From the NCBI RefSeq assembly GCF_023238445.1, contig NZ_CP096658.1, forward strand, positions 1,860,001-1,924,000: 64,000 nt of DNA. The letters run 5' to 3'. The notes beneath the pieces are model-generated. The model did not search any database and was not told where the DNA came from. It worked only from the letters and a program-made list of their open reading frames with translations. The position numbers and the translations under genes are program-made. Positions 1 to 64,000 of the stretch are shown in pieces. Numbering within the stretch: position 1 is the first letter of the stretch; each line of letters opens with the position of its first letter. The stretch is from Halorussus gelatinilyticus (GTDB lineage: Archaea; Halobacteriota; Halobacteria; Halobacteriales; Haladaptataceae).

Positions 1-348
1 CGCGGGCCCCGCGGCGACCAGACGGTCGCCCTCGACCTTCACGTCCTGAATCATGCGGAGCGGCCCGGTCTCGCGGTCGGCCAACAGGCCCGCGCGTTCG
101 GCGACCACCGTGGGGTCGCTCGGAATCTGCACGTCCACGACCGCGAACCCGTCCATCGTGGCGACGTAGGCGAACTTTCCGCTCCGGTCGGGAACCGCCT
201 CCGTCGCGTTCGCTATCGAGACGCTCCCCAGCGGCCGGTACGGTCCCGGATGCGCCGTCGCCGTCTCGGCCGCCATCCCCGCTCCGACTCCGACGGAAGC
301 GAGTGCGACCGACCCCGAAACCTCCCGCAGAAACTCGCGGCGATGCAT
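1..348 (-). CDS. Tat-exported LVIVD-repeat-like protein (N-terminal part only)
   Basis: Partial gene: 116 codons are visible and it runs off the left edge of the window. The start ATG is at 348. The N terminus begins MHRREFLREVSGS, a twin-arginine motif followed by a hydrophobic Ala/Val/Gly stretch and then an Ala-rich cleavage region, so Tat export is likely. The mature part has a beta-propeller-like pattern (KFAYVATMDGFAVVDVQIP, then DVKVEGDRLVAAG) as seen in LVIVD repeat proteins of haloarchaea, where a short strand is followed by a 'V-V-D' blade. The family assignment comes from one and a half blades only. It is transcribed away from the ROK kinase gene in the same direction, 48 bp downstream of that gene's stop. 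Confidence 0.6.
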   Translation of the reverse strand, partial: MHRREFLREVSGSVALASVGVGAGMAAETATAHPGPYRPLGSVSIANATEAVPDRSGKFAYVATMDGFAVVDVQIPSDPTVVAERAGLLADRETGPLRMIQDVKVEGDRLVAAGPA

Positions 349-396
349 GGACGGACGAAAGGTCTACAGAAGGATAAATGGGTGGGCGAACGTGGA

Positions 397-1374
397 CTAC
401 GCGACCGTTCGCGACCGGTCGCCCGTCCCGCCCGTCATCGCGCTGGCGATGGCTCCCTTCAACACCACGTCGTCGCCGAGGTTCGTCAACTGCACGTCGG
501 GGACGTTGTTGAACACGAGGTCGTCCACGCGCTCGCGGATGGGGTCCACGACCAGCGACTCGTTCTGCAGCGCCACCGCGCCGCCGACGTAGATGACCAG
601 CGGCGCGTAGGCCTGCGCGATGTTGGTCACGCCGAGCGCGTTCCAGTGAGCGACCTGCTCGACGACGTGGTCGGCGAACTCGTCGTCGCCCGCCGCCTCG
701 AACACGTCCACCGCCGAGAAGTCCGGGTCGGCGAGCGGCAGGTCGGTGTCGAGGCTGCCGGCGTCCTCCGCGAGCAGTTTGGCGTACTTCGGGATGTTGT
801 TGCCCGAGCAGTACGCCTCCCAGTGCCCCTCGCGGCCACAGCCACAGGTGCGTCGGCCTTGCGGGTCCACGACCATGTGGCCGACCTCGCCCGCGTTGCC
901 GTCCCACCCAGAGAGCACCTGTCCGTCCACGCAGACCCCCGCGCCGATGCCCGACGAGATGGTCAGGTACGCCATGTCGTCGGGGTTACGGTCGCTGTAG
1001 AATCGCTCGCCGATGACGCCCGCGACGGTGTCGTTGTGGAGGTAGACGCTCTCGCTTTCGATGAGTTGTCCCACGGGACCGGTCAGCGGGATGCGGTCGA
1101 TGGTGTCCGGGAGGTTCGCCGGGTTCTCGACCGCGCCCTCCGCGAGGTCCAGCGGTCCGATGGAGCCGATGCCCGCGGCCCGGACGTCCGACGGGGCGAT
1201 GTCGGCGGCCGCGCTGGCCTCTCGAAGACACTCCAAGACGGCCTCCGTGACCGCGATGCCCGTGGGACCGTTGGGGGTGTCCGCGCGGTGGACGCTCACC
1301 ACGTCCCCCTCGTCGTCGGCGACTGCCGCCCTGACGTTCGTCGCGCCGAGGTCAACGCCCGCGTAGTACGCCAT
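397..1374 (-). CDS. ROK-family sugar kinase (glucokinase-like)
   Basis: A 325-aa protein of the ROK family, which phosphorylates glucose or related sugars with ATP in the cytoplasm. The N-terminal phosphate-binding loop reads GVDLGATNVRAAV, the sugar-binding region includes LHNDTVAGVIGE with a candidate catalytic Asp, and SSGIGAGVCVDG is the second phosphate loop. The ROK zinc motif is present as GHMVVDP followed by CGCGREGHWEAYCSG. In this motif the third cysteine of the usual set is replaced by His, still a possible zinc ligand. Length fits the family. Glucokinase is the most likely activity, but N-acyl-mannosamine or fructose kinases share the fold. A GTTAAG-like AT-rich stretch lies about 30 bp upstream of the start. 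Confidence 0.85.
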   Translation of the reverse strand: MAYYAGVDLGATNVRAAVADDEGDVVSVHRADTPNGPTGIAVTEAVLECLREASAAADIAPSDVRAAGIGSIGPLDLAEGAVENPANLPDTIDRIPLTGPVGQLIESESVYLHNDTVAGVIGERFYSDRNPDDMAYLTISSGIGAGVCVDGQVLSGWDGNAGEVGHMVVDPQGRRTCGCGREGHWEAYCSGNNIPKYAKLLAEDAGSLDTDLPLADPDFSAVDVFEAAGDDEFADHVVEQVAHWNALGVTNIAQAYAPLVIYVGGAVALQNESLVVDPIRERVDDLVFNNVPDVQLTNLGDDVVLKGAIASAMTGGTGDRSRTVA

Positions 1375-1535
1375 TCACCCCGGTAGGACGGTCCGGTCGC
1401 ACTTAACTACAAGCATTTACTCGGCGACGAGTACGACACTCTCTGACGTGCCCGACCGCGCAGGTGGCGAACCGCGGTCGCTCTCCGACGCGAACCTGCG
1501 ACAGTGATAACTCTCGTCAGATGGTATCACACACC

Positions 1536-1997
1536 ATGAATCCCGACCCCGACGACCGGCCGGACGCGAACGACCGGAGCTCGGACGACCCCGACTCGGA
1601 CCCGGACCCGGACCTCGCCGGCGCGGACCTCACCGACGCGGAGGTCGCGGCGCTCCACGAGGTCGAATTGGGCGTCGAGTGGTTGCACCGCGCGCACGGC
1701 CACCTCGTCCAGTTCCACCACGCGACCGGGCACGCGATGGACCACCTCGCCGAGGCCGAAGCCGGCCTGCGCGAGGCGGGCTACGACGGTCTCGCAGACC
1801 GCCTGCGCGACGACCTGCTCCCCCGCGGCGTGGTCGGAGACAAATGGTCCTACGGCGTGCTGGAGGCGTTTCAGGCCGGTCCGATGGCGGACGCCGACTC
1901 GTTCGGCACCGACGCCTGCGAGGAAGTCGCCGACGGCGAGCGCCACGTCGCCGAGCGCCGTCAGGAGCGCGAGTGGAAGGGTCGCTCCCGGACGTAG
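1536..1997 (+). CDS. Conserved haloarchaeal protein, acidic N terminus, function unknown
   Basis: 153 aa from the ATG at 1536. An in-frame ATG at 1521 would add five residues. The first 35 residues are a low-complexity Asp/Pro/Ser tract. The rest is predicted helical (EVAALHEVELGVEWLHRAHG, then HLVQFHHATGHAMDHL) with several His residues, resembling a small helical bundle. I do not recognise a characterised family. No membrane segment or signal peptide is visible. It is single and faces the convergent uspA-like gene. Its base composition matches the neighbours, so it looks like a resident gene. Confidence 0.7.
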   Translation: MNPDPDDRPDANDRSSDDPDSDPDPDLAGADLTDAEVAALHEVELGVEWLHRAHGHLVQFHHATGHAMDHLAEAEAGLREAGYDGLADRLRDDLLPRGVVGDKWSYGVLEAFQAGPMADADSFGTDACEEVADGERHVAERRQEREWKGRSRT

Positions 1998-2096
1998 GAC
2001 GGTCGCCGCGCGGGTGTTCGCTCCTCGACCGACGAACGCTCGGTGACGCGAACCACGAGGGCGCACCGCCGACGAAAAACGAACCCGGTCGTACGA

Positions 2097-2546
2097 CTAG
2101 TCCCCGCGGACGAAGGTCACGGGACACGGCGCGCTCAGCATGACCTCTTGGGCCGTGCTCCCGAAGACCGCCTTGCCCGTCGGCGAACGCTTCCGGCCGC
2201 CGACGACCACGCGGTCGGCGTTGACCTCGTTGGCGAGGTCCACGATGCTCTCGCCGTGTTCGCCGACGCGCCCGCGGACGGTGTACTCGACGTCCGCCTC
2301 GTCGAAGGCGTCGGTGAGTTCTCGGACGGTCGCGTGGCGCGAGGCCACCTCGTCGGGGTCGATGTCGCCCGCCGGGTCGTAGTCGAGCTGGCTCACCACG
2401 CCGTCGAACTCCTCGTCGGTGAAGACGTGGGCCAGCACGACTCGCGCGCCGGTCGGTCCCGCTACGTCGATGACTGCCTCGGCCAACTCCTCGGTGCGGT
2501 CGGCGTCGCCCGGCCCGACCGCGAGCAGGATAGTCTGTAGTGCCAT
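2097..2546 (-). CDS. Universal stress protein, UspA family
   Basis: 149 aa, the usual size of a single USP domain. It begins with the typical beta strand (LQTILLAVGPGDAD) and ends with the nucleotide-binding signature G-x2-G-x9-G-S/T, seen here as GGRKRSPTGKAVFGST, so it probably belongs to the ATP-binding subgroup. The closing strand APCPVTFVR is also characteristic. Such proteins are cytoplasmic dimers tied to stress or energy state; the specific role cannot be read from the sequence. It is monocistronic and divergent from the SDR gene, with its own TATA-like box. Confidence 0.92.
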   Translation of the reverse strand: MALQTILLAVGPGDADRTEELAEAVIDVAGPTGARVVLAHVFTDEEFDGVVSQLDYDPAGDIDPDEVASRHATVRELTDAFDEADVEYTVRGRVGEHGESIVDLANEVNADRVVVGGRKRSPTGKAVFGSTAQEVMLSAPCPVTFVRGD

Positions 2547-2565
2547 ATCGACACGTCCACGGTCC

Positions 2566-2575
2566 GGATATTAAG
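2566..2575 (-). promoter_or_regulatory. TATA-like box of the uspA-family gene
   Basis: Read on the minus strand this is CTTAATATCC. The core is centred about 25 nt before the ATG at 2546, the spacing expected for a leaderless haloarchaeal transcript. Predicted from position and composition only. Confidence 0.5.
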
Positions 2576-2830
2576 CGTATGTGGCCGTGACGGTTTTTTG
2601 CGGCGTCTCGGTCCCCGCAGGCGGTCGTCCGCGCCGAGCGGTCGGGAACCTGTCGGCGAATCCGGGAATCGTGGCAGGTCCGAAACTTACGCCGAGTTCG
2701 GCAATCGCGACAGTCCGAAGCTCGCGGGGGTCCGGGCCGACGCTCGCCGGCCGACCGCGAACGACGTTTCCCCGTTCGGAGAACCCTCCGAACCTCAACA
2801 CGGAAATACGACGACGCCGAACCCCCGTCC

Positions 2831-3571
2831 ATGCTTCGACCCGACCTGACCGGGCGGACCGCGCTCGTGACCGGGAGCGCGAGGGGCGTCGGCCGAGAGC
2901 TACTGCTCGCCTTGGCGGACTGCGGCGCATCGGTGGCGGTCCACTACCGCTCCAGCGAGGGGGCCGCCCACGACGTCGCCGACGCCGCACGCGAGACGGG
3001 TGCGCCCGAGGTGACGACGATACGGGGCGACGTGGCCGACCCGGACGACGTGGACGCGATGTTCGACGCCGTGGAGGACGACCTCGACGGCGTGGACGTG
3101 CTGGTGAACAACGTCGGCCCGTTCGCGCCCGACCACTGGGAGGACATCTCCTACGAGCGGTGGAACACCGTCCTGCAGGCCAACGTCAACGGCACCTACC
3201 TCTGCTGTAAGCGTGCCCTCCCGGAGATGCGCGACCAGTCGTGGGGCCGCATCGTGAACGTCGGCTACGCCAGCTCCGAGAAGGGCATGGTCAATCCGAA
3301 GAACGCGCCCTACTTCATCGCCAAGCAGGGCGTGTTGATGTTCACCCGGATGCTCGCCAACGACACCCAGAACGACGGCATCACGGTGAACGCCGTCTCT
3401 CCTTACGTGATCGAGAACTCCGACGAGTTCCCCGAGGACCTCCCGCGCGGCCGACCCGCCGACTTCGAGGACGTGGAGCAGGCGGTGCTGTTCTTCTTGG
3501 ACGAGGACAGCGACTACATCAGCGGCGAGAACATCGAAGTGGACGGCGGATGGTTGCCGGAGACCGTGTAG
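2831..3571 (+). CDS. SDR-family NAD(P)-dependent oxidoreductase
   Basis: 246 aa classical short-chain dehydrogenase/reductase. The Rossmann motif TGSARGVG lies at about residues 15-22, the NNVG structural motif is in the middle, and the catalytic Ser and Tyr-x3-Lys are seen as YASS and YFIAK with the usual 13-residue spacing. The C terminus reads GENIEVDGGW, as in 3-oxoacyl-ACP reductase-like (FabG) members. The substrate cannot be predicted; many haloarchaeal FabG-like enzymes act on PHA precursors or on polyols. ATG start at 2831, 284 bp from the divergent uspA-like gene. No operon partner. Confidence 0.9.
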   Translation: MLRPDLTGRTALVTGSARGVGRELLLALADCGASVAVHYRSSEGAAHDVADAARETGAPEVTTIRGDVADPDDVDAMFDAVEDDLDGVDVLVNNVGPFAPDHWEDISYERWNTVLQANVNGTYLCCKRALPEMRDQSWGRIVNVGYASSEKGMVNPKNAPYFIAKQGVLMFTRMLANDTQNDGITVNAVSPYVIENSDEFPEDLPRGRPADFEDVEQAVLFFLDEDSDYISGENIEVDGGWLPETV

Positions 3572-3729
3572 CGGCCGCGCCACGTAGTCACGCTCTAGAC
3601 CGGCGTAACGGACGTTCCGCGCCGAAAATCCGTAGTTCGAGTTACGGCCGCCCCTCCAACCGACTAATAACTTTTCGTGCCCGTCCGCTACGCTCACCCG
3701 TCGGGGACCGACCCGACGGGGGAAGACCA

Positions 3730-4314
3730 ATGCACGAAAACGACGACAGCTCGAACATCGCATCGAAACTGCTGGGCGAGGGGACGTCTCGCCGCGAATT
3801 CATGGACACGACCGCCAAACTCGGCGGGAGCGCGCTCGCGCTGTCCGCGCTCGGCGGCGGTACCGTCGCCGCCAGCGGTACACAGACGGAAGGAGCAGCG
3901 GTGACGCTCCAGAATCAGGAGTCGGACGGTTCGACGGTGATGGTGGCCTCGGCAGCCGTCCCGGAGGGCGGGTTCGTCGCTATCCACGACCTGTCGCTCC
4001 TCGAAGGCGAGGTCCTCGGGAGCGTCATCGGCGTCTCGGAGCTGTTAGACGCCGGCGAACACCAGAACATCGAGGTCACGCTGTTCGAGGGCGTGCCGGG
4101 AGCCCAGTTCGACCAGTCGGCGCTACAGGAGACCCAGCCGCTGATCGCGATGCCCCACCAGAACACGAACGGCAACGAGTCCTACGACTTCGTCTCGTCG
4201 CAGGGCGAAGCCGACGGCCCGTACACCAGAGCGGGCGCGCCCGTGGTGGGTCTCGGGTACGCCATCGTACAGAGCGAAACGACGATGGGCGGCGAAACCA
4301 CCACGACCGAGTAG
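3730..4314 (+). CDS. Tat-exported DUF7282-type protein
   Basis: 194 aa from the ATG at 3730. A twin-arginine signal is visible (TSRREFMDTTAKLGG, then a Leu/Ala/Gly core), so export in the folded state is expected. The mature part has the pattern VPEGGFVAIHD, followed by GSVIGVSELLDAGEHQNIEV, typical of the haloarchaeal DUF7282 domain, a small beta domain often found on surface glycoproteins. A Thr-rich tail (ETTMGGETTTTE) could be a glycosylated or linker segment. Function unknown. It converges on the flavoprotein gene downstream. Domain name given from memory of the family pattern. Confidence 0.75.
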   Translation: MHENDDSSNIASKLLGEGTSRREFMDTTAKLGGSALALSALGGGTVAASGTQTEGAAVTLQNQESDGSTVMVASAAVPEGGFVAIHDLSLLEGEVLGSVIGVSELLDAGEHQNIEVTLFEGVPGAQFDQSALQETQPLIAMPHQNTNGNESYDFVSSQGEADGPYTRAGAPVVGLGYAIVQSETTMGGETTTTE

Positions 4315-4375
4315 ACGCGTGTCGGCGATGGCGCGACCCGCCGCGTAGCGGACCTGCGGCCGTCCGCGGACTCAG

Positions 4376-5467
4376 CTACGACCCCGACAACAACTTTTTC
4401 AGATGCTCCTTCGAGAAGAAGGAGGTCGGCTTGTCCATGTGGACGCCGATTTCGCCGGAGAACGCCGACAGCCCGACCTTCTGGACGCTCTCGGGGAGCG
4501 AGTAGCACTTCCGAATCCAGTGGCCCAACTCGATTTCGGTGTGCAGGTCCTCGCGCCACGCGTCCTCGTAATCCTGTAGGGTGTCGGGTCGCTCGGGGTC
4601 GATGACCTTCGCGGCGTGGCTCGCGGCGGTCATGCCGTAGAGGATGCCGCCGCCGGTGAAGGGCTTGGTCTGGGCGGCAGCGTCGCCGACGAGAAAGCCG
4701 CGCCGACTCGTCACCGAGTCGGCCGGCCCGACCGGAATCATGCCCGCGCAGAAGTGGCTCGTCTCCACGTCGTACTCCGCGGTGAACTCGTCGAACAGCT
4801 CCTTGGCGGACGGGTCCGAGCCGGGCGGGGCCGCCAGCCCGTACTCGACGCCCGACTCGCCGCGCGGGATGCGCCACGCGAAGAATCTGGGCGCGGTCAG
4901 GTGAACGTCCACGTAGTCGCCGGGGTCGTCCTCCTCGGAGAAGGCGAGGACGCCCTGTAGCTTCTCGCCGGGTTCCGGCAGGCCGAGTTCCGAGCGCACG
5001 CGCGAGACCGGCCCGTCGCATCCGGCGACCATCCGCGCCTCGAAGGTCTCGGTGCCGTCGGGCGTGCTGGCGGTCACTTCCACCCGGTCGGCGTACTCCT
5101 CGACCGACGAGACGCTGTGGTTCTCCCGGAGGTCCGCGCCGGCGTCGCGGGCGGCGTCGGCGAGGAGTTCGTCCAGTCCCACGCGGTCGATGACGTTCGA
5201 GACGACCTCGCGCTTGTAGAAGGGGTAGTCGTCGCTTTGGGGACCCCCGACGTGGAAGCGCGCGCCGTACACCTCGTTCTGGAGCAACTCCTCGCGCGCG
5301 CCCTCGGGCGTAAACTCCCAGATGTCGGTGCTGACGTGGCCCGAACAGGCGAGCGGTTTCCCGACCGCTCCGCGTTCGAGCGCCAGCACGTCGTACCCCC
5401 GTTCGGCCGCCCGCCGGGAGAATCGAGACCCGGCCGGGCCCGCCCCGACGACTACGAAGTCGTACAT
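4376..5467 (-). CDS. Geranylgeranyl-reductase-family FAD oxidoreductase
   Basis: 363 aa flavoprotein. The N-terminal FAD-binding motif is VVGAGPAGSRFSRRAAERG, followed by an acidic end of the second strand (ALERG). A KPLACSGHVS segment matches the Cys-Gly/Ser loop of archaeal geranylgeranyl reductases. The second FAD motif GFLVGDAAAQTKPFTGGGI lies near residue 255. These enzymes saturate isoprenoid chains of archaeal lipids or quinones. Haloarchaea have several paralogues, so this may be the lipid reductase or one acting on menaquinone or retinal-pathway precursors. Usual length. It converges on the DUF7282 gene and has no operon partner. Confidence 0.85.
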   Translation of the reverse strand: MYDFVVVGAGPAGSRFSRRAAERGYDVLALERGAVGKPLACSGHVSTDIWEFTPEGAREELLQNEVYGARFHVGGPQSDDYPFYKREVVSNVIDRVGLDELLADAARDAGADLRENHSVSSVEEYADRVEVTASTPDGTETFEARMVAGCDGPVSRVRSELGLPEPGEKLQGVLAFSEEDDPGDYVDVHLTAPRFFAWRIPRGESGVEYGLAAPPGSDPSAKELFDEFTAEYDVETSHFCAGMIPVGPADSVTSRRGFLVGDAAAQTKPFTGGGILYGMTAASHAAKVIDPERPDTLQDYEDAWREDLHTEIELGHWIRKCYSLPESVQKVGLSAFSGEIGVHMDKPTSFFSKEHLKKLLSGS

Positions 5468-5592
5468 CGGTCGGGGGTACTACCCTGCGGCCCAAGTATT
5501 CACCGCTCTATGCTCGTTCGTCGTGGTAGTCGGCGCGCTGACCGTCCGTCGTCGGTTTCGACCGCTGAACGCGTCGCGTCGACGGCGGACCG

Positions 5593-6147
5593 CTATCCGT
5601 CCACGTTCGGCGGTGCTTCCTGCTGAGCGAGCCGTTGCCGTCGCACGTAGTGAGTCGCCGCCGAGAGCGCGAACGCCGCGACGATGAGGACGCCCCATAT
5701 CTCGTCGGGAATCGCCTCGAACGGTGGGACGCCCAGCAAGTCGCCGAGGACGAGAACCGCGCTCACGACCGCGAGCGCGAGATAGTACCGAATCCACGGG
5801 AAGTCGTCCTGCGGCCGGAGGTACCCCTCCAACTGGGCCGCGTTCCCCGATAACTCGACCACTCCGCGGTTCTGGTTGTAATCGACGATACCAGCGTCCG
5901 CGAGCTTCGGGAGATGCGTCTGATAGAGAGACGTGTAGACCGACTTGCGCTCGTTGGCCGACAGCCCCTCGACGGTCGTGTCGTTCTCCCACGCCGCGAC
6001 CTGCTCGGCGAGTTCGCTCAGCTCGACCGGACGGTCCTGCTGCTTGAGGTAATGTAGCGTGTACCGCCGTCGCCGGTTCTTCAACACGTCGAAGATTAGG
6101 TCTTCGGACAGTGTTTCTTGCTCCGGTGAGTTGTCAGCCGAGCTCAT
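5593..6147 (-). CDS. DUF7344-type winged-helix protein with two membrane segments
   Basis: 184 aa from the ATG at 6147; an upstream in-frame TTG at 6165 is less likely. Residues 15-105 resemble the haloarchaeal wHTH regulators (LIFDVLKNRRRRYTLHYL, then SVYTSLYQTHLPKLADAGIV), with the pattern YNQNRGVVELS after it. Residues about 115-160 form two hydrophobic helices (YYLALAVVSAVLVLGDLL and WGVLIVAAFALSAATHY) with a short loop. It is thus a membrane-attached candidate DNA-binding protein, a common haloarchaeal arrangement whose targets are mostly unknown. Two palindromes lie in the upstream interval before uvrA and might be its own operators. Confidence 0.8.
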   Translation of the reverse strand: MSSADNSPEQETLSEDLIFDVLKNRRRRYTLHYLKQQDRPVELSELAEQVAAWENDTTVEGLSANERKSVYTSLYQTHLPKLADAGIVDYNQNRGVVELSGNAAQLEGYLRPQDDFPWIRYYLALAVVSAVLVLGDLLGVPPFEAIPDEIWGVLIVAAFALSAATHYVRRQRLAQQEAPPNVDG

Positions 6148-6242
6148 ACTACCGAAATCGCTCAATCGCTTGTTGCGCCGATGCCACCGCCACCCATCCC
6201 ATCACGGTACGCCAGTTTCACCCGGACCACACTTTGTTATCC

Positions 6243-6307
6243 AGTACTTAGCACCGAGCCAATATCAAAAGTACTACAGGAATCGGAGGTAATACGGGGA
6301 TTCCCCG
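6243..6307. promoter_or_regulatory. Two inverted repeats upstream of the DUF7344-type regulator
   Basis: AGTACTT at 6243-6249 and its exact complement AAGTACT at 6269-6275 flank a 19-base centre. A second palindrome, CGGGGATTCCCCG, lies at 6295-6307. The interval separates the regulator start (6147) from the end of uvrA (6357), and both genes read leftward. The position is compatible with operators or, for the second, with a weak hairpin after uvrA. Binding is inference only. Confidence 0.35.
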
Positions 6308-6356
6308 AGTTAACGTGACGATAAAGCGGCTGAGGCGGAGAATTAGTGAAGACCCT

Positions 6357-9308
6357 TCAGTCGTCGGTCGCGGGCGCGGCCTGCTTCTCGCGGTCCGAGC
6401 GGGGTCCGTCCAACTCCACCTCGGGAAGCAGGTCCCGGAGGTAGCGCCCGGTGTGCGAGTCCTCGGCGCGCGCGACCGCTTCGGGAGTGCCCGCCGCGAC
6501 GACCTCGCCGCCGTTCTCGCCGCCCTCCGGGCCGAGGTCCACGACGTGGTCGGCGTTCTTCACGAGGTCGAGTTCGTGTTCGATGACGACGACGGTGTTA
6601 CCCTTGTCGGTGAGTCGCTGGAGGACCTCGATGAGCTTTCGCTCGTCTTCCTTGTGGAGTCCCGTGGTCGGTTCGTCGAGTAGGTAGAGCGTATCGCCGG
6701 TGTCCTTCTTCCCCAACTCCTCGGCCAGTTTGACGCGCTGGGCCTCCCCGCCCGAGAGCGTCGTGGAGGGCTGGCCGAGATTCATGTAGTCCAGCCCTAC
6801 GTCCTTCAGGAGACCGAGGCGTCGCGCGATGCGCTGGTCGTGCTCGAAGAACTCGTAGGCCTCTTCGACCGACATGTCCAGCACGTCGGCGATGGTCGCG
6901 CCCTTGTAGGTCACGTCGAGCGTCTCGTCGTTGTAGCGCGCGCCGTCGCACTCCTCGCAGGGGACGTACACGTCCGACAGGAAGTTCATCTCGATTTTCA
7001 CGGTGCCCTGTCCGCCGCACTCCTCGCACCGGCCGCCCTTCACGTTGAACGAGAAGCGACCCCTCTCGTAGCCGCGCTGTTTGGCGAGTTTCGTCTCGGC
7101 GAACAGTTCCCGGATGTAGTCGAAGACCCCGGTGTAGGTCGCTGGGTTCGACCGCGGCGTGCGACCGATGGGCGACTGGTCGATGAGCCGGACCTTCTCG
7201 ACGTTGTCGATGCCCTCGATGGCGTCGTGGTCGCCGGGGTCCACGCTGGTGTTGTCGTTCATCTCGCGGGCCAGCCCCTTGTAGAGGATGTCGTGCATCA
7301 GCGTGGACTTCCCGGAGCCGGAGACGCCGGTAATCGCGGTGAACTGGCCGACCGGGAGGTCCACGTCGAGGTCCTTCAGGTTGTGCTGGCGCGCGCCGAC
7401 GACCGTCAGTGCCTCGTCGGTCTCGCGCCGGTCGTCGGGCACCGGAATCCCTTCGCGCCCCGCGAGGTAGTCGCCAGTGATGGACTCCTCGCAGGCCTCT
7501 ATCTCCTCGGTGGTTCCCTGCACGACGACCTCGCCGCCGCGCTTGCCCGGACCGGGACCCATGTCGATGACGTTGTCGGCCTGCCGCATCGTCTCCTCGT
7601 CGTGTTCGACCACGAGCAGAGTGTTGCCGAGGTCGCGGAGTTCCTTGAGCGTGTTGAGCAAGCGGTCGTTGTCGCGCTGGTGAAGCCCGATGGACGGCTC
7701 GTCCAGCACGTAGAGGACGCCGACGAGCCCCGACCCGATTTGGGTGGCGAGGCGAATGCGCTGGCTCTCGCCGCCCGAGAGCGTCGAGGCTTCGCGGTCA
7801 AGCGTCAGGTACTCCAGTCCGACCTCCTCCATGAAGCCGAGGCGGGCGCGAATCTCCTTCAGAATCTCCTCTGCGATCTTCGTCTCGCGCTCGTCGAGGG
7901 TCTTCTCCAAGCCCTCGAAGTGGTCCAGCGCGTCGCCGATGGACATCTCGTTGACCTCGGTTATGGACGTGCCGTCCACGTACACCGACCGGCTCTGGTC
8001 GTTGAGCCGGGTGCCCTCGCAGACCGGGCACTCCGTGACCGCCATGTACTCCTCGATGTGGTCGCGGGTGCTGTCCGAGTCGGTCTCGACGTACCGGCGT
8101 TCGAGGTTCGGGACGACGCCCTCGAAGCGCTCGTCCTTCTCGCGGGTGCCGTTCTTCGTGGTCCACTCGAAGTGGACCGTCTCGTCGGTTCCCCAGACGA
8201 ACGCCTCCTGCACGTCCTCCGGCAGGTCCTCGAACGGCGTGTTCACGCTGACGCCGAAGTGGTCGGCCACGTTGTCGAGCTGTCGCCGGTAGTAGGTCCG
8301 GTTGTAGCTCCACGGCTCGAAGACGTCCTTGAGCGGCTTGGAGGTGTCTTGGACGACGAGGTCCTCGTCCACTTCCTTGGTCTCGCCGATGCCCTCACAC
8401 TCCGGGCACGCGCCGTGGGGACTGTTGAACGAGAACGAGCGCGTCTCTATCTCCCGGAAGTCGATGCCGCAGTGGGTGCAGGCCAAGTCCTCGGAGAACT
8501 CCACGACGAGGCGGTCGTCGCTCTCGCCCGCGAGGTCGCCGGTCGAGCGGGCCTTCGCACCGCCGAGTTCGGCGTCCTCGGGCGGGTCCGGGAGGACGAC
8601 CTTGAGCGCGCCGTCGGCCTCCTCCAGCGCGGTCTCCACGCTGTCGGTGATTCGGCTTCGGGCCTCGGGCGAGACGGTGACTCGGTCCACCACGACGTCG
8701 ATGTCGTGGTCGTAGTTCTTGTCCAAGTCCGGACGGTCGAGCGTCAGGTCGAACTCCTCGCCGTCCACCTCGACGCGGCTGTAGCCGTCGGAGACGAGGT
8801 CGTCGAAGAGGTCCTCGAAGGCACCCTTCTGGTCGCGGACCACGGGGGCCGCGATTTTGGCCTTGGTGCCCTCGGGGAGTTCGAGGACGCGCCGGACCAT
8901 GTTCTGTGCGCTCTGCTCGCCCACCTCGCGGCCGCACTCCGGACAGTGAGGCGTCCCGATGCGGGCGTACAGCAGGCGGAAGTAGTCGTGGAGTTCCGTG
9001 ACGGTGCCGACCGTCGAGCGGGGGTTGTTGGCGGCGTTCTTCTGGTCGATGGAGATGGCGGGCGAGAGTCCTTCGACGTTCTCGACCTGGGGCTTGTCCA
9101 TCTGACCGAGGAAGTTGCGGGCGTACGCCGACAGGCTCTCGATGTACCGGCGCTGGCCCTCGGCGTAGACCGTCTCGAACGCGAGCGAGGACTTCCCCGA
9201 CCCCGACAGTCCCGTCACCACGTTGAACTGCTCGCGCGGGATGGAGATGTCGAGGTCCTTGAGGTTGTGCTCCTCCGCGCCCTTCACGTCGATGTACTCC
9301 TTGCTCAT
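6357..9308 (-). CDS. uvrA: UvrABC excinuclease subunit A
   Basis: 983 aa, close to bacterial UvrA (about 940 aa). It is the damage-sensing ATPase of nucleotide excision repair, which loads UvrB. Two ABC ATPase modules are visible: Walker A GLSGSGKSSLAF near residue 35 and GVSGSGKSTLMHD near 670, with signature LSGGE twice. The zinc-finger cysteines CPECG, CTHCG/CPECEG and CEECGG/CEECDG are in place. The signature phrase NPRSTVGTVTELHDYFRLLYAR and the RTPRSNPATYTG segment are diagnostic. A short acidic C-terminal tail follows the last ATPase. Haloarchaea acquired uvrABC from bacteria; uvrB and uvrC are not in this window. Confidence 0.98.
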   Translation of the reverse strand: MSKEYIDVKGAEEHNLKDLDISIPREQFNVVTGLSGSGKSSLAFETVYAEGQRRYIESLSAYARNFLGQMDKPQVENVEGLSPAISIDQKNAANNPRSTVGTVTELHDYFRLLYARIGTPHCPECGREVGEQSAQNMVRRVLELPEGTKAKIAAPVVRDQKGAFEDLFDDLVSDGYSRVEVDGEEFDLTLDRPDLDKNYDHDIDVVVDRVTVSPEARSRITDSVETALEEADGALKVVLPDPPEDAELGGAKARSTGDLAGESDDRLVVEFSEDLACTHCGIDFREIETRSFSFNSPHGACPECEGIGETKEVDEDLVVQDTSKPLKDVFEPWSYNRTYYRRQLDNVADHFGVSVNTPFEDLPEDVQEAFVWGTDETVHFEWTTKNGTREKDERFEGVVPNLERRYVETDSDSTRDHIEEYMAVTECPVCEGTRLNDQSRSVYVDGTSITEVNEMSIGDALDHFEGLEKTLDERETKIAEEILKEIRARLGFMEEVGLEYLTLDREASTLSGGESQRIRLATQIGSGLVGVLYVLDEPSIGLHQRDNDRLLNTLKELRDLGNTLLVVEHDEETMRQADNVIDMGPGPGKRGGEVVVQGTTEEIEACEESITGDYLAGREGIPVPDDRRETDEALTVVGARQHNLKDLDVDLPVGQFTAITGVSGSGKSTLMHDILYKGLAREMNDNTSVDPGDHDAIEGIDNVEKVRLIDQSPIGRTPRSNPATYTGVFDYIRELFAETKLAKQRGYERGRFSFNVKGGRCEECGGQGTVKIEMNFLSDVYVPCEECDGARYNDETLDVTYKGATIADVLDMSVEEAYEFFEHDQRIARRLGLLKDVGLDYMNLGQPSTTLSGGEAQRVKLAEELGKKDTGDTLYLLDEPTTGLHKEDERKLIEVLQRLTDKGNTVVVIEHELDLVKNADHVVDLGPEGGENGGEVVAAGTPEAVARAEDSHTGRYLRDLLPEVELDGPRSDREKQAAPATDD

Positions 9309-9511
9309 CGTTTTCGTGTTCCGAGAGAATCAGTTTGCGTGCGCTGTGCCGTCTCGTTCATCAAGAGGTTACAGGGATTCAGGGCACTTAACGGGATTGT
9401 AATCGGAAAGTCGGCGCGCTCCCGACTCCCGCCGCGCGGTCGGCTCGCCGGTGTCCCGCACGGAGGGCGTGCGACCTTCTCTCAGCCTCGTTTCGCGCCA
9501 CGACTGTCCGG

Positions 9512-9721
9512 TCACTCGCCGCCGAGGTCGTAGGTCCGCTTTCGGATAGCGCCGCAACTCGGACAGACGTGGGTGTAGCGGACCCGTCCGCCGGAGGTCT
9601 GCACCCGCCAGCGTCCGTCCTCGTCCTCGTGGCCGCACTCCGGACAGTCGAGGTCTTCGCGGTCCATGTGCGAGGCCATCCGGTCGAACGGCGTCGAACC
9701 GACGTCGTTGCGGTGCGACAT
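9512..9721 (-). CDS. Small zinc-ribbon protein (HVO_0649-like)
   Basis: 69 aa from the ATG at 9721, chosen because a TTTTAT box lies 28 nt upstream. An upstream in-frame extension to 9748 would run into that box. Two Cys pairs (CPECGH and CPSCGA) separated by about 25 residues form a typical zinc ribbon. The start reads STPFDRMASHMDREDLD. Such one-domain CPxCG proteins are abundant in haloarchaea; some affect biofilm and motility, but this one has no defined role. It stands alone between uvrA and the divergent Lrp/TrkA-C gene. Confidence 0.75.
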   Translation of the reverse strand: MSHRNDVGSTPFDRMASHMDREDLDCPECGHEDEDGRWRVQTSGGRVRYTHVCPSCGAIRKRTYDLGGE

Positions 9722-9746
9722 AGAAGCGACATCTATCCGCAAACAC

Positions 9747-9752
9747 ATAAAA
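9747..9752 (-). promoter_or_regulatory. TATA-like box of the 9721 zinc-ribbon gene
   Basis: Minus-strand TTTTAT centred 28 nt before the ATG at 9721, fitting a leaderless transcript. It supports the shorter start of that gene. Confidence 0.5.
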
Positions 9753-9873
9753 CTCCTGCTAGAAATTTATCTTACGATAGAGAGAAGCCACTTCTATTTT
9801 CGTATCCGAAATGATGCCGTGGTGCGGCCAATTACGGCCGCGGGACTCCCGAGAGCGTACGGAAAGACCGAAC

Positions 9874-9878
9874 TTTTA
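9874..9878 (+). promoter_or_regulatory. TATA-like box of the Lrp/TrkA-C gene
   Basis: TTTTA centred about 27 nt before the ATG at 9903 (ACCGAACTTTTACCG context). The surrounding 9750-9800 stretch is AT-rich compared with the window. Confidence 0.45.
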
Positions 9879-9902
9879 CCGATTCCGAGAGTAGAGGCGG
9901 GC

Positions 9903-10673
9903 ATGAGCCATCGCGTCGACGAGATAGACAAGCGCATCCTCTACCATCTGGCGGCCGACGCGCGGAACACCTCGGCACCGACCATCGCCGAGGAGGTGGA
10001 CGTAACTCCCGCCACGATTCGCCACCGCATCCGTCAGATGGAGGAGGCCGGGATTATCGAGGGATACCACGCCGACATCGACTACGAGCGGACCGACGGC
10101 CGCATCGTCAACCAGTTCACCTGCACCGCGCCGGTCGCGGACCGCCACCGACTCGCGCAGGCCGCGTTACAGGTCTCGGGCGTCGTGAACGTCCGGAAAC
10201 TGATGGCCGGACGCGAGAACCTCGTCGTGACCGCGGTCGGCACGGACACCGACGACGTGACCCGCATCGCGCGGGAACTCTCGAACCACGGTCTCGACCT
10301 CGAACGCGAGGACATCGTACAGGACGAACTCTACCACCCCTACCACCCCTTCGGCGCGGAGGACGAACCGAGCCAGTCGTTCGCGGACGTGCAGAACTTG
10401 GCCGGGGGTGCCGAGGTCATCGAGTTCACGGTCCCCGAAGACGCCGCCATCACCGGCCGGACGCTCGAAGACGCCAACGAGTCGGGCGTCATCGACGACG
10501 ATTCGCTGGTCATCAGCATCGAGCGCGGCGACGCGGTGCTGACCCCGCGCGGCGACACCGCGGTCGAGGCCGGCGACGTGGTGACGCTGTTCGCCCCCGA
10601 GTCGGTCCCGGAGGGAACGGTCGAGGCCTTCGAGACCCGGCCGAGCGAGCGCGTCGCCGACGGCGACGAGTGA
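9903..10673 (+). CDS. Lrp/AsnC-type regulator with C-terminal TrkA-C (RCK_C) domain
   Basis: 256 aa. Residues 1-60 form an AsnC-type HTH (DEIDKRILYHLAADARNTS, then TPATIRHRIRQMEEAGII). Residues about 65-150 resemble the RAM/ligand region, including VSGVVNVRKLMAGRENLVV. Residues about 170-245 form a TrkA-C domain (VIEFTVPEDAAITGRTLED, then GDAVLTPRGDTAVEAGDVVTLFAP), which binds small ligands in potassium channels and transporters. The fusion suggests a transcription factor sensing a nucleotide or ion signal. The AI-2E-type permease gene follows 67 bp downstream in the same direction and is a possible target or operon partner. Confidence 0.88.
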   Translation: MSHRVDEIDKRILYHLAADARNTSAPTIAEEVDVTPATIRHRIRQMEEAGIIEGYHADIDYERTDGRIVNQFTCTAPVADRHRLAQAALQVSGVVNVRKLMAGRENLVVTAVGTDTDDVTRIARELSNHGLDLEREDIVQDELYHPYHPFGAEDEPSQSFADVQNLAGGAEVIEFTVPEDAAITGRTLEDANESGVIDDDSLVISIERGDAVLTPRGDTAVEAGDVVTLFAPESVPEGTVEAFETRPSERVADGDE

Positions 10674-10740
10674 GCGACTGCCCCGAGAACGGTCGCGCTC
10701 TGCCACGGCCCTTTTCCTCTCGGTCGCCGTACACGTCGGC

Positions 10741-11715
10741 ATGGACGCGGAGAAGGCGTTCGCGCTCGCCCTGCTCGCGGTCGCGCTCTACGCCTCGCTA
10801 CTGGTCGTCTGGCCGTTCTTCACCTACGTCGCCTTGGCGGTCTTTCTGGCGTACGCGCTCTACCCGTTCCAGCGTCGCCTCGCGCCCCGCGTCGGCCCGC
10901 GGAAGTCCGCGGTCGGACTGATGACCGCGGCGACGGTCCTGTTCGTCCTCCCGTTCGTCCTGATGGTTCAGGTCGTCCTCCAGCAGGCGCTCTCGGTATT
11001 CGAGCGCGTGCAGTCGGGCGAACTCGACGTCGGACTCATGGAGGAGTTTCTGATCAGCGACCTCGGACAGGATCTCCTCGGGGCGGCTCGGTCGGGCGCG
11101 GGCCGGATTCTCGAGGAGTCGGTCAACGTCGTCGGCGGGGCCTCGACCGCCGCGGTCGGCGTGACGATTCTGGGCTTTCTGCTCTACTACCTGCTGGTCG
11201 GCGGCGAGGACGCGGTGGCGTGGTTCCGCGATGTGACGCCGCTCCCGACCGCCGTGCAGGACCGACTCCTCGCGGACCTGGACCGCCTGACCTACGCGGT
11301 CCTCGTCACGCAGGGTGTCATCGCGGTCGTACAGGCGGTCCTGACCGGTCTCGCGCTCGCGGTCCTCGGATTCTCGAACGTGCTGTTCTGGACGGCGTTC
11401 GCGGTCGTCCTCGGCCTGCTCCCGTTCGTCGGGTCGATGTTCGTCTGGATTCCGGCCGCCGTCCTGCTAATTGCCACGGGGCGTCCGCTCGCCGGCGCGG
11501 GCCTGCTGGTCTACGGGTTCGGCGTCATCAACCTCACCGACAACTACCTCCGGCCGGTCCTCGGCGGCCGGAGCGCGAACCTCAACCCCGCCATCCTGGT
11601 CGTCGGCATCTTCGGCGGACTGGTCGTCTTCGGGTTCACGGGCATCTTCGTCGGTCCCATCGTGCTGGGGTTCACGAAGACCGTCGTCGCCGTGGTCGCC
11701 GACGAGTACGCCTGA
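10741..11715 (+). CDS. AI-2E-family (PerM-like) membrane permease
   Basis: 324 aa with about eight hydrophobic segments, typical of the AI-2E transporter/PerM family. Family features include the long amphipathic region after the third helix (residues about 75-140), the GFLLYYLLVGG helix, the PFVGSMFVWIPAAVLLI segment and the ending LNPAILVVGIFGGLVVFGFTGIFVGPIVLG. Some members act as Na+(Li+)/H+ antiporters in halophiles, others export autoinducer-like molecules; the substrate is unknown here. It lies downstream of the Lrp/TrkA-C regulator, which could link it to ion homeostasis. Confidence 0.9.
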   Translation: MDAEKAFALALLAVALYASLLVVWPFFTYVALAVFLAYALYPFQRRLAPRVGPRKSAVGLMTAATVLFVLPFVLMVQVVLQQALSVFERVQSGELDVGLMEEFLISDLGQDLLGAARSGAGRILEESVNVVGGASTAAVGVTILGFLLYYLLVGGEDAVAWFRDVTPLPTAVQDRLLADLDRLTYAVLVTQGVIAVVQAVLTGLALAVLGFSNVLFWTAFAVVLGLLPFVGSMFVWIPAAVLLIATGRPLAGAGLLVYGFGVINLTDNYLRPVLGGRSANLNPAILVVGIFGGLVVFGFTGIFVGPIVLGFTKTVVAVVADEYA

Positions 11716-11802
11716 GCCGTTCTCGGCCCAAGATTGCGACCGCCGCTCGCACTCGGTCGAACCGCCGACCGAACCACTACCTCCGCCGACAAGTTCACGT
11801 AC

Positions 11803-11810
11803 TTATTTAA
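11803..11810 (+). promoter_or_regulatory. TATA-like box of the LURP-one-like gene
   Basis: TTATTTAA, centred about 27 nt before the ATG at 11834, in an AT-rich patch of otherwise GC-rich sequence. Consistent with a leaderless start. Confidence 0.55.
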
Positions 11811-11833
11811 ATGATAGCCGACAAATCCGGGCC

Positions 11834-12403
11834 ATGGTAACGGACATCGCCGCCCTCGACTTGACCGACGACGAGTACACCGTCGTCCAGTCGCTGATTC
11901 GCAACAAGTACAAAGCGACCGACGCCGACGGGAACGTCGTCCTCCGCGGCAAGCAGAAGATGCTCAAGATGAAAGAGGAGTTCCCGTTCACCGACGCCGA
12001 CGGGGGTCCCGCGTTCACGGTGAAGGCGGGCGGCATCCTCGACATCGCGGGCGACTACACGCTGACCGACGAGGAGACCGGCGAACCGGTGGTCGTCCTC
12101 GACCAGAACTACTCCATCTTCACCGACCAGTGGAAGATTCGAGACCCGGACACCGAGGCGCTCATCGCCGAAATCGAGTCCAAGAACAAACTCGTCTCGG
12201 TCCTCCGGCACTTCGTCGGCATCGCGGGACTCATCCCCCACGCCTACGAGATCACCGACGCCAACGGCGACCACGTCGGCGAGATTCGCGGCCAGTTCTC
12301 GCTCCGGGACACCTACAACGTGACCATCGACGACGCCAGCAACGTGCCGAAGGAGGCCATCGTCGCGGCCGCGATGGTCGTGGACGCCATCGAAGGAAAC
12401 TAG
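11834..12403 (+). CDS. LURP-one-related (Tubby/scramblase-like) protein
   Basis: 189 aa; the start ATG at 11834 is supported by the box upstream. The protein is built from short beta strands of the LURP-one-related/scramblase fold: LIRNKYKATDADGNVVLRGKQKML, then ILDIAGDYTLTDEETGEPVVVLDQ, WKIRDPDTEALIAEIES and a near-terminal ITDANGDHVGEIRGQFSLRD strand pair, with one hydrophobic central helix. Related proteins may bind membranes or phospholipids; function in archaea is unknown. The stop codon is shared on opposite strands with ygfZ through a CTAG tetranucleotide. Confidence 0.75.
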   Translation: MVTDIAALDLTDDEYTVVQSLIRNKYKATDADGNVVLRGKQKMLKMKEEFPFTDADGGPAFTVKAGGILDIAGDYTLTDEETGEPVVVLDQNYSIFTDQWKIRDPDTEALIAEIESKNKLVSVLRHFVGIAGLIPHAYEITDANGDHVGEIRGQFSLRDTYNVTIDDASNVPKEAIVAAAMVVDAIEGN

Positions 12404-13515
12404 TACTCCGGCACGCGCGCCGACCGGTCGCTCCCCTCTACGAACGGGAGGTCGGCGAGCTCGGCCGGGACCTCCTCGCCGCCGACGCGGACGGTTAAAT
12501 TGGATTCGTCCGTCTCGAAATCGACCACGCCGAACGCGACGGGTTCCCCGGCGGTCGGACTCTCGACCGCTCGCGTCACTTCGCCGACCGCCTCGTCGCC
12601 TCTGAACACCGCCGCGCCCGAGTCGGGCACCGCTTCCGGTCGAAGCCCGACGAGTCGCTGACTCGGCTGGCCGCGGTTCTCGACGCGCGAGACGACCTCC
12701 TGGCCGACGAAACACCCCTTCTCGAAGTCCACCGCGTTCCGGAGACCGACGACGTTCGGGATGCGGCCCCGTAGCTCCGACTCGAACAGCGGCGTCCCGG
12801 CTTCGAGCGTCAGCGACTCCCACGTCGTCCGGCCGAACGGCGCGGCGTTCAGCCCCTGATTCAGGAGCGTGTCGAAGACCAACTCGGCGTTCGCGCGCTC
12901 CTCGCCGGTCTCGTTGACGGTCGTCCCGGTGGTGCAGACCACCTCGAACCCCTCCTCGCCGGTCGGCGCGTCGGTCCGAATCACGGTGACGCCGACCGAG
13001 GCGATTCGCCCGCGGACGAAGGACAGGTGTTCGGCGGGCGAGGACGCGCCGTTCAGCACGCTGGCTATCTTCTCGGTCGCCTTCGGGCCGTGGACGCCGA
13101 ACACCGCGAAGTCGTCGGTGGCGACCGAAATCTCCACGTCTTGGATGAAGACCTTCTCGCGCCACTCGTCGGCGAGCGCGTCGGCCTCGCCCGGCGGGAC
13201 GAACAGCAGGAGTTGCTCGCCCGCGTTGTAGACGTACATGTCCAACTCGACGCCGCCCTGCGGGTCGAGCAGGAGCGCGTAGGCGCCCTCGCCGTCGGCG
13301 GTCGGCACGTCGTTCGACACCACGTTGTCCACGTACTCCACGCGGTCGTCGCCGCCGACCGTGACCACGCCGTAGGGCATCTCGGTGACGCCGACGACGT
13401 TCCGGACCGCGGCGTGCGCGCGGTCGGGTCGCCCGTAGTCGGCAGGTACCTCTCGGTCGCCCACCGCGGTCCACTCCGCCCCGAGGTCGGCCTGCTCGTC
13501 CTCGATGACAGTCAT
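12400..13515 (-). CDS. ygfZ: YgfZ/GcvT-domain protein (iron-sulfur cluster maintenance)
   Basis: 371 aa. It has the folate-binding GcvT fold but carries the YgfZ signature KGCFVGQEVVSR near residue 285, which separates this family (COG0354) from true glycine-cleavage T proteins. YgfZ proteins help assemble or repair certain 4Fe-4S enzymes using tetrahydrofolate. The segment VDNVVSNDVPTADGEGAYALLLDPQGGVELDMYVY is the conserved N-terminal part. Database entries may call it aminomethyltransferase; the KGCxxGQE motif argues against that. It is convergent with the LURP-one-like gene, with stop codons overlapping in CTAG at 12400-12403. Confidence 0.88.
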   Translation of the reverse strand: MTVIEDEQADLGAEWTAVGDREVPADYGRPDRAHAAVRNVVGVTEMPYGVVTVGGDDRVEYVDNVVSNDVPTADGEGAYALLLDPQGGVELDMYVYNAGEQLLLFVPPGEADALADEWREKVFIQDVEISVATDDFAVFGVHGPKATEKIASVLNGASSPAEHLSFVRGRIASVGVTVIRTDAPTGEEGFEVVCTTGTTVNETGEERANAELVFDTLLNQGLNAAPFGRTTWESLTLEAGTPLFESELRGRIPNVVGLRNAVDFEKGCFVGQEVVSRVENRGQPSQRLVGLRPEAVPDSGAAVFRGDEAVGEVTRAVESPTAGEPVAFGVVDFETDESNLTVRVGGEEVPAELADLPFVEGSDRSARVPEY

Positions 13516-13636
13516 TCTACGTCGGATTCGGTCGCGGACGGGATTAAAAGGTCGGAATCCGGACGGGAGGCCGAGTCCGCCAGCGGGGACTCACCGCCGA
13601 CGAACTACTCCACCGAACCGTTCACAGAGACAGTCC

Positions 13637-13933
13637 TCAGAGCGGTAGTCGCTCGATGATTCTGTCCACGAACGACGGTTCCTCGACCTCCTCGTCGGGG
13701 TCCGGAATCACGCGGTCGTCGGGCGTGATGAGCGTCCGGTGGTCGCCATCGCTGGCCGAGATGAGACCGTCCTCCTTCAGGTTGGCGAGCGCGGTCTCCA
13801 ACTCGTCGATGTCGGCATCGACGTGCGAGCGGATCTCGAAGACGGTCATGCCGTCCTCGTTCCGATCGACGAGCGCGTCGAGTACCGCAACCTCGACCTC
13901 CTCGCGGTTCCGGTACTCACGCTTTGCCTTCAT
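13637..13933 (-). CDS. Small wHTH-like protein (DUF6432-type)
   Basis: 98 aa, beginning MKAKREYRNREEVEVAVLDALV. A helix-turn-helix-like segment (MTVFEIRSHVDADIDELETALANLKEDGLI) is followed by a short wing, an acidic linker (DPDEEVEEP) and a C-terminal amphipathic helix FVDRIIERLPL. I recall this pattern as a haloarchaeal family of unknown function. It could be a DNA-binding protein, although the N-terminal basic stretch may also contact RNA. It is single, with a diverging PUA-protein gene 132 bp upstream. Confidence 0.7.
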   Translation of the reverse strand: MKAKREYRNREEVEVAVLDALVDRNEDGMTVFEIRSHVDADIDELETALANLKEDGLISASDGDHRTLITPDDRVIPDPDEEVEEPSFVDRIIERLPL

Positions 13934-14065
13934 AGGTGGGAGTATGTCGGGCGGGGTTTTACCTTTATCTGAACGCTCGACGCCGATGGTCCAACCGCAT
14001 GCTCGGGGTCACCCGCGGTCGGGAGAAGGCGAGACTATTAAGCCCCGAAGCGACACAGATGGGGT

Positions 14066-14545
14066 ATGGAAGTCAAGTCTCGTCACCACCTCCGGAGCGA
14101 CGAGGTGCGGGAGATAGAGCAACGCCTCGCCGACCGACTCGGCGTCGAGTTGGACGCCGACAGCTACGAACTCGTGGAACTGGAGGACTCGGAGTTCGAA
14201 CTCGTGCTGGTGGACGGCGAACCCGCCGTGCTGTACTTCGAGGACGAACCGTTCCTGACGGTCCGGGGTGCCAACGAGTACGAACCCCAGACTCGCGTCG
14301 TCACGGTGGACGCGGGCGCGGTCTCGTTCGTCAGCGACGGCGCGGACGTGATGCGCCCCGGCATCGTGGAGGCCGACGACGACATCGCCGCGGGCGACCT
14401 CGTGGCCATCGCCGAGGAGTCCCACGGCAAGGTGCTGGCGGTCGGCCGCGCCCAGACCGACGGCGACGACATGGTGGGCGACGAGGGGAAGGTCGTCTCG
14501 TCGGTCCACCACGTCGGCGACGAACTGTACGAGTTCACGGTCTGA
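14066..14545 (+). CDS. PUA-domain RNA-binding protein (archaeal MCT-1/Tma20-like)
   Basis: 159 aa. Residues 1-75 look like the archaeal pre-PUA domain (RHHLRSDEVREIEQRLADRLGV, then ELVLVDGEPAVLYFEDEPFLTVRG). Residues about 80-158 form a PUA domain with the usual ending VVTVDAGAVSFVSDGADVMRPGIV, then VAIAEESHGKVLAVGRA. The same domain pair occurs in eukaryotic MCT-1 and the eIF2D N terminus, which act in initiation or recycling, so a ribosome- or tRNA-linked role is reasonable but inferred. ATG at 14066. It ends nine bases from a convergent gene. Confidence 0.85.
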   Translation: MEVKSRHHLRSDEVREIEQRLADRLGVELDADSYELVELEDSEFELVLVDGEPAVLYFEDEPFLTVRGANEYEPQTRVVTVDAGAVSFVSDGADVMRPGIVEADDDIAAGDLVAIAEESHGKVLAVGRAQTDGDDMVGDEGKVVSSVHHVGDELYEFTV

Positions 14546-14554
14546 ACCGGCCCG

Positions 14555-15142
14555 TCACTGCTCGCTCCTCGTTCTCTCGCCGGACCGCCTCCAGATCCAT
14601 CCGCAGAGCGCCGCCAGCGCGCCGCCGAACCAGACCGCTGTTCCCACCGACAACAGCGTCTCGTCGCCGACCAGCGCGGCGAGACCGAACGACGCCGCGA
14701 CTCCCGCGGGCATCGCGGCGAGCAGGGCGGCCCCCGAACGCGGCGGGGTCCCGTCGCGGAGCAGGCCGACGCCCCAGACCGGCGCGCCGACCAGCGCGAG
14801 CAGATACGCCCAGACCGAGACCGTCCAGCCGTCGGGTCGCCCCAGCCCGACGTACGCCGCCGACCCGACGCACGCGCCGACCAGTCCCGCGAAGACCGCA
14901 CCGAACCCCGCGCTCGTGACGACGCTCCGCTCGCTCGCGGACCCGACGCGGTAGCCCGCGACCCCGACCGCCGCCAGCGCGAACGCGACGGGCGTGAGCG
15001 CGTCGAGGAACCCGTAGCCGAGCGGCGAGACGCCGCGGCCCGCCGCGAACGTCGCCGCCGACAGGAGCGCCCACCCGACGCCGCCCGCCGCGCCCGCGAG
15101 TCCGGCCGCGCGCAGATGCGCGGCCGACCGAACGCGCGACAC
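14555..15142 (-). CDS. Hypothetical integral membrane protein
   Basis: 195 aa from a GTG at 15142, chosen because it lies four bases after the stop of the DUF1028 gene. A GTG at 15184 would give 14 more residues and a 38-bp overlap. The chain is mostly Ala/Gly/Val-rich hydrophobic helices, about six (for example VGWALLSAATFAAG, VWAYLLALVGAPVWGVGLL, GTAVWFGGALAALCGWIW). No family recognised and no charged conserved motif. The tight spacing suggests it is co-transcribed with, and possibly translationally coupled to, the DUF1028 gene. Confidence 0.65.
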   Translation of the reverse strand: MSRVRSAAHLRAAGLAGAAGGVGWALLSAATFAAGRGVSPLGYGFLDALTPVAFALAAVGVAGYRVGSASERSVVTSAGFGAVFAGLVGACVGSAAYVGLGRPDGWTVSVWAYLLALVGAPVWGVGLLRDGTPPRSGAALLAAMPAGVAASFGLAALVGDETLLSVGTAVWFGGALAALCGWIWRRSGERTRSEQ

Positions 15143-15146
15143 GAGC

Positions 15147-15923
15147 CTACTCGCCGCCTCGCTCGCCGTCCGCTTCGTCGCCACCGTCCGCTTCGTCGCC
15201 GCCGACCTCCTCGTCGTCGGCCGCGTCCAGCTCGTCGTCCTCGTAGGCCTCCTCGTAGCGCTCGACCGCCATCTCGAAGCCCTCCTTCGCCAGTTCGTAG
15301 GTCTCCCGGAGGTCGGCGACCGGCGTCTCGGTCGCGTCCACGCGCAGGTCGTCGTAGTACGGCTCCATCTCGCGGTCCTCGGTCGATTCCACGAGGAGCG
15401 CCGCGCTCTGGACGTGTAGCTCCTCGCGCTTGTCGCCGCCCTCGGCGTGGCCCGCGGCGAGGGCGTCTATCAGTCGCTCGGCGAGCGGTCGGTCCTCGCC
15501 TCGGCTCGCCTCGTACTCCTCGGCGACCGCTTCGACGACCGCCTCGCCGGTCAGCAGGTTCCCGGCGACGGTGTAGCCGTCGCCCTCGACGTGTCCGTAC
15601 CAGTCCTTGCACTCCTCGCCCGAGAAGGCGAAGGTGCCCGCCGAATCGACGCCGTGGAGTTGGCGCTGCGGCGCGCCCTCGTCGGCGTTGAGCAGGGCTT
15701 GCAGGGCGTCCTCGACCGCCAGCCCGTCGTCGAGATACTCGATTCCCTTCCGGCCCAACTCGACGTTGACGAGGCTCTGAGTCGCCACCGCACCGTTCTC
15801 GCTGGCGAACGGACAGAGCGTCCCGACCGCGGGCAGGCGGGTCGTCACCGCCACGCCGAATCGGGTCTGGTCGTCGCCCTCCTCGCCCTCGTAGGTTTCG
15901 CGAACGCAGATGCTGAAGGTCAC
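15147..15923 (-). CDS. DUF1028 domain protein (Ntn-hydrolase-like)
   Basis: 258 aa from a GTG at 15923, so the protein starts MTFSICVRETYEG as DUF1028 proteins do. A TTG start at 15950 is possible but poorer. The family features VAVTTRLPAVGTLCPFASENGAVATQ, GYTVAGNLLTG and DDLRVDATETPVADLRETYEL are present. DUF1028 has an Ntn-hydrolase-like fold and is often linked to amino-acid or peptide turnover; the reaction is unproven. The last 30 residues are a low-complexity Asp/Glu/Gly tail (DEEVGGDEADGGDEADGE) with a repeated GGDEADG unit. It is the first gene of a likely two-gene operon. Confidence 0.85.
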   Translation of the reverse strand: MTFSICVRETYEGEEGDDQTRFGVAVTTRLPAVGTLCPFASENGAVATQSLVNVELGRKGIEYLDDGLAVEDALQALLNADEGAPQRQLHGVDSAGTFAFSGEECKDWYGHVEGDGYTVAGNLLTGEAVVEAVAEEYEASRGEDRPLAERLIDALAAGHAEGGDKREELHVQSAALLVESTEDREMEPYYDDLRVDATETPVADLRETYELAKEGFEMAVERYEEAYEDDELDAADDEEVGGDEADGGDEADGERGGE

Positions 15924-15970
15924 GCTCGGAGGGTCGGCCCGCCGGAGCAAAAAAGTCGGTTTCGCGGCAG

Positions 15971-16369
15971 TCAGAACGTCGTCGTGTAGAAGCCCTTCCA
16001 GTCGCCCGTCACGGTGGTTCCGTCGGCCTCGGCGACCGCGCGGAACCGATAGGCGGTGTTCGGAAACAGGTCCCGGACCGTCTCGCCGAACTCGCCGGTC
16101 GCGGTCCGCGTCCGGGAGTCGGTCGTCCGGACGTCGTCGCTTCCCTCGCGGGTGTACTCGAAGTACACGTCGGCAGACGAGGCTCCGCCGAGGTCGGTGA
16201 GGTCGCCGTTGAGCGTCGCGTACCTGTCACCCACGTCCGTCGCGTCTCGGGTGGCGACGGCGGCCTCGGCGGCGGTCGCCGACCCCGCGCCGACCGCGAG
16301 CAGTGTTATCGAACCGCCGAGCGCTTTCGTCACGGCGCGTCGTGTCGTCTGGTGGCTATCGTTCGTCAT
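15971..16369 (-). CDS. Tat-exported FN3-like domain protein
   Basis: 132 aa from the ATG at 16369. The start MTNDSHQTTRRAVTKALGGS is a twin-arginine signal with a hydrophobic core (ITLLAVGAGSATAAEA). The rest is one fibronectin-III-like domain: ATDVGDRYATLNGDLTDLGG, then VYFEYTREGSDD, LFPNTAYRFRAVAEADGTTV and GDWKGFYTT. Such domains appear at the ends of haloarchaeal proteases and surface proteins; here the domain stands alone. It lies directly downstream of the subtilase gene in the same direction, so it may be a separately made accessory domain, substrate-binding partner or inhibitor. That link is inference. Confidence 0.75.
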   Translation of the reverse strand: MTNDSHQTTRRAVTKALGGSITLLAVGAGSATAAEAAVATRDATDVGDRYATLNGDLTDLGGASSADVYFEYTREGSDDVRTTDSRTRTATGEFGETVRDLFPNTAYRFRAVAEADGTTVTGDWKGFYTTTF

Positions 16370-16400
16370 CCGTCTATCTCCGCACCGCGTAATATTCTGT

Positions 16401-17924
16401 CTAATGGGAGTAAAATTTAACCACAAAAGGGTTGCACTGACGGCGAGCCCGTCGGTCGACCGCGAAAAGAACGGAGTTCGGGACCGTCGTCAGGCCGAGA
16501 CGGTCGTCGTCCGACTCGCGGTGTTGCCCTTCGAGTCGGTGACCGTGAGCGTCACGTCGTAGGTGCCGCTCCCTCTTCTCTTGGAGTCGGGCCGACCCGG
16601 ACGCGCTGGACCCGCCGACCGACGACGAGGACGAATCGACGGTCGTAGATTTGGTGAGCGTGATCTCGACCGACGCGAGGTCGCCGTCGGCGTCCGAGAC
16701 GCTCCAACTCACCTCGAAGCGCGCCCAACCGCCGTTGCTGTTGTTCGTGACCGAGAGGGAATCGACGGCGGGCGCGGTGTCGCCCGTGCCGCCGCCACCG
16801 CCGCCGGTGTCGCCGTTGAGCGCGGCTTCCACGTCGAGCAGCCCAGCGCCGGACTCGTTGCTGCCGAGACCGATGTCCTCGGCGGCGTTCTTGAGCGCGC
16901 TACGAGCCTCGGTGTTGGTCATGCCGGTCGCCATCAGTTGGGCACCGGCACCCGAGACGTGCGGGCAGGACATCGACGTGCCCGACAGGGTGTCGTAGCC
17001 GCCGCCGGTGTACGTCGAGTAGATGCTCCCGCCCGGCGCGGCGAGTTCTATCTCCGGCCCGGTCGAGGAGAAACTCGACAGCGAGTCGTCGCTGTCGGTC
17101 GAGGAGATGGCCATCGCGTTGCCGTACGCCGCGGGGTAGCCGACGCAGTCGGTACAGGGACCGGAGTTACCCGCCGAGGAGACGACGAGGACGCCGTTGT
17201 TGTAGGCGTAGTCCACCGCGTCCTTCAGTGCGGTCGTGCCCGAACTCGCGCCGAGGCTCAGGCTGGCGACGTCGTAGCCCTGATTCGCGGCCCACTCGAT
17301 ACCGGCCGCCACGTCGGAGAACGACCCGCTTCCGCTGTCGTCCAGCACCTTGCCGGCGTGGAGCGTGGCCTCGGTCGAGACGCCGACGACGCCCTCGCTG
17401 TTGTTCACCGCGTTGGCGATGCCGGCGCAGTGGGTGCCGTGCCCGTCGCCGTCCTCCCACGTCCCCTTCCCGGAGAAGTCCTTCCCCGCGCCGAGGTTGG
17501 CCTGCAGGTCGGGGTGGTCCGAGTCGATACCCGTGTCGAGGATAGCGATGTCGGCACCGCTACCGGTGTCGCCGTTGCCGTGTGCCACGTCGGCGTCCAC
17601 GCGGTCGATGCCCCACGGGAGCGTCTGGGCGTGGGCGTGGACCGTGCCGTTCTTCTCGACGTAGCGGATGTTCGGGTTCTTCCGGAGGCCCTTGGCCGCT
17701 CGCGCGGGCATCTTTGCCGTCACGATGTCGAGCGAATCGAACTCCCGGACCGTCTCGTCGGCCGCGTCGAGCGCCTTCCGTCGGCCGCGCTCGGAGGCGA
17801 ACCCGACGTTGACCTCGACTTGCCCTTTCGCTCCCGCGAGGCCGGCTACTCCGACCGTCGCCATCGAACTGCCCGCGATTTTCAGTACGTTTCGCCGCGA
17901 GACACCGTCGTCGTTGTCAGACAT
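16401..17924 (-). CDS. Halolysin-like subtilisin protease (S8), frameshifted near the C terminus
   Basis: 507 aa as read. Tat signal (VSRRNVLKIAGSS), an I9-like propeptide up to about residue 105, then a subtilase domain with the catalytic triad visible: Asp in AILDTGIDSDHPDL, His in DGHGTHCAGIANA and Ser in LSGTSMSCPHVSGAG. An extra Cys pair (CTDC) is present. After a Gly-rich linker (GGGGGTGD) comes an Ig/PKD-like domain. Its last part is out of frame: after GSASGSARL the frame reads Arg-rich residues (EKRERHLRRD), whereas another frame reads GTYDVTLTVTDSKGNTASR and stops at 16490-16492. The intact ancestral gene was thus probably 16490-17924. The catalytic domain is unaffected. Confidence 0.9.
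   Translation of the reverse strand: MSDNDDGVSRRNVLKIAGSSMATVGVAGLAGAKGQVEVNVGFASERGRRKALDAADETVREFDSLDIVTAKMPARAAKGLRKNPNIRYVEKNGTVHAHAQTLPWGIDRVDADVAHGNGDTGSGADIAILDTGIDSDHPDLQANLGAGKDFSGKGTWEDGDGHGTHCAGIANAVNNSEGVVGVSTEATLHAGKVLDDSGSGSFSDVAAGIEWAANQGYDVASLSLGASSGTTALKDAVDYAYNNGVLVVSSAGNSGPCTDCVGYPAAYGNAMAISSTDSDDSLSSFSSTGPEIELAAPGGSIYSTYTGGGYDTLSGTSMSCPHVSGAGAQLMATGMTNTEARSALKNAAEDIGLGSNESGAGLLDVEAALNGDTGGGGGGTGDTAPAVDSLSVTNNSNGGWARFEVSWSVSDADGDLASVEITLTKSTTVDSSSSSVGGSSASGSARLQEKRERHLRRDAHGHRLEGQHRESDDDRLGLTTVPNSVLFAVDRRARRQCNPFVVKFYSH
16568..16590 (-). other. Site of the reading-frame change in the subtilase gene
   Basis: Minus-strand sequence CTCCAAGAGAAGAGGGAGC joins the two frames. 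Removing one C (or an equivalent one-base change) gives R-L-K-R-R-G-S-G-T-Y-D-V, restoring a PKD-like strand and a stop at 16490. The purine-rich slip-prone run fits either a real indel or a sequencing error. Confidence 0.7.
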
Positions 17925-18040
17925 CTGGTATAGAATAACAATGATGTAATTTAGTACTTTCTATTAATAAAATAATAAGTCGGACGGATAGATTTCGATT
18001 CACTCGTCTATCGAAGTCGTCGCTTCGTCTGACGTAAGAA

Positions 18041-18046
18041 CTATAC
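18041..18046 (+). promoter_or_regulatory. TATA-like box of sepF
   Basis: CTATAC centred about 28 nt before the ATG at 18071. The spacing favours the longer start (MGFMSK) over the internal ATG at 18080. Confidence 0.45.
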
Positions 18047-18070
18047 CGTTTCGCTTCGGCCCATTTCCCT

Positions 18071-18427
18071 ATGGGCTTCATGAGCAAAATCCTCGGTGAC
18101 AGGGACGCGCACACCGCCGAGGACTACGTGGAACTCAATCTCGACGACTTCGACACGGCGTCGGGCGACGCCGCGATGCAGGTTCACATCGCCGAGATTC
18201 AGGGCCAACAGGACGTCATCGCCATCAAAGACGCCATCTACGACGGGGACCTCGTGGTCGCCGACATCACGCGGCTCCGAACCGAGGACACCACGGTAGA
18301 GCGCATCACCAACGAACTCCAGCAGGTCGCCCGCGAGGTGGACGGCGACATCGTCCAGAAGGGCGACGACCAGATTCTCGTGACGCCGACCGGCGTGAAG
18401 GTCAGCCGCGAGAAACTGACGCGTTGA
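18071..18427 (+). CDS. sepF: Cell division protein SepF (archaeal FtsZ membrane anchor)
   Basis: 118 aa. The N-terminal MGFMSKILG is the short amphipathic membrane-binding helix. An acidic linker (AEDYVELNLDDFD) follows, then the SepF core (VHIAEIQGQQDVIAIKDAIYDGDLVVADI, ending ILVTPTGVKVSRE). In haloarchaea SepF is the essential anchor that tethers FtsZ2 to the division site. The start at 18071 is supported by a TATA-like box 28 nt upstream. It stands alone, with an unrelated convergent RNase gene downstream. Full length and no unusual features. Confidence 0.93.
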   Translation: MGFMSKILGDRDAHTAEDYVELNLDDFDTASGDAAMQVHIAEIQGQQDVIAIKDAIYDGDLVVADITRLRTEDTTVERITNELQQVAREVDGDIVQKGDDQILVTPTGVKVSREKLTR

Positions 18428-18474
18428 GGCGCTGGCGCGCCGAGACGCCACGACTCCGCGGCGGGCCTTCTCTC

Positions 18475-19935
18475 CTACTTCAGGGCGCGTTCGACGCTAC
18501 TCGCCACGCTCCGGGCTTTTTCGGCGAGCGGTTCCGAGACGTTCCCCGATTCGACCGCCGCGTCGAGTTCGTCGTCGTCCACGCGCTCGACCTCGCCGTC
18601 GGGGAACTTCACCACGTCCACGTGCAGGTCCACGTACCGGGCGGTCTCGGGGAACAACTCGACCGGCGTGCAGACGTTGACGTAGGTGCCCTTCGACTCG
18701 CCGTCCTCGCCCCGGTAGACCGTCGGGTACCACCATCGGCCCTCGCGGAACTTGGTGACGGCCACGTCGCCGCGCTCGCGGGGCGTGCCGAGCGCGTCGT
18801 AGGTGCCCCGCCCCGACATCTCGCGGCGCACCGTGACCTTCCCCTCGTCGGGCGAACACTCGGTGACCTCGCCGCGACCCAACGAGAAGCACCGACCGTC
18901 GGGCTTGCCGTGCCGGATTTCGAGGCGGTCGCCCGCCGCGGGACCGAACTGCCGGAGCGTCGCGCCCGTCGGGAACTCGTCGTCCGCGGCGTCGCCGTCG
19001 GTCTCCTCGGCGCGTTCCCCCGTCTCCCGGAGGTCCTCCACGAAGTCCACCGCGGCGCTCGCCGACTCGTGGGCGGCCTTCACGCGGTGGTGGCCGGGCA
19101 TCGTCGTGGTCACGGCGCGGCGCTCGCCGTCGAGCGCGAATCTGGACTCGCGGCCGAACCACAGCCACGTCGTCGCCTCGGGCGCGACGAGCCTTCTGGG
19201 CAGGTCGCCGCGGCTCCCGTCGGACGGCGAGTCGGGCGCGTCCGCGAGTCCGGCGTCGATGCGCTCGGCGCGTTCGACGGCCCGGTCGAGCGCGTCGCCC
19301 ATCGCGTCCATACTCGGCTCGTCGGCGGCGTGCTCCCAGCGGACGCCCCAGTCGTCGGGCACCTCGGTCGGGAGCATCTCGGTCGTCCGGGCGAGTTCGG
19401 TCCGGGTCGCGTCGTCGCCCGAGGCGACTACCTTGTCCACGCCGGTCGAGAGGCTGACGACCCCGCCGAACGCCTGCAGTTGGGTGCCGAGAACGGGGCG
19501 GTGGTCGGCCCACGGCGCGACCGGTTCGTGGACCTGCACGCGGACCCGGTCGCCCTCGTCGATGCGGCGGTCCACCTTCCCGAACGAGAGGTAGCCCTCG
19601 CGGTCGCCCAAGTCCACGACTGCGCCGCCGCCGAGCGTGTCGGTCACGGCGGCGTCGAAGACGGCCCCGCGCGGGGCCGGGTCGGGCCACCGGAAGGTAT
19701 CGACGCCGACCGACGCGAGGTCGGCGGCGACTCGCTCGACGGTCTCGGGGTCGCCGACGACGCCCGCGCCCTGCCGGTCGTCGGTGGTCTCGACGCCGGC
19801 GTCGTACTCCTCGGCGGCGAAGTCGGCGTCGAAGCGCCGTCGGATGGGCGGGGAGGCCTGCACGACGGAGAACTCCTCGCGCAAGCGCTCGGTCAGCGCG
19901 GTGGTGTAGATACCGCGGATGCGGACGTTGCGCAT
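18475..19935 (-). CDS. Probable ribonuclease FAU-1 (RNase E/G-like, S1 plus DUF402)
   Basis: 486 aa from the ATG at 19935. FAU-1 binds AU-rich RNA and takes part in 5S rRNA maturation in archaea studied. The N-terminal half contains MRNVRIRGIYTTALTERLREE and an S1-like segment (GAVFDAAVTDTLGGGAVVDLG, then EGYLSFGKVDRRIDEGDRVRVQV). The C-terminal DUF402 domain shows GRWWYPTVYRG, TYVNVCTPVELFPETARYVDLHVDVVK and PDGEVERVDDDEL. A His-rich GHHRVKAAHE stretch lies between. The preceding gene ends two bases before this ATG, and GAGGAG lies upstream, so the two are probably translationally coupled. Confidence 0.85.
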   Translation of the reverse strand: MRNVRIRGIYTTALTERLREEFSVVQASPPIRRRFDADFAAEEYDAGVETTDDRQGAGVVGDPETVERVAADLASVGVDTFRWPDPAPRGAVFDAAVTDTLGGGAVVDLGDREGYLSFGKVDRRIDEGDRVRVQVHEPVAPWADHRPVLGTQLQAFGGVVSLSTGVDKVVASGDDATRTELARTTEMLPTEVPDDWGVRWEHAADEPSMDAMGDALDRAVERAERIDAGLADAPDSPSDGSRGDLPRRLVAPEATTWLWFGRESRFALDGERRAVTTTMPGHHRVKAAHESASAAVDFVEDLRETGERAEETDGDAADDEFPTGATLRQFGPAAGDRLEIRHGKPDGRCFSLGRGEVTECSPDEGKVTVRREMSGRGTYDALGTPRERGDVAVTKFREGRWWYPTVYRGEDGESKGTYVNVCTPVELFPETARYVDLHVDVVKFPDGEVERVDDDELDAAVESGNVSEPLAEKARSVASSVERALK

Positions 19936-19937
19936 GC

Positions 19938-20312
19938 TCACAGCTCCTCGCGGGCGGTGGCGAACCGCACTCGGTCGTGGACGGTCGGGCCGAGCGTCAG
20001 CTCGACCACCTCGTCGCTCAGGACCCGCGCGCCCTCGACGTAGACGCCCCACGAGTCGAACCGGAGCCAGCCGCGCACGTCGTCGCTGTGAGTGAAACAG
20101 TCGGCGTACTCGACGGCGTGTTCCGGGAACTCGGCCGTGCTGTGAGTCAGGTCCATGTCGGAGTAGACGACCTCGCGGTCCTCGAAGAACGATTCTACCT
20201 GCTCGGCCGTGCGCTCGGCGTCGGACGCCGCGGCGTCCGACGCCTCCCGGAGCGTCTCCTCGGAGACGCCCGCCTCGCGGAGCGCCCGGCGTGCGCGGGA
20301 GTCGAAGCTCAT
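19938..20312 (-). CDS. Conserved haloarchaeal protein upstream of FAU-1
   Basis: 124 aa from the ATG at 20312. It begins MSFDSRARRALREAGVSEETL, has a helical N-terminal half and ends with a conserved-looking segment: VVYSDMDLTHS, then RGWLRFDSWGVYVEGARVLSDE and VELTLGPTVHDRVRF. I recognise the pattern as a haloarchaeal protein of unknown function. No signal or membrane segment. Its stop is two bases before the FAU-1 start, so it shares that operon and may be related to RNA handling by context only. Confidence 0.75.
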   Translation of the reverse strand: MSFDSRARRALREAGVSEETLREASDAAASDAERTAEQVESFFEDREVVYSDMDLTHSTAEFPEHAVEYADCFTHSDDVRGWLRFDSWGVYVEGARVLSDEVVELTLGPTVHDRVRFATAREEL

Positions 20313-20409
20313 GGGAGAACGCTCGGGCGGCGCTCCCTTCGGTGTAGCGGTTCGGGCGAGAAGCGGCGGGCGGTTCGCGGCCTCGGAATCGGTCTCGCGG
20401 GCGGCGGCC

Positions 20410-20457
20410 GGTGCAATTCGGAGACGGCGCAATTCGAGGACGGCGCGGTTCGCAAGG
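20410..20457. repeat. Three imperfect 16-bp tandem repeats
   Basis: Units at 20410-20425, 20426-20441 and 20442-20457 read GGTGCAATTCGGAGAC, GGCGCAATTCGAGGAC and GGCGCGGTTCGCAAGG. They lie between the 58-aa acidic protein gene and the FAU-1 operon, ahead of that operon's start on the minus strand. Possible protein-binding iterons or simple slippage. Confidence 0.55.
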
Positions 20458-20485
20458 CGGGACGGGGGTCGGGCGGCGATCGCCC

Positions 20486-20662
20486 TCAGTCGTCGGCGGG
20501 GACGGTGCCCGTCCAGTTGGCGTCGGTCGTGGCGTCGAGTTCCGGCGTCTCGGCTTCCGCGTCGGGTGCTTCGGTCTCGGCTTTCTCGTCGTCTGTCGCT
20601 TCCTCGTCCCCGCTCGGCGGGGCTGTGTACATGATGCCTCGGCTCTCACTTCGGTAGGTCAT
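20486..20662 (-). CDS. Small acidic protein (58 aa)
   Basis: Short gene with start ATG at 20662 and stop TGA at 20486-20488. The product begins MTYRSESRGIMYTAPPSGDE, continues as a Glu/Asp/Ala/Thr-rich low-complexity tract (AETEAPDAEAETPELDATTD) and ends NWTGTVPADD. No cysteines or membrane segment. The C-terminal NWTG sits outside the acidic tract and may be a conserved motif. Third codon positions are GC-rich as in neighbouring genes, which supports coding. Function unknown; likely disordered. Confidence 0.6.
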   Translation of the reverse strand: MTYRSESRGIMYTAPPSGDEEATDDEKAETEAPDAEAETPELDATTDANWTGTVPADD

Positions 20663-20721
20663 CTTGTCGAAATCTGTGGCCGATTCTCGGTGATAAGGTT
20701 TCCCCTGCGAGTGTTAATGGT

Positions 20722-20728
20722 GTATAAT
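20722..20728 (+). promoter_or_regulatory. TATA-like box ahead of the PrsW gene
   Basis: TGTATAATC context in an AT-rich patch (20710-20745). A transcript starting about 25 nt later would begin near 20750, leaving a leader of roughly 45 nt before the ATG at 20796. Confidence 0.4.
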
Positions 20729-20795
20729 CACAATTAAGGAGTGAAAGGTGCTGCGGGAGCCAGATAATTGGTACTGGGGGCCGTATCCCCCGCCA

Positions 20796-21980
20796 ATGGA
20801 CGATGCACGCGACCCGGTAGAAGAAGGCGCGATCGAGTCGGCAGACCTCTACGACGTCGCCACGTGGGAGTCGCGGAGTTGGTTAGACAGGCTCTCGGCC
20901 GGCGTCTACGGCGGGGTTCGGCGACTCGGCAGGGTCGTCGTCGTCGTCCTCGCGCTGGCCATCCTCGGCGTCCAGTTCGCGCTGACCGGACTGGCGGCCG
21001 TCAGCGACCCCGTCATCGGCGCGTTCGTCCTCCTGTCGGTCGTGCCCGCGTTCGGGCTGGCGGCCTACATCTGGTACGCCGACGTGACGACCTCCGAACC
21101 GCTCACGCTGCTGGTCGGGACGTTCCTGCTGGGCGTGCTGTTCGCCGGCTTCGCGGCCATCATCAACACGCTCGCCGGCGCGATTACGCTCGTGCCGGTC
21201 GTCGGGATGGTGCTGTTCTTCTACCTCGTCGTCGCGCCGGTCGAGGAGACGGTGAAGTGGCTCGCCATCCGACTCTACGCCTTCCGGAGCGACCGCTTCG
21301 ACGCGGTCATCGACGGCGCGGTGTACGGCGCGATGGCGGGACTCGGCTTCGCCACCATCGAGAACGCCATCTACATCACCCAGAGCATCAGCGACGTGAC
21401 GACCATCGGCTCCCAGCAGATCGCCTCGGCGGGCCAGACCGCCGCGGTCCGCCTGCTCGCCGGGCCGGGCCACGTCATCTACTCGGCGTTCGCGGGCTAC
21501 TACCTCGGATTGGCGAAGTTCAACCGCGAGAACGCGGGTCCTATCGTCGTCAAGGGCCTGCTCATCGCGGCGTTCATCCACGCGACCTACAACTCGCTGG
21601 TGACGTATCTGAGCGACATCCTCGCGTTCACGGGCGTCGCGGTCGCACCGGGTATCGCGTTCCTCGGCTTCGTCGTCGTCTACGACGGCGTGTTCGGCTA
21701 CCTCCTCTACCGGAAAATCTCCCGGTACCGCAACGCCTACCGCCAGACCAACATGGGCCAGAGCGTCAGCTTCGAGGAGGACGAGCGCGGCGACGTCGTG
21801 GGCCGCGACCGCGCGGACTTCGAGGAGTCGGCCGACGGGAGCGGCGACTACGAGAACTCCGAGGCGTTCACCGCGACCGAGCGCGCCGACACCCGGCAGG
21901 CCGACGGTCGAAGCGCCGGGGCCGACCGGACGGAGGGCGACGACGCCGACTCGCGCCCGTCCGAGAGCGACTCGCGGTAG
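20796..21980 (+). CDS. PrsW-family intramembrane metalloprotease
   Basis: 394 aa from the ATG at 20796. A GTG at 20748 is in frame and preceded by GGAG, but the 16 codons between use AT-ending triplets (GAT, AAT, TAT, CCA) unlike the rest, so the ATG is preferred. About eight membrane helices. The PrsW active-site motifs are visible: EETVKWLAIR (Glu-Glu-x3-K), MAGLGFATIENAIYI (the F-x3-E-N motif) and two His-containing helices (GPGHVIYSAFAGYYLG, FIHATYNSLV). The C-terminal 90 residues are a hydrophilic acidic tail rich in Asp/Ser/Arg. PrsW cleaves anti-sigma factors in bacteria; the archaeal substrate is unknown. Confidence 0.9.
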   Translation: MDDARDPVEEGAIESADLYDVATWESRSWLDRLSAGVYGGVRRLGRVVVVVLALAILGVQFALTGLAAVSDPVIGAFVLLSVVPAFGLAAYIWYADVTTSEPLTLLVGTFLLGVLFAGFAAIINTLAGAITLVPVVGMVLFFYLVVAPVEETVKWLAIRLYAFRSDRFDAVIDGAVYGAMAGLGFATIENAIYITQSISDVTTIGSQQIASAGQTAAVRLLAGPGHVIYSAFAGYYLGLAKFNRENAGPIVVKGLLIAAFIHATYNSLVTYLSDILAFTGVAVAPGIAFLGFVVVYDGVFGYLLYRKISRYRNAYRQTNMGQSVSFEEDERGDVVGRDRADFEESADGSGDYENSEAFTATERADTRQADGRSAGADRTEGDDADSRPSESDSR

Positions 21981-22000
21981 CGCATCGCCACCACCTACTT

Positions 22001-22612
22001 CTACGCCAACGGGTCGGCCTCCGAGAGCCGGTCGGCCAGCCACCAGCCGGCGACGCCGGAGACTCCTCCGAAGAGCGCGAACGACACCGGCAGGACGACG
22101 CCGCTCCCGGCGACCATCGCGTCGAACGCGCCGACTCCGGCCACTTGCGCTGCGTCGAAGGCCGCCAGCGAGACGCAGAGCGCGCCGCCGAGGCCGCAGG
22201 CCAACACGCCGTGGCGGAGCCCGTCCAAGAGACCGTCTGCGGCCCGGTAGCCGACGACGACGCCGACGGTCGAGACCGCCAGTCCCGTCAGGACCGCGCC
22301 GTCGATTCGGAGCGGGTCCGCGACGACGTGGAGCAGGCCGACGCGGACGAACACCGCGGCCGACCCCAGCGCGACCGCGAGTCGGTCGGCGTTCGAGAGG
22401 CCCGCGCTCCGGCCGCGGCCCAACGGCCCGGCGACTCCGCGGCGCTCGACTTCGCGGTCGATGCTCCAGACGGCGACCCCGACGATACCGGTTCCGAGCA
22501 GCCCCGCGCCGGCGGTCACGAGCGTCGGGTCCGCGCCGGGCGTGAGCGCCGACGCGCCGACCGCGACCGCGCCGGCGACGACGAGTCCGAGGAGCACTCC
22601 GGCGGTTCGCAT
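22001..22612 (-). CDS. Hypothetical integral membrane protein
   Basis: 203 aa, with about six Ala/Gly/Val-rich hydrophobic helices (VLLGLVVAGAVAVGASAL, VTAGAGLLGTGIVGVAVW, AVLTGLAVSTVGVVVGY, GVVLPVSFALFGGVSGVAGWWLA). A hydrophilic loop with Arg and Ser separates helices two and three. No family recognised. It converges on the PrsW gene with a 20-bp gap. Composition like its neighbours. Confidence 0.65.
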   Translation of the reverse strand: MRTAGVLLGLVVAGAVAVGASALTPGADPTLVTAGAGLLGTGIVGVAVWSIDREVERRGVAGPLGRGRSAGLSNADRLAVALGSAAVFVRVGLLHVVADPLRIDGAVLTGLAVSTVGVVVGYRAADGLLDGLRHGVLACGLGGALCVSLAAFDAAQVAGVGAFDAMVAGSGVVLPVSFALFGGVSGVAGWWLADRLSEADPLA

Positions 22613-22756
22613 TCGGGGGTACGTCTCCCTCGGGGATGAAAAAGATGCGTCAGACTCGTCTTGGAAGTTAGGAACGTTCGTACGCGCTCCGAAGCAAGTA
22701 CCGTTCGTCAGTCGCTTCGGGGGACACGGCTCGGCGGGGACGGCCGGCCGACGCTC

Positions 22757-23410
22757 CTACTGCTCTATCACGTCGAGAACGCGCTCCTCGCTTTCGTCCG
22801 TCCCGCCGCCCGCCTCGAAGCCGGCGTCGTCCAGCAGGCGCTCGGCGTACTTCGCAATCACGTCCACTTCGAGGTGAACCGGGTCGCCGACCGCCTTCGC
22901 CGAGAGGTTCGTAATCTTGCGCGTCTCCGGGATGATAGCGACCGAGAAGCCGTCTTCGCCGCGCTCGGCCACGGTGAGGCTGATGCCGTCCACCGTCACC
23001 GACCCCTTGTCCACGACGTACTTGCCGAAGCCCTCGGGGACGGCGAACTCGTACGTCCAGTCCTCGCCGACCTCCTCGATGGCCGTGATTTCGGCGGTCG
23101 TATCGACGTGGCCCTGCACGACGTGGCCGTCGAAGCGTCCGTCGGCGGGCATCGCGCGTTCGAGGTTCACCGGGTCGCCCGCCTCGACTTCGCCGAGGTA
23201 GGTCTTGGCGACGGTCTCGCTGGCGAGGAACACCTCGAACCAGTCGTCGGCGTGGTCCTCGACGGTCAGGCAGACCCCGCTGACGCTGACGCTCTGGCCG
23301 CGGTCCAAGTCGCCCGTGACCTCCTCGCCAGCGATGCGGAGCCGTCGCCCCTCGTCGGTCGCGGTCACGTCCCTGACTTCGCCGGCCTCCTCAACGATTC
23401 CGGTAAACAT
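22757..23410 (-). CDS. ribE: Riboflavin synthase, alpha-subunit (lumazine-binding) type
   Basis: 217 aa from the ATG at 23410. It has two homologous lumazine-binding barrels, each opened by its signature: MFTGIVEEAGEV and the second GHVVQGHVDTTAEI with KGSVTVDGISLTV. It dismutates two 6,7-dimethyl-8-ribityllumazine molecules to riboflavin. Haloarchaea use this bacterial-type trimeric enzyme, unlike methanogens with the RibC type. No FMN riboswitch-like structure is apparent upstream. A TTTTGG stretch sits about 30 nt before the ATG. The gene stands alone. Confidence 0.95.
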   Translation of the reverse strand: MFTGIVEEAGEVRDVTATDEGRRLRIAGEEVTGDLDRGQSVSVSGVCLTVEDHADDWFEVFLASETVAKTYLGEVEAGDPVNLERAMPADGRFDGHVVQGHVDTTAEITAIEEVGEDWTYEFAVPEGFGKYVVDKGSVTVDGISLTVAERGEDGFSVAIIPETRKITNLSAKAVGDPVHLEVDVIAKYAERLLDDAGFEAGGGTDESEERVLDVIEQ

Positions 23411-23597
23411 ACCAAATTTGTGGATCGGTCGGCCCAAAAGGATTCCGGAGTCGGGGCGCACGACCCCGCGCTGCACGTCGAGAACCGACGCGACGGACCT
23501 CGGGTAGCGCCCTCGCAGATGCGGACCCGAAGCGCACCTCCACCGTTCCGCCCCGTCCCCGCGGGATTTTTGACGCCCCGCGCGGAACCACCGGGTG

Positions 23598-23843
23598 ATG
23601 AGTAAACCGGGCATCCTCGGCACGCTTCAACTCGCGGCGACGCTCGTGTTCGCGCTTCCGATCGCTCTGCTCGGCATCCAGTTCCTCCTCGACGGCAAGA
23701 CCTTGCTGGGCGGCGGCTTCGTCGCCGTGGCGGTCCTGATGGTCGTACTGGAGGAGTATCTGACGACGCCGACCGACGTTCCGGGCGCGGTGGCCGAGAA
23801 GACCATCGGGAAGGTCGCCAAGACGCCCGACGACGAGGAGTGA
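23598..23843 (+). CDS. Small two-helix membrane protein
   Basis: 81 aa from the ATG at 23598. Two hydrophobic helices (LAATLVFALPIALLGIQFLL and LGGGFVAVAVLMVVLEEYL) are joined by a short loop (DGKTLLG) and followed by a hydrophilic tail (PGAVAEKTIGKVAKTPDDEE). It resembles a family of short haloarchaeal membrane proteins of unknown function that I cannot name with certainty. No operon partner is evident. Confidence 0.7.
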   Translation: MSKPGILGTLQLAATLVFALPIALLGIQFLLDGKTLLGGGFVAVAVLMVVLEEYLTTPTDVPGAVAEKTIGKVAKTPDDEE

Positions 23844-23888
23844 CGGAGCGGAAACCGGCGGTCGGACTACAGGCTTTTCCAGCCTGAT

Positions 23889-24053
23889 GTGCAAGTAGTT
23901 GGCACGGACTGTTTCCACTGCGACGGGAAAATCGACAGAACGACCGAGCACTTCGAACCCCACCACTACCAGCCCGATTCCGACCCGATTCTACAGCACA
24001 CCTTCTGCTCGGGCGAGTGCTTGCGCGAGTACATCCCCGAACGGGCGAACTGA
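23889..24053 (+). CDS. Small Cys/His zinc-binding protein (54 aa)
   Basis: Starts at GTG 23889, stop TGA at 24051-24053. Four cysteines in two pairs: CFHC near the N terminus and CSGEC near the C terminus, 30 residues apart, with extra His residues (HFEPHHYQ) between, giving a likely treble-clef or ribbon zinc site. The ending reads LREYIPERAN. The GTG choice is uncertain because no ATG precedes the first Cys pair. Codon third positions are less GC-rich than in neighbours. Function unknown. Confidence 0.6.
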   Translation: MQVVGTDCFHCDGKIDRTTEHFEPHHYQPDSDPILQHTFCSGECLREYIPERAN

Positions 24054-24226
24054 ACCCTTCCGGGTCGGGAGAACTACTCCCCTCGGGACGGTGGACCGAA
24101 CCCCGTCTCTGACGGGCGAACTGGACTCGGCCAGCGTCGAGCACTGTGCCCAGCGTGGCCGGAGTCGTCGAACGGTCGCGGCAGTTCGTCCCACCGCTAC
24201 TGCCGTGACGAGAGGGTGGTGCGACG

Positions 24227-27200
24227 TTACGTGTTGGAGTCGGTCGTCTCGCCGTCACCGCCGTCGGTGACCGTGGGCTTCGACCGGAACTCCGATTCCG
24301 CGCCGAACTGCTGGTCGGCCGACGCCGCGTCGTCGTTCACGTCGAACTCGTCCACCAGTTCCTTGAGGGCGTCCGCGGAGTCCGAGACCGTCTCGACGTT
24401 CCGCGACACGTCGTTGATGGCCGCGGTCTGCTCCTGAGTCGCCGACGAGACGGAACTCGCTTCGGCCGCGGTCTGTTGGCTCACGCCGGACACCTCGTCC
24501 ACCATCGCCACCACTTCCTCCGTGGAGACCGCCTGGTCCTCGGCGGCCTCGGAGATCTCCTCGACGCCGTGTTCGGCCTCCTGTATCGCTCCGGCGATGT
24601 CGTCGAACATCTCGATGGCGTCTCCGATGGTCTCGGACCCGGTCTCGACTCGCTCCTGCATCGAGCGCATGTCGCCGACGGTGTCGTCGGTGTGGGTCTG
24701 AATCTCCTCGATGCGGCTCTCGACCTCTTCGGTCGCGTCGCCGGCCTCGTTCGCCAGCGATTTGATCTCGTTGGCAACGACCGCGAACCCTTCGCCGGCC
24801 TCGCCCGCCCGCGCGGCCTCGATGGAGGCGTTCAGCGCGAGGAGGTTCGTCTGCTCGGCGATGTCCGTGATCAACTGGACGATGTCGTTTATCTCCTCTA
24901 TCTGGCCCTCCAGATTCTCGACCTGTTCGACGGCGGTGTCGGCCTCGGATTCGATGGCCGAGATCTCCGCGGTGGCGTCGGCGGCGTGTTCGCGGCCCCG
25001 GTCGGCGAGTTCCACCGCCTCGTTGGCGGTCTCGACCACGCCGTCGGCCGACGAGGCGACTTCCTCGATGGTGGCCGACAGGTCGTTCATCTCGCTGGCC
25101 GCGGCCTGTAGCTGTTCGGTCTGCTGTTCGGCACCGAACGCGATCTCCTCGACGGACTCGGCGGTCTCTTGACTCGCGGCCTCTATCTGCTGGGCGCTGG
25201 TCGCGGTCTCGTCGCTCACGCGAGCGAAGCGGTCGGCGAGGTCCTTGACCTCGGCCAGACTGCTCTCGATTTCGGTCAGTCCGGCGTCGAGGTCGGACAT
25301 CACCGCGCCGTACTGGCCCGGCAGTTCGGCGTCCACGTCCTGGTCGAGGGTCCCCTCGCGCAACTGCTGGCTGGCGTCCCGAATCCGGTCGAAACTCGCC
25401 CCGAGTTGTTCGACGCCGGTTTCGAGGTCGGCGAGGACCGCGCCGTACTCGCCGGGGAGGTCGGTATCGACCTGCTGGTCGAGGCGTCCCTCCCGAATCT
25501 GCTCGCTGGTCCGGCGAATCTCGTCGAACCCGACCTGTAGTTTCTCGATGCCCTCGTCGATGTCGGTCATTATCGCGCCGTACTCGCCGGGAAGGTCGGT
25601 ATCGACCTCCTGGTCGAGTTCCCCGTTTCCGAGGTTCTCGCTGACGGTCTGCAGTTCCGCGACCTGCGTCCGGAGGTTCGCCTGCATCTCGTCGAACGCC
25701 TCGACGAGTTCCCCGATTTCGTCGTCGGACGCCGAGATGTCTGCGTTCTCGTCGAAGCGCCCGTCGGCGAGCGCCGTCGCGCGGTCCCGAATCTGCTCTA
25801 TCGGCGTCGAGAAGTACTCCGCCGCCTTGTATCCCAGTGCCACGACGGCCACGACGAGGCCGACGACGAGCAGGATGACGAAGTTCCGGGCGTCGGTCGT
25901 CCGGTCGCGCAGGTCCTGTCTCAGCGCGGCGGCCGGCGCTTTCACGTCGCTCTCCGGGACAGTTCCCAGTAGCGCGAACTGTCTGTCACTGAACTGGAGC
26001 GGGGCGTAGGACACGTAGTACCGACGCTCGGTACCGGCCTCGGTTCGCGTGTACGTGTTCAGTCCGGTCTCGCCCGCCAGTATTCGTTTCTGAGCGAGCG
26101 CGGCGAGCGACCCCGCGTAGGCCTCGTCACCGATGTTGGCTCCGGACTCGACTACCGACCGGTTGGGGTGGCTCAGCACCCGGCCCTCGTCGTTCACGAT
26201 GGTCAGGTGGCCGGTTTCGCCGACCGTGACGTGGTTGGTCATGCCGGTGAGGATGCTGTAGTTGAACCGCAGCGCGACGGTGCCGGCGAACTCGCCGCCG
26301 TGGTAGACCGGCGTCGTGATGTACGCCACTTGCTTGCCGCCGACCGACCGAACCTCGCCGAAGTGGACCGCACCCTTCTCCAGCGACTTCGTTTGATTGA
26401 ACCAGGCGGCGTCGGCGTAGGAGGTCCCCTCGACCGACTCCGTCGTAACCCCGTCCTCAGTCGCGTGCGCTCTGAGGACGCCCTGGCCCTTCTCGTCGGT
26501 CATGATGACCTCGTCGTAGGCCCGCACCGACTCGCCGCCGACAGCGACGGTTCTGGTGTTCAGGTAACTCCGGAACGACTCGTTGATTCCGTTACGCGCG
26601 TTCTGCACGGCCGCGGTCTGGAGTTCGTAGTAGTAGACGCTGGGGGCGAGGACCCAGTCGAAGTCCTCGTGGTAGGTGTAGGCGATGAACTTCCGCTCCT
26701 TGGGGTTGCCCTTCTGGGTGGTGTCCTCCCAGTCGTACTCGGCGATGCCCCACTTCGACCCGTTCCGGATGGCGGGGCTCGACTCGACGTTCGACCGGAT
26801 GTCTTCGAAGACGGTCAGCGAGGCGTCCTCCTTGAGGTTGAACCCGTCTTCGAGGCTGTGGTGGGCGACGATGTTCGAGTCGAGGTCGGTCACGTACGCG
26901 TACCCGGTGTCGCCGATGTACCCCGGTTGGAACATCTCGGCCAGGGTGCCGTCCGGACGCGTTCCGCTCGCGGTCGTCCCCACGAGTATGGTCTCGACCC
27001 TGTTCTCTACCTGCTGCTGTTCGGCCGACGACAGGTCCTCCCAGTTTCGGCCACCGTACTCCTCTTCGAGAACCGTCTGCTTCGTCGTCTCGATGGTGTC
27101 GTGCATCTGGAGCGCGGTGTACCCGACCTGCTTCTGACTCTGTCGCTGGATGAGTTCCATCTCACCGTCGCTCGCGGCCTGATAGTTCTGCACCGAGGTG

Positions 27201-27442
27201 GACTCCGCCAGCGAGCGCGCGTCCACCCGCCGGACGTTGAGCAGGTTCTCGAACTCCTCGGTTCTCGCTTCGACGGTGCTGTTCAGGTCCTTGGTTATCT
27301 GGTCTTCGAGGTGCTTCGAACTCTGGTCCTGCGCGTAGGACCCGATGTCCTGCATGTTCTGGAGTCCGGCCATCCCGACCACCGAAACCGGGACGAGCGA
27401 GATGACCAGCAACAGCACGATGAGTTTCGTCCGTATCTTCAT
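24227..27442 (-). CDS. Methyl-accepting chemotaxis transducer with Cache sensor and repeated HAMP segments
   Basis: 1071 aa from the ATG at 27442. TM1 at about residues 6-28 ([18 protein letters not shown]), a roughly 490-residue external region with Cache-like features ([13 protein letters not shown], then [20 protein letters not shown]) and TM2 at about 518-538 ([18 protein letters not shown]). Next are a HAMP domain ([20 protein letters not shown]) and three related segments sharing D-x-ELPGxYGAxMxDL, at about 595-730. The MCP signalling hairpin has [19 protein letters not shown] at about 860. It senses an external ligand and signals CheA; the ligand is unknown. Three Asp-Leu-Pro-Gly repeats between HAMP and MCP domains are unusual in number. 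Confidence 0.92.
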
Positions 27443-27748
27443 CGTCGCTCCCCCGTCCGAGACGGTTCCCGTCTCTCGACGCGGCGGTTCGGCCGACCGG
27501 TGGGCGGACCGCTCCAACTTTCACGTTTGTCAACGCGTGTCTCGTTGAACGATGCCATGCCTGTACCACCAAAAACCGCTCATTTAAACGTTGGTACTGG
27601 ATTTTTAGCTGTGATAACTACGGGATTAATTACTCGGCAATTTTTGACATACTTAACGCCAGTATGTTATATGACATTACGGACTTACGTCGTCGGAGAC
27701 GGGTCCTCGAAATCCGAGAAATAGCGACGGTCGGAATCGGTGAATGAC
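27443..27748. other. AT-rich intergenic control region between the helicase and transducer genes
   Basis: 306 bp without a convincing gene. The part 27560-27720 is markedly AT-rich (ATTTAAACG at 27570-27578, TTTTTAGC near 27602, GGGATTAATTACTC near 27622). It probably holds the transducer promoter, with a 5' leader over 100 nt. A 39-codon minus-strand frame from ATG 27558 ends in a TGA that overlaps the transducer ATG as ATGA. Its codon use is not clearly coding, so it is recorded as a possible upstream ORF only. Confidence 0.45.
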
Positions 27749-29575
27749 TTACTGTGGTGGCGCTTCCGAGACTTCCTCCAGCACGTCCGCGACACCCTTG
27801 CCGTTGCGCTCGTTGTAGAGCAGCACGTCGATGGGCAGGGTCGGCGCGCCGCCGACCAGATTCTCCATGACGACGAGGCGCTCGCGGGCGCGGGACATGC
27901 CGACGTAGAAGACGCGCCGTTCGTTGTCGGTCAGGGTCGGCACGGGGTCGGTCGTGGAGGTGAACTCCTCGCCGTCCACCGGGCCGTCCACCGTCGCGGC
28001 CATCTGCTCGACCACCTTCTCGGTCAGGTCCGTGGCGACGAACACGTGGTCGGCCTCCCGACCCTTCGCGGAGTGGATGGTGCCGATGCGGACGCGGTCG
28101 GCCTCCATCCCCTCGTAGTCGCCGCCGAAGTAGGCCCGCATCGAGTTCTTCTGGAAACTCGTGACCTTCCGGACCATGTCCGCGGCCGAGGCCGGACCGG
28201 GCATGAACGGCGCGAAGTCGGTCACGAAGTCGTGTTCGACCTCGATTTCCGCGAGGTCGTCGGTGTCGGCCGCCTCCTTGCGCTCGTCTATCTCGTCGAA
28301 GAGGTCGTCGCGCTCGTTGGTGCCGAACGCCGAGTCCTGTAGCATGTCGGCGAGCCGTCGGGCCTGTAGCGCCGTAATCGGCTCCTCGGCGTCTATCTTC
28401 TCGACCGCGTCGACGTACTGCTGGAGGCGGTCGGTCCACATTCGCTGGTCGGTCAGGCACTTGAACGGGACGCCCTCGTCGATGAACTCGTCGATGAACC
28501 GGAACATCTGGTAGCGCGCCCGGAACAGAAGCATCAGCGTGCCGTCGTGTTCCTCGATGGTGTACCGGACGTTCCGGACGAGTTCGAGCATCGAGGGGCT
28601 ATCGACCTGTTCGACGGTGCCGCCCTGCTTGCGCGGCGAGAGGTTCTTCTCCTGGCGCTTGTCGATGTGGCGCACCTCGTGTTGGACGACCCGCAGAATC
28701 TCGGAGGGGAGTCGGTGGGACGTGTCGAGAATCACGTCGTCGCCGCCCTCTTCGAGGAGCAGGCCGGGGTCCGCACCCTGCCACGCGTAGACCACCTGGT
28801 CGTCGTCGCCCGCGATGAGGACCTTCTCCATGTGGGGCTTCCACTCCTCGTACACGTCGTACTGGAGGCTCGTGATGTCCTGAAACTCGTCGATGACGAG
28901 GTAGTCGACGTTCGGGAGGAGCGACCGCTGGCGCACGCGCTGGAGCATGTCCGCGAAGCCGACCAAGTCGTTCTCGCCCTTGTAGCTCCGCCACGCCCGG
29001 ATGGCCTCGGGCACGTCGAGCCGGTCGTCGTCGCTGGGCCACGTCGGGGTGTACTTGTTGCCCTCTTGGGCGTTCGGGTCGATGTCCGGCGGCAGGCGGA
29101 CCTCCTCGTCGTTCCACTGGAAGGGCACGTCGTACCAGTCGGCCACGTCGCGGCGGGTCCGCTGGAGCCACTGGCTCGTGGCGATTATCTTGTTGCCGAG
29201 CGTGGTCGAGCGGGCGGTCCGGCGGCCGGCACCGCTGTACTCGTCCTCGAACTCGATGCCGAAGTCCTCGCAGAACTCCTTCTTGTCGGACTCGCCGACC
29301 ACGTCGTTCCGGGAGAGGTCGAGTAGTTCGTAGGCCTTCGCGTGCATTGTGCAGACGGACCCCTGCAACGAGCGGGGGTTCAAATCGCGGCGCTCGGCGA
29401 GGCGCTCCCGAACCTCGTTGGCGGCCGCGCGAGTGTACGAGACCAGCAGAATGTCGTTGACGCCGACGCCGTCTCGGTCGAGGAGACCTTCGACCCTGTC
29501 GAGCAGCTCGGTGGTCTTCCCGCTTCCGGGGCCACCGAACAGCCGGGTCACTCGTTCCTCCGTTTCTTGACTCAT
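27749..29575 (-). CDS. UvrD/PcrA-like superfamily 1 DNA helicase
   Basis: 608 aa from the ATG at 29575. SF1 motifs in order: Walker A GGPGSGKTTELLDRV (residues about 12-26), motif Ia LLVSYTRAAANEV, Walker B YLVIDEFQDITSLQYD, motif III AGDDDQVVYAWQGAD, motif IV LLFRARYQ, motif V IGTIHSAKGREADHVFV and motif VI YVGMSRARERLVV. It is shorter than bacterial UvrD (about 720 aa) because of smaller 1B/2B insertions. It is likely a 3'-to-5' helicase in DNA repair or replication-fork processing. The gene stands alone and its downstream flank is the AT-rich control region of the transducer. Confidence 0.93.
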   Translation of the reverse strand: MSQETEERVTRLFGGPGSGKTTELLDRVEGLLDRDGVGVNDILLVSYTRAAANEVRERLAERRDLNPRSLQGSVCTMHAKAYELLDLSRNDVVGESDKKEFCEDFGIEFEDEYSGAGRRTARSTTLGNKIIATSQWLQRTRRDVADWYDVPFQWNDEEVRLPPDIDPNAQEGNKYTPTWPSDDDRLDVPEAIRAWRSYKGENDLVGFADMLQRVRQRSLLPNVDYLVIDEFQDITSLQYDVYEEWKPHMEKVLIAGDDDQVVYAWQGADPGLLLEEGGDDVILDTSHRLPSEILRVVQHEVRHIDKRQEKNLSPRKQGGTVEQVDSPSMLELVRNVRYTIEEHDGTLMLLFRARYQMFRFIDEFIDEGVPFKCLTDQRMWTDRLQQYVDAVEKIDAEEPITALQARRLADMLQDSAFGTNERDDLFDEIDERKEAADTDDLAEIEVEHDFVTDFAPFMPGPASAADMVRKVTSFQKNSMRAYFGGDYEGMEADRVRIGTIHSAKGREADHVFVATDLTEKVVEQMAATVDGPVDGEEFTSTTDPVPTLTDNERRVFYVGMSRARERLVVMENLVGGAPTLPIDVLLYNERNGKGVADVLEEVSEAPPQ

Positions 29576-29694
29576 TACCACAACCCCATGACCCCCGTAC
29601 TCATAAATGGACGTGAATCGGACCGGCGCCGAAGTCGCCGGTAGCGCGGCGACTTCGGCGGGGGTCGTTCGGCGGGGAGGACTGCGGAAAAAGG

Positions 29695-29856
29695 CTAGGA
29701 AGTGTTTCGCGGCGACCGGGCCTCGCGGACCTCGCTACCGTCCCGAATCTTGTCCTCGCACTCGGGGCAGACACGCGGGTCATCAATCTCCCGCGGTGTG
29801 AACACTCGTGCGTACGCTTCGGTGACGAACGAACCGCAGTTCTGGCACTCAGGCAT
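29695..29856 (-). CDS. Small zinc-ribbon protein (DUF7563-type, 53 aa)
   Basis: ATG at 29856, TAG at 29695-29697. The product starts MPECQNCGSFVTEAYARVF and contains a second pair CPECED 23 residues on, giving a four-Cys zinc ribbon. A charged tail (KIRDGSEVREARSPRNTS) follows. I recall this pattern as a short haloarchaeal family of unknown role. An AT-rich AAATATAG lies about 40 nt upstream on the minus strand. Coding is supported by the strong Cys-pair pattern and GC-rich third positions. Confidence 0.75.
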   Translation of the reverse strand: MPECQNCGSFVTEAYARVFTPREIDDPRVCPECEDKIRDGSEVREARSPRNTS

Positions 29857-30187
29857 TTCTCTTCTTCCACTACGGAAATCTTACACTATATTTCTATCGA
29901 CACTGACCGCAACGTCTCGTTACTCCGACTAAGCGCTTCATACCGGATAACGGCGGTTCTGCGGAAGTTAGGAAGTAATCTTATACTTCCGGTTTCCGTA
30001 CCGGTCGCGTTCGTTCGAGGTCGAAATCCGACTCCGCCCGCGTCACGATTCTCTCTCGCCGCGACGGTCCGAGTGTCCGAGGGTCACCGCCGGCCGTACG
30101 AACAGTCGCCGCCCAGCGACGACTACGACCGCTCGGCGACGCTCGCGCGGCGAGCGTCGCCCGACTAGCCGTGTTCGCTGCTCTCCG
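29857..30187. other. Intergenic region with two perfect hairpins
   Basis: 331 bp with no gene I can support. GGAAGTA (29971-29977) pairs with TACTTCC (29984-29990) around a 6-nt loop that contains CTTATA; this could be an operator over a promoter. GGCGACGCTCGC (30135-30146) pairs exactly with 30150-30161 around a GCG loop. The second hairpin lies just past the stop of the minus-strand 42-aa gene and may act as a transcript end or stabiliser, though no T-run follows. Confidence 0.5.
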
Positions 30188-30316
30188 TCACCCGAGCCAC
30201 CGCATCAGGATTCCCACGAGGATGGTCAGGATACCGAGAATCGTGGCGACGGGCGGAATGGGCACGAACAGCAGGACGATTCCGGCGAGGATGACGAGCG
30301 TCGAGAACCGTACCAT
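30188..30316 (-). CDS. Very small membrane protein (42 aa)
   Basis: ATG at 30316, stop at 30188. The product is almost entirely two hydrophobic segments (VRFSTLVILAGIVLLFVPIPP and TILGILTILVGILMRWLG) joined by Pro-Pro, a helical hairpin. Similar short haloarchaeal proteins exist, some annotated loosely as transporters, which this size does not support. Upstream in-frame extension is possible but would run through non-hydrophobic, Arg-rich sequence. A strong 12-bp hairpin follows its stop. Confidence 0.55.
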   Translation of the reverse strand: MVRFSTLVILAGIVLLFVPIPPVATILGILTILVGILMRWLG

Positions 30317-30432
30317 ACCGCTCGCTACGCTCCGGAGTCGGAAACCGATTGCTGCCGTCTCCGCCGGCCCGTGCGCCGAAAAAAGCGGTCGGTCGTCAGA
30401 CGATGCGCTGCACCGATTCGGGAGGTGGCCGA

Positions 30433-30609
30433 CTACGGTCGCCAGCCGCATACCGAGCATTCGCTCGCGGCCGTGTCGTGGAGTCCGCCGCAGTCCGGGC
30501 ACTTCTTCTTGTTGTAGTCCTCCTCCCAGCCGACTGTCTCGGTGTCGTGGCCACGCTCGGACAAGAATTCGTCGAACACGTCGTCGTCGCCGGTCGGTGC
30601 GGTCGCCAT
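30433..30609 (-). CDS. HVO_0416-family zinc finger protein (58 aa)
   Basis: ATG at 30609, preceded by a clear TATA-like box. The product starts MATAPTGDDDVFDEFLSERG, then has the pairs CPDCGG and CSVCGWRP 13 residues apart, which form a zinc ribbon. The WEEDYNKKKCPDCGGLHD segment matches the haloarchaeal HVO_0416 family as I remember it. Such tiny CPxCG proteins are thought to mediate protein or nucleic-acid contacts. The shorter start is chosen because the box would fall inside a longer frame. Confidence 0.8.
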   Translation of the reverse strand: MATAPTGDDDVFDEFLSERGHDTETVGWEEDYNKKKCPDCGGLHDTAASECSVCGWRP

Positions 30610-30633
30610 ACATGGTATGATAATGCACACCAG

Positions 30634-30640
30634 TATAAAA
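30634..30640 (-). promoter_or_regulatory. TATA-like box of the HVO_0416-type gene
   Basis: Minus-strand TTTTATA within GGTTTTATACTGG, centred 28 nt before the ATG at 30609. The 11-base core TTTTATACTGG is identical to the box of the wHTH gene at 38883. Confidence 0.6.
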
Positions 30641-30769
30641 CCGTGTTGGTGTAACACATGGATTACCGCGATTCGGAAAGCTCGTATTTCTCGCGTGGTT
30701 GAACCTGTCGCCTCGGGTAGGGCGGGCTTAACCCTCGAAACCACTATCGCCGAAAAGAGACGCCGACCG

Positions 30770-31438
30770 CTACTCGAACTTCACGCCCACGTCGTGCATC
30801 CCGTCGTTCTCGACGGCGAGGTTGATGAGCAGGGGCGTCATGCTCTCGACCTCGGCCGCGTTGGCGATTCCGCCGGCCTTCAGCGCGCGCAGACCCTCTA
30901 TCTGGTCGCCCAACTGGACCACCGTCTCCACCGCGTCCTCGTCGTCGCCGACGACGAGCGTGTCGAGGTCCAGTTCCACGTCCAGATTCGCCAACCGGTC
31001 GGCCGAGAGGTTGTGGAAGGCTCCGACGACGGGGACGCCCTCTGGCGCGGCGTCGGCGACCAGTTGCGTCACGCTCCCGGCCTTCGGGGGCTTGTAGTGG
31101 AACCCCTCGTCGTCGCGGTCCATCCCGACCGCCGGGGAGACCAGCACGTCGGCGTCCTCGATGCGGTCGGCGATCGACTCCACGAGGTCCCGGACGTGGA
31201 ACGCGGGCACCGCCAGCACCACAACGTCTGCGCGGTCGGCCGCCATCTCGTTGGCGAACCCCTTCACGTCGCGCTCGACGCCCACGCTGTCGAGTTCGGT
31301 CTCGTACTCGCCGGCCTTCGTCCGGGCCTTCTCGGGGTCTCGAGAGCCGACGAGAATCTCGTGGCCGGTGTCTCGTGCCCACCGCAGCGCGAGTGCCTGT
31401 CCGATGTCGCCGGTCCCGCCGAGGAGTGCGATTCGCAT
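30770..31438 (-). CDS. npdG: F420H2:NADP oxidoreductase (NADPH-dependent F420 reductase)
   Basis: 222 aa from the ATG at 31438. The N-terminal dinucleotide-binding motif is MRIALLGGTGDIGQALALRWA, followed by GHEILVGSRDPEKA, whose Ser-Arg pair favours NADP(H). The phrase VVLAVPAFHVRDLVES, the segment VVGAFHNLSADRLANLD and the C-terminal TPLLINLAVENDGMHDVGVKF are characteristic of the family. It exchanges hydride between coenzyme F420 and NADP. It follows two membrane-protein genes by 35 bp and may be the last gene of a minus-strand operon that starts with the HAD hydrolase at 33181. Confidence 0.9.
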   Translation of the reverse strand: MRIALLGGTGDIGQALALRWARDTGHEILVGSRDPEKARTKAGEYETELDSVGVERDVKGFANEMAADRADVVVLAVPAFHVRDLVESIADRIEDADVLVSPAVGMDRDDEGFHYKPPKAGSVTQLVADAAPEGVPVVGAFHNLSADRLANLDVELDLDTLVVGDDEDAVETVVQLGDQIEGLRALKAGGIANAAEVESMTPLLINLAVENDGMHDVGVKFE

Positions 31439-31473
31439 ACCGCACAGTCCGGGCGGGGCCGGATTAAAGATTC

Positions 31474-31881
31474 TCACTCCGCGCCGCGCTCGGCAACGAG
31501 CGCGGCCCGAATCCGGTCGTATCCCCCGCGGTAGGCCGTCCGACGGCCGACGTGAAGCCCGACGAGCGTCGCGGCGGCCTGTCCGACCGTCTCGGCCGTC
31601 GAGTCGGGCGCGACGACGAACTCGACGGCTTCCATCCCGAGGTAGGCGACGACGAACGTCGTCAAGAAGAACATCGTCAGGCGACCCGCGCCCTCGCTCG
31701 GGAACCGGTCCAACTCGCGGGTGACGTACCAGTTGGCTATCGGGACCCCGACGACCGACGCCCCGGCGACGTACGGGAGTATCCGGGTCGGGTTCGGCGC
31801 GAGGAGCGCCCCCAGTAGGTAGGCCAGAAAGCCTCCGATACCGAGCGTCCAGACCGCTCGTTCGACGCTCCGGGGGTTCAC
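31474..31881 (-). CDS. Hypothetical membrane protein, overlapping its upstream partner
   Basis: 135 aa from a GTG at 31881. The GTG overlaps the TGA of the upstream gene in the classic GTGA arrangement, so the two are translationally coupled. Three hydrophobic helices are visible (WTLGIGGFLAYLLGALLAP, YVAGASVVGVPIANWYV, FFLTTFVVAYLGMEAVEFVV). The C-terminal half (ETVGQAAATLVGLHVGRRTAYR) is amphipathic. No family recognised. Part of a minus-strand run leading to npdG. Confidence 0.65.
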   Translation of the reverse strand: MNPRSVERAVWTLGIGGFLAYLLGALLAPNPTRILPYVAGASVVGVPIANWYVTRELDRFPSEGAGRLTMFFLTTFVVAYLGMEAVEFVVAPDSTAETVGQAAATLVGLHVGRRTAYRGGYDRIRAALVAERGAE

Positions 31882-32255
31882 GCCTCGCTCGCCTCCCTGT
31901 CTTCGTCGTGCTCTCCGAGGAGTCGCGCGAGTCCGCCGAAGTACGCGAGCCAGACGATTACTCCCGAACCGCCAAAGAGGACGACGAAACCGAGGAGCGG
32001 CCAACGTGTCCCGCTGACTACGTTGTGCCAACCGATTTGGAGTGCGGCGATTCCGACCACGAAGAGGAGGTGGTCCTGCCACCTCTGCCAGAGAATCCGC
32101 GGGTCGTACCGGTACGCGACCGGGAGGACGACTGCGAACGCAGTGCCGATGTAGCGCAACTGCGTAAACGGGTCGGGCGGTGAGAGAACAGCGCCGAGCG
32201 GGACGCCGACGAACGACGCGTCTACGAACGCCTGCCCGAGTCGGGACCAGTCCAT
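31878..32255 (-). CDS. Hypothetical membrane protein
   Basis: 125 aa from the ATG at 32255. Three or four hydrophobic segments: LGAVLSPPDPFTQLRYIG, FAVVLPVAYRYDP, HLLFVVGIAALQIGWHNVV and LLGFVVLFGGSGVIVWLAYF. An acidic tail (GEHDEDREASEA) ends the protein, its last codon overlapping the next gene. The shared motif of a Pro-rich loop before a helix is also seen in the downstream partner, so the two may be distant paralogues or subunits. The HAD gene ends 35 bp upstream. Confidence 0.65.
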   Translation of the reverse strand: MDWSRLGQAFVDASFVGVPLGAVLSPPDPFTQLRYIGTAFAVVLPVAYRYDPRILWQRWQDHLLFVVGIAALQIGWHNVVSGTRWPLLGFVVLFGGSGVIVWLAYFGGLARLLGEHDEDREASEA

Positions 32256-32290
32256 ATTGGACTCCCCGGACTCGAACCTCAAAAGGGTCC

Positions 32291-33181
32291 CTACTCTAAT
32301 AAGTCCGGCAGGTCGTTCACCGAGTCGAGGACCGCGGCCGCGCCCGCCGCCTCGTACTTCCGGCGACCCCCTTCGCCGGTCAGGCCGCCGGTCAGGACGC
32401 CGACGCCGAAGTAGTCCCGGTCGGGGTCCTCGTCGGCGGCGTTTACGGCGGTCTTCACGTCGTCTAAGGTGTCGCCGACGAAGACCACCGACTCCGCGCC
32501 GAACCGCTCGGCGAGCGTGACGAGCGCGCGGGGATGGGGCTTGCCCTCCTCCCAGTCGTCCATCGTGAATCGGCGGTCGTCGGGCAAGTCGAGACCTGCC
32601 CGGCGCTGGGCGATGTCGGCCTCGTCGCTGGGCCGCCCCGTGACGACGCCCAACTGGTACTCGGCCAGCGCGTCCAGCGTCTCGGCGTCGAGCAGGACCG
32701 GTTCGTCGTGGATGAAGCCGGGTGCGTCGAGGTCCGGTTCTCCGCCCTCGATTTCCGCGTACAGCTCCGCGCCGAGGTAGAGCTGCTGGAACACCTCGCG
32801 GAGTCGCTCGGGGTCCCAGTCGGCCCGTGCGCGCTCTTCGGCCGCCGAGTCGAGCGCGTCCGCGACGACCGCCTCGGCCGCGTCGAGACCGTCGGCCGCC
32901 TCGGTTCCGTCCGACTCCGCCCGGCGCTCGGCGATTCGGTCGGTGAAGGTCGCCACGTCCATCTCGAGTCCCTCCCGGCGCGCGAGGACGAACAGCGCGG
33001 CGGCGTAGGTCAGTTCCCAGTCGTTGTTGAACCCGCCGGCGTCCTTGAACGACTGGATAGCCCCCTTCTCGATGGTATCGTCGTGGACGCGTGCTATCGA
33101 CTCCACGATGGCGCGTCGGTAGGAGTCGGCCACGTCCACGACTACCCCGTCGATGTCCAGCACGACCGCGTCTGCTTGCAT
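32291..33181 (-). CDS. HAD-superfamily hydrolase, TIGR01548-type
   Basis: 296 aa. HAD motif I is [13 protein letters not shown] near residue 9 with the nucleophile Asp pair D-x-D, motif II lies in [11 protein letters not shown], the Lys motif in [16 protein letters not shown] and motif IV in [20 protein letters not shown] long helical cap lies between motif I and II (residues about 20-160), typical of the TIGR01548 haloarchaeal/cyanobacterial group. It is probably a phosphatase; the substrate is unknown. It heads the close-packed minus-strand set ending at npdG. Confidence 0.85.
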
Positions 33182-33251
33182 GCGAGGGGGTAGTCAACCG
33201 GCGTTCAAGGGGCTTTCGACGGCGGAAAGCGGGGTCGGTTCGTCAGCCGTC

Positions 33252-34043
33252 TCACCCGCTGGACTCGCGCGCCCCTTTCCACTGGGCGACGTGCGTGAGC
33301 GTCACCAGTCCGAGTCCCCCGACGAGGTTTCCGGCCGTGACGACGGCCGTCGTCACGGCCAACTCGCCGAGTCCGATGTTCGCGCCGAGGAACATCCCGA
33401 AGACGACGTGGAGTATCGTGACGATGACGTGGTCGAAGACGCCCAGCGTCAGCAGTACGCCGACGATGTAGGACACTGCGATGCGACTGCCGACGCTGTT
33501 GACCGCTTCGAGCAGAAACGAGAGCAACGTAACCAGCGTCCCGCCGACGATGCCCTTGGCGAACTCGGCGGCGGGTCGCCGGTGGACGAAATCGTTGGCG
33601 TAGCCGACGAGCGCGTCCGCGGTCCCGTTCGGGAGCGCGCCCTTCACCGACAGCACGGCGACGAAGAGCGTGCCCCCGACGAGGTTGAGCGCGAACGTGA
33701 CGGTCCACAGGCGGACGAGCGGGCCGACCAGCCACGAGTCGTCGGCGTCTACCGCCTTCGCCACCGGGTCGAAGAAGTTCTCGTTGAAGAGTTCGGTCCG
33801 GCCGACCACGAGGAAGACCAGGGCGGGTGCGAACGCGAGCGCACCGACGAGTTTGGCGACGCCGTGGCCGAACCGCGGTTCGACGAACGCCTCCGCGATG
33901 CCGAGCGCGACGATGCCGAAGACGACGGTGAAACCCGCGATGAAACTGGTCGCCACGAGTTCGAGCATCGACTGGTCGAGGCGGCGTTCGCCCTCCTCGA
34001 CCGCTCGGTCGAATATCTCGATGGGGTCGGGTGCGACGGACAC
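33252..34043 (-). CDS. Formate/nitrite transporter (FNT) family channel
   Basis: 263 aa from a GTG at 34043. Six membrane helices, with FNT features such as SFIAGFTVVFGIVALGIAEAF, the re-entrant loop FNENFFDPVAKAVD, NLVGGTLFVAV and the broken-helix region FGMFLGANIGLGELAVTTAVVTAGNLVGGLGLV. FNT channels are pentamers that pass small monovalent anions such as formate, nitrite or hydrosulfide. Haloarchaeal members are mostly uncharacterised. The GTG start gives SVAPDPIEIFDRAVEEGE, the usual amphipathic N-terminal helix. Confidence 0.88.
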   Translation of the reverse strand: MSVAPDPIEIFDRAVEEGERRLDQSMLELVATSFIAGFTVVFGIVALGIAEAFVEPRFGHGVAKLVGALAFAPALVFLVVGRTELFNENFFDPVAKAVDADDSWLVGPLVRLWTVTFALNLVGGTLFVAVLSVKGALPNGTADALVGYANDFVHRRPAAEFAKGIVGGTLVTLLSFLLEAVNSVGSRIAVSYIVGVLLTLGVFDHVIVTILHVVFGMFLGANIGLGELAVTTAVVTAGNLVGGLGLVTLTHVAQWKGARESSG

Positions 34044-34084
34044 GTCGAACCGGTCGGTCGGCGCGATGTTAAGCGTCTCGGCAG

Positions 34085-34099
34085 GTAGGGTCTCCCTAC
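34085..34099. terminator. Short hairpin between UPF0146 and FNT genes
   Basis: GTAGGG-TCT-CCCTAC, a perfect six-base stem with a three-base loop, in the 73-bp gap after the UPF0146 stop on the minus strand. It could act as a transcript-end or attenuation hairpin; no T-run follows, so a terminator role is uncertain. Confidence 0.3.
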
Positions 34100-34116
34100 G
34101 GGGGCTTTGGCCCGAA

Positions 34117-34506
34117 TTACTCCCGCGCCACGAACAGGGTCTCGCCCGGCACGGTCTCGCGCTCGACCGGGACCGCGGCCGGGTCGCCGCCCAAGGTCGT
34201 GAACAGGAAGGCGGCGTCGTGGCGGCGGGCCACGTCGAGGGTCGGGCGGTGCAACTCGGGCGGGAGGTTCAGCGCGTAGACGGCGTCGGCCTCGCGGTAG
34301 ACCTCGGGGTCGGGGTCGAGTACGTCGTCGGCGACGAACGAGACGCCGGCGGGCACCTCGCGGGGATGCACGTCGGTCGCGGTGACCGTCCTTCCGGTCT
34401 CGGCGAGCGCGGCGGCCACGTCGGTCCGGTTGCCGACGCCGACCTCCACGAGTCGTTCGAAGTCGGACAGGCGGCCGACGATGGCACGACGGGTTCGGGA
34501 ACGCAC
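34117..34506 (-). CDS. UPF0146 family protein (SAM-methyltransferase-like fold)
   Basis: 129 aa from a GTG at 34506. The pattern LVEVGVGNRTDVAAALAETGRTVTATDVH resembles a truncated Rossmann/SAM-binding fold with the first two strands. The later part reads VYALNLPPELHRPTLDVARR and FLFTTLGGDPA. UPF0146 proteins occur across euryarchaea and lack a known role; the short chain lacks the full methyltransferase domain. It diverges from the archaemetzincin gene with about 40 bp between the starts, so the two share a promoter region. Confidence 0.8.
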   Translation of the reverse strand: MRSRTRRAIVGRLSDFERLVEVGVGNRTDVAAALAETGRTVTATDVHPREVPAGVSFVADDVLDPDPEVYREADAVYALNLPPELHRPTLDVARRHDAAFLFTTLGGDPAAVPVERETVPGETLFVARE

Positions 34507-34545
34507 GGCGGGAAGTTTATGGGTGGGTCCCCCATAGTGTTTCCC

Positions 34546-35067
34546 ATGCTCGTTGACGTTGTTCCGGTCGGGGACCTCTCTGCGAAAGTCAAGCGGCAGG
34601 CTTCGACCGCCCTGCGTTCCGTCTACGACTGTGACGTTACTATCCACGACTCCCAGCCCGTCCCCACCGGGGCACACGACGAGAAACGCGACCAGTACCG
34701 CGCCGAGGAGTTCATCGAACTCGCCGGACGCGTCGGCTCCGGCGAGAAGAACATCGCCATCACGCCCAAAGACCTCTTCTACCGCCGCCGCAACTACGTC
34801 TTCGGTCTCGCCTACCTCGACGGCAACGGGAGCGTCATCTCGACGTATCGGCTCCAGACCTCCAGCGACGGCGGCTTCTCGAACCGGAGCGCCGTGGAGA
34901 TATTCTCCGACCGCGTTCGCAAGGAGGTCGTCCACGAGATCGGCCACACCCTCGGACTGGAACACTGCGACAACAAGCGCTGCGTCATGAACTTCTCGCC
35001 GACCGTCCGCGAGGTGGACGTGAAAGAGGAGAACCTCTGCGGGTCCTGCCAGCGGGAAGTGCTGTAG
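34546..35067 (+). CDS. amzA: Archaemetzincin (zinc metalloprotease)
   Basis: 173 aa from the ATG at 34546; in-frame starts at 34519 (ATG) and 34537 (GTG) exist. The metzincin zinc site is HEIGHTLGLEHC, followed by the archaemetzincin pattern C-x4-C-V-M-N-F-S and a final CGSC that binds a second zinc. Members are cytoplasmic zinc proteases of unknown substrate. Length fits the archaeal family. No signal peptide. A TTTATG stretch at 34516-34521 may be the promoter box for the 34546 start. Confidence 0.93.
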   Translation: MLVDVVPVGDLSAKVKRQASTALRSVYDCDVTIHDSQPVPTGAHDEKRDQYRAEEFIELAGRVGSGEKNIAITPKDLFYRRRNYVFGLAYLDGNGSVISTYRLQTSSDGGFSNRSAVEIFSDRVRKEVVHEIGHTLGLEHCDNKRCVMNFSPTVREVDVKEENLCGSCQREVL

Positions 35068-35172
35068 TCGGCCGACGGTCCGTCCTCTCGCTCTCTTTCT
35101 GCCGTCCGCTCACGTTCTTCCTGCCGTCCGCGACACGGACTCTCCGGCTTCGAGCCTGTCGTCCGGTCCCGG

Positions 35173-36522
35173 TTACCTCCGAACCCGCACTCCGCGCCAC
35201 CGCACGCCTTCCACGACCGCACCGACCAGCGAGACGGCGGCGACGACCAGCCACGGCATCTGCCTGCCGACCCACGCTGGCAGGACGTACTTCGAGATGG
35301 CGACGACGTAGCCGGCGTAGCGCCCGACCAGCGACTCCCGGCCGCCGTCGGCCAGATTCGCGTCGGTCGCGGTCGGGCGGTCGCTCGACCCTTCGGCGCG
35401 CGCGCCGTCGCTCCACTCGGCCGGCAGGCGGTCGGCCTCGTAGGGGAGCGCGCCGGTCTCGACCGCCCAGACGACTTCGCCCTCGTCGCTCACCTCGACC
35501 ACGCGGTCGTTGTACGAGTCGGCGACCAGCGTGTGGCCGTTCGAGAGTCGGTCGGCGTCCCGCGGCCAGTCGAGTGTCCCGCTCCCGCCGAAGCGCCAGA
35601 CGACCTCGCCCGACGCGTTCAGTTCGACCACGCGGTCGTGTTCGCTGTCGGCGACCAGCAGGTGGTCGTCGGCGAGGCGGTCGGGGTTGTGCTGTTCGTA
35701 CAGCACGTCGCCCTTTCCGGCGAACCGGTTCGGGCCGACGACCGGTTCGACGCGGACCGACCGCTCGCCCGACTCCGAGCCGTTCCCGACGTGGAGTTCG
35801 ATTACGGTGTCGAAGTTCCGGAGGCTGACCTGAAAGGCGCCCGGCCGGAGCCGGTCCACGTCGTTCATGTGCGTCCAGTCGCTCTCCGGTCCCATGCGCC
35901 GGGGCCGGTCGTAGGTCTCGGTCGCGTTCCACTCCCAGACGATTTCCTGCTGGCGGTTGACCGCGAACACGCGGTCGTTGCCCATGTCCACCATCACCCA
36001 GCGGTCCGCGCGGCCGTCGGCCCCGCTCCCCTTGGCCGGAACGGTGTAGTGGTCGGCGTCGTGGAGTTCGTGTTCGTGGAGTTCCGCGTCGTACCACGAG
36101 TAGTTCCACAGCACCTCGTTGCTCGACTGCTCGACGACTCTGAGGCTGTTCCGGACGCAGTTCGGGAACCCGTCGTTGCGGTAGCGCTCGGGGCAGTTCC
36201 GGTCGGCGACTTCGCTCGCCGTCGAGACCTGCACGCGGTCGGGACCGAGCGCCTCCACGTCGAACACGTCGTCGGGTTCGGCGTACTCCCAGACCACCTC
36301 GCCCGCCGGCGTGAGTTCGACCGCCTTCCCCTCGTGTTTGTACCCCTGTAGCGCGACGAGGGTGTTGTTCTCGGGCGACTCTGCGGCGACGGTCAGGCGC
36401 GGCTGGTCGGGCGCGGCCAGCACGCCGACCGTCGCGACCGCGATGCTGAGAACGGCGAGACACGCGAGTAACTTTGCACGGCGCTCGGACCCGGTTCCGA
36501 GCCAGTCGGGAAGACGTGTCAC
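35173..36522 (-). CDS. Arylsulfotransferase-like (ASST) beta-propeller membrane protein
   Basis: 449 aa from a GTG at 36522. An N-terminal hydrophobic helix (LLACLAVLSIAVATVGVLAA) anchors a large external domain of repeated blades: GEVVWEYAEPDDVFDVEAL, then SNEVLWNYSWYDAELHEHELHD, QEIVWEWNATE, WTHMNDVDRLRPGAFQVSLRNFD and GEVVWRFGGSG, with the 'D-x-D-R-L-x-G-H-x-L-V-A-D' blade motif twice. Near the C terminus is a second hydrophobic helix (WLVVAAVSLVGAVVEGV). The fold matches the arylsulfotransferase family; the catalytic His of bacterial ASST could be one of the HEHELHD histidines, but activity is unproven. Confidence 0.8.
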   Translation of the reverse strand: MTRLPDWLGTGSERRAKLLACLAVLSIAVATVGVLAAPDQPRLTVAAESPENNTLVALQGYKHEGKAVELTPAGEVVWEYAEPDDVFDVEALGPDRVQVSTASEVADRNCPERYRNDGFPNCVRNSLRVVEQSSNEVLWNYSWYDAELHEHELHDADHYTVPAKGSGADGRADRWVMVDMGNDRVFAVNRQQEIVWEWNATETYDRPRRMGPESDWTHMNDVDRLRPGAFQVSLRNFDTVIELHVGNGSESGERSVRVEPVVGPNRFAGKGDVLYEQHNPDRLADDHLLVADSEHDRVVELNASGEVVWRFGGSGTLDWPRDADRLSNGHTLVADSYNDRVVEVSDEGEVVWAVETGALPYEADRLPAEWSDGARAEGSSDRPTATDANLADGGRESLVGRYAGYVVAISKYVLPAWVGRQMPWLVVAAVSLVGAVVEGVRWRGVRVRR

Positions 36523-36610
36523 TGGCTGGGGCTATGAGTCGGTTGACGAAAACGGTTCGGTTCCACAGTCGGGGCGACGGCGTCCGTCGAGGGAGGCGAG
36601 TCCGACCGAT

Positions 36611-38425
36611 TCAGGGCGCGTAGTAGTACTCGCCTTCCTTCTTCTGTTCGCGGTCCAACTGACTGCCCGGCTTGTTGATGCGCGGGCGGCCGACGTTCTC
36701 GTCGCGCCGGAAGGTGATGTCGAGGTTGGCGAGGAAGTCGTTCATGCCCTCGCGCATCCCCTTGGGCGCGCTCGCCCGCCCGTGGACCGCGGGCTCGCCG
36801 TCGAACACCATCAGCCGGTCGGCCAGCAGGTCGATCATGTAGATGTCGTGGTCGATGACCATGACCGTCGCGTCCTGCTGTTCGGCGAACCGCCGGATGG
36901 CGTTGGTCGCGCGGACCCGCTGTTCCACGTCGAGGTACGCCGACGGCTCGTCCAGCAGGTAGAGGTCGGCGGACTCCGAGAGGCAGGCCGCGATGGCCAC
37001 GCGCTGGCGCTCGCCGCCCGAGAGGTCGGTGAGCTGTTGCTCCATGATGCGGTCCAACTGGAGCGGTTGGGCGATTTCGGTGTTCCAGTACGACGACCCG
37101 ACGCGGTCGGTGATGGAGCGCAGGAAGCTGTCGGTCCGCATCGGCTGGTCGATTTCGATGTACTGGGGCTTGTACGCGATGTCGAGGTCGAAGTCGGCCT
37201 CGCCCTCGTCGGGTTCGAGTCGCCCCGCCAGCAGTTGCGCGAACGTCGATTTCCCGATGCCGTTCGGGCCGACGATGCCCAGCACCTCGTTCTCCCGAAT
37301 CTTGCCGCCCTCGACTTCCAGTCCGAACTCGCCCTCGCCGTAGGACTTGCTGATGTCGGGGTACTCGACCAGCGTGTCGGCCCGCGTCACTTCGCGGGGC
37401 GCGTGTTCCTCGAACTCGATGGCGTTCGGCCGGATGCGCATGTTCTCGTTCTGGAGGTAGCCCTTGAGGTACTCGTTGATGCCGTTCCGGACCGATTTGG
37501 GCGAGGTGATGACGCCGTACGCGCCGGGTTCACCGTACGCCACGTGGAGGTTGTCCGCCACGAGGTCGAGGATGGCGAGGTCGTGTTCGACCACCAGCAT
37601 CGACTTGCCGTGTTCCTCGGCCATCTCCTGAATCAGACGCGCGGCCTTCACGCGCTGGCTGATGTCGAGGTACGGCGTAATCTCGTCGATGAAGTAGAAG
37701 TCCACGTCGCGGGCGAGACACGCCACCAGCGCGACGCGCTGGAGTTCGCCGCCCGAGAGGCTGTCGATGTCCTGGTCAACGACGTGTTCGATGTCGAGTC
37801 GTTCGAGCAGGTCGTCCAAGACGCCGCGCTCGTCGGTCTGCTCCAGCAGTTCGGCGGTCGGGCCGCCGAACCGGTCGGGAATCTTGTCCACGTACTGGGG
37901 CTTGCGCGCGACGCTGACCTCGCCGTCGCGCACGTCCGCGAGGTAGTCCTGCAACTCCGTCCCGCGGTAGGCGTCCAGCACCGCGTCCCACCCCGGCGGG
38001 TCGGCGTGCTGGCCGAGGTTGGGCGCGAGTTCGCCCGCCAGAATCTTGACCGCGGTGGTCTTCCCGATGCCGTTCGGTCCGAGGATGCCAGTGACCTGTC
38101 CCTCCAGCGGGACCGGCAGACCGTACAGCGAGAAGGCGTTCTCGCCGTACCGGTGCACGGGTTCGTCCTCCAACTCCTGCGGGAGGTTGATAATCTCGAT
38201 GGCGTCGAACGGGCACTTCTCGACGCAGATACCGCAGGTCTCCCCGAGGCAGATTTCCTCGCTGATGTGTACTTGGTCGGGGCCGCCCTCGTCGGCGTCC
38301 TCGCCGCGCAAGGTGATACACTCCTTGCCGGTCCGGTTGGGCGGGCAGTAGTTCTTGCACTCGTAACTGCACCGGTCCGGTTGACACCGCTCTAAGTCCA
38401 CGACTGCGATACTGTCGTCCGCCAT
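36611..38425 (-). CDS. Ribosome recycling ATPase RLI/ABCE1
   Basis: 604 aa from the ATG at 38425. The N-terminal iron-sulfur domain has two 4Fe-4S sets (CQPDRCSYECKNYC and CLGETCGICVEKCPFDAIEI). ABC domain one has Walker A GPNGIGKTTAVKIL and signature LSGGELQRVAL. ABC domain two has GPNGIGKSTFAQLL and LSGGERQRVAI. ABCE1 splits ribosomes into subunits after termination and contacts initiation factors; it is essential in archaea. The EMC6-like gene ends two bases before its ATG, so they form one translationally coupled unit. Confidence 0.97.
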   Translation of the reverse strand: MADDSIAVVDLERCQPDRCSYECKNYCPPNRTGKECITLRGEDADEGGPDQVHISEEICLGETCGICVEKCPFDAIEIINLPQELEDEPVHRYGENAFSLYGLPVPLEGQVTGILGPNGIGKTTAVKILAGELAPNLGQHADPPGWDAVLDAYRGTELQDYLADVRDGEVSVARKPQYVDKIPDRFGGPTAELLEQTDERGVLDDLLERLDIEHVVDQDIDSLSGGELQRVALVACLARDVDFYFIDEITPYLDISQRVKAARLIQEMAEEHGKSMLVVEHDLAILDLVADNLHVAYGEPGAYGVITSPKSVRNGINEYLKGYLQNENMRIRPNAIEFEEHAPREVTRADTLVEYPDISKSYGEGEFGLEVEGGKIRENEVLGIVGPNGIGKSTFAQLLAGRLEPDEGEADFDLDIAYKPQYIEIDQPMRTDSFLRSITDRVGSSYWNTEIAQPLQLDRIMEQQLTDLSGGERQRVAIAACLSESADLYLLDEPSAYLDVEQRVRATNAIRRFAEQQDATVMVIDHDIYMIDLLADRLMVFDGEPAVHGRASAPKGMREGMNDFLANLDITFRRDENVGRPRINKPGSQLDREQKKEGEYYYAP

Positions 38426-38427
38426 CG

Positions 38428-38736
38428 TTAGAACGTGACTCCGTTCGTCAGCAGAATCGTCCACGTCACGAACCACATCGAGAACGTCATGAACAGCACG
38501 TAGAGGTGGTCTTTCGTGGAGAAGTCCTCCACGTCGATGCCCATCACTTGGAGGACCGGCAACTGGGCGAAGACGAACCCCGCCACGATAGCCAGTCCGA
38601 GTTGGTCTTTGGCCGCGGTCCCGAGGAAGGCGGCGGAGACGAGCGCCGCCGCGATGCCAGCGAGCGTGGCGACTGCCGTCACCGTCACGCCCCTGACGTG
38701 GGAGGACCGCTGCTCGGATACCTGTTCGGTCGCCAT
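38428..38736 (-). CDS. EMC6-like membrane protein
   Basis: 102 aa. A hydrophilic start (MATEQVSEQRSSHVRG) is followed by three helices (VTVTAVATLAGIAAALVSAAFLG as the first, LGLAIVAGFVFAQLPVLQVMG, and YVLFMTFSMWFVTWTILLTNG). The arrangement resembles archaeal proteins related to EMC6, a subunit of the eukaryotic membrane-insertase EMC. The assignment is from the family pattern and is moderate. It is the first gene of the unit with RLI, a pairing that would join membrane-protein insertion with ribosome recycling, though the link is inferred. Confidence 0.7.
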   Translation of the reverse strand: MATEQVSEQRSSHVRGVTVTAVATLAGIAAALVSAAFLGTAAKDQLGLAIVAGFVFAQLPVLQVMGIDVEDFSTKDHLYVLFMTFSMWFVTWTILLTNGVTF

Positions 38737-38850
38737 GCGTGACGTTCAGGGACCCGAGTTGAAGGCCTTTTTGTTACGCGTGGGAAACTCGACGCCTCGC
38801 GGTTCCCGATTCGTCCGCGGCGCGGGATAGTGCCAGACGTTCTCAATACT

Positions 38851-38856
38851 TTTATA
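38851..38856 (+). promoter_or_regulatory. TATA-like box of the 38883 wHTH gene
   Basis: TTTATA (context ACTTTTATACTGG), centred about 29 nt before the ATG at 38883. It shares the 11-base core TTTTATACTGG with the box at 30634-30640. Confidence 0.6.
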
Positions 38857-38882
38857 CTGGTCGCGTGTTTCGATTCGTAACG

Positions 38883-39164
38883 ATGGCAACTCAGTCCGAG
38901 TTAGAGGACATCGACGACCTGCCGCCGAGCGCGAAGTTGGTCTTCAAAGTACTCGAATACAAGGGTGCGCTCACCCAGAAGGAGATCGTCGAGGAATCGA
39001 TGCTATCGGCGCGTACGGTCCGGTACGCGCTCGAACGACTCGAAGAACTGGAGGTAGTCGAGGAGGACGTCTACTTCGCCGACGCTCGCCAGAACCTCTA
39101 CGAGATCGACGCCTCCTGCGACACGTCGGCCGACTGCGCCGACGCCAAGAACTGCGCCGACTGA
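38883..39164 (+). CDS. Winged-helix regulator with a cysteine-rich tail
   Basis: 93 aa. A MarR-like winged helix spans residues 12-70 (PPSAKLVFKVLEYKGALTQKE, then SARTVRYALERLEELEVV and a short wing). The last 17 residues hold three cysteines in the pattern C-x6-C-x5-C (SCDTSADCADAKNCAD), acidic in between; these could bind a metal or sense redox state. Similar compact regulators are common in haloarchaea. The start follows a strong TATA-like box. No operon partner is evident. Confidence 0.8.
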   Translation: MATQSELEDIDDLPPSAKLVFKVLEYKGALTQKEIVEESMLSARTVRYALERLEELEVVEEDVYFADARQNLYEIDASCDTSADCADAKNCAD

Positions 39165-39265
39165 GCGCGTCCGACCGTCGGTGCGGGCGAGCCGTTACCG
39201 AGGGCGAGATTGTTTTTCACGTTCGGGACCGACTCTGAGAGCGGAACCCGAGCCGAGAAGTCCGC

Positions 39266-41161
39266 TTACGCGCCGACGACCGTAATCGCCTGTTCGCGGT
39301 CGATGGCGCGCTCCAGTTCCTCGGCGATCGCACTGCCGCGCGAGACCTGAATGTCGCCGCCCCGCCCCACCGTCGCGGTGAACAGGTACTCGCCGTCGGC
39401 CTGCACCTCGACGGTCTCGCCCGCGTGGCCGTCGGTCGGCAGGACGATGTGCCGGGAGGTGATTTCGGGGGTCACGACCTCGCCGCGAGTCGCGCCGGCT
39501 CCGCCCGCACCGCCGGCGTTCGCGCCGCTCGCACCCGAAGCCGACTGCGGTTTCTCGTCGTGGGTGCGCACGTCGATGTCGATGCCGAGTCTGTTCTCGA
39601 TATCGTCGATGCGGCCGCCGCCCTTGCCGATGACGTAGGAGATGTCGTCCTCGGTGACGTAGACGGTGGCGCGGTTCTGGCCCTGCACTTCCACGTCCAC
39701 CGCACCGCGGGCGACCGACTGGATTTCGCGCTCGATTTCCTGTTTGGCCAGCTTCGAGACGCCGCTCTCCTCGCGCTCGCCCTCGTTGAGCGGCACGGTG
39801 ACGACCTGCCGGTTGAAGGTGTAAATCTCGTACTCGGGGCGACCGGTCTCGAAGTCCTGAATCATGATGACCGGGCGGGCGAGATCCTCCTCCATCAGGC
39901 CCTCGGGCACCTTGACCTGCGTGGTCACGTCGTAGACCTTCTCGACTTTCCCGGCCTCGATGTAGACGACGGTGTCTACGATCTGGGGAATCATGCCGAG
40001 TTCGACCCGGCCGACGAGACGCTGGAGCGCGTCGATGGCCCGCGTCGCGTGGACGACGCCGATCATCCCGACGCCCGCGAGTCGCATGTCGGCGAACACC
40101 TCGAAGTCGTCGGTCTTGCGCACCTCGTCGTAGATGGTGTAGTCGGGCCGGACCATCAGCAGCGAGTCGGCGGTCTTCTCCATCTCGCCGCTCAGTTCTG
40201 TGTACTGGGTGATTTCGGGACCGACCTGGAGGTCGCGGGGCTTCTCCATCGTCTTGACCGCGAAGTCGTTGTCCGCGAGGAACTCGCCGACCGCCTGCGC
40301 GAACGTGGACTTCCCTGCGCCGGGCGACCCCGAGATGAGGACGCCGCGCTGGTGTTCGAGCAGTCGGTCTTTGAGTTCGTCGGCGAACTCGTAGTCCTCC
40401 ATGTCGGTCTTGACTATGGGCCGGACTGCGGTAATTTCCCACGCGTCGGCGAACGGCGGTTCCGCGACCGCGATGCGGTAGTCGCGGAACTGGACGATGG
40501 TCATCCCGTCCTCGGAGAGTTCGATGAAGCCCTCGTTGCTCCGCTTGGCGGAGTCGATTATCTCGGTTGCGTACTCCTTGAGTTGCTCCTCGGTCGAGAC
40601 CTCGTCGCGTATCTGCTGGTAGTGCATCTCGCCGATTTCCCCGCGCTTGGCCATCGGCGCGACCCCCGCCCGGAGGTGGAGGCTCATCGTCTGGTCGTCG
40701 AAGAACTCCTCGATGGCGAGGTGGCCGATTTCGGTATCGTCGGTCTTGGGCGCGATGTACTCCACGTCGAGGCCCTTTGCCTTCGCCACCTCGGCCTGCA
40801 CGCTGTCGCTGGTGACGAACGTGGCGTCGTGGTCGGCGGCCAACTCCCGGATGTGAGCGTCGATTTCGCCCTCGTGAGCGCGGCCCGCGGCCTCGGGTTC
40901 CGGGCGCTCGCCGACGTATTCGAGTTCGACGTCGCCGTCGTCGGCGAGGTCGGCGAGTCGCTGGAGTTCCGAGAGACCGTTCCAACCGCTCTCCTGGCCG
41001 CGGTTGGCCTGCCCTTCGAGTTCGGCGACGACCGCCTCCGGAATCAGGACGGTCGCCCCCTCGAACTCGCCGTCACTAACGCGCTCGGAGATTCGCCCGT
41101 CGATGACGACGCTGGTGTCCGGTAGAACGTTCATGTACTCACGTTGGGTCGGCGCGCTCAT
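39266..41161 (-). CDS. PIN-domain/ATPase/KH fusion protein (PINc/VapC-type ATPase)
   Basis: 631 aa from the ATG at 41161 (MSAPTQREY); the ATG at 41134 (MNVLPDTSVVIDGR) is equally plausible. Domains in order: PIN nuclease at about 10-140 (PDTSVVIDGRISE, then DATFVTSDSVQAEVAKAKG), a VirB11-type secretion-ATPase-like domain at about 200-470 (Walker A GSPGAGKSTFAQAVGEF; TIYDEVRKTDDFEVFADMR), a KH domain at about 510-560 (ISYVIGKGGGRIDDIE) and a C-terminal TRAM-like beta domain (GHAGETVEVQADGEYLFTATVG). The architecture suggests RNA processing or decay driven by ATP; conserved through archaea, role not established. Confidence 0.88.
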   Translation of the reverse strand: MSAPTQREYMNVLPDTSVVIDGRISERVSDGEFEGATVLIPEAVVAELEGQANRGQESGWNGLSELQRLADLADDGDVELEYVGERPEPEAAGRAHEGEIDAHIRELAADHDATFVTSDSVQAEVAKAKGLDVEYIAPKTDDTEIGHLAIEEFFDDQTMSLHLRAGVAPMAKRGEIGEMHYQQIRDEVSTEEQLKEYATEIIDSAKRSNEGFIELSEDGMTIVQFRDYRIAVAEPPFADAWEITAVRPIVKTDMEDYEFADELKDRLLEHQRGVLISGSPGAGKSTFAQAVGEFLADNDFAVKTMEKPRDLQVGPEITQYTELSGEMEKTADSLLMVRPDYTIYDEVRKTDDFEVFADMRLAGVGMIGVVHATRAIDALQRLVGRVELGMIPQIVDTVVYIEAGKVEKVYDVTTQVKVPEGLMEEDLARPVIMIQDFETGRPEYEIYTFNRQVVTVPLNEGEREESGVSKLAKQEIEREIQSVARGAVDVEVQGQNRATVYVTEDDISYVIGKGGGRIDDIENRLGIDIDVRTHDEKPQSASGASGANAGGAGGAGATRGEVVTPEITSRHIVLPTDGHAGETVEVQADGEYLFTATVGRGGDIQVSRGSAIAEELERAIDREQAITVVGA

Positions 41162-41273
41162 AAGGAGTATGCTTCGAGGACCGACAGAGCGCCGCTCCGA
41201 GCGCGCACCGTTCCGAACCCGGTCCGAGGGCAACAAGCTTCAATCACGCGGACGACCTGTTTCCGACGGGACC

Positions 41274-41858
41274 ATGCTCGATTCGCTGTCGGGGGAGCGG
41301 GCCGACCGCCTCAGTTGGCTCTTCGTGGGACTTCTCGTCGTGGCGATAGTCGAGAGCGTCGCGAGCCACGACCTCGTGTGGGCCGCGTTTCTCGGCCTGA
41401 CGCTCGCGATTCTGGTTCTGCCGCCGCTCCTCACCGAGGACTGGGGAACCGTCCTGCCGCCGTCCGTGACCGCGCTGGCGGCCCTGCCCGCAGCGACGCG
41501 GGCGTTCGACCTCCCGTGGCTGACCGACTACGCGGTCTACGTCGGGGTCGCCGCGGTGGCGCTGGCGGTCGTGGTCGAACTGGCGGTGTTCACCGACGCC
41601 GAGATGGCCCCGTGGTTCGCCGACGCGACGGTGGTCATGGCGACGATGGCCGCCATCGGCGTCTGGGCGGTCCTCCAGTTCTACTCCGACCGGTGGCTCG
41701 GAACCGACCTCCTGCCGACGACCGACGCCGTGATGTGGGAGTTCGTTCGTGCGACCGTCGCCGGGGTCGCCGCGGCGGTCGTCTTCGAGGTCCACTTCGC
41801 GTATCTCGACCCGACCGACCGGCGGGCGTCGGACCTCTCGGGGGGCGAGCGCGGATGA
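41274..41858 (+). CDS. Hypothetical membrane protein, first of a coupled pair
   Basis: 194 aa. About five hydrophobic helices (WLFVGLLVVAIVESVASH, FLGLTLAILVLPPLL, AVYVGVAAVALAVVVELAVF, TVVMATMAAIGVWAVLQFY, ATVAGVAAAVVFEVHFAYL). Its stop overlaps the ATG of the next gene as ATGA, so both are coupled. No family recognised beyond resemblance to the pair's second member in topology. The promoter probably lies in the 112-bp gap to the divergent PIN-ATPase gene. Confidence 0.65.
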   Translation: MLDSLSGERADRLSWLFVGLLVVAIVESVASHDLVWAAFLGLTLAILVLPPLLTEDWGTVLPPSVTALAALPAATRAFDLPWLTDYAVYVGVAAVALAVVVELAVFTDAEMAPWFADATVVMATMAAIGVWAVLQFYSDRWLGTDLLPTTDAVMWEFVRATVAGVAAAVVFEVHFAYLDPTDRRASDLSGGERG

Positions 41859-42490
41859 CCGGCCGACCGGCCGACTCCGACCTGCTGAACGAGGAGCGCG
41901 AGCGCTGGCTGGTCCGCCTGCTTCAGGCCGGACTGGCCGGTCTCGTCGTCTACGGGCTCTCCCGCGGCAAAACCGGGGTCGCGGTCAACGCGGCCGTCTC
42001 GCTGGGGGTCACGTTCGTCCCTGCGGTCCTGCGCCGGGACGCGGGCATCTCGCTGGACGTGAGCTACGTCCTCTGGATTTCGACCGCGGTGTTCGTCCAC
42101 GCGGCCGGATTTCTCGGTCCCTACCGGAACGTGCCGTGGTACGACTCGGTCGCCCACGCCCTCTCCGCGTCCATCGTCGCGGGCGCTGGCTACGCGACGG
42201 TCAAGGCCATCGACCGCGAGTCCGACCGGACGACGCTCCCGAGCGAACTCCAGTTCGCGTTCATCCTCGTGTTCGTCATGGCGTTCCGCGTCCTCTGGGA
42301 GATACTGGAGTTCGGGACCGAGCAACTCGCCGCCACGCTCGGCGGGAAGGCCCTGCTGGTCCAGTACGGACTGGACGACGTGATACTCGACCTCGTGTTC
42401 AATCAGGTCGGGGCGCTCGCCGTCGCCGCGTTCGACGTGGCTCGCCCCGAGAGGGCGGCCGAGGAGGCCGCCGAGGCGGTCGAGGACTGA
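41855..42490 (+). CDS. Membrane protein, DUF2238/YjdF-like
   Basis: 211 aa, with about six helices. A central pair of motifs, WYDSVAHALSASIVAGAGYA and AFRVLWEILEFGTEQL, has the His and Glu residues spaced as in DUF2238 (YjdF-like) proteins, with a distal DVILDLVFNQVGALAV helix. The family is of unknown function. It overlaps the preceding gene by four bases (ATGA). An acidic Ala-rich tail (ERAAEEAAEAVED) ends the protein. It is followed by two direct GTGACCGACTGCGG repeats in the short downstream gap. Confidence 0.65.
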   Translation: MTGRPADSDLLNEERERWLVRLLQAGLAGLVVYGLSRGKTGVAVNAAVSLGVTFVPAVLRRDAGISLDVSYVLWISTAVFVHAAGFLGPYRNVPWYDSVAHALSASIVAGAGYATVKAIDRESDRTTLPSELQFAFILVFVMAFRVLWEILEFGTEQLAATLGGKALLVQYGLDDVILDLVFNQVGALAVAAFDVARPERAAEEAAEAVED

Positions 42491-42608
42491 AGGCGGTGAC
42501 CGACTGCGGGGAGTGACCGACTGCGGACGGTCGGCCGGGTGACGACCGCCGGCCCGCCCGACCGAAACGGACGACTAACTTATCCGCGCGAGTCACGTAT
42601 CGCGGGCC

Positions 42609-42980
42609 ATGCGTCACGAACACCTCGTGGTCACGGTCGAGGCCGACACGAAGGCGCGCATCGACGAGCGACTCGACGGCGGCGAGTCGCTCGAAGCGTG
42701 GGTCGCGGACGCCATCGAACGGAAGTTAGACGACGAGCACACCGCGACCGACGACGACGCCGCGGCCCGATTCGGCGACGCGGCCGCCGACACCGACCCG
42801 GACGACTCCGACTCCGACCGCGACGGGTCGGACCGCTTCGACTTCGACCGCGACAGGGCCGACGCCTCGGACTCCGGCCCCGCCGATTTCGTCCCGCGAG
42901 ACGACGACTCCGGCGCGGACCGCGACGACGGCGACGACTACGACGAGGGCTTCGAGTACGTGGACGACTGTAGCATCTGA
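42609..42980 (+). CDS. RHH-like N-terminal domain with acidic disordered tail
   Basis: 123 aa. Residues 1-42 have a ribbon-helix-helix-like pattern (HLVVTVEADTKARIDERL, then SLEAWVADAIERKL), typical of small DNA-binding repressors. Residues 45-115 are an Asp-rich repeat tract (DDSDSDRDGSDRFDFDRDRADASD), almost certainly disordered and strongly acidic. The end reads GFEYVDDCSI with a single Cys. The combination suggests a regulator or a chaperone-like acidic protein. No operon partner. Confidence 0.7.
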   Translation: MRHEHLVVTVEADTKARIDERLDGGESLEAWVADAIERKLDDEHTATDDDAAARFGDAAADTDPDDSDSDRDGSDRFDFDRDRADASDSGPADFVPRDDDSGADRDDGDDYDEGFEYVDDCSI

Positions 42981-43040
42981 GGCTTCTGTGCGGGTTCCGC
43001 GGTCGGACGTTCGACCTGCGATTGCCGGCCGACCACTCCA

Positions 43041-43108
43041 TTTCGGGCGCTCGGTGACGCAATCCACCGGAACGTGAGTGGTGACACAGGCCACCAGCGA
43101 ACGCTCCG
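43041..43108. repeat. Intergenic motif copy 1 (GCTCGGTGACGC-type)
   Basis: Contains GGGCGCTCGGTGACGC, then TCCACCGG, then TGACACAGGCCACCAG. It resembles the sequence at 57682-57735 in the order and spacing of these blocks. It is followed by the compound palindrome. Confidence 0.5.
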
Positions 43109-43130
43109 CGAGTCAACCGCCGCGTTTGGG

Positions 43131-43261
43131 TGGACTGAAAGGGGCCGGTCGCTGGCGTACAGTTCAGTCGTCTGAGCGACCACTATCCGGGCCGGGTGGT
43201 GCGGAGAGGCCCGGATATGTCGCTCAGACGACTGCCAGCGACCGGGGGCTTTCTAAGCCTT
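43131..43261 (-). repeat. Compound palindrome, copy A
   Basis: Outer arms CCGGTCGCTGGC (43145-43156) and GCCAGCGACCGG (43234-43245) pair perfectly. Inner arms AGTCGTCTGAGCGAC (43166-43180) and its exact complement at 43219-43233 pair over 15 bases, and a third perfect stem (TATCCGGGCC/GGCCCGGATA) lies at the tip. Flanks read GAAAGCCCC on one side and GGCCCCTTTC on the other (minus strand). Orientation is opposite to the copies at 46.4 and 59.9 kb. Confidence 0.85.
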
Positions 43262-43346
43262 CTTCGAGTTCGCTGATACTGTCGTCACGCCGATACGGAA
43301 AACGCCCCGAAATTCCGCCGACAAACCCCGTTTTCGACCTATCGTC

Positions 43347-44573
43347 TCACTCCGACCACGTCACGTTCCGCGTCATGACGAACACGAGCAGGGCCATCAG
43401 CAGTTGGCCGAACAGCGCCTCCGCGGCCGCGATGGCCTGCGCGCCGAACAGGACCGGTTGCATGTCGCCGTACCCCAGCGTGGCGAAGGTCACGACGCTG
43501 AAGTAGAGGCTGTGGAGGAACACCACGAAGTTGTAGCGCAGTCCCATGCGGGTGTTGAAGGTGTACTCGACGGGCGTCCCGCTCGGCGTACCGGCGTGGA
43601 CTTCGCCCAACAGCGGGAACAGGACGGCGCAGACGACGATGACGCCCGCGGCCGTGGCGATGACCCGCCACGGGTTCGACCCGTAGCCGGTCGTCCAGCG
43701 CCACGCCTCCTTGGCCAGCGCGCGGGGGTAGGAGCCGTACTCCCACGCCTCGCGCCGGCGCACGTCCTTCTGCTGGAGGTAGTAGTTCCGCGAGGCCGCG
43801 GTCAGACCGTTCTCTTGGGTGAGTCGCTGGAGTTCCTTGTAGGTCCAGTGAGACGCTTCGTAGCGGGTCATCCGGTCGCCGCCGCTCTCGTGCTTGCGCC
43901 GGACGCGGAGAGACGTGATGCCGTCGTCCTCGGCGTCGAGAAGTTCGTCCTCGTAGACGACGTTGTTGCCGAAGTTGGTGGACTCGTCGATGCGGGCGTT
44001 GTCGAAGACGGCGTAGTGGAGGCGCGCGCCACAGAGGTCGGCCTCCCGGAGGTCGGTGCGGTGGAACTCGGTGTGTTCGAGGTTCGACCCGCGGAGGTTC
44101 ACCGACTGGGCGTCCACGCCCTCGAAGTGGGAGTACCGGAGGTCGCACCCGCTCAAGTCGGTCTCTTCGAGGTTACAGTTGACGAACCGGGCGTCGGTGA
44201 TGGTCCGGCCGGCGAGCCAATCGGCCCCCGAAAGCTCCACGTCGCGGAAGATGGCCCCGTCGAGTCGGTCGCCGACGCTCGGCGCGGCGTCCTCCAGTTC
44301 GCGCGAGGGTTTCTGGGCCACGTCGGCGTGCCAGATGCACCGGTCGGTGTCGCCCCAGACCGGCCGCCAGCAACAGACCCCGCCGAGACCCGTCACCGCG
44401 CTGGCCTCGTGGGTGTAGCCGCATCGCCCCTCGGCGGTCGTCGGGCGCTCGTCAGCGACGCCTGCCGTCCGCTCTTCGTCCGCGTCCGCGCTCCGCTCGC
44501 CGTCTGCACCCCGCGGTTGCTCTTCGGGGACACCCCCCGACTCGCCGGGCGCGGACTGCGTCTCGCCAGACAT
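43347..44573 (-). CDS. Pentapeptide-repeat potassium channel fusion
   Basis: 408 aa. An acidic N-terminal tail (1-45) is followed by a Cys/His-rich segment (CGYTHEAS, then CCWRPVWGD and CIWHAD) that may bind zinc. Pentapeptide repeats follow at about 100-195 (FRDVELSGADWLAG, FVNCNLEETDLSGCDL, HTEFHRTDLREADLCGA), forming a right-handed beta helix. A linker (about 215-300) leads to two membrane helices around a pore loop with the selectivity filter TLGYGD (VTFATLGYGDMQP). It is a two-TM K+ channel whose cytoplasmic N-terminal part could be a regulatory module. Single gene. Confidence 0.88.
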   Translation of the reverse strand: MSGETQSAPGESGGVPEEQPRGADGERSADADEERTAGVADERPTTAEGRCGYTHEASAVTGLGGVCCWRPVWGDTDRCIWHADVAQKPSRELEDAAPSVGDRLDGAIFRDVELSGADWLAGRTITDARFVNCNLEETDLSGCDLRYSHFEGVDAQSVNLRGSNLEHTEFHRTDLREADLCGARLHYAVFDNARIDESTNFGNNVVYEDELLDAEDDGITSLRVRRKHESGGDRMTRYEASHWTYKELQRLTQENGLTAASRNYYLQQKDVRRREAWEYGSYPRALAKEAWRWTTGYGSNPWRVIATAAGVIVVCAVLFPLLGEVHAGTPSGTPVEYTFNTRMGLRYNFVVFLHSLYFSVVTFATLGYGDMQPVLFGAQAIAAAEALFGQLLMALLVFVMTRNVTWSE

Positions 44574-44780
44574 AGGTCACGTAGTTCGCGCTCGCCCTTT
44601 CACTTTGTGCCCGATTGGTCAGGGCGACGACTGCGACTCAGTGCGTCTACCCACCGATTTCGCGACCTGCGCCGAGTCGTCCGGGGAGGAAACGGCGCAA
44701 CCGGCGGTCGCCGCCGGTCCGCTCCTCCGGCGCGTCGCGGGGCCAGCACGCCTTTTCGCGCGGCGCACGTCGGACTCGAC

Positions 44781-45044
44781 ATGATCGACCTCGACGCGAT
44801 TCACGAGGAGATTCGGTACATCCGGGAGGACACCGACGCCGACCGCGACGTGCGACTGAGCCTCGACTCCATCGAGGAAGCGCTCGCGGGGATGCGGTCG
44901 GGCGAGAACGACGCGCGACCGGACCGCATCAAGGAGATTCGCGCGGAAATCGACCGCCTGAGCGACGACGCCGGAGGCGAAACCGCCGACGAACTCGACC
45001 GGTTGCGCGAGCGAATCCGGGAGTACGAGCGCGAGCAACTGTAG
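44781..45044 (+). CDS. Small charged coiled-coil protein
   Basis: 87 aa from the ATG at 44781 (MIDLDAIHEEIRYIREDTDA). It is almost wholly helical, with heptad-like spacing of Leu/Ile (IHEEIRYIRED, SLDSIEEALAGM, RIKEIRAEIDRL, ELDRLRERIREYEREQL), giving two or three coiled-coil segments. No cysteines or membrane segment. Similar short charged proteins occur in haloarchaea with unknown function. It diverges from the channel gene over a 207-bp gap that holds no other recognisable gene. Confidence 0.65.
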   Translation: MIDLDAIHEEIRYIREDTDADRDVRLSLDSIEEALAGMRSGENDARPDRIKEIRAEIDRLSDDAGGETADELDRLRERIREYEREQL

Positions 45045-45242
45045 CCGCCGAACGACTCCTCCGTTGCTCGACCGCGGGTGTGGCGTTCTCAACCGGCGAG
45101 ATGGCCGCGTCTGGCGAACGCCGAGAGTCGTCGGAGCGACGGCCGACCAAACACCGACACCGACCAAGCACCGACCGAAGTCCCGAGTCGCCCCGCTTCC
45201 GCGACCCACGATTTCAAGCGGTTCGCGGTCCACGTCCGAGCC

Positions 45243-46337
45243 ATGAGCGACGTCACCGAGTTGACCCGCGAACTCGTCTCGATTCCCTCCCACGAGGACG
45301 AGACCGAGGCCGGCGACTTCATCGAGGACTGGCTCCGCGCGGAGACCGACGCCGACGTGACGCGCGACGAGACCGGGAACGTCGTCGCCCGACGCGGCCC
45401 CGACGACGCCGCCTCGCTCGCGCTCGTCGGCCACCACGACGTGGTTCCGCCGGCCGACTCCCAGACCACCGCGGACGGCGGCTACGTCGTCGAGGAGCGC
45501 GACGGCCGCCTCTACGGTCGCGGGACCGCCGACATGAAGGGCGCGGTCGCGGCCGCGATGCTCGCGTTCCGGGACGCGACGCTCCCCGATTCCGGCCCCG
45601 AACTCGTCTTCGCCAGTTTCGTCGGCGAGGAGCAGGGCGGCGTCGGCGCGCGCGCCGCCATCGACCGGGGATTCGCGCCCGACTACGCCGTCGTCGGCGA
45701 AGGCTCGACGGGGTACTCCGCGCCGGGCGTGACCGACGTGGCGGTCGCGCACAAGGGCCGCCGGGGAAGCACCGTCACCGCCCGCGGCGCGGCGGCCCAC
45801 GCCAGCGAACCCGAGTCCGGCGAGAACGCGGTCTACCGGGCCTGCGACGCGGTGGACGCGATTCGAGACCTCGACTTCCCGTCGGTCGAGGTGTTGGGCG
45901 AGGAGGTCCGGGGGAGCGTCGCCGTCACCGGAATCGACGGCGGGAGCGCGTGGAACGTGATTCCGGAGGAGTGCGAGGTGACGGTGGACGAGCGCACCGT
46001 CCCCGGCGAGCGCGCGCCGCTGGAGCGCGTCGAGGAAATCGAGGGCGTCGAGTGGGCGGTGGACCAAGACCTCCCGCCGATGCGCTGTGACGACGAGGAC
46101 TTCGCCGAGACGGTCCTCGACGCGGCGCGCGAAGCGCAGGCAGAAGCCGAGAGCGCCCCGAAACTCGTCTCGAAGCCCCACGCGACCGACGCCGGCTGGC
46201 TCGCCGAGGCCGGGACGACCTGCGTGGTTTGCGGCGTCGCGGAACCCGGCGAGGCCCACACGAAAGACGAGAGCGCGAGCGTCGAAGTGCTGGAGCGGTG
46301 TTACGAGGTTTACCGGGGCGTCGCGGAACGATTCTGA
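45243..46337 (+). CDS. M20-family metallopeptidase (ArgE/DapE-like)
   Basis: 364 aa. Zinc-ligand motifs of M20 enzymes: LALVGHHDVVPP (His at about residue 65), YGRGTADMKGAVAAAM (Asp) and SFVGEEQGGVGAR (catalytic Glu-Glu), then the C-terminal His in GVAEPGEAHTKDE. A dimerisation/lid domain is present at about 170-270 (GRRGSTVTARGAAAHASEPE). It is a candidate succinyl-diaminopimelate desuccinylase, acetylornithine deacetylase or related amidohydrolase; no neighbour fixes which. Confidence 0.88.
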   Translation: MSDVTELTRELVSIPSHEDETEAGDFIEDWLRAETDADVTRDETGNVVARRGPDDAASLALVGHHDVVPPADSQTTADGGYVVEERDGRLYGRGTADMKGAVAAAMLAFRDATLPDSGPELVFASFVGEEQGGVGARAAIDRGFAPDYAVVGEGSTGYSAPGVTDVAVAHKGRRGSTVTARGAAAHASEPESGENAVYRACDAVDAIRDLDFPSVEVLGEEVRGSVAVTGIDGGSAWNVIPEECEVTVDERTVPGERAPLERVEEIEGVEWAVDQDLPPMRCDDEDFAETVLDAAREAQAEAESAPKLVSKPHATDAGWLAEAGTTCVVCGVAEPGEAHTKDESASVEVLERCYEVYRGVAERF

Positions 46338-46380
46338 TTGTATTGTTTTATCGGGTGAGCGAGCGCCGAGTAGGGACTGA

Positions 46381-46514
46381 GAACGCCTCGAAAGCCCCGG
46401 TCGCTGGCGGTCGCTCGGCGACATCTCCTCGGCTCACTTCGTTCGCCTCGGAGAGGGGTCGCCGAGACGACCACGCAAACGCCAGCGACCGGCCCCTTTA
46501 CCCCGCCCACGGTA
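46381..46514 (+). repeat. Compound palindrome, copy B
   Basis: Outer arms CCGGTCGCTGGCG (46397-46409) and CGCCAGCGACCGG (46480-46492) pair perfectly over 13 bases. Inner arms GGTCGCTCGGCGAC (46409-46422) and GTCGCCGAGACGACC (46458-46472) pair with a single bulged base. Flanks read GAACGCCTCGAAAGCCCC and GGCCCCTTTACCCCGCCCACGG. The inner stem differs from copies A and C in matched pairs. Confidence 0.85.
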
Positions 46515-46515
46515 G

Positions 46516-46596
46516 TTTGTGTCGTCGGGCGTCTGCCGGTGGTCTGCGCCGTCGGTCGTTTGCCCGTGGTCTGTGTCGTCGGGCGTTCGTCGGTGG
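46516..46596. repeat. Three 27-bp tandem repeats
   Basis: Units at 46516-46542, 46543-46569 and 46570-46596 share the frame TCTGTGTCGTCGGGCGT followed by TGCCGGTGG, with a few substitutions. Since 27 is a multiple of three, open frames on both strands show nine-residue repeats (for example RPTTQTTGK on the minus strand), but no start or gene-like context exists. Confidence 0.7.
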
Positions 46597-46665
46597 TCCT
46601 CGCAGGGTCTGACCTTCGACTCGAAACCCGGCTTTTGATAACCTGTGACACCTTACGACCGGGCG

Positions 46666-48195
46666 ATGTCAAGCGAAGCCGCCGACGAGGCGTCCGAGAC
46701 GTACTCGGAGTTCATCGACAGGGTAGAGCGACTGACGAACCTCGGGCACGCCGGGGGCGTCCTCGGTTGGGACCAAGAGGTCATGATGCCCGAGGGCGGC
46801 ACGCCCGCCCGCTCGAAGCAGCGCTCGGCGATCTCGACCGTGACCCACGAACTGCTCACCTCCGACGAGATGGCCGCGGCGCTGGACGACCTCGAAGCCG
46901 GCGAGCTGTCCGACGAGCGAGCGTCGGTCGTCCGCGAGGTCCGGCGCCAACACGACCGGGCCGCGAGCGTGCCGCAGGACCTCGTGGAGGAGATTTCCGA
47001 GGTCTCGTCGGAGGCGATGCCGGTCTGGCAGGAGGCCAAGGAGGAGGACGACTTCTCGAAGTTCGCGCCGACGCTCGAACGACTGGTCGAACTCAAGCGC
47101 GAGTACGCCGAACACATCGACCCCGACCGGGACCCCTACGAAGTCCTCTTCGAGGAGTACGAGCCGTATCTCGGCGTGGACACCGCCGAGCGCGTCCTCG
47201 AACGACTCCGCGAGGAACTGGTCCCGCTCGTCGAGGCGGTCCGGGAGTCCGACGCCGACCTCGCCACCGACACCTTCGAGGGTGAGTTCGACACCGACAC
47301 CCAAGAGGACCTCGCGCGCGACGTGCTGGACACGCTGGGCTACGACTGGGACCACGGCCGTCTGGACACCGCGCCCCACCCCTTCTCGTCGGGCAACCAG
47401 TTCGACGCCCGCGTCACCACGCGCTTCTCGCCCGACGAACCGCTCGGCGCGCTGATGGCGACGGTCCACGAGTTCGGCCACGCGACCTACACCCTCGGTC
47501 TCCCCCGCGAGGAGTACGGCACGCCGCTGGGCAAGTCGCGGGACATGACCGTCCACGAGTCCCAGTCGCGCCTCTGGGAGAACCACGTCGGGCGCTCGCG
47601 AGCGTTCTGGGAGCGCTTCCTGCCGAAGGTGAAAGAGCGGTTCCCCGAGAAGCTGTCCGACGCCAGCGTGGACGACGTGTACGAGGCCGCAAACGAGGTC
47701 TACGAGGACAACCTCATCCGGGTCGAGGCGGACGAACTCACCTACCACATGCACATCATCGTCCGGTTCGAAATCGAGCGCGACCTGATTCGTGGCGACC
47801 TCGACGTCGAGGACGTGCCCGAGGTCTGGAACGACAAGTACGAGGAGTATCTGGGCATCCGCCCAGACTCCGACGCCGAGGGCTGTCTCCAGGACATCCA
47901 CTGGAGCCACGGCGACTTCGGTTACTTCCCGACCTACTCGCTCGGGAGCGTGCTGGCGACCCAACTGTACGCCAGCGCCGAGGAGGACATCGAGAATATC
48001 GACGAGAAGGTTGCGGAAGGCGACTTCGACCCGCTCCACGACTGGCTGACCGAGAACGTCCACCGGCACGGCTGTCGGTACACCACCGACGAACTGATTC
48101 GGCAGGCGACCGGCGAGGACTACACCGCCGACTACTTCCTCGACTACGTGAAGTCGAAGTACGGCGAGCTGTACGAACTGGACGACTACCAGTAA
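46666..48195 (+). CDS. Carboxypeptidase M32 (Taq-type), paralogue 1
   Basis: 509 aa from the ATG at 46666. It is a cytoplasmic zinc carboxypeptidase with the active-site motif HEFGH in ATVHEFGHATYTLGL, the conserved ESQSRLWENHVGRS segment, and the later EADELTYHMHIIVRFEIER and HGCRYTTDELI motifs of M32 enzymes. N-terminal MPEGGTPARSKQ is characteristic of the family. A closely related copy lies 560 bp downstream (about 60 percent identity by eye); a broken gene lies between them. Confidence 0.95.
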   Translation: MSSEAADEASETYSEFIDRVERLTNLGHAGGVLGWDQEVMMPEGGTPARSKQRSAISTVTHELLTSDEMAAALDDLEAGELSDERASVVREVRRQHDRAASVPQDLVEEISEVSSEAMPVWQEAKEEDDFSKFAPTLERLVELKREYAEHIDPDRDPYEVLFEEYEPYLGVDTAERVLERLREELVPLVEAVRESDADLATDTFEGEFDTDTQEDLARDVLDTLGYDWDHGRLDTAPHPFSSGNQFDARVTTRFSPDEPLGALMATVHEFGHATYTLGLPREEYGTPLGKSRDMTVHESQSRLWENHVGRSRAFWERFLPKVKERFPEKLSDASVDDVYEAANEVYEDNLIRVEADELTYHMHIIVRFEIERDLIRGDLDVEDVPEVWNDKYEEYLGIRPDSDAEGCLQDIHWSHGDFGYFPTYSLGSVLATQLYASAEEDIENIDEKVAEGDFDPLHDWLTENVHRHGCRYTTDELIRQATGEDYTADYFLDYVKSKYGELYELDDYQ

Positions 48196-48200
48196 CTCGC

Positions 48201-48660
48201 TCAGTTCCCGTCTAACGCCTTCTTCACTTCTTCTGCCGTCGAGCGCTTCGTGGTGTTGAACAGGAACTCGCCGCTCCACCCGCCCGACGCCATCGCGTCG
48301 GCCAGTCCCGGTGCAATCGTCGCCTCGTAGAGCATCTCGCCCTCGAAGTACGTCCGGATGGGATGAGCGTCGCGGTTCTCGAACGCGCCGACCCGTTCGA
48401 ACCGTCGGCGAACGCCGCGGTCCCCGCGTCGGTCAGTTCGATGGCCAACCGGTAACTGCCGCCTCTGGCCTGCTCGACCTCACCGACGGAGGCCACGTCC
48501 GCGCCGGTGACGAGTTCCACCTCGCGGTCGCCGTCCGCGACCACGATTCGGAACGCGTCGGGCGACGCGGCGCTCGTTTCCGCCGCGGTCGCCGTGGTCG
48601 CGGTAGCGTCGTCTGTAGTCGCGTTCTCGGGAGTCGCCTCGGCGTCGGCAGTCGGGCGCT
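48201..48660 (-). pseudogene. Broken gene: SecD P1-head-like domain protein, frameshift and lost start
   Basis: In one frame the sequence reads FRIVVADGDREVELVTG, ASVGEVEQARGGSYRLAIELTD and AGTAAFADG. A one-base gap near 48411 then shifts the frame; the next frame reads ERVGAFENRDAHPIRTYFEGE, MLYEATIAPGLADAMASGG and FLFNTTKRSTAEEVKKALDGN before a stop at 48201-48203. The joined pattern resembles the SecDF P1 head domain found in haloarchaeal lipoprotein-like proteins. Upstream, a Thr/Ala-rich linker follows an in-frame TAG near 48660, so the signal peptide and start are also lost. Likely a decaying accessory gene between two M32 genes. Confidence 0.75.
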
Positions 48661-48756
48661 AACGCACTCTGGGCCGCACGTCCGTTCCCTGCTGACGAAC
48701 TCCACGCCCTTCGCCGCCACCCACATTTTGATACGTCGGGGAATCGAGACGACGGT

Positions 48757-50238
48757 ATGGCCGACGCGTACGACGACTTACTCGACCGATACCGGCGAAT
48801 CACCGCGCTACAGGACGGCGGCGGCGTCCTCTACTGGGACCAACAGGTGATGATGCCCGAGGGCGGCACGCCCGCTCGCTCGAAGCAACTCTCGGCGCTC
48901 TCGGGAGTCACCCACGAGCAACTGACCGCCGACGAGACCGGGCGACTGCTCGACGCCGCCGAGGACGAGGAGCTATCCGACGAGCAGTCGGCGGCCGTCC
49001 GCGAGATTCGCCGCGAGTACGACCGGGCGACGAAGGTGCCCGAGGAACTGGTCGAGGAACACACCCGTCTCCAGTCGGAGGCCCAAGACGACTGGCGCGA
49101 GGCGAAGGCCAACGACGACTTCTCGGCGTTCGAGCCGATTCTCTCGGACCTGCTCGACCTCCGCGTCGAGAAGGCCCAGCACATCGACCCCGACCGCGAC
49201 CCCTACGAAGTCATGTTCGAGGACCGCGAGCCGTACCTCGAACTCGACACGGTAGAGCGCATCTTCGACGAACTGAAGGACGGACTCGTCCCGCTCATCG
49301 AGGACATCCGAGCCAGCGAGGGGATTCCGGACACCTTCGAGGGCGAGTTCGACACCGACGCCCAAGAGGCCCTCTCGCGCGACGTGCTGGACCTGCTGGA
49401 CTACGACTGGGACCGCGGCCGCCTCGACACCTCGGCCCACCCGTTCATGTCGGGCACGCAGTTCGACGCCCGCATCACGACCCGATTCGACGAGACCGAC
49501 CTGCTGGGCGCGGTCAGTTCGACCGTCCACGAGTTCGGCCACGCGACCTACGCGCTCGGACTCAGCGACGACGCCTACGGCACGCCGCTCGGCGAGTCGC
49601 GCTCCAGCGGCGTCCACGAGTCCCAGTCGCGCTTCTGGGAGAACCACGTCGGCCGGACGAAGGAGTTCTGGGAACTCGTCCTGCCGACCGTGAAAGACCG
49701 CTTCCCGCAGGTCTCGGACGTGACGCCCGAGCAGGCCTACCGGACCGCCAACCGCATCGAGTCGGACAACCTGATTCGGACCGAGGCCGACGAACTCACC
49801 TACCACATGCACATCATCCTCCGGTCGGAGATAGAGCGCGAGTTCGTCAGCGGCGACCTCGCGGTGAGCGAGATTCCGGCCGCGTGGAACGACAAGATGG
49901 AGGAGTACCTCGGAATCCGGCCCGACACCGACGCGGAGGGCTGTCTCCAGGACATCCACTGGACCGGCGGGTTCGCCAGCTTCCAGAACTACACGGTCGG
50001 GAGCGTCCTCGCGGCCCAGCTCTGGGCGACCATCGAAGAAGAACTGGACGACCCCCGCGGTCTCATCGCCGAGGGCGACTTCCGGCCCATCCGCGACTGG
50101 CTGACCGAGAACGTCCACCGGCACGGCTGTCGGTACACCACCGACGAACTGATTCGGCGGGCGACCGGCGAGGACCTGACCGCCGACTACTTCCTCGACT
50201 ACGCCGAGGAGAAGTTCGGCGAGATTTACGACCTGTAG
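48757..50238 (+). CDS. Carboxypeptidase M32 (Taq-type), paralogue 2
   Basis: 493 aa. It carries the same motifs as the upstream paralogue: MPEGGTPARSKQL, HEFGH in SSTVHEFGHATYALGL, ESQSRFWENHVGRTKEFWE, EADELTYHMHIILRSEIEREF and HGCRYTTDELIRRATGED. It is shorter by about 16 residues, mainly at the N terminus and at the C-terminal DDYQ. The two copies are tandem and in the same direction, so a gene duplication is likely, with divergence throughout rather than a recent copy. Confidence 0.95.
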   Translation: MADAYDDLLDRYRRITALQDGGGVLYWDQQVMMPEGGTPARSKQLSALSGVTHEQLTADETGRLLDAAEDEELSDEQSAAVREIRREYDRATKVPEELVEEHTRLQSEAQDDWREAKANDDFSAFEPILSDLLDLRVEKAQHIDPDRDPYEVMFEDREPYLELDTVERIFDELKDGLVPLIEDIRASEGIPDTFEGEFDTDAQEALSRDVLDLLDYDWDRGRLDTSAHPFMSGTQFDARITTRFDETDLLGAVSSTVHEFGHATYALGLSDDAYGTPLGESRSSGVHESQSRFWENHVGRTKEFWELVLPTVKDRFPQVSDVTPEQAYRTANRIESDNLIRTEADELTYHMHIILRSEIEREFVSGDLAVSEIPAAWNDKMEEYLGIRPDTDAEGCLQDIHWTGGFASFQNYTVGSVLAAQLWATIEEELDDPRGLIAEGDFRPIRDWLTENVHRHGCRYTTDELIRRATGEDLTADYFLDYAEEKFGEIYDL

Positions 50239-50391
50239 CGCTTCTGCTGTCGGCGACTCGGCCGCGGCCGAGTCGCCGACCGTCCGATGGCGTCCGTCGG
50301 GGAAAGAAACGAGTATCGTTCAGCAGCGACTCTCGTGGCGTCGTTCCGCTCGAAAAAGAATCGGTCGGCAACCGTTCCGGCGACGACTCGC

Positions 50392-50658
50392 CTACGCGCC
50401 CGCTTCCTGAAGCGCGTCCTCGAGTTCGTCGCGCTGGGTGACGCCGACGAACCGTTCGACGACGCCGTCGTCGTTCTCGACCACGATGGTCGGAATCGAA
50501 CGGACCTGATACTCGTTGGCCACATCCTGATGCTCGTCCACGTCGATCTTCTCGAACTCGACGTCGCCCCAGTCTTCCTCCATCTCTTCGAGGATGGGGT
50601 CTTGGGTCTTGCAGGGTCCACACCAGTCCGCGTAGAAGTCCTTTAGCGTGACACTCAT
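50392..50658 (-). CDS. Thioredoxin-family protein (CGPC)
   Basis: 88 aa from the ATG at 50658. The active site is DFYADWCGPCKTQDP at about residues 7-21, with the conserved cis-Pro in VRSIPTIVV. It is slightly short of a canonical thioredoxin (about 105 aa) but has the full beta-alpha-beta core. It is likely a cytoplasmic dithiol-disulfide reductant. It converges on the M32 paralogue and diverges from the Sec61-beta gene. Confidence 0.9.
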   Translation of the reverse strand: MSVTLKDFYADWCGPCKTQDPILEEMEEDWGDVEFEKIDVDEHQDVANEYQVRSIPTIVVENDDGVVERFVGVTQRDELEDALQEAGA

Positions 50659-50791
50659 GGGTGTTCTGGCGGAACTATCCCCGCCTCGCGCATAAGGGTT
50701 TCCCACCCGCGTCGTGTTGCCGCGTTCGATTCGTCGCCGCGAGTCGGGTCGCTCCGAAAGGTTTACGCGAGGGGCGGCCGGACCACCGTAC

Positions 50792-50956
50792 ATGAGCAGT
50801 GGCCAGAACTCCGGCGGACTGATGTCCAGTGCCGGACTCGTTCGTTACTTCGACGCGGAGGACCGCAACGCCATCCGTATCGACCCCAAGACCGTCGTCG
50901 CCTTCGGCGTCCTCTTCGGCGTCCTCATCGAGATTCTGAACATCCTCGGACTGTAG
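50792..50956 (+). CDS. secG: Preprotein translocase subunit Sec61-beta
   Basis: 54 aa from the ATG at 50792, below usual gene-finding size. The cytosolic part reads [21 protein letters not shown], with the family motif [13 protein letters not shown], then one C-terminal membrane helix [20 protein letters not shown]. It is the small tail-anchored subunit of the archaeal SecYE-beta channel. It lies alone, as this gene often does in haloarchaea. Confidence 0.93.
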
Positions 50957-51004
50957 TCCCGCGGGCCGTCAGTCCTTTTCCTCGCGTCCGCGTACCGATT
51001 CGAG

Positions 51005-51550
51005 ATGCGTCACCACTCCGCCAGCGACGCCGAGCGCGAACCCGAACCGGACTCCGACTCCCCGCCAACCGCGAGGCCGCGCGCCCGACAGGTCCGCGAC
51101 GGGGCGGTCGGCGGACTCGTCGCCACGCTGGTCATGACAGCGTATCGACTCCCCATCTCGCGGTCGCTCCCGCCGACCGCGCGCCTCTGGGCGCTCTACG
51201 TCGCGGGCGGCGACGAGGACGACCACCCCGTTCCGGCCGTCGTCCTCCACCTGCTCTACGGAACCGTCGCGGGCGCGCTCTTCGGCGCGGCGGGCGCGCT
51301 CCTCGGTGGCGACCCGACTCCGACGGCCGACGACGACGCGGAGGCCCGCCGCGAGGAGGTCGGCCTGTTGGCGGGCGTCGGCTACGCCCTCGCGCTGTCG
51401 TGGTTCGGCGAACGCGTACTCCTCCGGCGACTCCTCGGGATGGACCCCGACCGCGACGAGTCGCTGGTGTTCCACGTCGGCCACGTCATCTACGGGTTGA
51501 CCCTCGGGACGTGGATCGGGTCGCGCGTCAGCCATCCCGAGGATGGCTGA
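51005..51550 (+). CDS. Hypothetical membrane protein
   Basis: 181 aa. A hydrophilic, acidic N terminus (about 35 residues) is followed by four hydrophobic segments (VGGLVATLVMTAYRLPI, AVVLHLLYGTVAGALFGAAGALLG, EVGLLAGVGYALALSWFGE and VGHVIYGLTLGTWIGSRV). The pattern of a Gly-Ala-rich helix pair recalls small membrane proteins in halophiles; I do not recognise a family. The stop codon lies inside the first hairpin of the array at 51527. Confidence 0.7.
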   Translation: MRHHSASDAEREPEPDSDSPPTARPRARQVRDGAVGGLVATLVMTAYRLPISRSLPPTARLWALYVAGGDEDDHPVPAVVLHLLYGTVAGALFGAAGALLGGDPTPTADDDAEARREEVGLLAGVGYALALSWFGERVLLRRLLGMDPDRDESLVFHVGHVIYGLTLGTWIGSRVSHPEDG

Positions 51551-51675
51551 CGGGTTACCGGAAATAGGGTCACGAGCCAGTCACGAGACGCGTGACTGAA
51601 CGTGAGCGGAAGTAGGGTCACACGTCAGTCGATTTTCGAGCGACTGACTCGTGACCGGAAGTAGAGTCACGAAGC
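51527..51675. repeat. Array of three different hairpins with a conserved linker
   Basis: Hairpin 1: GTCAGCCATCC (51527-51537) pairs perfectly with 51541-51551 around a CGA loop. Hairpin 2: CAGTCACG-AGACG-CGTGACTG begins near 51578. Hairpin 3: GTCAGTCG and CGACTGAC around a nine-base loop, near 51624. The linker CCGGAA(A/G)TAGGGTCAC begins at 51558, 51606 and 51655 with little change. The period is 48-49 bp. Hairpin 1 covers the stop codon of the preceding gene. Confidence 0.8.
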
Positions 51676-51703
51676 GGCGACCGATAGAAAGTATATCAGG
51701 AAC

Positions 51704-52789
51704 GTGCCCGTAGCGCCCGACGTGTCACCGAGCGATACGCTTCCGAGCGTCGAGGGACCGCTGGCGGCCGACCGCCTCGCGGAGGCGGTCGGGGACGCCC
51801 TGCCGGACGCCGACTTGCGCGAGGCGACGCCCATCGAGGCAGGCAAGAACGCGGCGTATCGCCTCGTCGTCGCGAGCGATGGTGACGAACGCGAACTCGT
51901 CCTGAAGGTCGGCGACGGCGAGTTCGCCGGCGGGTACCGCGCCGAACCGCGCGTGCTGTCGGCGGTCGGCGAGCGCACCGCGATTCCGGTCCCCGAGGTC
52001 GTCGGCACCGGCGCGTTCGGCGACGACCCGTACTTCCTCGCCGAGCGCGTCCCCGGCGCGAACCCGGCCTGCGACCCCGAATCGCTCCCGCCCGAGGCCT
52101 TCGAGCGCGTCTGCGCCGCGGCGGGCCGCAACCTCGCCGCGCTTCACGACGCCTTCCCGGCGGGCGACTGCGACCTGATTCCCGCCGACGGGTGGGGCAT
52201 GCTCGCGTTCGATTCCGGGGCCGACGCGCTCCACTTCGCCCGCGAGTTCCCCGACTGGTCGACCTATTTCGAGGCGTGGCTGACCCGCAACGTCGAGCGA
52301 CTCGCGGACACTCGGTTCGACGACCTGCGGCCCGCGCTCGCCGACCGCGCCGAGGAGTTCGCCGCAGACGTTCGGACGCTTGCTCCCTTCGAGTCGGTCC
52401 TCACCCACGGCGACTACCGACTCGGAAATCTGCTGGTGGACCCCGAATCCGGCGCGACGAACGGCGTCGTGGACTGGGCGACCCCGACCGCCGCGCCGCC
52501 GACGTGGGAACTCGCCGTCACCGAGGCGATTCTGATAGACTGGCCCGCGCTGGACGACTCGCGGCAGGAGCGACTCCGGACCCGCCTCTACGAGGGGTAC
52601 CGCGAGGTGAACCCGGAACCGCTCGACGGCGAGGGCTTCGAGACCCACCGCCGTCGCTGTCGGTTCGGCGCGCGACTCCGCCTGATGGTCAACCTCGGCG
52701 AGGAGATGGCCGGACGCTCCGAGTCGGCGGTCGAGGCCCGCGCCCGAGAACACCGCGAGGCGCTGCGCGAGTTCGGGGTGGAGGCGTAG
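51704..52789 (+). CDS. Aminoglycoside-phosphotransferase-like kinase (APH fold)
   Basis: 361 aa from a GTG at 51704; a GTG at 51722 is possible. Kinase motifs: GKNAAYRLVVA and ELVLKVG (ATP-binding Lys), the catalytic loop LTHGDYRLGNLLVD (HGD-x4-N) and VVDWATPTAAPPTWEL. In the last, the usual acidic residue after the DW is replaced by Thr/Pro, unusual for the family. The APH fold phosphorylates many small metabolites; the substrate is unknown and antibiotic resistance should not be assumed. Confidence 0.85.
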   Translation: MPVAPDVSPSDTLPSVEGPLAADRLAEAVGDALPDADLREATPIEAGKNAAYRLVVASDGDERELVLKVGDGEFAGGYRAEPRVLSAVGERTAIPVPEVVGTGAFGDDPYFLAERVPGANPACDPESLPPEAFERVCAAAGRNLAALHDAFPAGDCDLIPADGWGMLAFDSGADALHFAREFPDWSTYFEAWLTRNVERLADTRFDDLRPALADRAEEFAADVRTLAPFESVLTHGDYRLGNLLVDPESGATNGVVDWATPTAAPPTWELAVTEAILIDWPALDDSRQERLRTRLYEGYREVNPEPLDGEGFETHRRRCRFGARLRLMVNLGEEMAGRSESAVEARAREHREALREFGVEA

Positions 52790-52888
52790 ATTCGAGCGGC
52801 GACCCGTTTTACCGGGAGTGTGGAGTCCCGAAGACACCCCGATAATCGAGACGCGCAACTTTTGACGGCCGACTCCCTACGCCCGGAC

Positions 52889-53503
52889 ATGACTCTCAGA
52901 GCGGGCGTCGTCGCGGTGCAGGGCGACGTGAGCGAACACGCCGAGGCGGTCCGGCGCGCGGGCGAGGCCCACGGCCGCGAGACCGAGGTCGTCGAAATTC
53001 GAGACGCCGGCGTCGTCCCCGACTGCGACTTCCTCCTGTTGCCCGGCGGGGAATCGACCACCATCTCCCGACTGCTCCACGACGAGGGCATCGCCGAGGA
53101 AATCGTCGCTCACGTCGAGGCCGGCAAGCCCGTGCTGGCGACCTGCGCGGGCCTCATCGTCGCCTCGACCGACGCGGGCGACGACCGCGTGGCGACGCTG
53201 GACCTCGTGGACGCGACCGTCGAGCGCAACGCCTTCGGCCGCCAGAAGGACAGCTTCGAGGCACCCATCGAGGTCGCGGGACTGGACGAGCCGTTTCCCG
53301 CGGTGTTCATCCGCGCGCCGGTCATCGGCGACGTGGGCGAGGGCGTCGAGGTGCTGGCCGAGTGGGACGGCCGCCCGGTGGCGATTCGGGACGGGCCGGT
53401 CGTCGCCACCTCGTTCCACCCCGAGCTGACGCCCGACTCGCGGATGCACGGCCTGAGCCTGTTCGAGACCGACGCGCTCGCCGGGGAAGCGACGCCGGAG
53501 TAA
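52889..53503 (+). CDS. pdxT: Pyridoxal 5'-phosphate synthase glutaminase subunit PdxT
   Basis: 204 aa from the ATG at 52889. It is a class I glutaminase with nucleophile Cys in LATCAGLIVAS, the glutaminase loop LLLPGGESTTISRLL and the catalytic His-Glu pair in TSFHPELT. It makes ammonia for the PdxS subunit, which assembles PLP from ribose 5-phosphate and glyceraldehyde 3-phosphate. PdxS is not in the window. The N terminus MTLRAGVVAVQGDVSEHAEA is diagnostic. The ASCH-domain gene follows 50 bp downstream. Confidence 0.95.
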   Translation: MTLRAGVVAVQGDVSEHAEAVRRAGEAHGRETEVVEIRDAGVVPDCDFLLLPGGESTTISRLLHDEGIAEEIVAHVEAGKPVLATCAGLIVASTDAGDDRVATLDLVDATVERNAFGRQKDSFEAPIEVAGLDEPFPAVFIRAPVIGDVGEGVEVLAEWDGRPVAIRDGPVVATSFHPELTPDSRMHGLSLFETDALAGEATPE

Positions 53504-53553
53504 CCGACGCCGCGAGGCGAACGACTTTCCCACTTCGGTCCGAAGGCGCGAGC

Positions 53554-53871
53554 ATGGCAGACATCGACGCCGACACCCTGCTTCCCAACCAGCGAATGCG
53601 ACGCGGCGCGCAAGACGGCGAAATCAGCCAGATTCACCGCGGCCAGCAGTACGCCGAGGAGGGCGACCGCTTCGCGGTGGACGGCGACGCCTTCGAGGTC
53701 GTGGCGGTCCGCGAGCGCACGCTCGGCGACCTGACCGACGAGGACGCCCGAAAGGAGGGAATGAGAGACTTGGAGCAGTACCGCGAGATACTCGACCGCG
53801 TCCACGACGACTTCGAGTGGGACGACGACAGCGAAGTCGTCCTACACCGGTTCGAGCGCGTCGAGTCGTAG
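53554..53871 (+). CDS. ASCH-domain RNA-binding-like protein
   Basis: 105 aa from the ATG at 53554. It has the beta-barrel ASCH pattern: LLPNQRMRRGAQDGEISQIHRG, then QYAEEGDRFAVDGDAFEVVAVRERTLGDL and a C-terminal VLHRFERV. ASCH (ASC-1 homology) domains bind RNA and modified nucleotides, sometimes deaminating or amidohydrolysing. It lies 50 bp after pdxT in the same direction and may be co-transcribed with it. No catalytic residue could be fixed. Confidence 0.8.
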   Translation: MADIDADTLLPNQRMRRGAQDGEISQIHRGQQYAEEGDRFAVDGDAFEVVAVRERTLGDLTDEDARKEGMRDLEQYREILDRVHDDFEWDDDSEVVLHRFERVES

Positions 53872-53967
53872 GATTTCGGGCTTTCTTTTCCGACGGTCGT
53901 GGCTGTCGGTTCCGACAGAAATCGAAGCGTCGAAGCGAGAACTCGGGAAATCGAGAATCCGACCGAC

Positions 53968-54315
53968 TCACCGACGCTCGCGCAGTTCCGCGCGCAGGTC
54001 GGCGAGGTCCATGTCCTTCATCGACAGCAGGACCAGCAGATGGTACACGATGTCGGCGCTCTCGTGGGCGATTTCCTCGCGGTCGTCGTCCTTCGCGGCC
54101 AGCAGGAGTTCGGTGGTCTCCTCGCCCAACTTCTCCAGCACGGCGTTCTCGCCCTTCTCGTGGGTGAACAGCGAGGCCGTGTAGGAGTCCTCGGGCAGGG
54201 TCTCCTTGCGGTCCTCCACGACCGCGAACAGTTCGTCCAAGATTGCCGCGGTGTCCTCGGAGTCGGCGTCCGCCGACGCGGTGCCCTCCGCGGAGGTCGA
54301 TTGCTCGCCGGTCAT
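53968..54315 (-). CDS. hisE: Phosphoribosyl-ATP diphosphatase HisE
   Basis: 115 aa. The MazG-like all-alpha core is ILDELFAVVEDRKE, SYTASLFTHEKGENAVLEKLGEETTELLLA, DREEIAHESADIVYHLLVLL and MDLADLRAELRE, with the metal-binding Glu-Glu-x3-Asp pattern. It removes pyrophosphate from phosphoribosyl-ATP, the second step of histidine synthesis. The first 20 residues are an acidic extension. The start overlaps the stop of the bifunctional-nuclease gene as ATGA. Other his genes are not nearby. Confidence 0.93.
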   Translation of the reverse strand: MTGEQSTSAEGTASADADSEDTAAILDELFAVVEDRKETLPEDSYTASLFTHEKGENAVLEKLGEETTELLLAAKDDDREEIAHESADIVYHLLVLLSMKDMDLADLRAELRERR

Positions 54316-54764
54316 GCTCCCAACTCCGCGACCTCCCGGATGTCCTGCAACTCGTCGAACTCCGTGCGGTCGCGCCGTCCCGAGGTGAACACCTCGTCCG
54401 CCACCTCGATGGGTGCGTTCGTCCGGGCCGCCAGCGCCAGCGAGTCGCTGGGCCGGGCGTCCACCTCGGCCTCGCCCCGCGGCGTGTCCACGTGGAGGTC
54501 CGCGATGTAGGTGTTGTCCTCCAGCGCCGAGACCACGACTCGCGTCACTCGGCCGCCCAACTCCTCCACGAGGTCGAGCGTGAGGTCGTGAGTCAGCGGT
54601 CGCCCGACGTCCTCGGCCTCCATGCCGCGAGCGATGCTGACCGCCTCCTCGAACCCGATGAAGATGGGGAGTACGCCCTCGTCGTCGTCCGGCGCGAGGA
54701 CGACGACCGGGACCGGCCCCTCGTCGGTCATCGCAACTCGCACCGCGTCGATCTCGACGTCCAT
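54312..54764 (-). CDS. Bifunctional nuclease-domain protein (BFN, DUF151)
   Basis: 150 aa. The N-terminal segment (VVVLAPDDDEGVLPIFIGFEEAVSI) and the later RPLTHDLTLDLVEELGGRV and RPSDSLALAARTNAPIEVADEVF motifs match BFN proteins. Plant members show RNase and DNase activity; the archaeal function is unproven. It is the first gene of a two-gene operon with hisE (four-base overlap), an arrangement found widely in haloarchaea. ATG start at 54764. Confidence 0.88.
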   Translation of the reverse strand: MDVEIDAVRVAMTDEGPVPVVVLAPDDDEGVLPIFIGFEEAVSIARGMEAEDVGRPLTHDLTLDLVEELGGRVTRVVVSALEDNTYIADLHVDTPRGEAEVDARPSDSLALAARTNAPIEVADEVFTSGRRDRTEFDELQDIREVAELGA

Positions 54765-55006
54765 GCGCCTACCGACGGGAGCCAGAACAAAAAGTCTGCC
54801 CTACTGGGAATCGAACGCCTCCGGGCGACTGCGAGGCCTGAAGCGAAGACGCGCTTTGAAGCCGCCCGCTCGCGGTCGCGGTCTCGCAGTTTGCTGTGCT
54901 GTCGCGGCTTGCTGTACTATCGCGGCGCTGTGCTTTCGTCGGCACGGGACGCTGACTCCCGACCCGAACCAGCACCGATTAGTCGCCACCGGCCCAATCC
55001 CCGCCA

Positions 55007-56026
55007 ATGACCGACCTCGGCAAGGTAGACCGCGCGTTCTTCGACCGGTACATCTACCCCAACCTCGGGGCCGACCGCTCCGACGTGGCGCTCGGACCGC
55101 AACACGGCGTCGACTTCGGCGTCGTGGAGGTCGGCGAGCGGGCGGTCGTGATGGCCAGCGACCCCCTCTCGCTCGTCCCGGCGCTCGGCTTCGAGAAGGC
55201 CGGGTGGTTCGCGGTCCACGTCGCGCTCTCGGACGCCGCGGTCTCGGGCATCCCGCCCTCCCACCTCTCGGTGACCTTCACGCTCCCGCCGGAGATGACC
55301 GACGAGGAGTTCGGCGCGGTCTGGGAGGCGTTCGACCGCGAGGCCGGCGAACTGGGCGTCAGCATCGTGACGGGCCACACCGCCCGGTACGGCGGTTGTC
55401 GGTATCCGTGGGTCGGCGGCGCGACCACGCTGGCGGTCGGCGACCCCGACGAGGTGGTCCGGCCCGACGGCGCGTCGCCGGGCGACCGACTGCTCGTGAC
55501 GAAGGGTCCCGCGGTCGAAGTCGCGGGCTTTCTGGTGACGCTGTTCGAGGACGCGGTGGACCTCCCCGACGCCACCATCGCCGAGGCCAAAGAGCGATTC
55601 TGGGATATGAGTCCGGTCCGGGACGCGCTGACCGCCGCGGCCGCCGGTCCCGTCACCGCGATGCACGACGCGACCGAGGGCGGACTCCGTGGCGCGCTGG
55701 TCGAGATGGCCGAGGCGGGCGGCGTCCGCCTCGACGTGGACTCGTCGGCGATGCCCGTCCTGCCCGGCGTCGCCGAGTCCTGCGACTTTTTCGGCATCGA
55801 CCCGTGGGCCGCGACCAGCGAGGGGACGCTCCTGCTGACCGTCGAGTCGGGCGGCGTCGAGTCCGTCCTGTCGGCGCTCGACGCCGAGGGCATCCCGGCC
55901 GCCGAAATCGGCGAGGTCCGCGAGGGCGATGGCGTCTTCGTGGACGGCGACCGCGCCGAGAAACCCGAGTCCGACCCCTCGTGGGAGGTCTTCGAGGAGT
56001 ACGCCGAGAAAGCGGGACTGGAGTAA
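55007..56026 (+). CDS. AIR-synthase-family protein (HypE/ThiL-like)
   Basis: 339 aa. The PurM-type N-terminal half shows DLGKVDRAFFDRYIYPNLGA, then ASDPLSLVPALGFEKAG and SHLSVTFTLPPEMTDEEF; the C-terminal half has ITxxG-like TGHTARYGGCRYPWVGG, MHDATEGGLRGALVEMAEAGGV and LLLTVESGGVESVL. Such ATP-dependent enzymes include ThiL, HypE, SelD and PurM. The DATEGG motif resembles HypE, but no hydrogenase genes are near, so the true role is open. Upstream spacer 54765-55006 holds no gene. Confidence 0.85.
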   Translation: MTDLGKVDRAFFDRYIYPNLGADRSDVALGPQHGVDFGVVEVGERAVVMASDPLSLVPALGFEKAGWFAVHVALSDAAVSGIPPSHLSVTFTLPPEMTDEEFGAVWEAFDREAGELGVSIVTGHTARYGGCRYPWVGGATTLAVGDPDEVVRPDGASPGDRLLVTKGPAVEVAGFLVTLFEDAVDLPDATIAEAKERFWDMSPVRDALTAAAAGPVTAMHDATEGGLRGALVEMAEAGGVRLDVDSSAMPVLPGVAESCDFFGIDPWAATSEGTLLLTVESGGVESVLSALDAEGIPAAEIGEVREGDGVFVDGDRAEKPESDPSWEVFEEYAEKAGLE

Positions 56027-56085
56027 GCCGGCGAGCGTCCACCGCCGACCAAGCTTAACCGCCCGGAGAGCGTACGTGGTCCGGT

Positions 56086-56451
56086 ATGACCAACTGGTAC
56101 GCAGTCGGGGTCGGATTCGTCGTCATGACCGTAATCGGCGTCGTCGGCCTCGCGATTCCGGGTCTCGGCCAACTCACCGCGGGACTGGTCGGCGGGTTCG
56201 TCGCGGGCTACGTGGCCGCGGGCGGGGCCGGACGCGGCGCGTGGCACGGCCTGCTCGCGGGGTCGCTCGGCGGCATCGTCGTCGCCGCCGTCTTCGGGGT
56301 CGCGGTCGGCGTCCTCGGGGCCATCGGACTCGGCCCGTTCGGTCCCCTGCTCGGCGGCGGGGTCTTCTTCGTCGCCGTGTTCGTCGCGCTCGTGATGGGG
56401 CTGGAGAGCGCGCTCGCCGGGGCGCTCGGCGGGTGGATAGCCGAGGAGTAG
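56086..56451 (+). CDS. DUF5518-type membrane protein
   Basis: 121 aa, almost entirely hydrophobic, with four helices rich in Gly and Ala (VGVGFVVMTVIGVVGLAIPG, LTAGLVGGFVAGYVAAGGAG, LLAGSLGGIVVAAVFGVAVGVLG and GGVFFVAVFVALVMGLESALAGALGG). The Gly-rich repeat pattern G-x2-G-G matches the haloarchaeal DUF5518 family. Function unknown. It begins 59 bp after the AIR-synthase-like gene and precedes the M48 protease by 34 bp. Confidence 0.75.
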   Translation: MTNWYAVGVGFVVMTVIGVVGLAIPGLGQLTAGLVGGFVAGYVAAGGAGRGAWHGLLAGSLGGIVVAAVFGVAVGVLGAIGLGPFGPLLGGGVFFVAVFVALVMGLESALAGALGGWIAEE

Positions 56452-56485
56452 AAGGTTTATTTCGGGGGCGTGCGGACCGCGACGT

Positions 56486-57643
56486 ATGCAGTGGGAGACC
56501 GACTGGGAGCTTCGCGCTCGGATGGCCGCCGTCCTGACCCTGCTTGGCGGCCTGCTCGTCGGGTTCGCGGCGGCGCTCCACTGGGTGCTGACCGACGCGC
56601 TCTCGGCGGCCCTGACGCTGATTCTGACCGACGGCGAGGTCCGGGTCGGCGGCGAGACCGTCGCTCGCCTCCCCGACGGGAGCGTCGTGGTCGGCGACCG
56701 GCTCGGTCTCGGCCTGCTGGTCGCGCTCTTCGCGGTCGCGGTCGTCTCGGAACTCGTCCTGAGCGAGAAGTTCACCGGCGAGGACGCCGCGGTCCGCGCC
56801 GACGAGGACGCGCCCGCCGACCTCCGACGGCGACTCGCTCGCCTCGCCCAGACAGCCGACGCACCCGAACCGACGCTGGTCGTCGCCGAGACCGAGACGC
56901 CCAAGGCGTACACGACGGGCGTCCTGCCGGGCAACGCGACGGTGGTCGTCTCGACCGGCCTACTGGAGGCGGTCTCCGACGACGAACTCGACGCGGTGCT
57001 GGCCCACGAACTCGCCCACGTCAAGAACCGCGACGCGAGCGTGATGACTGCGGCCTCGCTGGTCGAAATCGTCGGCCAGTGGCTCCTGACGTGGTTCGAG
57101 CGTGACCCGGAGAACGTCGAGACCGACCGCCACGGAAACCCACGAGAGAGCGCCGAGCGAGCGCCGCTCGGCGGGTTCGCGCGCATCTTCCACTTCTTCG
57201 TCGTCCAGCCGATAGCGTGGGCGTTCTGGTGGGTCGGCAGGGGGCTGACCCGACTCCTCTCGCAGTACCGCGAGTTCGCGGCCGACCGCGGCGCGGCCGC
57301 CATCACGGGGTCGCCCGCCGCGGTCGCCTCGGCGCTCGCCACCCTCGACCGCGCGGCCAGCGAGGCCCCGGAGACCGACCGGCGAGCGCGCGCGACGGTC
57401 CAGTCGGCGTTCTACGTCGTCCCGGTTCCGGACGCCAACCCGGAGTTCGACCCCTCCGAGTACACCGGCTTCGCGGTCGAGGACCGCGAGCGGAACGCCC
57501 TGCAGAAACTGGACGAGGCGGCCACGGACGCGACCGCCGAGGCCGTCGAGACGGCGAACTCGGCGACAGACTTCCCGACCCATCCGGCGACCGACGAGCG
57601 CATCGCGCGCCTCCGAGAGCTGGAACGGAAACGCGAGTTCTGA
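56486..57643 (+). CDS. M48-family zinc metalloprotease (HtpX-like)
   Basis: 385 aa. Two N-terminal hydrophobic helices, a conserved ETPKAYTTGVLPGNATVVVS segment, the zinc site HELAH in LAHELAHVKNRDASVMT, a third hydrophobic helix region (FARIFHFFVVQPIAWAFWWVG) and the downstream zinc ligand in YREFAADRGAAAITG. The C terminus reads THPATDERIARLRELE. These membrane proteases degrade or process damaged membrane proteins. Typical length for haloarchaeal members. No operon partner beyond the DUF5518 gene. Confidence 0.9.
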   Translation: MQWETDWELRARMAAVLTLLGGLLVGFAAALHWVLTDALSAALTLILTDGEVRVGGETVARLPDGSVVVGDRLGLGLLVALFAVAVVSELVLSEKFTGEDAAVRADEDAPADLRRRLARLAQTADAPEPTLVVAETETPKAYTTGVLPGNATVVVSTGLLEAVSDDELDAVLAHELAHVKNRDASVMTAASLVEIVGQWLLTWFERDPENVETDRHGNPRESAERAPLGGFARIFHFFVVQPIAWAFWWVGRGLTRLLSQYREFAADRGAAAITGSPAAVASALATLDRAASEAPETDRRARATVQSAFYVVPVPDANPEFDPSEYTGFAVEDRERNALQKLDEAATDATAEAVETANSATDFPTHPATDERIARLRELERKREF

Positions 57644-57681
57644 CCGCGGTTTCGATTCGGCGCACTGACCGACCTCTGGAA

Positions 57682-57790
57682 TTGGGCGATCGGTGACGCG
57701 TTCCGCCGAGAGCGCGCTCGATGACACGGGCCACTGGAACGCGCTCGGTGACGCGACCGACCGCTTGCTGGAAGGGGCCGACCGCAGTTT
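57682..57790. repeat. Intergenic motif copy 2 (GCTCGGTGACGC-type) with half of the palindrome flank
   Basis: Contains GGGCGATCGGTGACGCG, then TGACACGGGCCACTGG, and GCGCTCGGTGACGCGACC, in the same order as at 43041. It is followed by GGAAGGGGCCGACCGC, which resembles the flank and first arm of the compound palindrome, but the second arm is absent. Located in the 218-bp gap between the M48 and HxlR genes. Confidence 0.5.
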
Positions 57791-57861
57791 CGCCGTCGAT
57801 TACTCTCGGTAACTAGATTGGTACGGGTAACTTTTAGCCGACGGCGCGAGTACCCCCGCCC

Positions 57862-58236
57862 ATGAGCGACGCCGACGAACCGCTCGCGGTGTGGTGCGCC
57901 GGAAAGGACTGGTGTCCTATCACCTCGACCGCGACGCTGATTGGCAAGAAGTGGCATCCCGTGGTGGTCCATCGACTGCTCCAGAGCGGACCGATGGGGT
58001 TCAACGAACTGAAAGACGACGTGGACGGCATCTCCAGCAAGGTCCTCTCGGACAGCCTCGACGACCTCGAAGAGAAGGGACTGGTGAACCGCGACATCGT
58101 GAGCGAGAAACCTGTCCGCGTCCAGTACTCGCTGACCGAGCGCGGCGCGTCGCTCGAATCCCTCATCGAGGAGATGCACGATTGGGGTGCCGAGTACCTC
58201 ACCGCGGCCGACGAGAGAGAAGACGCCATCTCGTGA
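57862..58236 (+). CDS. HxlR-family winged-helix regulator
   Basis: 124 aa. The typical N-terminal Cys lies in WCPITSTATLIGKKWHPVVV, followed by the HTH (FNELKDDVDGISSKVLSDSLDDLEEKGLV), the wing RVQYSLTERG and a C-terminal dimerisation helix. A second Cys (VWCAGKDWC) lies six residues before, so a disulfide-based redox switch is conceivable, as in QorR-like HxlR proteins. The promoter probably lies in the AT-rich patch near 57800-57835. Confidence 0.9.
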   Translation: MSDADEPLAVWCAGKDWCPITSTATLIGKKWHPVVVHRLLQSGPMGFNELKDDVDGISSKVLSDSLDDLEEKGLVNRDIVSEKPVRVQYSLTERGASLESLIEEMHDWGAEYLTAADEREDAIS

Positions 58237-58433
58237 GCGCGGCGGGGAGTTGAGTCGCCGAACCGACATTCCATATCGCGTTATTCAATTTACCACCGTC
58301 TCGTACGTCGCGGCGAGGGGGTAGCGCCGCCCCGTCCCGCAGACCTTCCGCGCGTCTTCGAGGAGGGCGCGGCCTGCCAGCGACGAGAATCGTCCTACCG
58401 AGCCCCGACCGTCGTTCCGATTCGACCCTCTAG

Positions 58434-58440
58434 TTTATAT
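58434..58440 (+). promoter_or_regulatory. TATA-like box of the DUF6735-type gene
   Basis: TTTATAT in the context CTAGTTTATATCTC, centred about 29 nt before the ATG at 58466, the best box in this part of the window. Confidence 0.6.
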
Positions 58441-58465
58441 CTCAGAACGGGACGACTGCCCGGCC

Positions 58466-59059
58466 ATGGGACACCGCGCACTTCTCGCCTATCGACGCGA
58501 CAACTCGACTCTGACCGGCGATTCGACCGGCGAAGACGACGACACCGGTCGCCTGCCGGACGACGCCGCGGAAGCCGGCGACGACACCCCGACCTACGAC
58601 CTGCATCGCTCCCACTGGGGCGGCGCGGACTTCGCGCTCCTCGACCGCATCCGCCCCGACGCGCCGTACGCGACCGACACGCAGTTCGCCGTGGACCCCG
58701 AACCGATAGCGACCGGTCTCACGCTCGCCGAAATCGCCGCGGACCACCTGAACTTCCTCCACCACGAAGCGTTCTATCGAGTCGCCGCGGACTACGAGAC
58801 CACCGCGTTCCACCCGGTCTGGTTCGGTCTCGACATCGACAGCGAGACCGTCGAACGGAGCGCGACGGTCGGCCACGGCGCGCTGGTCGAGGCGGTCCCC
58901 GAGGAGGCGAACTACTTCCGGGGTTGGGTCCGAGGCACGAAAGCCGTCGTCGGCGAGATGGTGGACCGCGAGGCCCTCTCCCGCGAGGCGGCCCGCGACT
59001 ACCTCGTCGAGCGCGTCCGGTCGTGGGCCGACGACCGGGTGGTCGTCGTGCCGTCGTGA
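58466..59059 (+). CDS. DUF6735-type protein
   Basis: 197 aa. It starts MGHRALLAYRRDNSTL, then has an acidic insertion (TGEDDDTGRLPDDAAEAGDD) and the segment YDLHRSHWGGADFALLDRIRP, followed by LAEIAADHLNFLHHEAFYRV, TTAFHPVWFGLDID and YFRGWVRGTKAVVGEMVD. The pattern matches a haloarchaeal family of unknown function with several conserved His and Trp residues, possibly enzyme-like. Start supported by a TATA-like box 29 nt upstream. Confidence 0.75.
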   Translation: MGHRALLAYRRDNSTLTGDSTGEDDDTGRLPDDAAEAGDDTPTYDLHRSHWGGADFALLDRIRPDAPYATDTQFAVDPEPIATGLTLAEIAADHLNFLHHEAFYRVAADYETTAFHPVWFGLDIDSETVERSATVGHGALVEAVPEEANYFRGWVRGTKAVVGEMVDREALSREAARDYLVERVRSWADDRVVVVPS

Positions 59060-59118
59060 CCGGCCTGCCAGTCGCCCGACACGCGCCGCTTTAGTGCGCT
59101 CGCCGCGTAACGACGCCA

Positions 59119-59859
59119 GTGACACTCGCAGACGGCGACTCCGCGGCCGACGCGCTCGTCCGACCCGACCCCGAGACCGCACGCGACCGCATCGCCGCCG
59201 CCATCGAACGCGACGAGATGCTGACGGTCTTCGGGCGCTGTACGGTCGAGTACGAGGGCCGGGCCGCCAGCCACCTCGGGCCGGGCGACCGATTGGTCGT
59301 CCTCAAGCCCGACGGGACCGCGCTGGTCCACACCGACGAGGGCCAGAAGCCGGTCAACTGGCAACCGCCCGGCTGTTCCCACGAGGTCCGCCTCGCCGAC
59401 GGCGCGGTCCGCATCGAGAGCCGCCGGACCGGTCCCGACGAGGAGCTGACGGTCGCCTTCGAGCGAATCGAGCAGGTCTCGACCTTCGACGTGACCGACC
59501 GGCGCGACCTCTCGCTACAGGGGACCGAGGAGGACCTCCGCCAGCGGATTCTGGAGACCCCCGACCTCGTCGAAGAGGGGTTCACGCCGCTCGCCACCGA
59601 GCGCGAGACGCCCGCCGGCGCGGTGGACGTCTACGGCAGGGACCGCGACGGTCGCACCGTCGTCGTGGAACTCAAGCGCAAGCGGGTCGGCCCGGACGCG
59701 GTGGGGCAGTTGGATCGCTACGTCGAGGCGCTGGAGCGGGACCTGCACGCGAACGCCGAGATTCGCGGAATCTTGATCTCGCCGTCGGTGACCGAACGGG
59801 CGCGGAACCTCCTCGCGGAGAAGGGCTTGGAGTTCGTGTCGGTCGGGCCGCCGGAATGA
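59119..59859 (+). CDS. nucS: Endonuclease NucS (EndoMS), mismatch-cleaving nuclease
   Basis: 246 aa, GTG start at 59119. The C-terminal RecB-like nuclease domain shows GAVDVYGRDRDGRTVVVELKRK (Asp and Glu-x-Lys metal/catalytic residues) and then QLDRYVEAL, and ends GILISPSVTERARNLLAEKGLEF. The N-terminal half is the dimerisation and DNA-binding domain (VFGRCTVEYEGRAASHLGPGDRLVVLKPDGTALVH). NucS cuts both strands at certain mismatches and drives non-MutS mismatch repair. It faces the MutS gene across the copy-C palindrome. Confidence 0.95.
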   Translation: MTLADGDSAADALVRPDPETARDRIAAAIERDEMLTVFGRCTVEYEGRAASHLGPGDRLVVLKPDGTALVHTDEGQKPVNWQPPGCSHEVRLADGAVRIESRRTGPDEELTVAFERIEQVSTFDVTDRRDLSLQGTEEDLRQRILETPDLVEEGFTPLATERETPAGAVDVYGRDRDGRTVVVELKRKRVGPDAVGQLDRYVEALERDLHANAEIRGILISPSVTERARNLLAEKGLEFVSVGPPE

Positions 59860-59919
59860 AAATTTGTTTTTGTGCTAAGGTTATTCGAATCAGGGCCGAC
59901 AACGACGTAGATTCGAAGA

Positions 59920-60060
59920 ACGCCTACGAAGCCCCCGCACGCTGGCGGTCGCTGGCCGACATATCCTCCGCTCACTGCGTTCGCTCCGGATAGCGGTCGG
60001 CCAGACGACCACGGGCCTACGGCCCGCCAGCGCGCGGCCCCTTCATCCCGCCCGGTAGTC
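59920..60060 (+). repeat. Compound palindrome, copy C
   Basis: Outer arms CCGCACGCTGGCG (59935-59947) and CGCCAGCGCGCGG (60025-60037) pair with a single mismatch. Inner arms GGTCGCTGGCCGAC (59947-59960) and GTCGGCCAGACGACC (59996-60010) pair with one bulge. An extra hairpin GGGCC-TAC-GGCCC lies at 60013-60025. Flanks read GAAGAACGCCTACGAAGCCCC and GGCCCCTTCATCCCGCCCGGTAGT, matching copy B. It sits between the converging nucS and mutS genes. Confidence 0.85.
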
Positions 60061-60108
60061 CGTGGCACCGAGCGCGAGCGAGAAAACCGGACGTCGCGCT
60101 CTGGGCGG

Positions 60109-62754
60109 CTACTCCACGTCGCGCTTCAGCTCGGCGAGTTCGTTCATCGCCTCAAGCGGCGTCATCGTCGCCACGTCCACCTCGCGGAGTCGCTCGGCGA
60201 GTTCGTCGGCCGCGCCGTCGGCGATTGCCTTCGGTGCTGGCTCGGGGGGGTCGCTCGCGCCGTCGTCAATATCCGCATCGACTTCCACGTCCGCCGACTC
60301 CGCCTCGGCCAAGAGTTCGCGCGCTCTCCCGACCACCTCGTCGGGCACCCCGGCCTCGCGGGCCACCTGCACGCCGTAGGAGGCGGTGGCCGCGCCACGG
60401 CGCACCTCGTGGTCGAAGACCACCTCGTCGTCGGTTCCCTCCGCCGCGAAGTGGAGGTTGAACGCCCGCGGGAGGTCGTCCGCGGTCTCGGTGAGTTCGT
60501 GGTGGTGGGTCGCGAAGAGAGTGAGCGCGCCCACCTCGTCGTGGACGTGTTCGGTCACGGCGCGGGCGATGGCGAGTCCGTCGGTCGTGCTGGTTCCCCG
60601 GCCCACCTCGTCCAGCAGGACCAGCGACTCGTCTGTCGCGCTCTCTAAAATCGCGGCGAGTTCGGTCATCTCGACCATGAACGTCGAGCGACCCCCGGCG
60701 ATGTCGTCGCTCGCGCCGACTCGCGTGAAGATGCGGTCCACCGGCGCGATGCGGGCGCTCGCGGCCGGGACGAAGCTCCCGGTCTGGGCGAGGACGGTTA
60801 TCAGCGCGACCTGCCGCATGTACGTCGATTTCCCCGACATGTTCGGACCGGTGACGACCGCGAACGTATCGTCGGAGTCGAGGTGCGCGTCGTTGGGCAC
60901 GAACGAATCTTGGGTCCGCTCGACGACGGGGTGGCGACCGCCTTCGACGTGGATGCCGTCGCCGCCGATGTCGGGTCGGGCGTAGTCCCGCGTCGCCGCG
61001 ACTTCGCCGAGGGCGGCCAGCACGTCGAGTTGGGCCAGCGCGTCGGCGACCGCCTGCACGCGCTCCGATTCGGCGGCGACCGTCGAGCGCACGTCGCGGA
61101 ACAGTTCGTGTTCGAGGTCGTCGGCCCGGTTCTCGGCGCGCAGAATCTCGTCCTCGCGCTCCTTGAGTTCCGGCGTGTAGAACCGCTCGGAGTTCTTCAG
61201 GGTCTGTCTGCGCTCGTAGTCGTCGGGCACCGAGTCGAGGTTCGGGTTCGTCACCTCGATGTAGTAGCCGTGGACCGAGTTGTGCCCGACTTTGAGCGAG
61301 TCGATGCCGGTGCGCTCGCGCTCCGTCGCTTCGAGGTCGTCTATCCACGCCTTCCCCTCGCGTTCGGTCTCGCGCAACTCGTCGAGTTCGTCGTCGTAGC
61401 CTCGCTCGATGACGTCGCCCTCGGTGATCTCTCTGGCCGGGTCCTCCCGAATCGCACGAGCTATCAGGTCCCGCACGTCCGCGAGTTCGTCCAGTTGGTC
61501 GCGGAGTTCGACCAGTCTCTCCGACTCGAAGTCGGCAATCGCGGTCTTCAACTCGGGCACCACGTCGAGGGTCGCCTTCAGCGACCGCAGGTCGCGGGCG
61601 TTGGCTCGCCCCCGCGAGATGCGGGCGATGAGGCGCTCGATGTCGTACACCTCCCGGAGCAGGTCCCGCGCTTCCTCGCGGGTCCGCACGTCGTGAGTCC
61701 ACTCCTCGACCGCGTCGAGGCGCGCCTCGATGCGGTCGGATTCGAGCAGGGGCCGCCGGAGCCAGTCTTTCAGCGTCCGACTGCCGAGCGCGCACGACGT
61801 CTCGTCCAGCACGCCGAGCAGGGTCACGTCGGCGTCGCCGTGGACCGTCCGGCGCTCGAACAGTTCGAGGCTAGAGACGGCCACCCGGTCCAACAGCATG
61901 TACTCGCGGGGTTCGTAGCGCGTCAGGTGGTTGAGGTAGTCCAGACTGCCGCGTTCACCTCCCGATTCGGTCTCGTCTCCCTCCGCGCCACCGCGGGTGT
62001 ACTCGGCGTAGGCCAGCAGGGCACCGCAAGCCCGGATTTCGGCGTCGGCGGCCAGCAGCGCGTCCGGCGACCCGAAGTACGACTCGACGCGCTCGCGGGC
62101 CGCCTCCGACTCGAAGGCCGCCGCGTCGTAGGGCGAGACCAGGCAGTCCGCGTCGAAGCACTCGGTCGCCGTCTCGTCGGCCGCACCGGGTTCCACGATG
62201 GCCTCGGCGGGCGCGAACCGACTCACCTCGTCGGCGATGGCCCCGGTTCGGCGGGCGCTGGTCGCGTAGAAGTCGCCGGTCGAGACGTCCAGCAGGGCGA
62301 GTCCGTACCGCTCGTAGTCTTCGGTCAGGCAGGCGACGAAGTTGTTGTCGTCGGTGTCGAGCAGTTCGTCTTCCGTCAGGGTGCCCGGCGTGACGATGCG
62401 GGTCACGGCACGGTCCACGACGGTCGTGGTCTCCTCGGGGTCCTGTACCTGGTCGGCGACCGCGACCCGGTAGCCCGCGTCGAGCAGGGTCTCGATGTAC
62501 GACTCGGCGTTGTCGATGGGGATGCCCGCCATCGGGTAGGTGCCCGTCGAGTCCTCGCGCTGGGTCAGCGCGATTTCGAGCAGTCGGGCGGTCTTCTCGG
62601 CGGCCTCGCAGAACGTCTCGTAGAAGTCCCCGACCTGAAACAGCACGAGCGAGTCGTCGTACTCCCGGCAGAGTTCGAAGTACTGACTCATCATCGGCGT
62701 CAACTCGTCCTCGTTTTCGGCCATCTTCTCGGGTGCCCCCAGCGCCGCGTCCAT
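60109..62754 (-). CDS. mutS: DNA mismatch recognition protein MutS
   Basis: 881 aa from the ATG at 62754. The mismatch-recognition motif F-x-E is QVGDFYETF at about residue 42; the ATPase Walker A is [16 protein letters not shown] and the Walker B region is [20 protein letters not shown], with the HTH-like FATHHHELT motif. The clamp and lever domains between are full length. The C terminus has an acidic, Asp/Glu-rich insertion and a short helical ending. It is the bacterial-type MutS1 widely present in haloarchaea, working with MutL, which is not in the window. Confidence 0.97.
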
Positions 62755-62899
62755 GCGTAGAGTACACGAACTGCGGCCCGAAATACCTCTCGGAACCGAG
62801 CGACGGCGCGGGTCCGGGTCGTTCTCGGCGTTCTCCTCGGAACCGCGCGAACCCGCCGTGGACGAAACGGCTAACCGCGATAACCGACTACGAACCGAC

Positions 62900-63247
62900 G
62901 TGACCGACTCCATCACTCCCGAGAAGCCAGTCCACCTCGCGGACGCCGACGAACTGGACGCCTTCGTCGCCGAGAACGACCTCGCGCTGGTCGATTTCTA
63001 CACGAAGGGCTGTTCGCTCTGTCAAGCCATCGAACCCGTGGTCGGCAACGTCGCCCGCGCGACCGACGCCGCGGTCGCGCTCTGCAACCCCCGCGACGAC
63101 CCGCAACTCATCGACCGATTCGAGGTGCGGAGCGTGCCGACGCTCCTGCTGTTCGAGGACGGCGAGTTGGTCGGCGAGATGGCGGAGGGCTTTCGGGGGA
63201 CCGAGGCGGTGGTCGAGTTCGTGGAGTCGCGCGGACGGGCCGACTGA
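62900..63247 (+). CDS. Thioredoxin-like protein with CSLC active site
   Basis: 115 aa from a GTG at 62900. The fold is thioredoxin, with strand [20 protein letters not shown], so the active-site pair reads C-S-L-C in place of C-G-P-C, and the cis-Pro motif [13 protein letters not shown] is intact. The changed dipeptide suggests a different redox potential or partner. It diverges from mutS with 145 bp between starts. A third Cys (VALCNP) lies near the middle. Confidence 0.88.
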
Positions 63248-63339
63248 GCGCCGCGAGCGGGGCGAGCGTCCGATTCCACGGATGGGCTTTTGACCACGCG
63301 GCCCGAACTCTCGGGGACCGTCCGGGAGACCGACTCACG

Positions 63340-63645
63340 ATGAACGACGCACTGCTCGCGCTCGCCGCGAACGAAGGTATCTTCGGCGTCCCCCACGACG
63401 TCCTCTCGTCGCGCGACGAGTGGCTCGCGCTGGGAATCGGACTGATAGCCGTCGCCTTCGCGGTCCTCTACGACGGCGACTTCGACCTCCGCCCGCTCCG
63501 GACCGCTGCGGTGGTCGGTATCGTCGTCTCGCTCGGTCTCTCGGCGCTGGCTCCGCCGATAGTCACCGACGAGTGGCACATTCCGCGGGTCGTCCTCGTC
63601 CTCGCGCTGGGGGCGGCGTACGCCTATCGCCGCCGGGACCGATAG
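63340..63645 (+). CDS. Small membrane protein
   Basis: 101 aa. Three hydrophobic segments (EWLALGIGLIAVAFAVLY, LRTAAVVGIVVSLGLSALA and HIPRVVLVLALGAAYAY), with a hydrophilic, His/Asp-containing loop before each and a basic end (RRRDR). No family recognised. It lies between the thioredoxin and DsbA/FrnE-like genes in the same direction, so an association with thiol redox in the membrane is possible but inferred only from position. Confidence 0.65.
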   Translation: MNDALLALAANEGIFGVPHDVLSSRDEWLALGIGLIAVAFAVLYDGDFDLRPLRTAAVVGIVVSLGLSALAPPIVTDEWHIPRVVLVLALGAAYAYRRRDR

Positions 63646-63700
63646 CGGAAATCCCGGCCGTCGGTGGGTCGCTTTTGAGGCTTCGTCTCGAAACGAGACC

Positions 63701-64000
63701 ATGAGCCAGCATCCCGACGACGCGTTAGTGGTCTACTCCGATTACGTCTGCCCGTTCTGCTACCTCGGGAAGGCCGCCATGGAACGCTACCGCGAAGAGA
63801 CCGACGACCCGCCCGAAGTCGAGTGGCGCTTCTACGACCTCCGGGGGTACAAGCGCGGACCAGACGGGAGCATCGACCACGACGTGGACGACGGCAAGGA
63901 CGACGACTACTTCGCCCAGGTCCGCGAGAACGTCGAGCGCCTGAAAGACCAGTACGACGTGGAGATGGACCTCGACTTCTCGAAGGACGTGGACTCGTGG
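63701..64000 (+). CDS. DsbA/FrnE-like thiol oxidoreductase (N-terminal part only)
   Basis: Partial: the first 100 codons, running off the right edge. It starts MSQHPDDALVVYSDYVCPFCYLGKAAMER; the CPFC pair is the thioredoxin-like active site in the FrnE/DsbA pattern (Y-S-D-Y-V-C-P-F-C-Y-L-G). The next segment, WRFYDLRGYKRGPDGSID, matches the family's helical insertion. FrnE-type proteins are cytoplasmic disulfide isomerases linked to polyketide synthesis or oxidative stress. Together with the CSLC thioredoxin upstream, it forms a small thiol-redox group. Confidence 0.88.
   Translation, partial: MSQHPDDALVVYSDYVCPFCYLGKAAMERYREETDDPPEVEWRFYDLRGYKRGPDGSIDHDVDDGKDDDYFAQVRENVERLKDQYDVEMDLDFSKDVDSW

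What the first reader, a model, noticed from the sequence alone, without database searches (positions are those of the whole stretch)
43347..44573. Potassium channel fused to pentapeptide repeats and a Cys/His cluster
A beta-helix of pentapeptide repeats and a possible zinc site precede a two-TM pore with TLGYGD. Pentapeptide repeats are not a usual gating module for K+ channels. The cytoplasmic helix could sense a ligand or metal, or link the channel to another protein in a potassium-accumulating halophile.
Basis: partly seen in the sequence, partly recalled or inferred. Interest (0 to 1): 0.5.

Follow-up and report, generated by a model that had tools for sequence, protein, structure and literature searches.

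The report
Haloarchaeal K+ channel with pentapeptide sensor
A salt-loving archaeon carries a potassium-type channel whose inside part is a small metal-finger-like motif plus a spiral "pentapeptide" domain; the layout is real and recurs in many haloarchaea, and it most resembles HalA, a bacterial anti-virus channel, but its own trigger is unknown.

Summary
Window 43347-44573 (- strand) encodes 408 aa: acidic tail, Cys/His motif (C51-x16-C68-x10-C79-x2-H82), pentapeptide beta-helix (about 104-203), helical linker, two-TM pore with TLGYGD. The architecture is no oddity: 56 of 392 genomes sampled in the order hold a near-full-length match (rows listed, recounted), and relatives occur in bacteria, on plasmids and in a phage contig. 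The Cys/His motif, unnamed by Pfam and NCBIfam here, is in 51 of 58 relatives against 44 of 11,600 shuffles and is about as constrained as the pore. Among the 50 Foldseek rows shown per model, the only channel is HalA, the DNA-repressed channel of the Hailong anti-phage system, aligned along the whole model (PDB 9nyi). Membership in Hailong is not met: HalA model 19.5 bits (cut-off 250), no HalB above cut-off in the genome. Best reading: a tetrameric K+ channel gated by an N-terminal C3H + beta-helix sensor of unknown ligand, kept in place beside housekeeping genes in Halorussus. Ligand, metal, tetramer and gating are untested.

The parts
43347..44573 (-). CDS, 408 aa: C3H motif + pentapeptide beta-helix + helical linker + 2-TM K+ channel
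44427..44573 (-). Acidic, low-constraint N-terminal tail (residues 1-49); short in the aligned sequences of other genera, with the starts that I chose
44328..44423 (-). Putative C3H zinc motif, C51-x16-C68-x10-C79-x2-H82
43965..44264 (-). Pentapeptide-repeat beta-helix, about residues 104-203, five coils in the model
43674..43862 (-). Linker, residues 238-300: helical hairpin (Y-[RK]-x-L ... RR) and the pre-TM1 signature YG-x-x-P-W-R-V
43608..43673 (-). TM1, residues 301-322
43464..43526 (-). Pore helix and selectivity filter TLGYGD (filter 43464-43481)
43371..43448 (-). TM2, about residues 376-401, with conserved E385 and G389; the chain ends about 7 residues later, so no C-terminal gating domain follows

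Best explanation
It is a homotetrameric (inferred from the 2-TM pore) K+-selective channel of the cytoplasmic membrane. The cytoplasmic N-terminal half, a C3H zinc-finger-like motif next to a pentapeptide beta-helix, is the only candidate gating domain, because the chain ends right after TM2. Four beta-helices would stand over the inner mouth and, through the helical hairpin and the YGxxPWRV segment before TM1, hold the gate shut until a ligand binds or leaves, in the manner of HalA, which is repressed by bound DNA. In a cell full of potassium, opening would let K+ run out or equilibrate, giving osmotic relief or growth arrest. Shown: domains, conservation, purifying selection, lack of HalB above cut-off. 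Inferred: tetramer, conduction, zinc, gating. Unknown: the ligand.
For: Pfam domains. Filter TLG[YF]GD, E385 and G389 in 30 of 30 core orthologues; G389 lies 19 residues after the filter Asp, as recalled for KcsA G99. Beta-helix and 2-TM topology in two AlphaFold2 models. C3H motif in 51 of 58 relatives against 44 of 11,600 shuffles (the 58 include near-copies). Omega 0.14-0.28 over the gene in five orthologue pairs and 0-0.16 in the C3H stretch. The sensor half occurs with other outputs: a pleolipovirus protein has the C3H pattern and pentapeptides but no ion-channel match, and 5 of 21 long accessory relatives keep the fold signatures but have broken filters, which suggests a separable sensor module. 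HalA (PDB 9nyi) aligns over 348 and 347 columns with the two models.
Against: No ligand, metal, current or oligomer was tested. AlphaFold2 confidence is modest (mean pLDDT 56.7 and 68.3, pTM 0.37 and 0.44), and the C3H stretch is unresolved (pLDDT under 50). The HalA match has TM-scores of 0.21-0.28 and rmsd 15-18, so only the order of domains matches, not their arrangement. By sequence the HalA model gives 19.5 bits (E 4.5e-4) to the whole protein, only its pentapeptide part in the genome search (E 0.03), and no match at E 0.1 to residues 205-408 alone. One Halorussus relative (L019) lost C51 and C79 yet keeps the rest. Six of 18 genomes of the genus lack a near-full-length match. Three of the five omega pairs share members, and the segments are short (17-100 codons), so segment values are rough.
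Confidence: 0.55

Rival explanations
1. A HalA-like antiviral effector that acts alone: the beta-helix senses a virus-made change and the opened channel drains K+, stopping the infected cell.
For: The only channel among the Foldseek rows shown is HalA. Relatives sit on haloarchaeal plasmids and in an IMG/VR phage contig beside a gene that I read as a helix-turn-helix repressor; a sensor-half relative lies between the integrase and rep genes of a pleolipovirus. Four of 23 accessory loci, three of them with broken filters, share a nearby gene with nSTAND-NTPase and TPR matches, a kind of protein recalled from defence systems.
Against: The window copy keeps the same neighbours (PRK13764-type ATPase, M20 and M32 peptidases) in 6 of 6 Halorussus loci examined. 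No HalB above cut-off in the genome or in 22 relatives. PADLOC 2023 has no match for the window protein. Core orthologues keep a standard filter, 30 of 30, while accessory ones vary.
Confidence: 0.2
2. An ordinary K+ leak or osmotic-release channel in which the beta-helix is only a rigid tether or docking face for another protein, not a gate.
For: Pentapeptide beta-helices are known protein-docking folds (Qnr, MfpA on gyrase; recalled). Conserved gene order in Halorussus and purifying selection fit a physiological role.
Against: No partner gene conserved between core-clade genera. The linker hairpin and pre-TM1 segment hold many invariant residues, which suits mechanical coupling better than a loose tether.
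Confidence: 0.2
3. Not a conducting K+ channel in this lineage: a membrane-anchored sensor that keeps the pore fold for assembly only.
For: 5 of 21 long accessory relatives have TIMDG, TGFSG or GLGYGP in place of the filter, and one paralogue type has GLG.
Against: The window protein and all 30 core orthologues in the alignment keep TLG[YF]GD.
Confidence: 0.05

Closest known systems
HalA, effector channel of the Hailong anti-phage system (PDB 9nyi; NCBIfam NF051894)
   Same: Pentapeptide repeats followed by a C-terminal ion-channel domain in one chain of similar length: NF051894 positions about 43-147 are hit by pentapeptide proteins and about 204-338 by the channel ends of relatives of this family. 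Foldseek aligns 9nyi_A along the whole model.
   Different: Far below the HalA cut-off (19.5 against 250 bits); no HalB above cut-off; housekeeping neighbours; C3H motif on the N-terminal side (whether HalA has one was not tested).
Haloarchaeal and bacterial proteins annotated 'pentapeptide repeat-containing protein' or 'potassium channel family protein'
   Same: Same order of domains, linker and pre-TM1 signature; near-full-length match in 56 of 392 genomes sampled in the order.
   Different: Long accessory relatives have more pentapeptides, and 5 of 21 have a broken filter.
KcsA/Kv-type K+ channel pore (Ion_trans_2)
   Same: Pore helix, TxGYGD-type filter, TM2 glycine; Pfam E 8.5e-10.
   Different: No voltage sensor, RCK or cyclic-nucleotide domain was found by Pfam; the extra domain is N-terminal.
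Pentapeptide proteins HetL and MfpA
   Same: Beta-helix fold: VIA-align Z 16.1 and 18.9 for HetL (rmsd 1.7 and 2.1 over 119 and 120 residues), 14.3 and 17.3 for MfpA 2bm4_A (rmsd 1.1 and 2.5 over 98 and 108).
   Different: Soluble proteins without a membrane pore (recalled).

Membership tests
Pentapeptide repeat family (PF00805) | Tandem five-residue repeats folding as a beta-helix | tested here: met
   63.7 bits against cut-off 20.2; register test; models
K+ channel, Ion_trans_2 (PF07885) | TM1 - pore helix - TxGYGD filter - TM2 | tested here: met
   38.8 bits against cut-off 22.5; filter conserved in 30 of 30 core orthologues
K+ channel, Ion_trans_2 (PF07885) | Tetramer that conducts K+ | not testable with these tools
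   monomer prediction only; no electrophysiology
Hailong anti-phage system | HalA above the curated model cut-off | tested here: not met
   19.5 bits against 250
Hailong anti-phage system | Adjacent HalB nucleotidyltransferase | tested here: not met
   no nucleotidyltransferase family named among ten scanned neighbours; best HalB match in the genome 22 bits against cut-off 190, over 29 residues, 1.04 Mb away (12 of 14 control genomes ring too)
Hailong anti-phage system | Pentapeptide part followed by channel part in one chain | tested here: met
   Foldseek 9nyi_A E 2e-5 and 5.1e-5 over 348 and 347 columns; low TM-scores, so order of domains only
Hailong anti-phage system | Channel repressed by oligo-dA DNA | not testable with these tools
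   -
C3H zinc finger (C-x(9-16)-C-x(9-15)-C-x2-H) | Conserved ligand residues | tested here: met
   27 of 28 haloarchaeal sequences keep all four; looser pattern in 51 of 58 relatives
C3H zinc finger (C-x(9-16)-C-x(9-15)-C-x2-H) | Binds zinc | not testable with these tools
   -

The most novel reading that the evidence does not exclude
The C3H finger plus pentapeptide beta-helix is a portable sensor for a nucleic acid or nucleotide-like signal, shared by haloarchaeal chromosomes, plasmids, a pleolipovirus and gammaproteobacteria, and the window protein is an archaeal ligand-gated K+ channel that works like HalA without HalB, with its signal made elsewhere in the cell.
Probability: 0.15. Interest if true: 0.7.

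Novelty: new variant of a known kind. Interest (0 to 1): 0.4.

Why it matters
Prokaryotic K+ channels with a known cytoplasmic gate mostly carry C-terminal RCK or cyclic-nucleotide domains (recalled). Here a family puts a putative zinc finger and a beta-helix of the DNA-mimic type in front of the pore, and one cousin by architecture (HalA) is gated by DNA. The haloarchaeal clade is a place to ask whether HalA's mechanism arose from ordinary K+ channels or the reverse, and what opens K+ channels in cells that hold very high potassium.

Tried and rejected
Chance fusion, frame error or assembly artefact: rejected, because the order of domains recurs in syntenic orthologues and is under purifying selection.

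Membership in Hailong: rejected on two tested features. HalB in genomes with accessory relatives: 0 of 22 have a match over the cut-off; 13 of 22 have weak matches, 25-80 residues long and mostly under 40, and 5 of 14 controls ring too.

A conserved gene partner: none shared between the window and 13 loci of other genera, except weak ABC-ATPase matches (25-28%) in three. Four to five of the 16 loci share a neighbourhood of their own (glycosyl and transport genes), which I read as local synteny of one family. Four of 23 accessory loci share an nSTAND/TPR gene in differing orientation and distance.

True HalA sequences to compare with: not found. The HalA model reached its cut-off in 0 of 369 genomes sampled in one class around a gammaproteobacterial genome, and sequence searches of the PDB did not list 9nyi among the rows shown (in all but 66 only the best 60 are shown). 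HalA was not among the 50 rows of VIA-align, which is inconclusive.

Viral relatives: A1 and P0001 gave none in viral contigs; P0003 gave one. Foldseek against viral models gave mostly pentapeptide proteins among the 50 rows shown.

Literature: searches for pentapeptide repeat with potassium channel and archaea, ion channel and tetramer, Ion_trans_2, anti-phage and transmembrane, haloarchaea, and pentapeptide with beta-helix listed no paper that I could recognise, by title, abstract start or passages, as treating this channel family. The Hailong paper (Tan 2025) is not held; its crown-domain account is recalled, and the DNA-blocking statement rests on passages of PMC13275509 and PMC12657230.

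The report was checked once against the calls: the count of near-full-length genomes was raised from 54 to 56 and the C3H count set to 27 of 28, and three further calls were made.

Full report
OBSERVATION. Window 43347-44573 on the minus strand is one open frame of 408 codons. Pfam places pentapeptide repeats at about 125-198 (PF00805 E 1.1e-17; PF13599 E 7.8e-13) and an Ion_trans_2 pore at 350-403 (E 8.5e-10). In residues 104-203, 13 of 20 positions of one register are L or F, a count that 0 of 20,000 shuffles reached. The filter TLGYGD is at 43464-43481. Hydropathy shows two TM peaks and a pore-helix peak. The chain ends about 7 residues after TM2, so no RCK or nucleotide-binding domain follows. 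The genome has seven Ion_trans_2 matches, six over the cut-off.

THE CYS/HIS CLUSTER. In 28 haloarchaeal sequences C68 and H82 are invariant, C51 and C79 are kept in 27, and all four in 27; L019 lost both C51 and C79. C67 (26 of 28) and H55 (11 of 28) vary, so the likely ligands are C51, C68, C79 and H82. Over 58 relatives, near-copies included, a looser pattern is found in the first 140 residues of 51; the seven misses are L019, L114, L123, L124, L084, L086 and L088. L123 has a match further in, and L114 has only the last Cys and His after its called start. Shuffled N-termini matched 44 times in 11,600. Two gammaproteobacterial relatives have a tighter form, C-x9-C-x9-C-x2-H. Neither Pfam nor NCBIfam matched the stretch in the window protein at E 1; in the Aeromonas relative NCBIfam weakly matches the N-terminal domain of haloarchaeal GvpO there (E 0.008). 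A likeness to the plant WRC finger is recalled only.

STRUCTURE. AlphaFold2 with five sequences gave mean pLDDT 56.7, pTM 0.37; blocks of ten from residue 101 to 200 have pLDDT 65-89, and the first 100 residues are under 50. A second job on residues 88-408 with six sequences gave mean pLDDT 68.3, pTM 0.44, with five coils, a helical hairpin, an interface helix, TM1, pore helix and TM2. Foldseek's best matches are pentapeptide proteins. Among the 50 rows shown of 758 and 775, PDB 9nyi_A (HalA with oligodeoxyadenylate) is the only channel, over 348 and 347 columns, E 2e-5 and 5.1e-5, identity 14 and 11%. Its TM-scores are low (0.21-0.28), so this supports a shared order of domains, not a shared arrangement; an SV2A row spans 326 columns, which shows that long alignments of this kind can be loose.

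HALA COMPARISON. NCBIfam NF051894 matches the window protein at 19.5 bits, E 4.5e-4, over 109-402, but in the genome search only its pentapeptide part scored (14.1 bits, E 0.03), and residues 205-408 alone gave no match at 0.1. Close orthologues score no better (L010 E 0.014, L028 E 0.069). Some relatives match better: L043 40.1 bits over 252-521, L086 35.7 bits and L004 34.8 bits over the channel end. None of the proteins scanned reaches 250 bits. HalB (NF051895) has no match over its cut-off in the genome (22 bits, 29 residues) or in 22 relatives. From passages read: HalB poly-dA adducts block the HalA ion channel (PMC13275509), and phage exonuclease activity lifts the suppression (PMC12657230).

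DISTRIBUTION. 138 of 392 genomes sampled in the order match at E <= 1e-10, in 52 of 95 genera; in the listed rows 56 genomes have a match from residue 66 or earlier to 402 or later (recounted; the list is cut at its weak end). Within the genus 12 of 18 genomes have such a match. In plasmids 31 records match, 12 over at least 80% of the query; in phages 12 match, none over 80%. In one class sampled around a gammaproteobacterial genome, 28 of 274 genomes match an Aeromonas relative at 1e-6, one of them along its whole length; two more of those loci (L086, L088) also carry pentapeptides and a pore without the C3H pattern. A tree of the linker-pore part puts the 31 core rows, the GLG type included, in one starred group (100/97) and the 12 Halorussus rows in another (100/94); several rows have long branches, so the deeper order is unsure.

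CONTEXT AND SELECTION. In 6 of 6 Halorussus loci examined (L001-L003, L053-L055) the gene keeps the same neighbours: an ATPase with PIN, T2SSE and KH domains (PRK13764; below the PINA cut-off) on one side, M20 and M32 peptidases on the other. Thirteen loci of other genera share none of this beyond weak ABC-ATPase matches. Five orthologue pairs, three of which share members, give omega 0.14-0.28 overall; C3H 0-0.16, beta-helix 0.10-0.29, pore and TM2 0-0.22, against 0.07-0.60 for the tail and 0.37-0.87 for the outer loop. So finger, helix and pore are all under constraint.

MECHANISM. With nothing after TM2, the N-terminal half is the only candidate gate. Invariant non-pore residues cluster in the linker (W243, Y245, N255, R273, A276, W277) and the pre-TM1 segment (W293, Y297, G298, P301, V304), as expected if the sensor pulls on TM1. 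A sensor half of the same kind appears without a K+ pore in a pleolipovirus protein, and with broken filters in five long accessory relatives (L111, L117, L118, L119, L124). I therefore read it as a separable sensor feeding different membrane outputs. The ligand is unknown; DNA or a nucleotide is suggested only by HalA. The core clade looks physiological in Halorussus (kept in place among housekeeping genes), while accessory relatives lie on plasmids and in viruses, and four of 23 lie near an nSTAND/TPR gene.

VERDICT. Observation confirmed; interpretation partly supported; a variant of a known kind (pentapeptide-bearing ion channels, HalA being the solved one), with a conserved, unnamed C3H motif and a wide haloarchaeal clade as the new parts. 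Tan et al. 2025 was not readable here; its crown-domain account is recalled.

Noticed in passing
43130-43260 and about 46390-46499: A palindromic element of about 125 bp (nested inverted repeats) just 3' of the channel gene; 11 matches in the genome at 69-100% identity including itself, two of them in this window on either side of the channel and M20 genes: MITE- or REP-like.
   Followed up: partly
G000:C1:1705347-1706442 (L008 1543-2596): A paralogue elsewhere in the genome is split between two frames and has the filter TLGLGD; an intact relative with the same TLGLGD lies on a Halorussus limi plasmid (L041).
   Followed up: partly
L111, L117, L119, L118, L124: Long haloarchaeal pentapeptide-channel relatives whose selectivity filter is replaced (TIMDG, TGFSG, GLGYGP) while E385 and G389 of TM2 stay.
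   Followed up: partly
L119:1064-4210, L114:439-3435, L117:3881-5365, L111:3491-4054: Four accessory loci, three of them with the TIMDG filter, share a nearby gene; the two long versions scanned match nSTAND_NTPase5 and TPR families. Orientation and distance to the channel gene differ, so a partnership is not shown.
   Followed up: partly
L084:5800-6645: An IMG/VR contig encodes a 281-aa pentapeptide + 2-TM channel (TIGYGD) next to a gene that I read as a helix-turn-helix repressor.
   Followed up: no
L040:5968-7284 (Haloarcula virus Harhisp1): Pleolipovirus protein with a similar Cys/His pattern, pentapeptides and an annotated C-terminal TM stretch, lying between integrase and rep genes.
   Followed up: partly
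46645-48195 and 48757-50238: Two neighbouring carboxypeptidase-Taq (M32) genes in tandem, PF02074 E 8e-172 and 1.1e-162.
   Followed up: partly

Follow-up and report, generated by a model that had tools for sequence, protein, structure and literature searches.

The question raised by this locus, in the 64,000-nucleotide stretch of the Halorussus gelatinilyticus genome that was analysed (the window), is how a run of perfect hairpins joined by a nearly invariant linker came to lie over and beyond the stop codon of a membrane-protein gene, and whether function or the manner of copying has shaped it. The initial annotation described three perfect hairpins of unrelated sequence with stems of 11, 8 and 8 bp, alternating with a conserved 16-base linker at a period of 48-49 bp, the first of them covering the stop codon. 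The three hairpins are indeed present (Table 1), the two 8-bp stems being as described and the first stem being 12 bp rather than 11 bp long; the first covers the TGA at 51548-51550, and successive linker copies are 48 and 49 nt apart. That such an array should occur by chance is effectively excluded: the 185-bp region holds three such hairpins against a mean of 0.02 in shuffled versions, with none of 2000 dinucleotide shuffles containing two or more. Matches to the linker at up to 3 mismatches number 4 in the window, against 0.91 expected.

Table 1. Features of the hairpin array and its flanking genes, in window positions
Feature	Positions	Strand	Description
DUF6789-like membrane-protein gene	51005-51550	+	ORF; C-terminus GSRVSHPEDG*; 3' end is unit 1
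Three head-to-tail units	51518-51663		49, 48 and 49 nt; the short degenerate candidate listed below comes next
Unit 1	51518-51566	+	49 nt; hairpin over the last codons and stop of the gene; spacer GGAAATA
Perfect core, unit 1	51526-51552		12-bp stem
Unit 2	51567-51614	+	48 nt; spacer GGAAGTA; own frame GSRASHETRD*
Perfect core, unit 2	51578-51598		8-bp stem
Unit 3	51615-51663	+	49 nt; spacer GGAAGTA; own frame GSHVSRFSSD*
Perfect core, unit 3	51624-51648		8-bp stem
Linker copies (16 bases)	51558-51573, 51606-51621, 51655-51670		
Candidate fourth unit, degenerate	51664-51687	+	GAGTCACGAAGCGGCGACCGATAG; runs into the next promoter; suggested by its sequence and a weak fold
Putative APH promoter	51685-51698	+	TAGAAAGTATATCA; ~28 nt upstream of the in-frame GTG 51722; motif conserved in relatives with the gene pair
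APH-family phosphotransferase ORF	51704-52789	+	Pfam PF01636, E 5.6e-24; start at GTG 51704 or in-frame GTG 51722

The description of a conserved linker between unrelated hairpins, however, does not hold. Alignment extends over the whole length of the units, with every pairwise match within the window exceeding all of 5000 shuffles, and their arms share sequence: outer arms of the form GGTCRC…GYGACC extend the stem, with few mismatches, in all three units, and the unit alignment reveals a second common stem, GTCAG…CTGAC, inside the outer one. Since 6-7 nt of the 16-base linker belong to the left arm of the outer stem, its three copies resolve into stem sequence and a true spacer of only GGAARTA, and one unit comprises a long interrupted hairpin (~18 pairs) followed by a 7-nt spacer. 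The outer stem is GGTCAC/GTGACC in unit 3 and is partly decayed in unit 1, as are the arms of unit 2. The predicted RNA fold of the array has an energy of -75.9 kcal/mol (z = -6.75), and this fold itself is the evidence for two further roles that the initial annotation suggested, as a folded 3' UTR or as a series of protein-binding sites, either of which is conceivable.

Among 18 genomes of the genus, the array is found at the DUF6789-like locus in three related ones, namely that of the window and two others (G008 and G013), which are close and nearly equidistant, with 89.6, 89.1 and 87.4% identity over shared DNA. Searches with a gapped pattern and with a covariance model derived from seven units detected this array at no other locus in these 18 genomes; the weaker matches elsewhere in the genus proved to be single hairpins of other sequence rather than arrays of this unit. 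The search for the linker that the initial annotation had recommended gave no match at 0 mismatches elsewhere in the same genome, only 2-mismatch sites near the control count, and at 1 mismatch across the genus only scattered single sites outside the array locus. In G008, unit 2 is followed by an assembly gap with poly-C and poly-G, such that its array has at least two units; runs of at least 22 G occur in that genome at two places only (L016:2108-2191, at the array, and L131:1457-1529), both N-filled gaps with poly-C/poly-G, and a sequencing stop at strong hairpins would explain the gap. At the same locus in two relatives, unit length (26 versus 48-49 nt), sequence and possibly copy number vary, so that the chance decay named in the initial annotation as the refuting outcome does not apply. 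A search of the literature, which was not exhaustive, yielded no report of the array or of a palindrome excess in Halorussus.

At first sight, a tandem series of palindromes whose ends are conserved and whose centres vary resembles a mobile or dispersed element, such as a REP/BIME-like sequence, a MITE, an integron attC array or a CRISPR-like repeat. This identity is contradicted by the presence of a single locus in each array-bearing genome, and unit 1, moreover, is the coding end of the gene itself. The one plasmid match covers the gene alone and not the array, 2.9 million viral contigs contained no array and only 12 lone 15-mer matches, and an Rfam scan of the window gave no match above the gathering score and thus no known structured RNA family. 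Taken together, a mobile origin is very improbable.

The gene itself provides a more direct source. Its product scores just below the cut-off for Pfam DUF6789 (26.5 against 27.1 bits), and orthologues are found in 27 of the 40 relatives. Unit 1 is the real end of this gene, and all units open with GGG-TCR-C, the codons of its conserved C-terminal Gly-Ser-Arg (His in unit 3). Read in its own frame, unit 2 of G008 likewise gives GSRVSHGSRD*; the TGA common to the units is partly a consequence of the common CTGAC arm. The units of G013 are 26 nt long and identical at 19-20 of the 26 positions, a level reached in 0 of 50000 shuffles, with the first two reading GSRSSDGE* and GSRSSDRK*. A weak dyad, GTCGC…GYGAC, is already present in the array-free gene ends of two other genomes of the set, G011 and G002.

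We consider it rather probable that the array arose, in this lineage specifically, by tandem duplication of the 3' end of the DUF6789-like gene, which carried a seed quasi-palindrome that was subsequently perfected by template switching. The starting point would have been a coding end for Gly-Ser-Arg-x-Ser-Asp, of the form GGGTCGCGnnnAGYGAC…TAG, whose own sequence is weakly palindromic (GTCGC…GYGAC). Replication slippage in an ancestor of the three related Halorussus species might have copied this gene end and its stop codon head to tail, and each copy might then have been lengthened and perfected by quasi-palindrome correction, with one arm templating the other. As template switching would keep the dyad symmetry while the sequence drifts, the arms would be expected to covary and the loops to remain free. 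The sequence common to the units, their origin in the coding end, their confinement to one locus in three close genomes and the covariation are shown by the data, whereas the mutational steps and the lack of a dedicated function are what we infer. Of the three ideas put forward in the initial annotation, stepwise palindrome insertion comes closest, in that palindromes were formed; what was multiplied, however, is the 3' end of the gene in tandem rather than a series of different inserted palindromes.

The relationship of the array to the next gene bears on the two functional alternatives. In the window the array sits between the DUF6789-like gene and the TAGAAAGTATATCA motif. The DUF6789-like gene ends on the first triplet of this motif in three genomes (G007, G011 and G017), whereas in G016 its stop codon immediately precedes the motif; none of the four has the array. 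Conversely, G013 retains the array although no close APH homologue is present there, so that the array goes with the gene end and not with the APH promoter. The same distribution counts against a series of dyad sites (GGTCAC…GTGACC) bound by a protein that would control the next gene or organise the DNA. Such a role is suggested by the position of the repeated dyads directly upstream of the putative promoter and by the half-sites being the most conserved part of the unit, but the distance between half-sites shifts from 6 nt in G013 to ~29 nt in the window and in G008, making this explanation quite improbable.

The second functional alternative is a structured 3' UTR under selection, in which the hairpins would end or stabilise the transcript of the membrane-protein gene and insulate the promoter of the gene that follows, directly after the array. 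If transcribed, the array would form a structured 3' UTR in any case. The location behind the stop codon of one gene and ahead of the putative promoter of the next, the strong predicted fold, the covariation described below and an intervening sequence devoid of T-runs except for a TTTT in the loop of unit 3 are all consistent with selection, and a hairpin sequence tested in Haloferax volcanii caused termination of 59% of reporter transcripts (PMC7237163). Against it stand an outer stem of unit 1 and arms of unit 2 that have partly decayed in the window, the lack of an excess of G·U among the departures from pairing, and the fact that most orthologues, four of which share the next gene, lack the array. 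A dedicated 3' UTR device is an unlikely explanation, if one that deserves more than passing consideration.

The covariation of the arms requires particular attention. With the unit structure imposed, 93% of the cells are standard pairs, as against 24-46% in slid controls, and Watson-Crick pairs occupy 91 of the 101 cells, the departures being 3 G·T and 7 others with no wobble bias. Both sides change in 6 of the 18 pairs, and the covariation score of 0.196 (shuffled 0.094, with none of 500 shuffles reaching it) is derived from seven mutually related units, five of them long, using a model alignment made from the same units that were counted. The covariation is real, but it is not proof of RNA function because a single template switch during replication can give rise to hairpins and to compensatory changes (PMC8794818), and such cases are also reported from coding genes of yeast (PMC8604942). 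The lack of a G·U bias, together with the excess of long perfect hairpins described below, favours a mutational cause of the co-change here. Comparison of unit 2 between the window and G008 shows a kept stem and differing loops, a pattern that would also be expected under selection on the stem. With three genomes carrying the array, the direction of change could not be assigned for any single template switch at the locus, and some compensated pairs differ on both arms, implying that more than one event was needed.

The proposed correction of the duplicated gene end through template switching invites comparison with the occurrence of hairpins elsewhere in the genus, for which 64-80 kb of each genome served as a sample. 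Counting perfect stems of 12 bp or more that enclose loops of 3-8 nt gives 3 in the window, 3 in G008, 0 in G013, 11 in G012, 13 in G006, 1 in G004 and 2 in G017, and 0 in G021, which belongs to another genus, while control spacings of at least 33 nt give 0-1 such stems. Long perfect short-loop hairpins are thus over-represented in several genomes of the genus, the excess being modest in the window (3 versus 0-1 in controls) and absent from the G013 sample. At a threshold of 11 bp with the same loops, mostly of 3-4 nt, G012 (L146-L149) and G006 (L150-L153) each contain ~29 perfect hairpins per 80 kb; their sequences are unrelated, 40 of the 58 lie inside likely coding ORFs, and the longest stem in these samples reaches 27 bp (L146:9110-9166). 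One of them, a 15-bp perfect hairpin in a coding gene of G012 (L148:3484-3516), is imperfect in all 8 of the aligned genus orthologues, the palindrome having been completed by substitutions on both arms. With stems of 11-27 bp recurring about every 2.8 kb, mostly in coding sequence, in two genomes, we tentatively suggest, with some reserve, that the array may be one visible product of an unusually active hairpin-perfecting mutational process in Halorussus.

Several other repeats and hairpins were noted in the window and its relatives. Downstream of the array, the APH gene contains a perfect 11-bp hairpin with a 3-nt loop (51768-51792), the G008 version of which is imperfect and is accompanied by amino-acid differences. 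Two adjacent M32 carboxypeptidase genes (46645-50238) look like tandem duplicates, with ~75% identical DNA across the copies in relatives; just upstream of the first lies a 27-bp tandem repeat of 2.8 copies (46523-46598), and 11 nt past the stop of the second, between convergent genes, is a perfect 14-bp hairpin with a 4-nt loop (50249-50280), of which no alignable copy was found in G008 or G013. A second gene-end tandem in the window is a 17-bp repeat that starts at a stop codon (42485-42523; GAGGACTGA…). In G002, an independent 18-bp tandem repeat spans the stop of the DUF6789-like orthologue (L040, 1699-1760), a parallel that supports the proposed duplication of the gene end, and in G012 a 16-bp hairpin is followed by an 18-bp tandem repeat (L091, G012:C1:2678468; GCGCRYCACGTRTCCGCC-like), representing another combination of hairpin and tandem in the genus.

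On the whole, an array with the appearance of a device, combining a conserved linker, variable stems and covariation, can plausibly arise from tandem copying and palindrome correction at an ordinary gene end, which calls for caution in inferring a role as RNA from covariation alone. The abundance of long perfect hairpins in certain Halorussus genomes merits a separate study: if upheld genome-wide, it would allow replication template switching in archaea to be studied in a natural setting, and were the mutational interpretation of this excess correct, these species would be natural hypermutators for that process.

Among known systems, the hairpins generated by template switching or quasi-palindrome correction (PMC8794818, PMC8604942) are similar in their near-perfect arms, two-sided changes, altered loops and preservation of symmetry rather than of sequence, whereas the Halorussus palindromes stand head to tail and stem from the end of a gene, with no single switch event polarised. 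Gene-end minisatellites, that is tandem duplications across stop codons, share with the array a unit that spans the coding tail and the stop; the 18-bp units of G002, however, form no long hairpins, whereas every full unit of the array does. The hairpin-associated 3' ends of Haloferax volcanii (PMC7237163) are comparable in having hairpins near the 3' end of a gene, while the Halorussus structure comprises three tandem hairpins and is confined to three close species. REP/BIME elements, finally, are likewise clustered intergenic palindromes capable of forming hairpins, but the Halorussus array, rather than being dispersed, occupies one locus and is derived from the adjacent gene.
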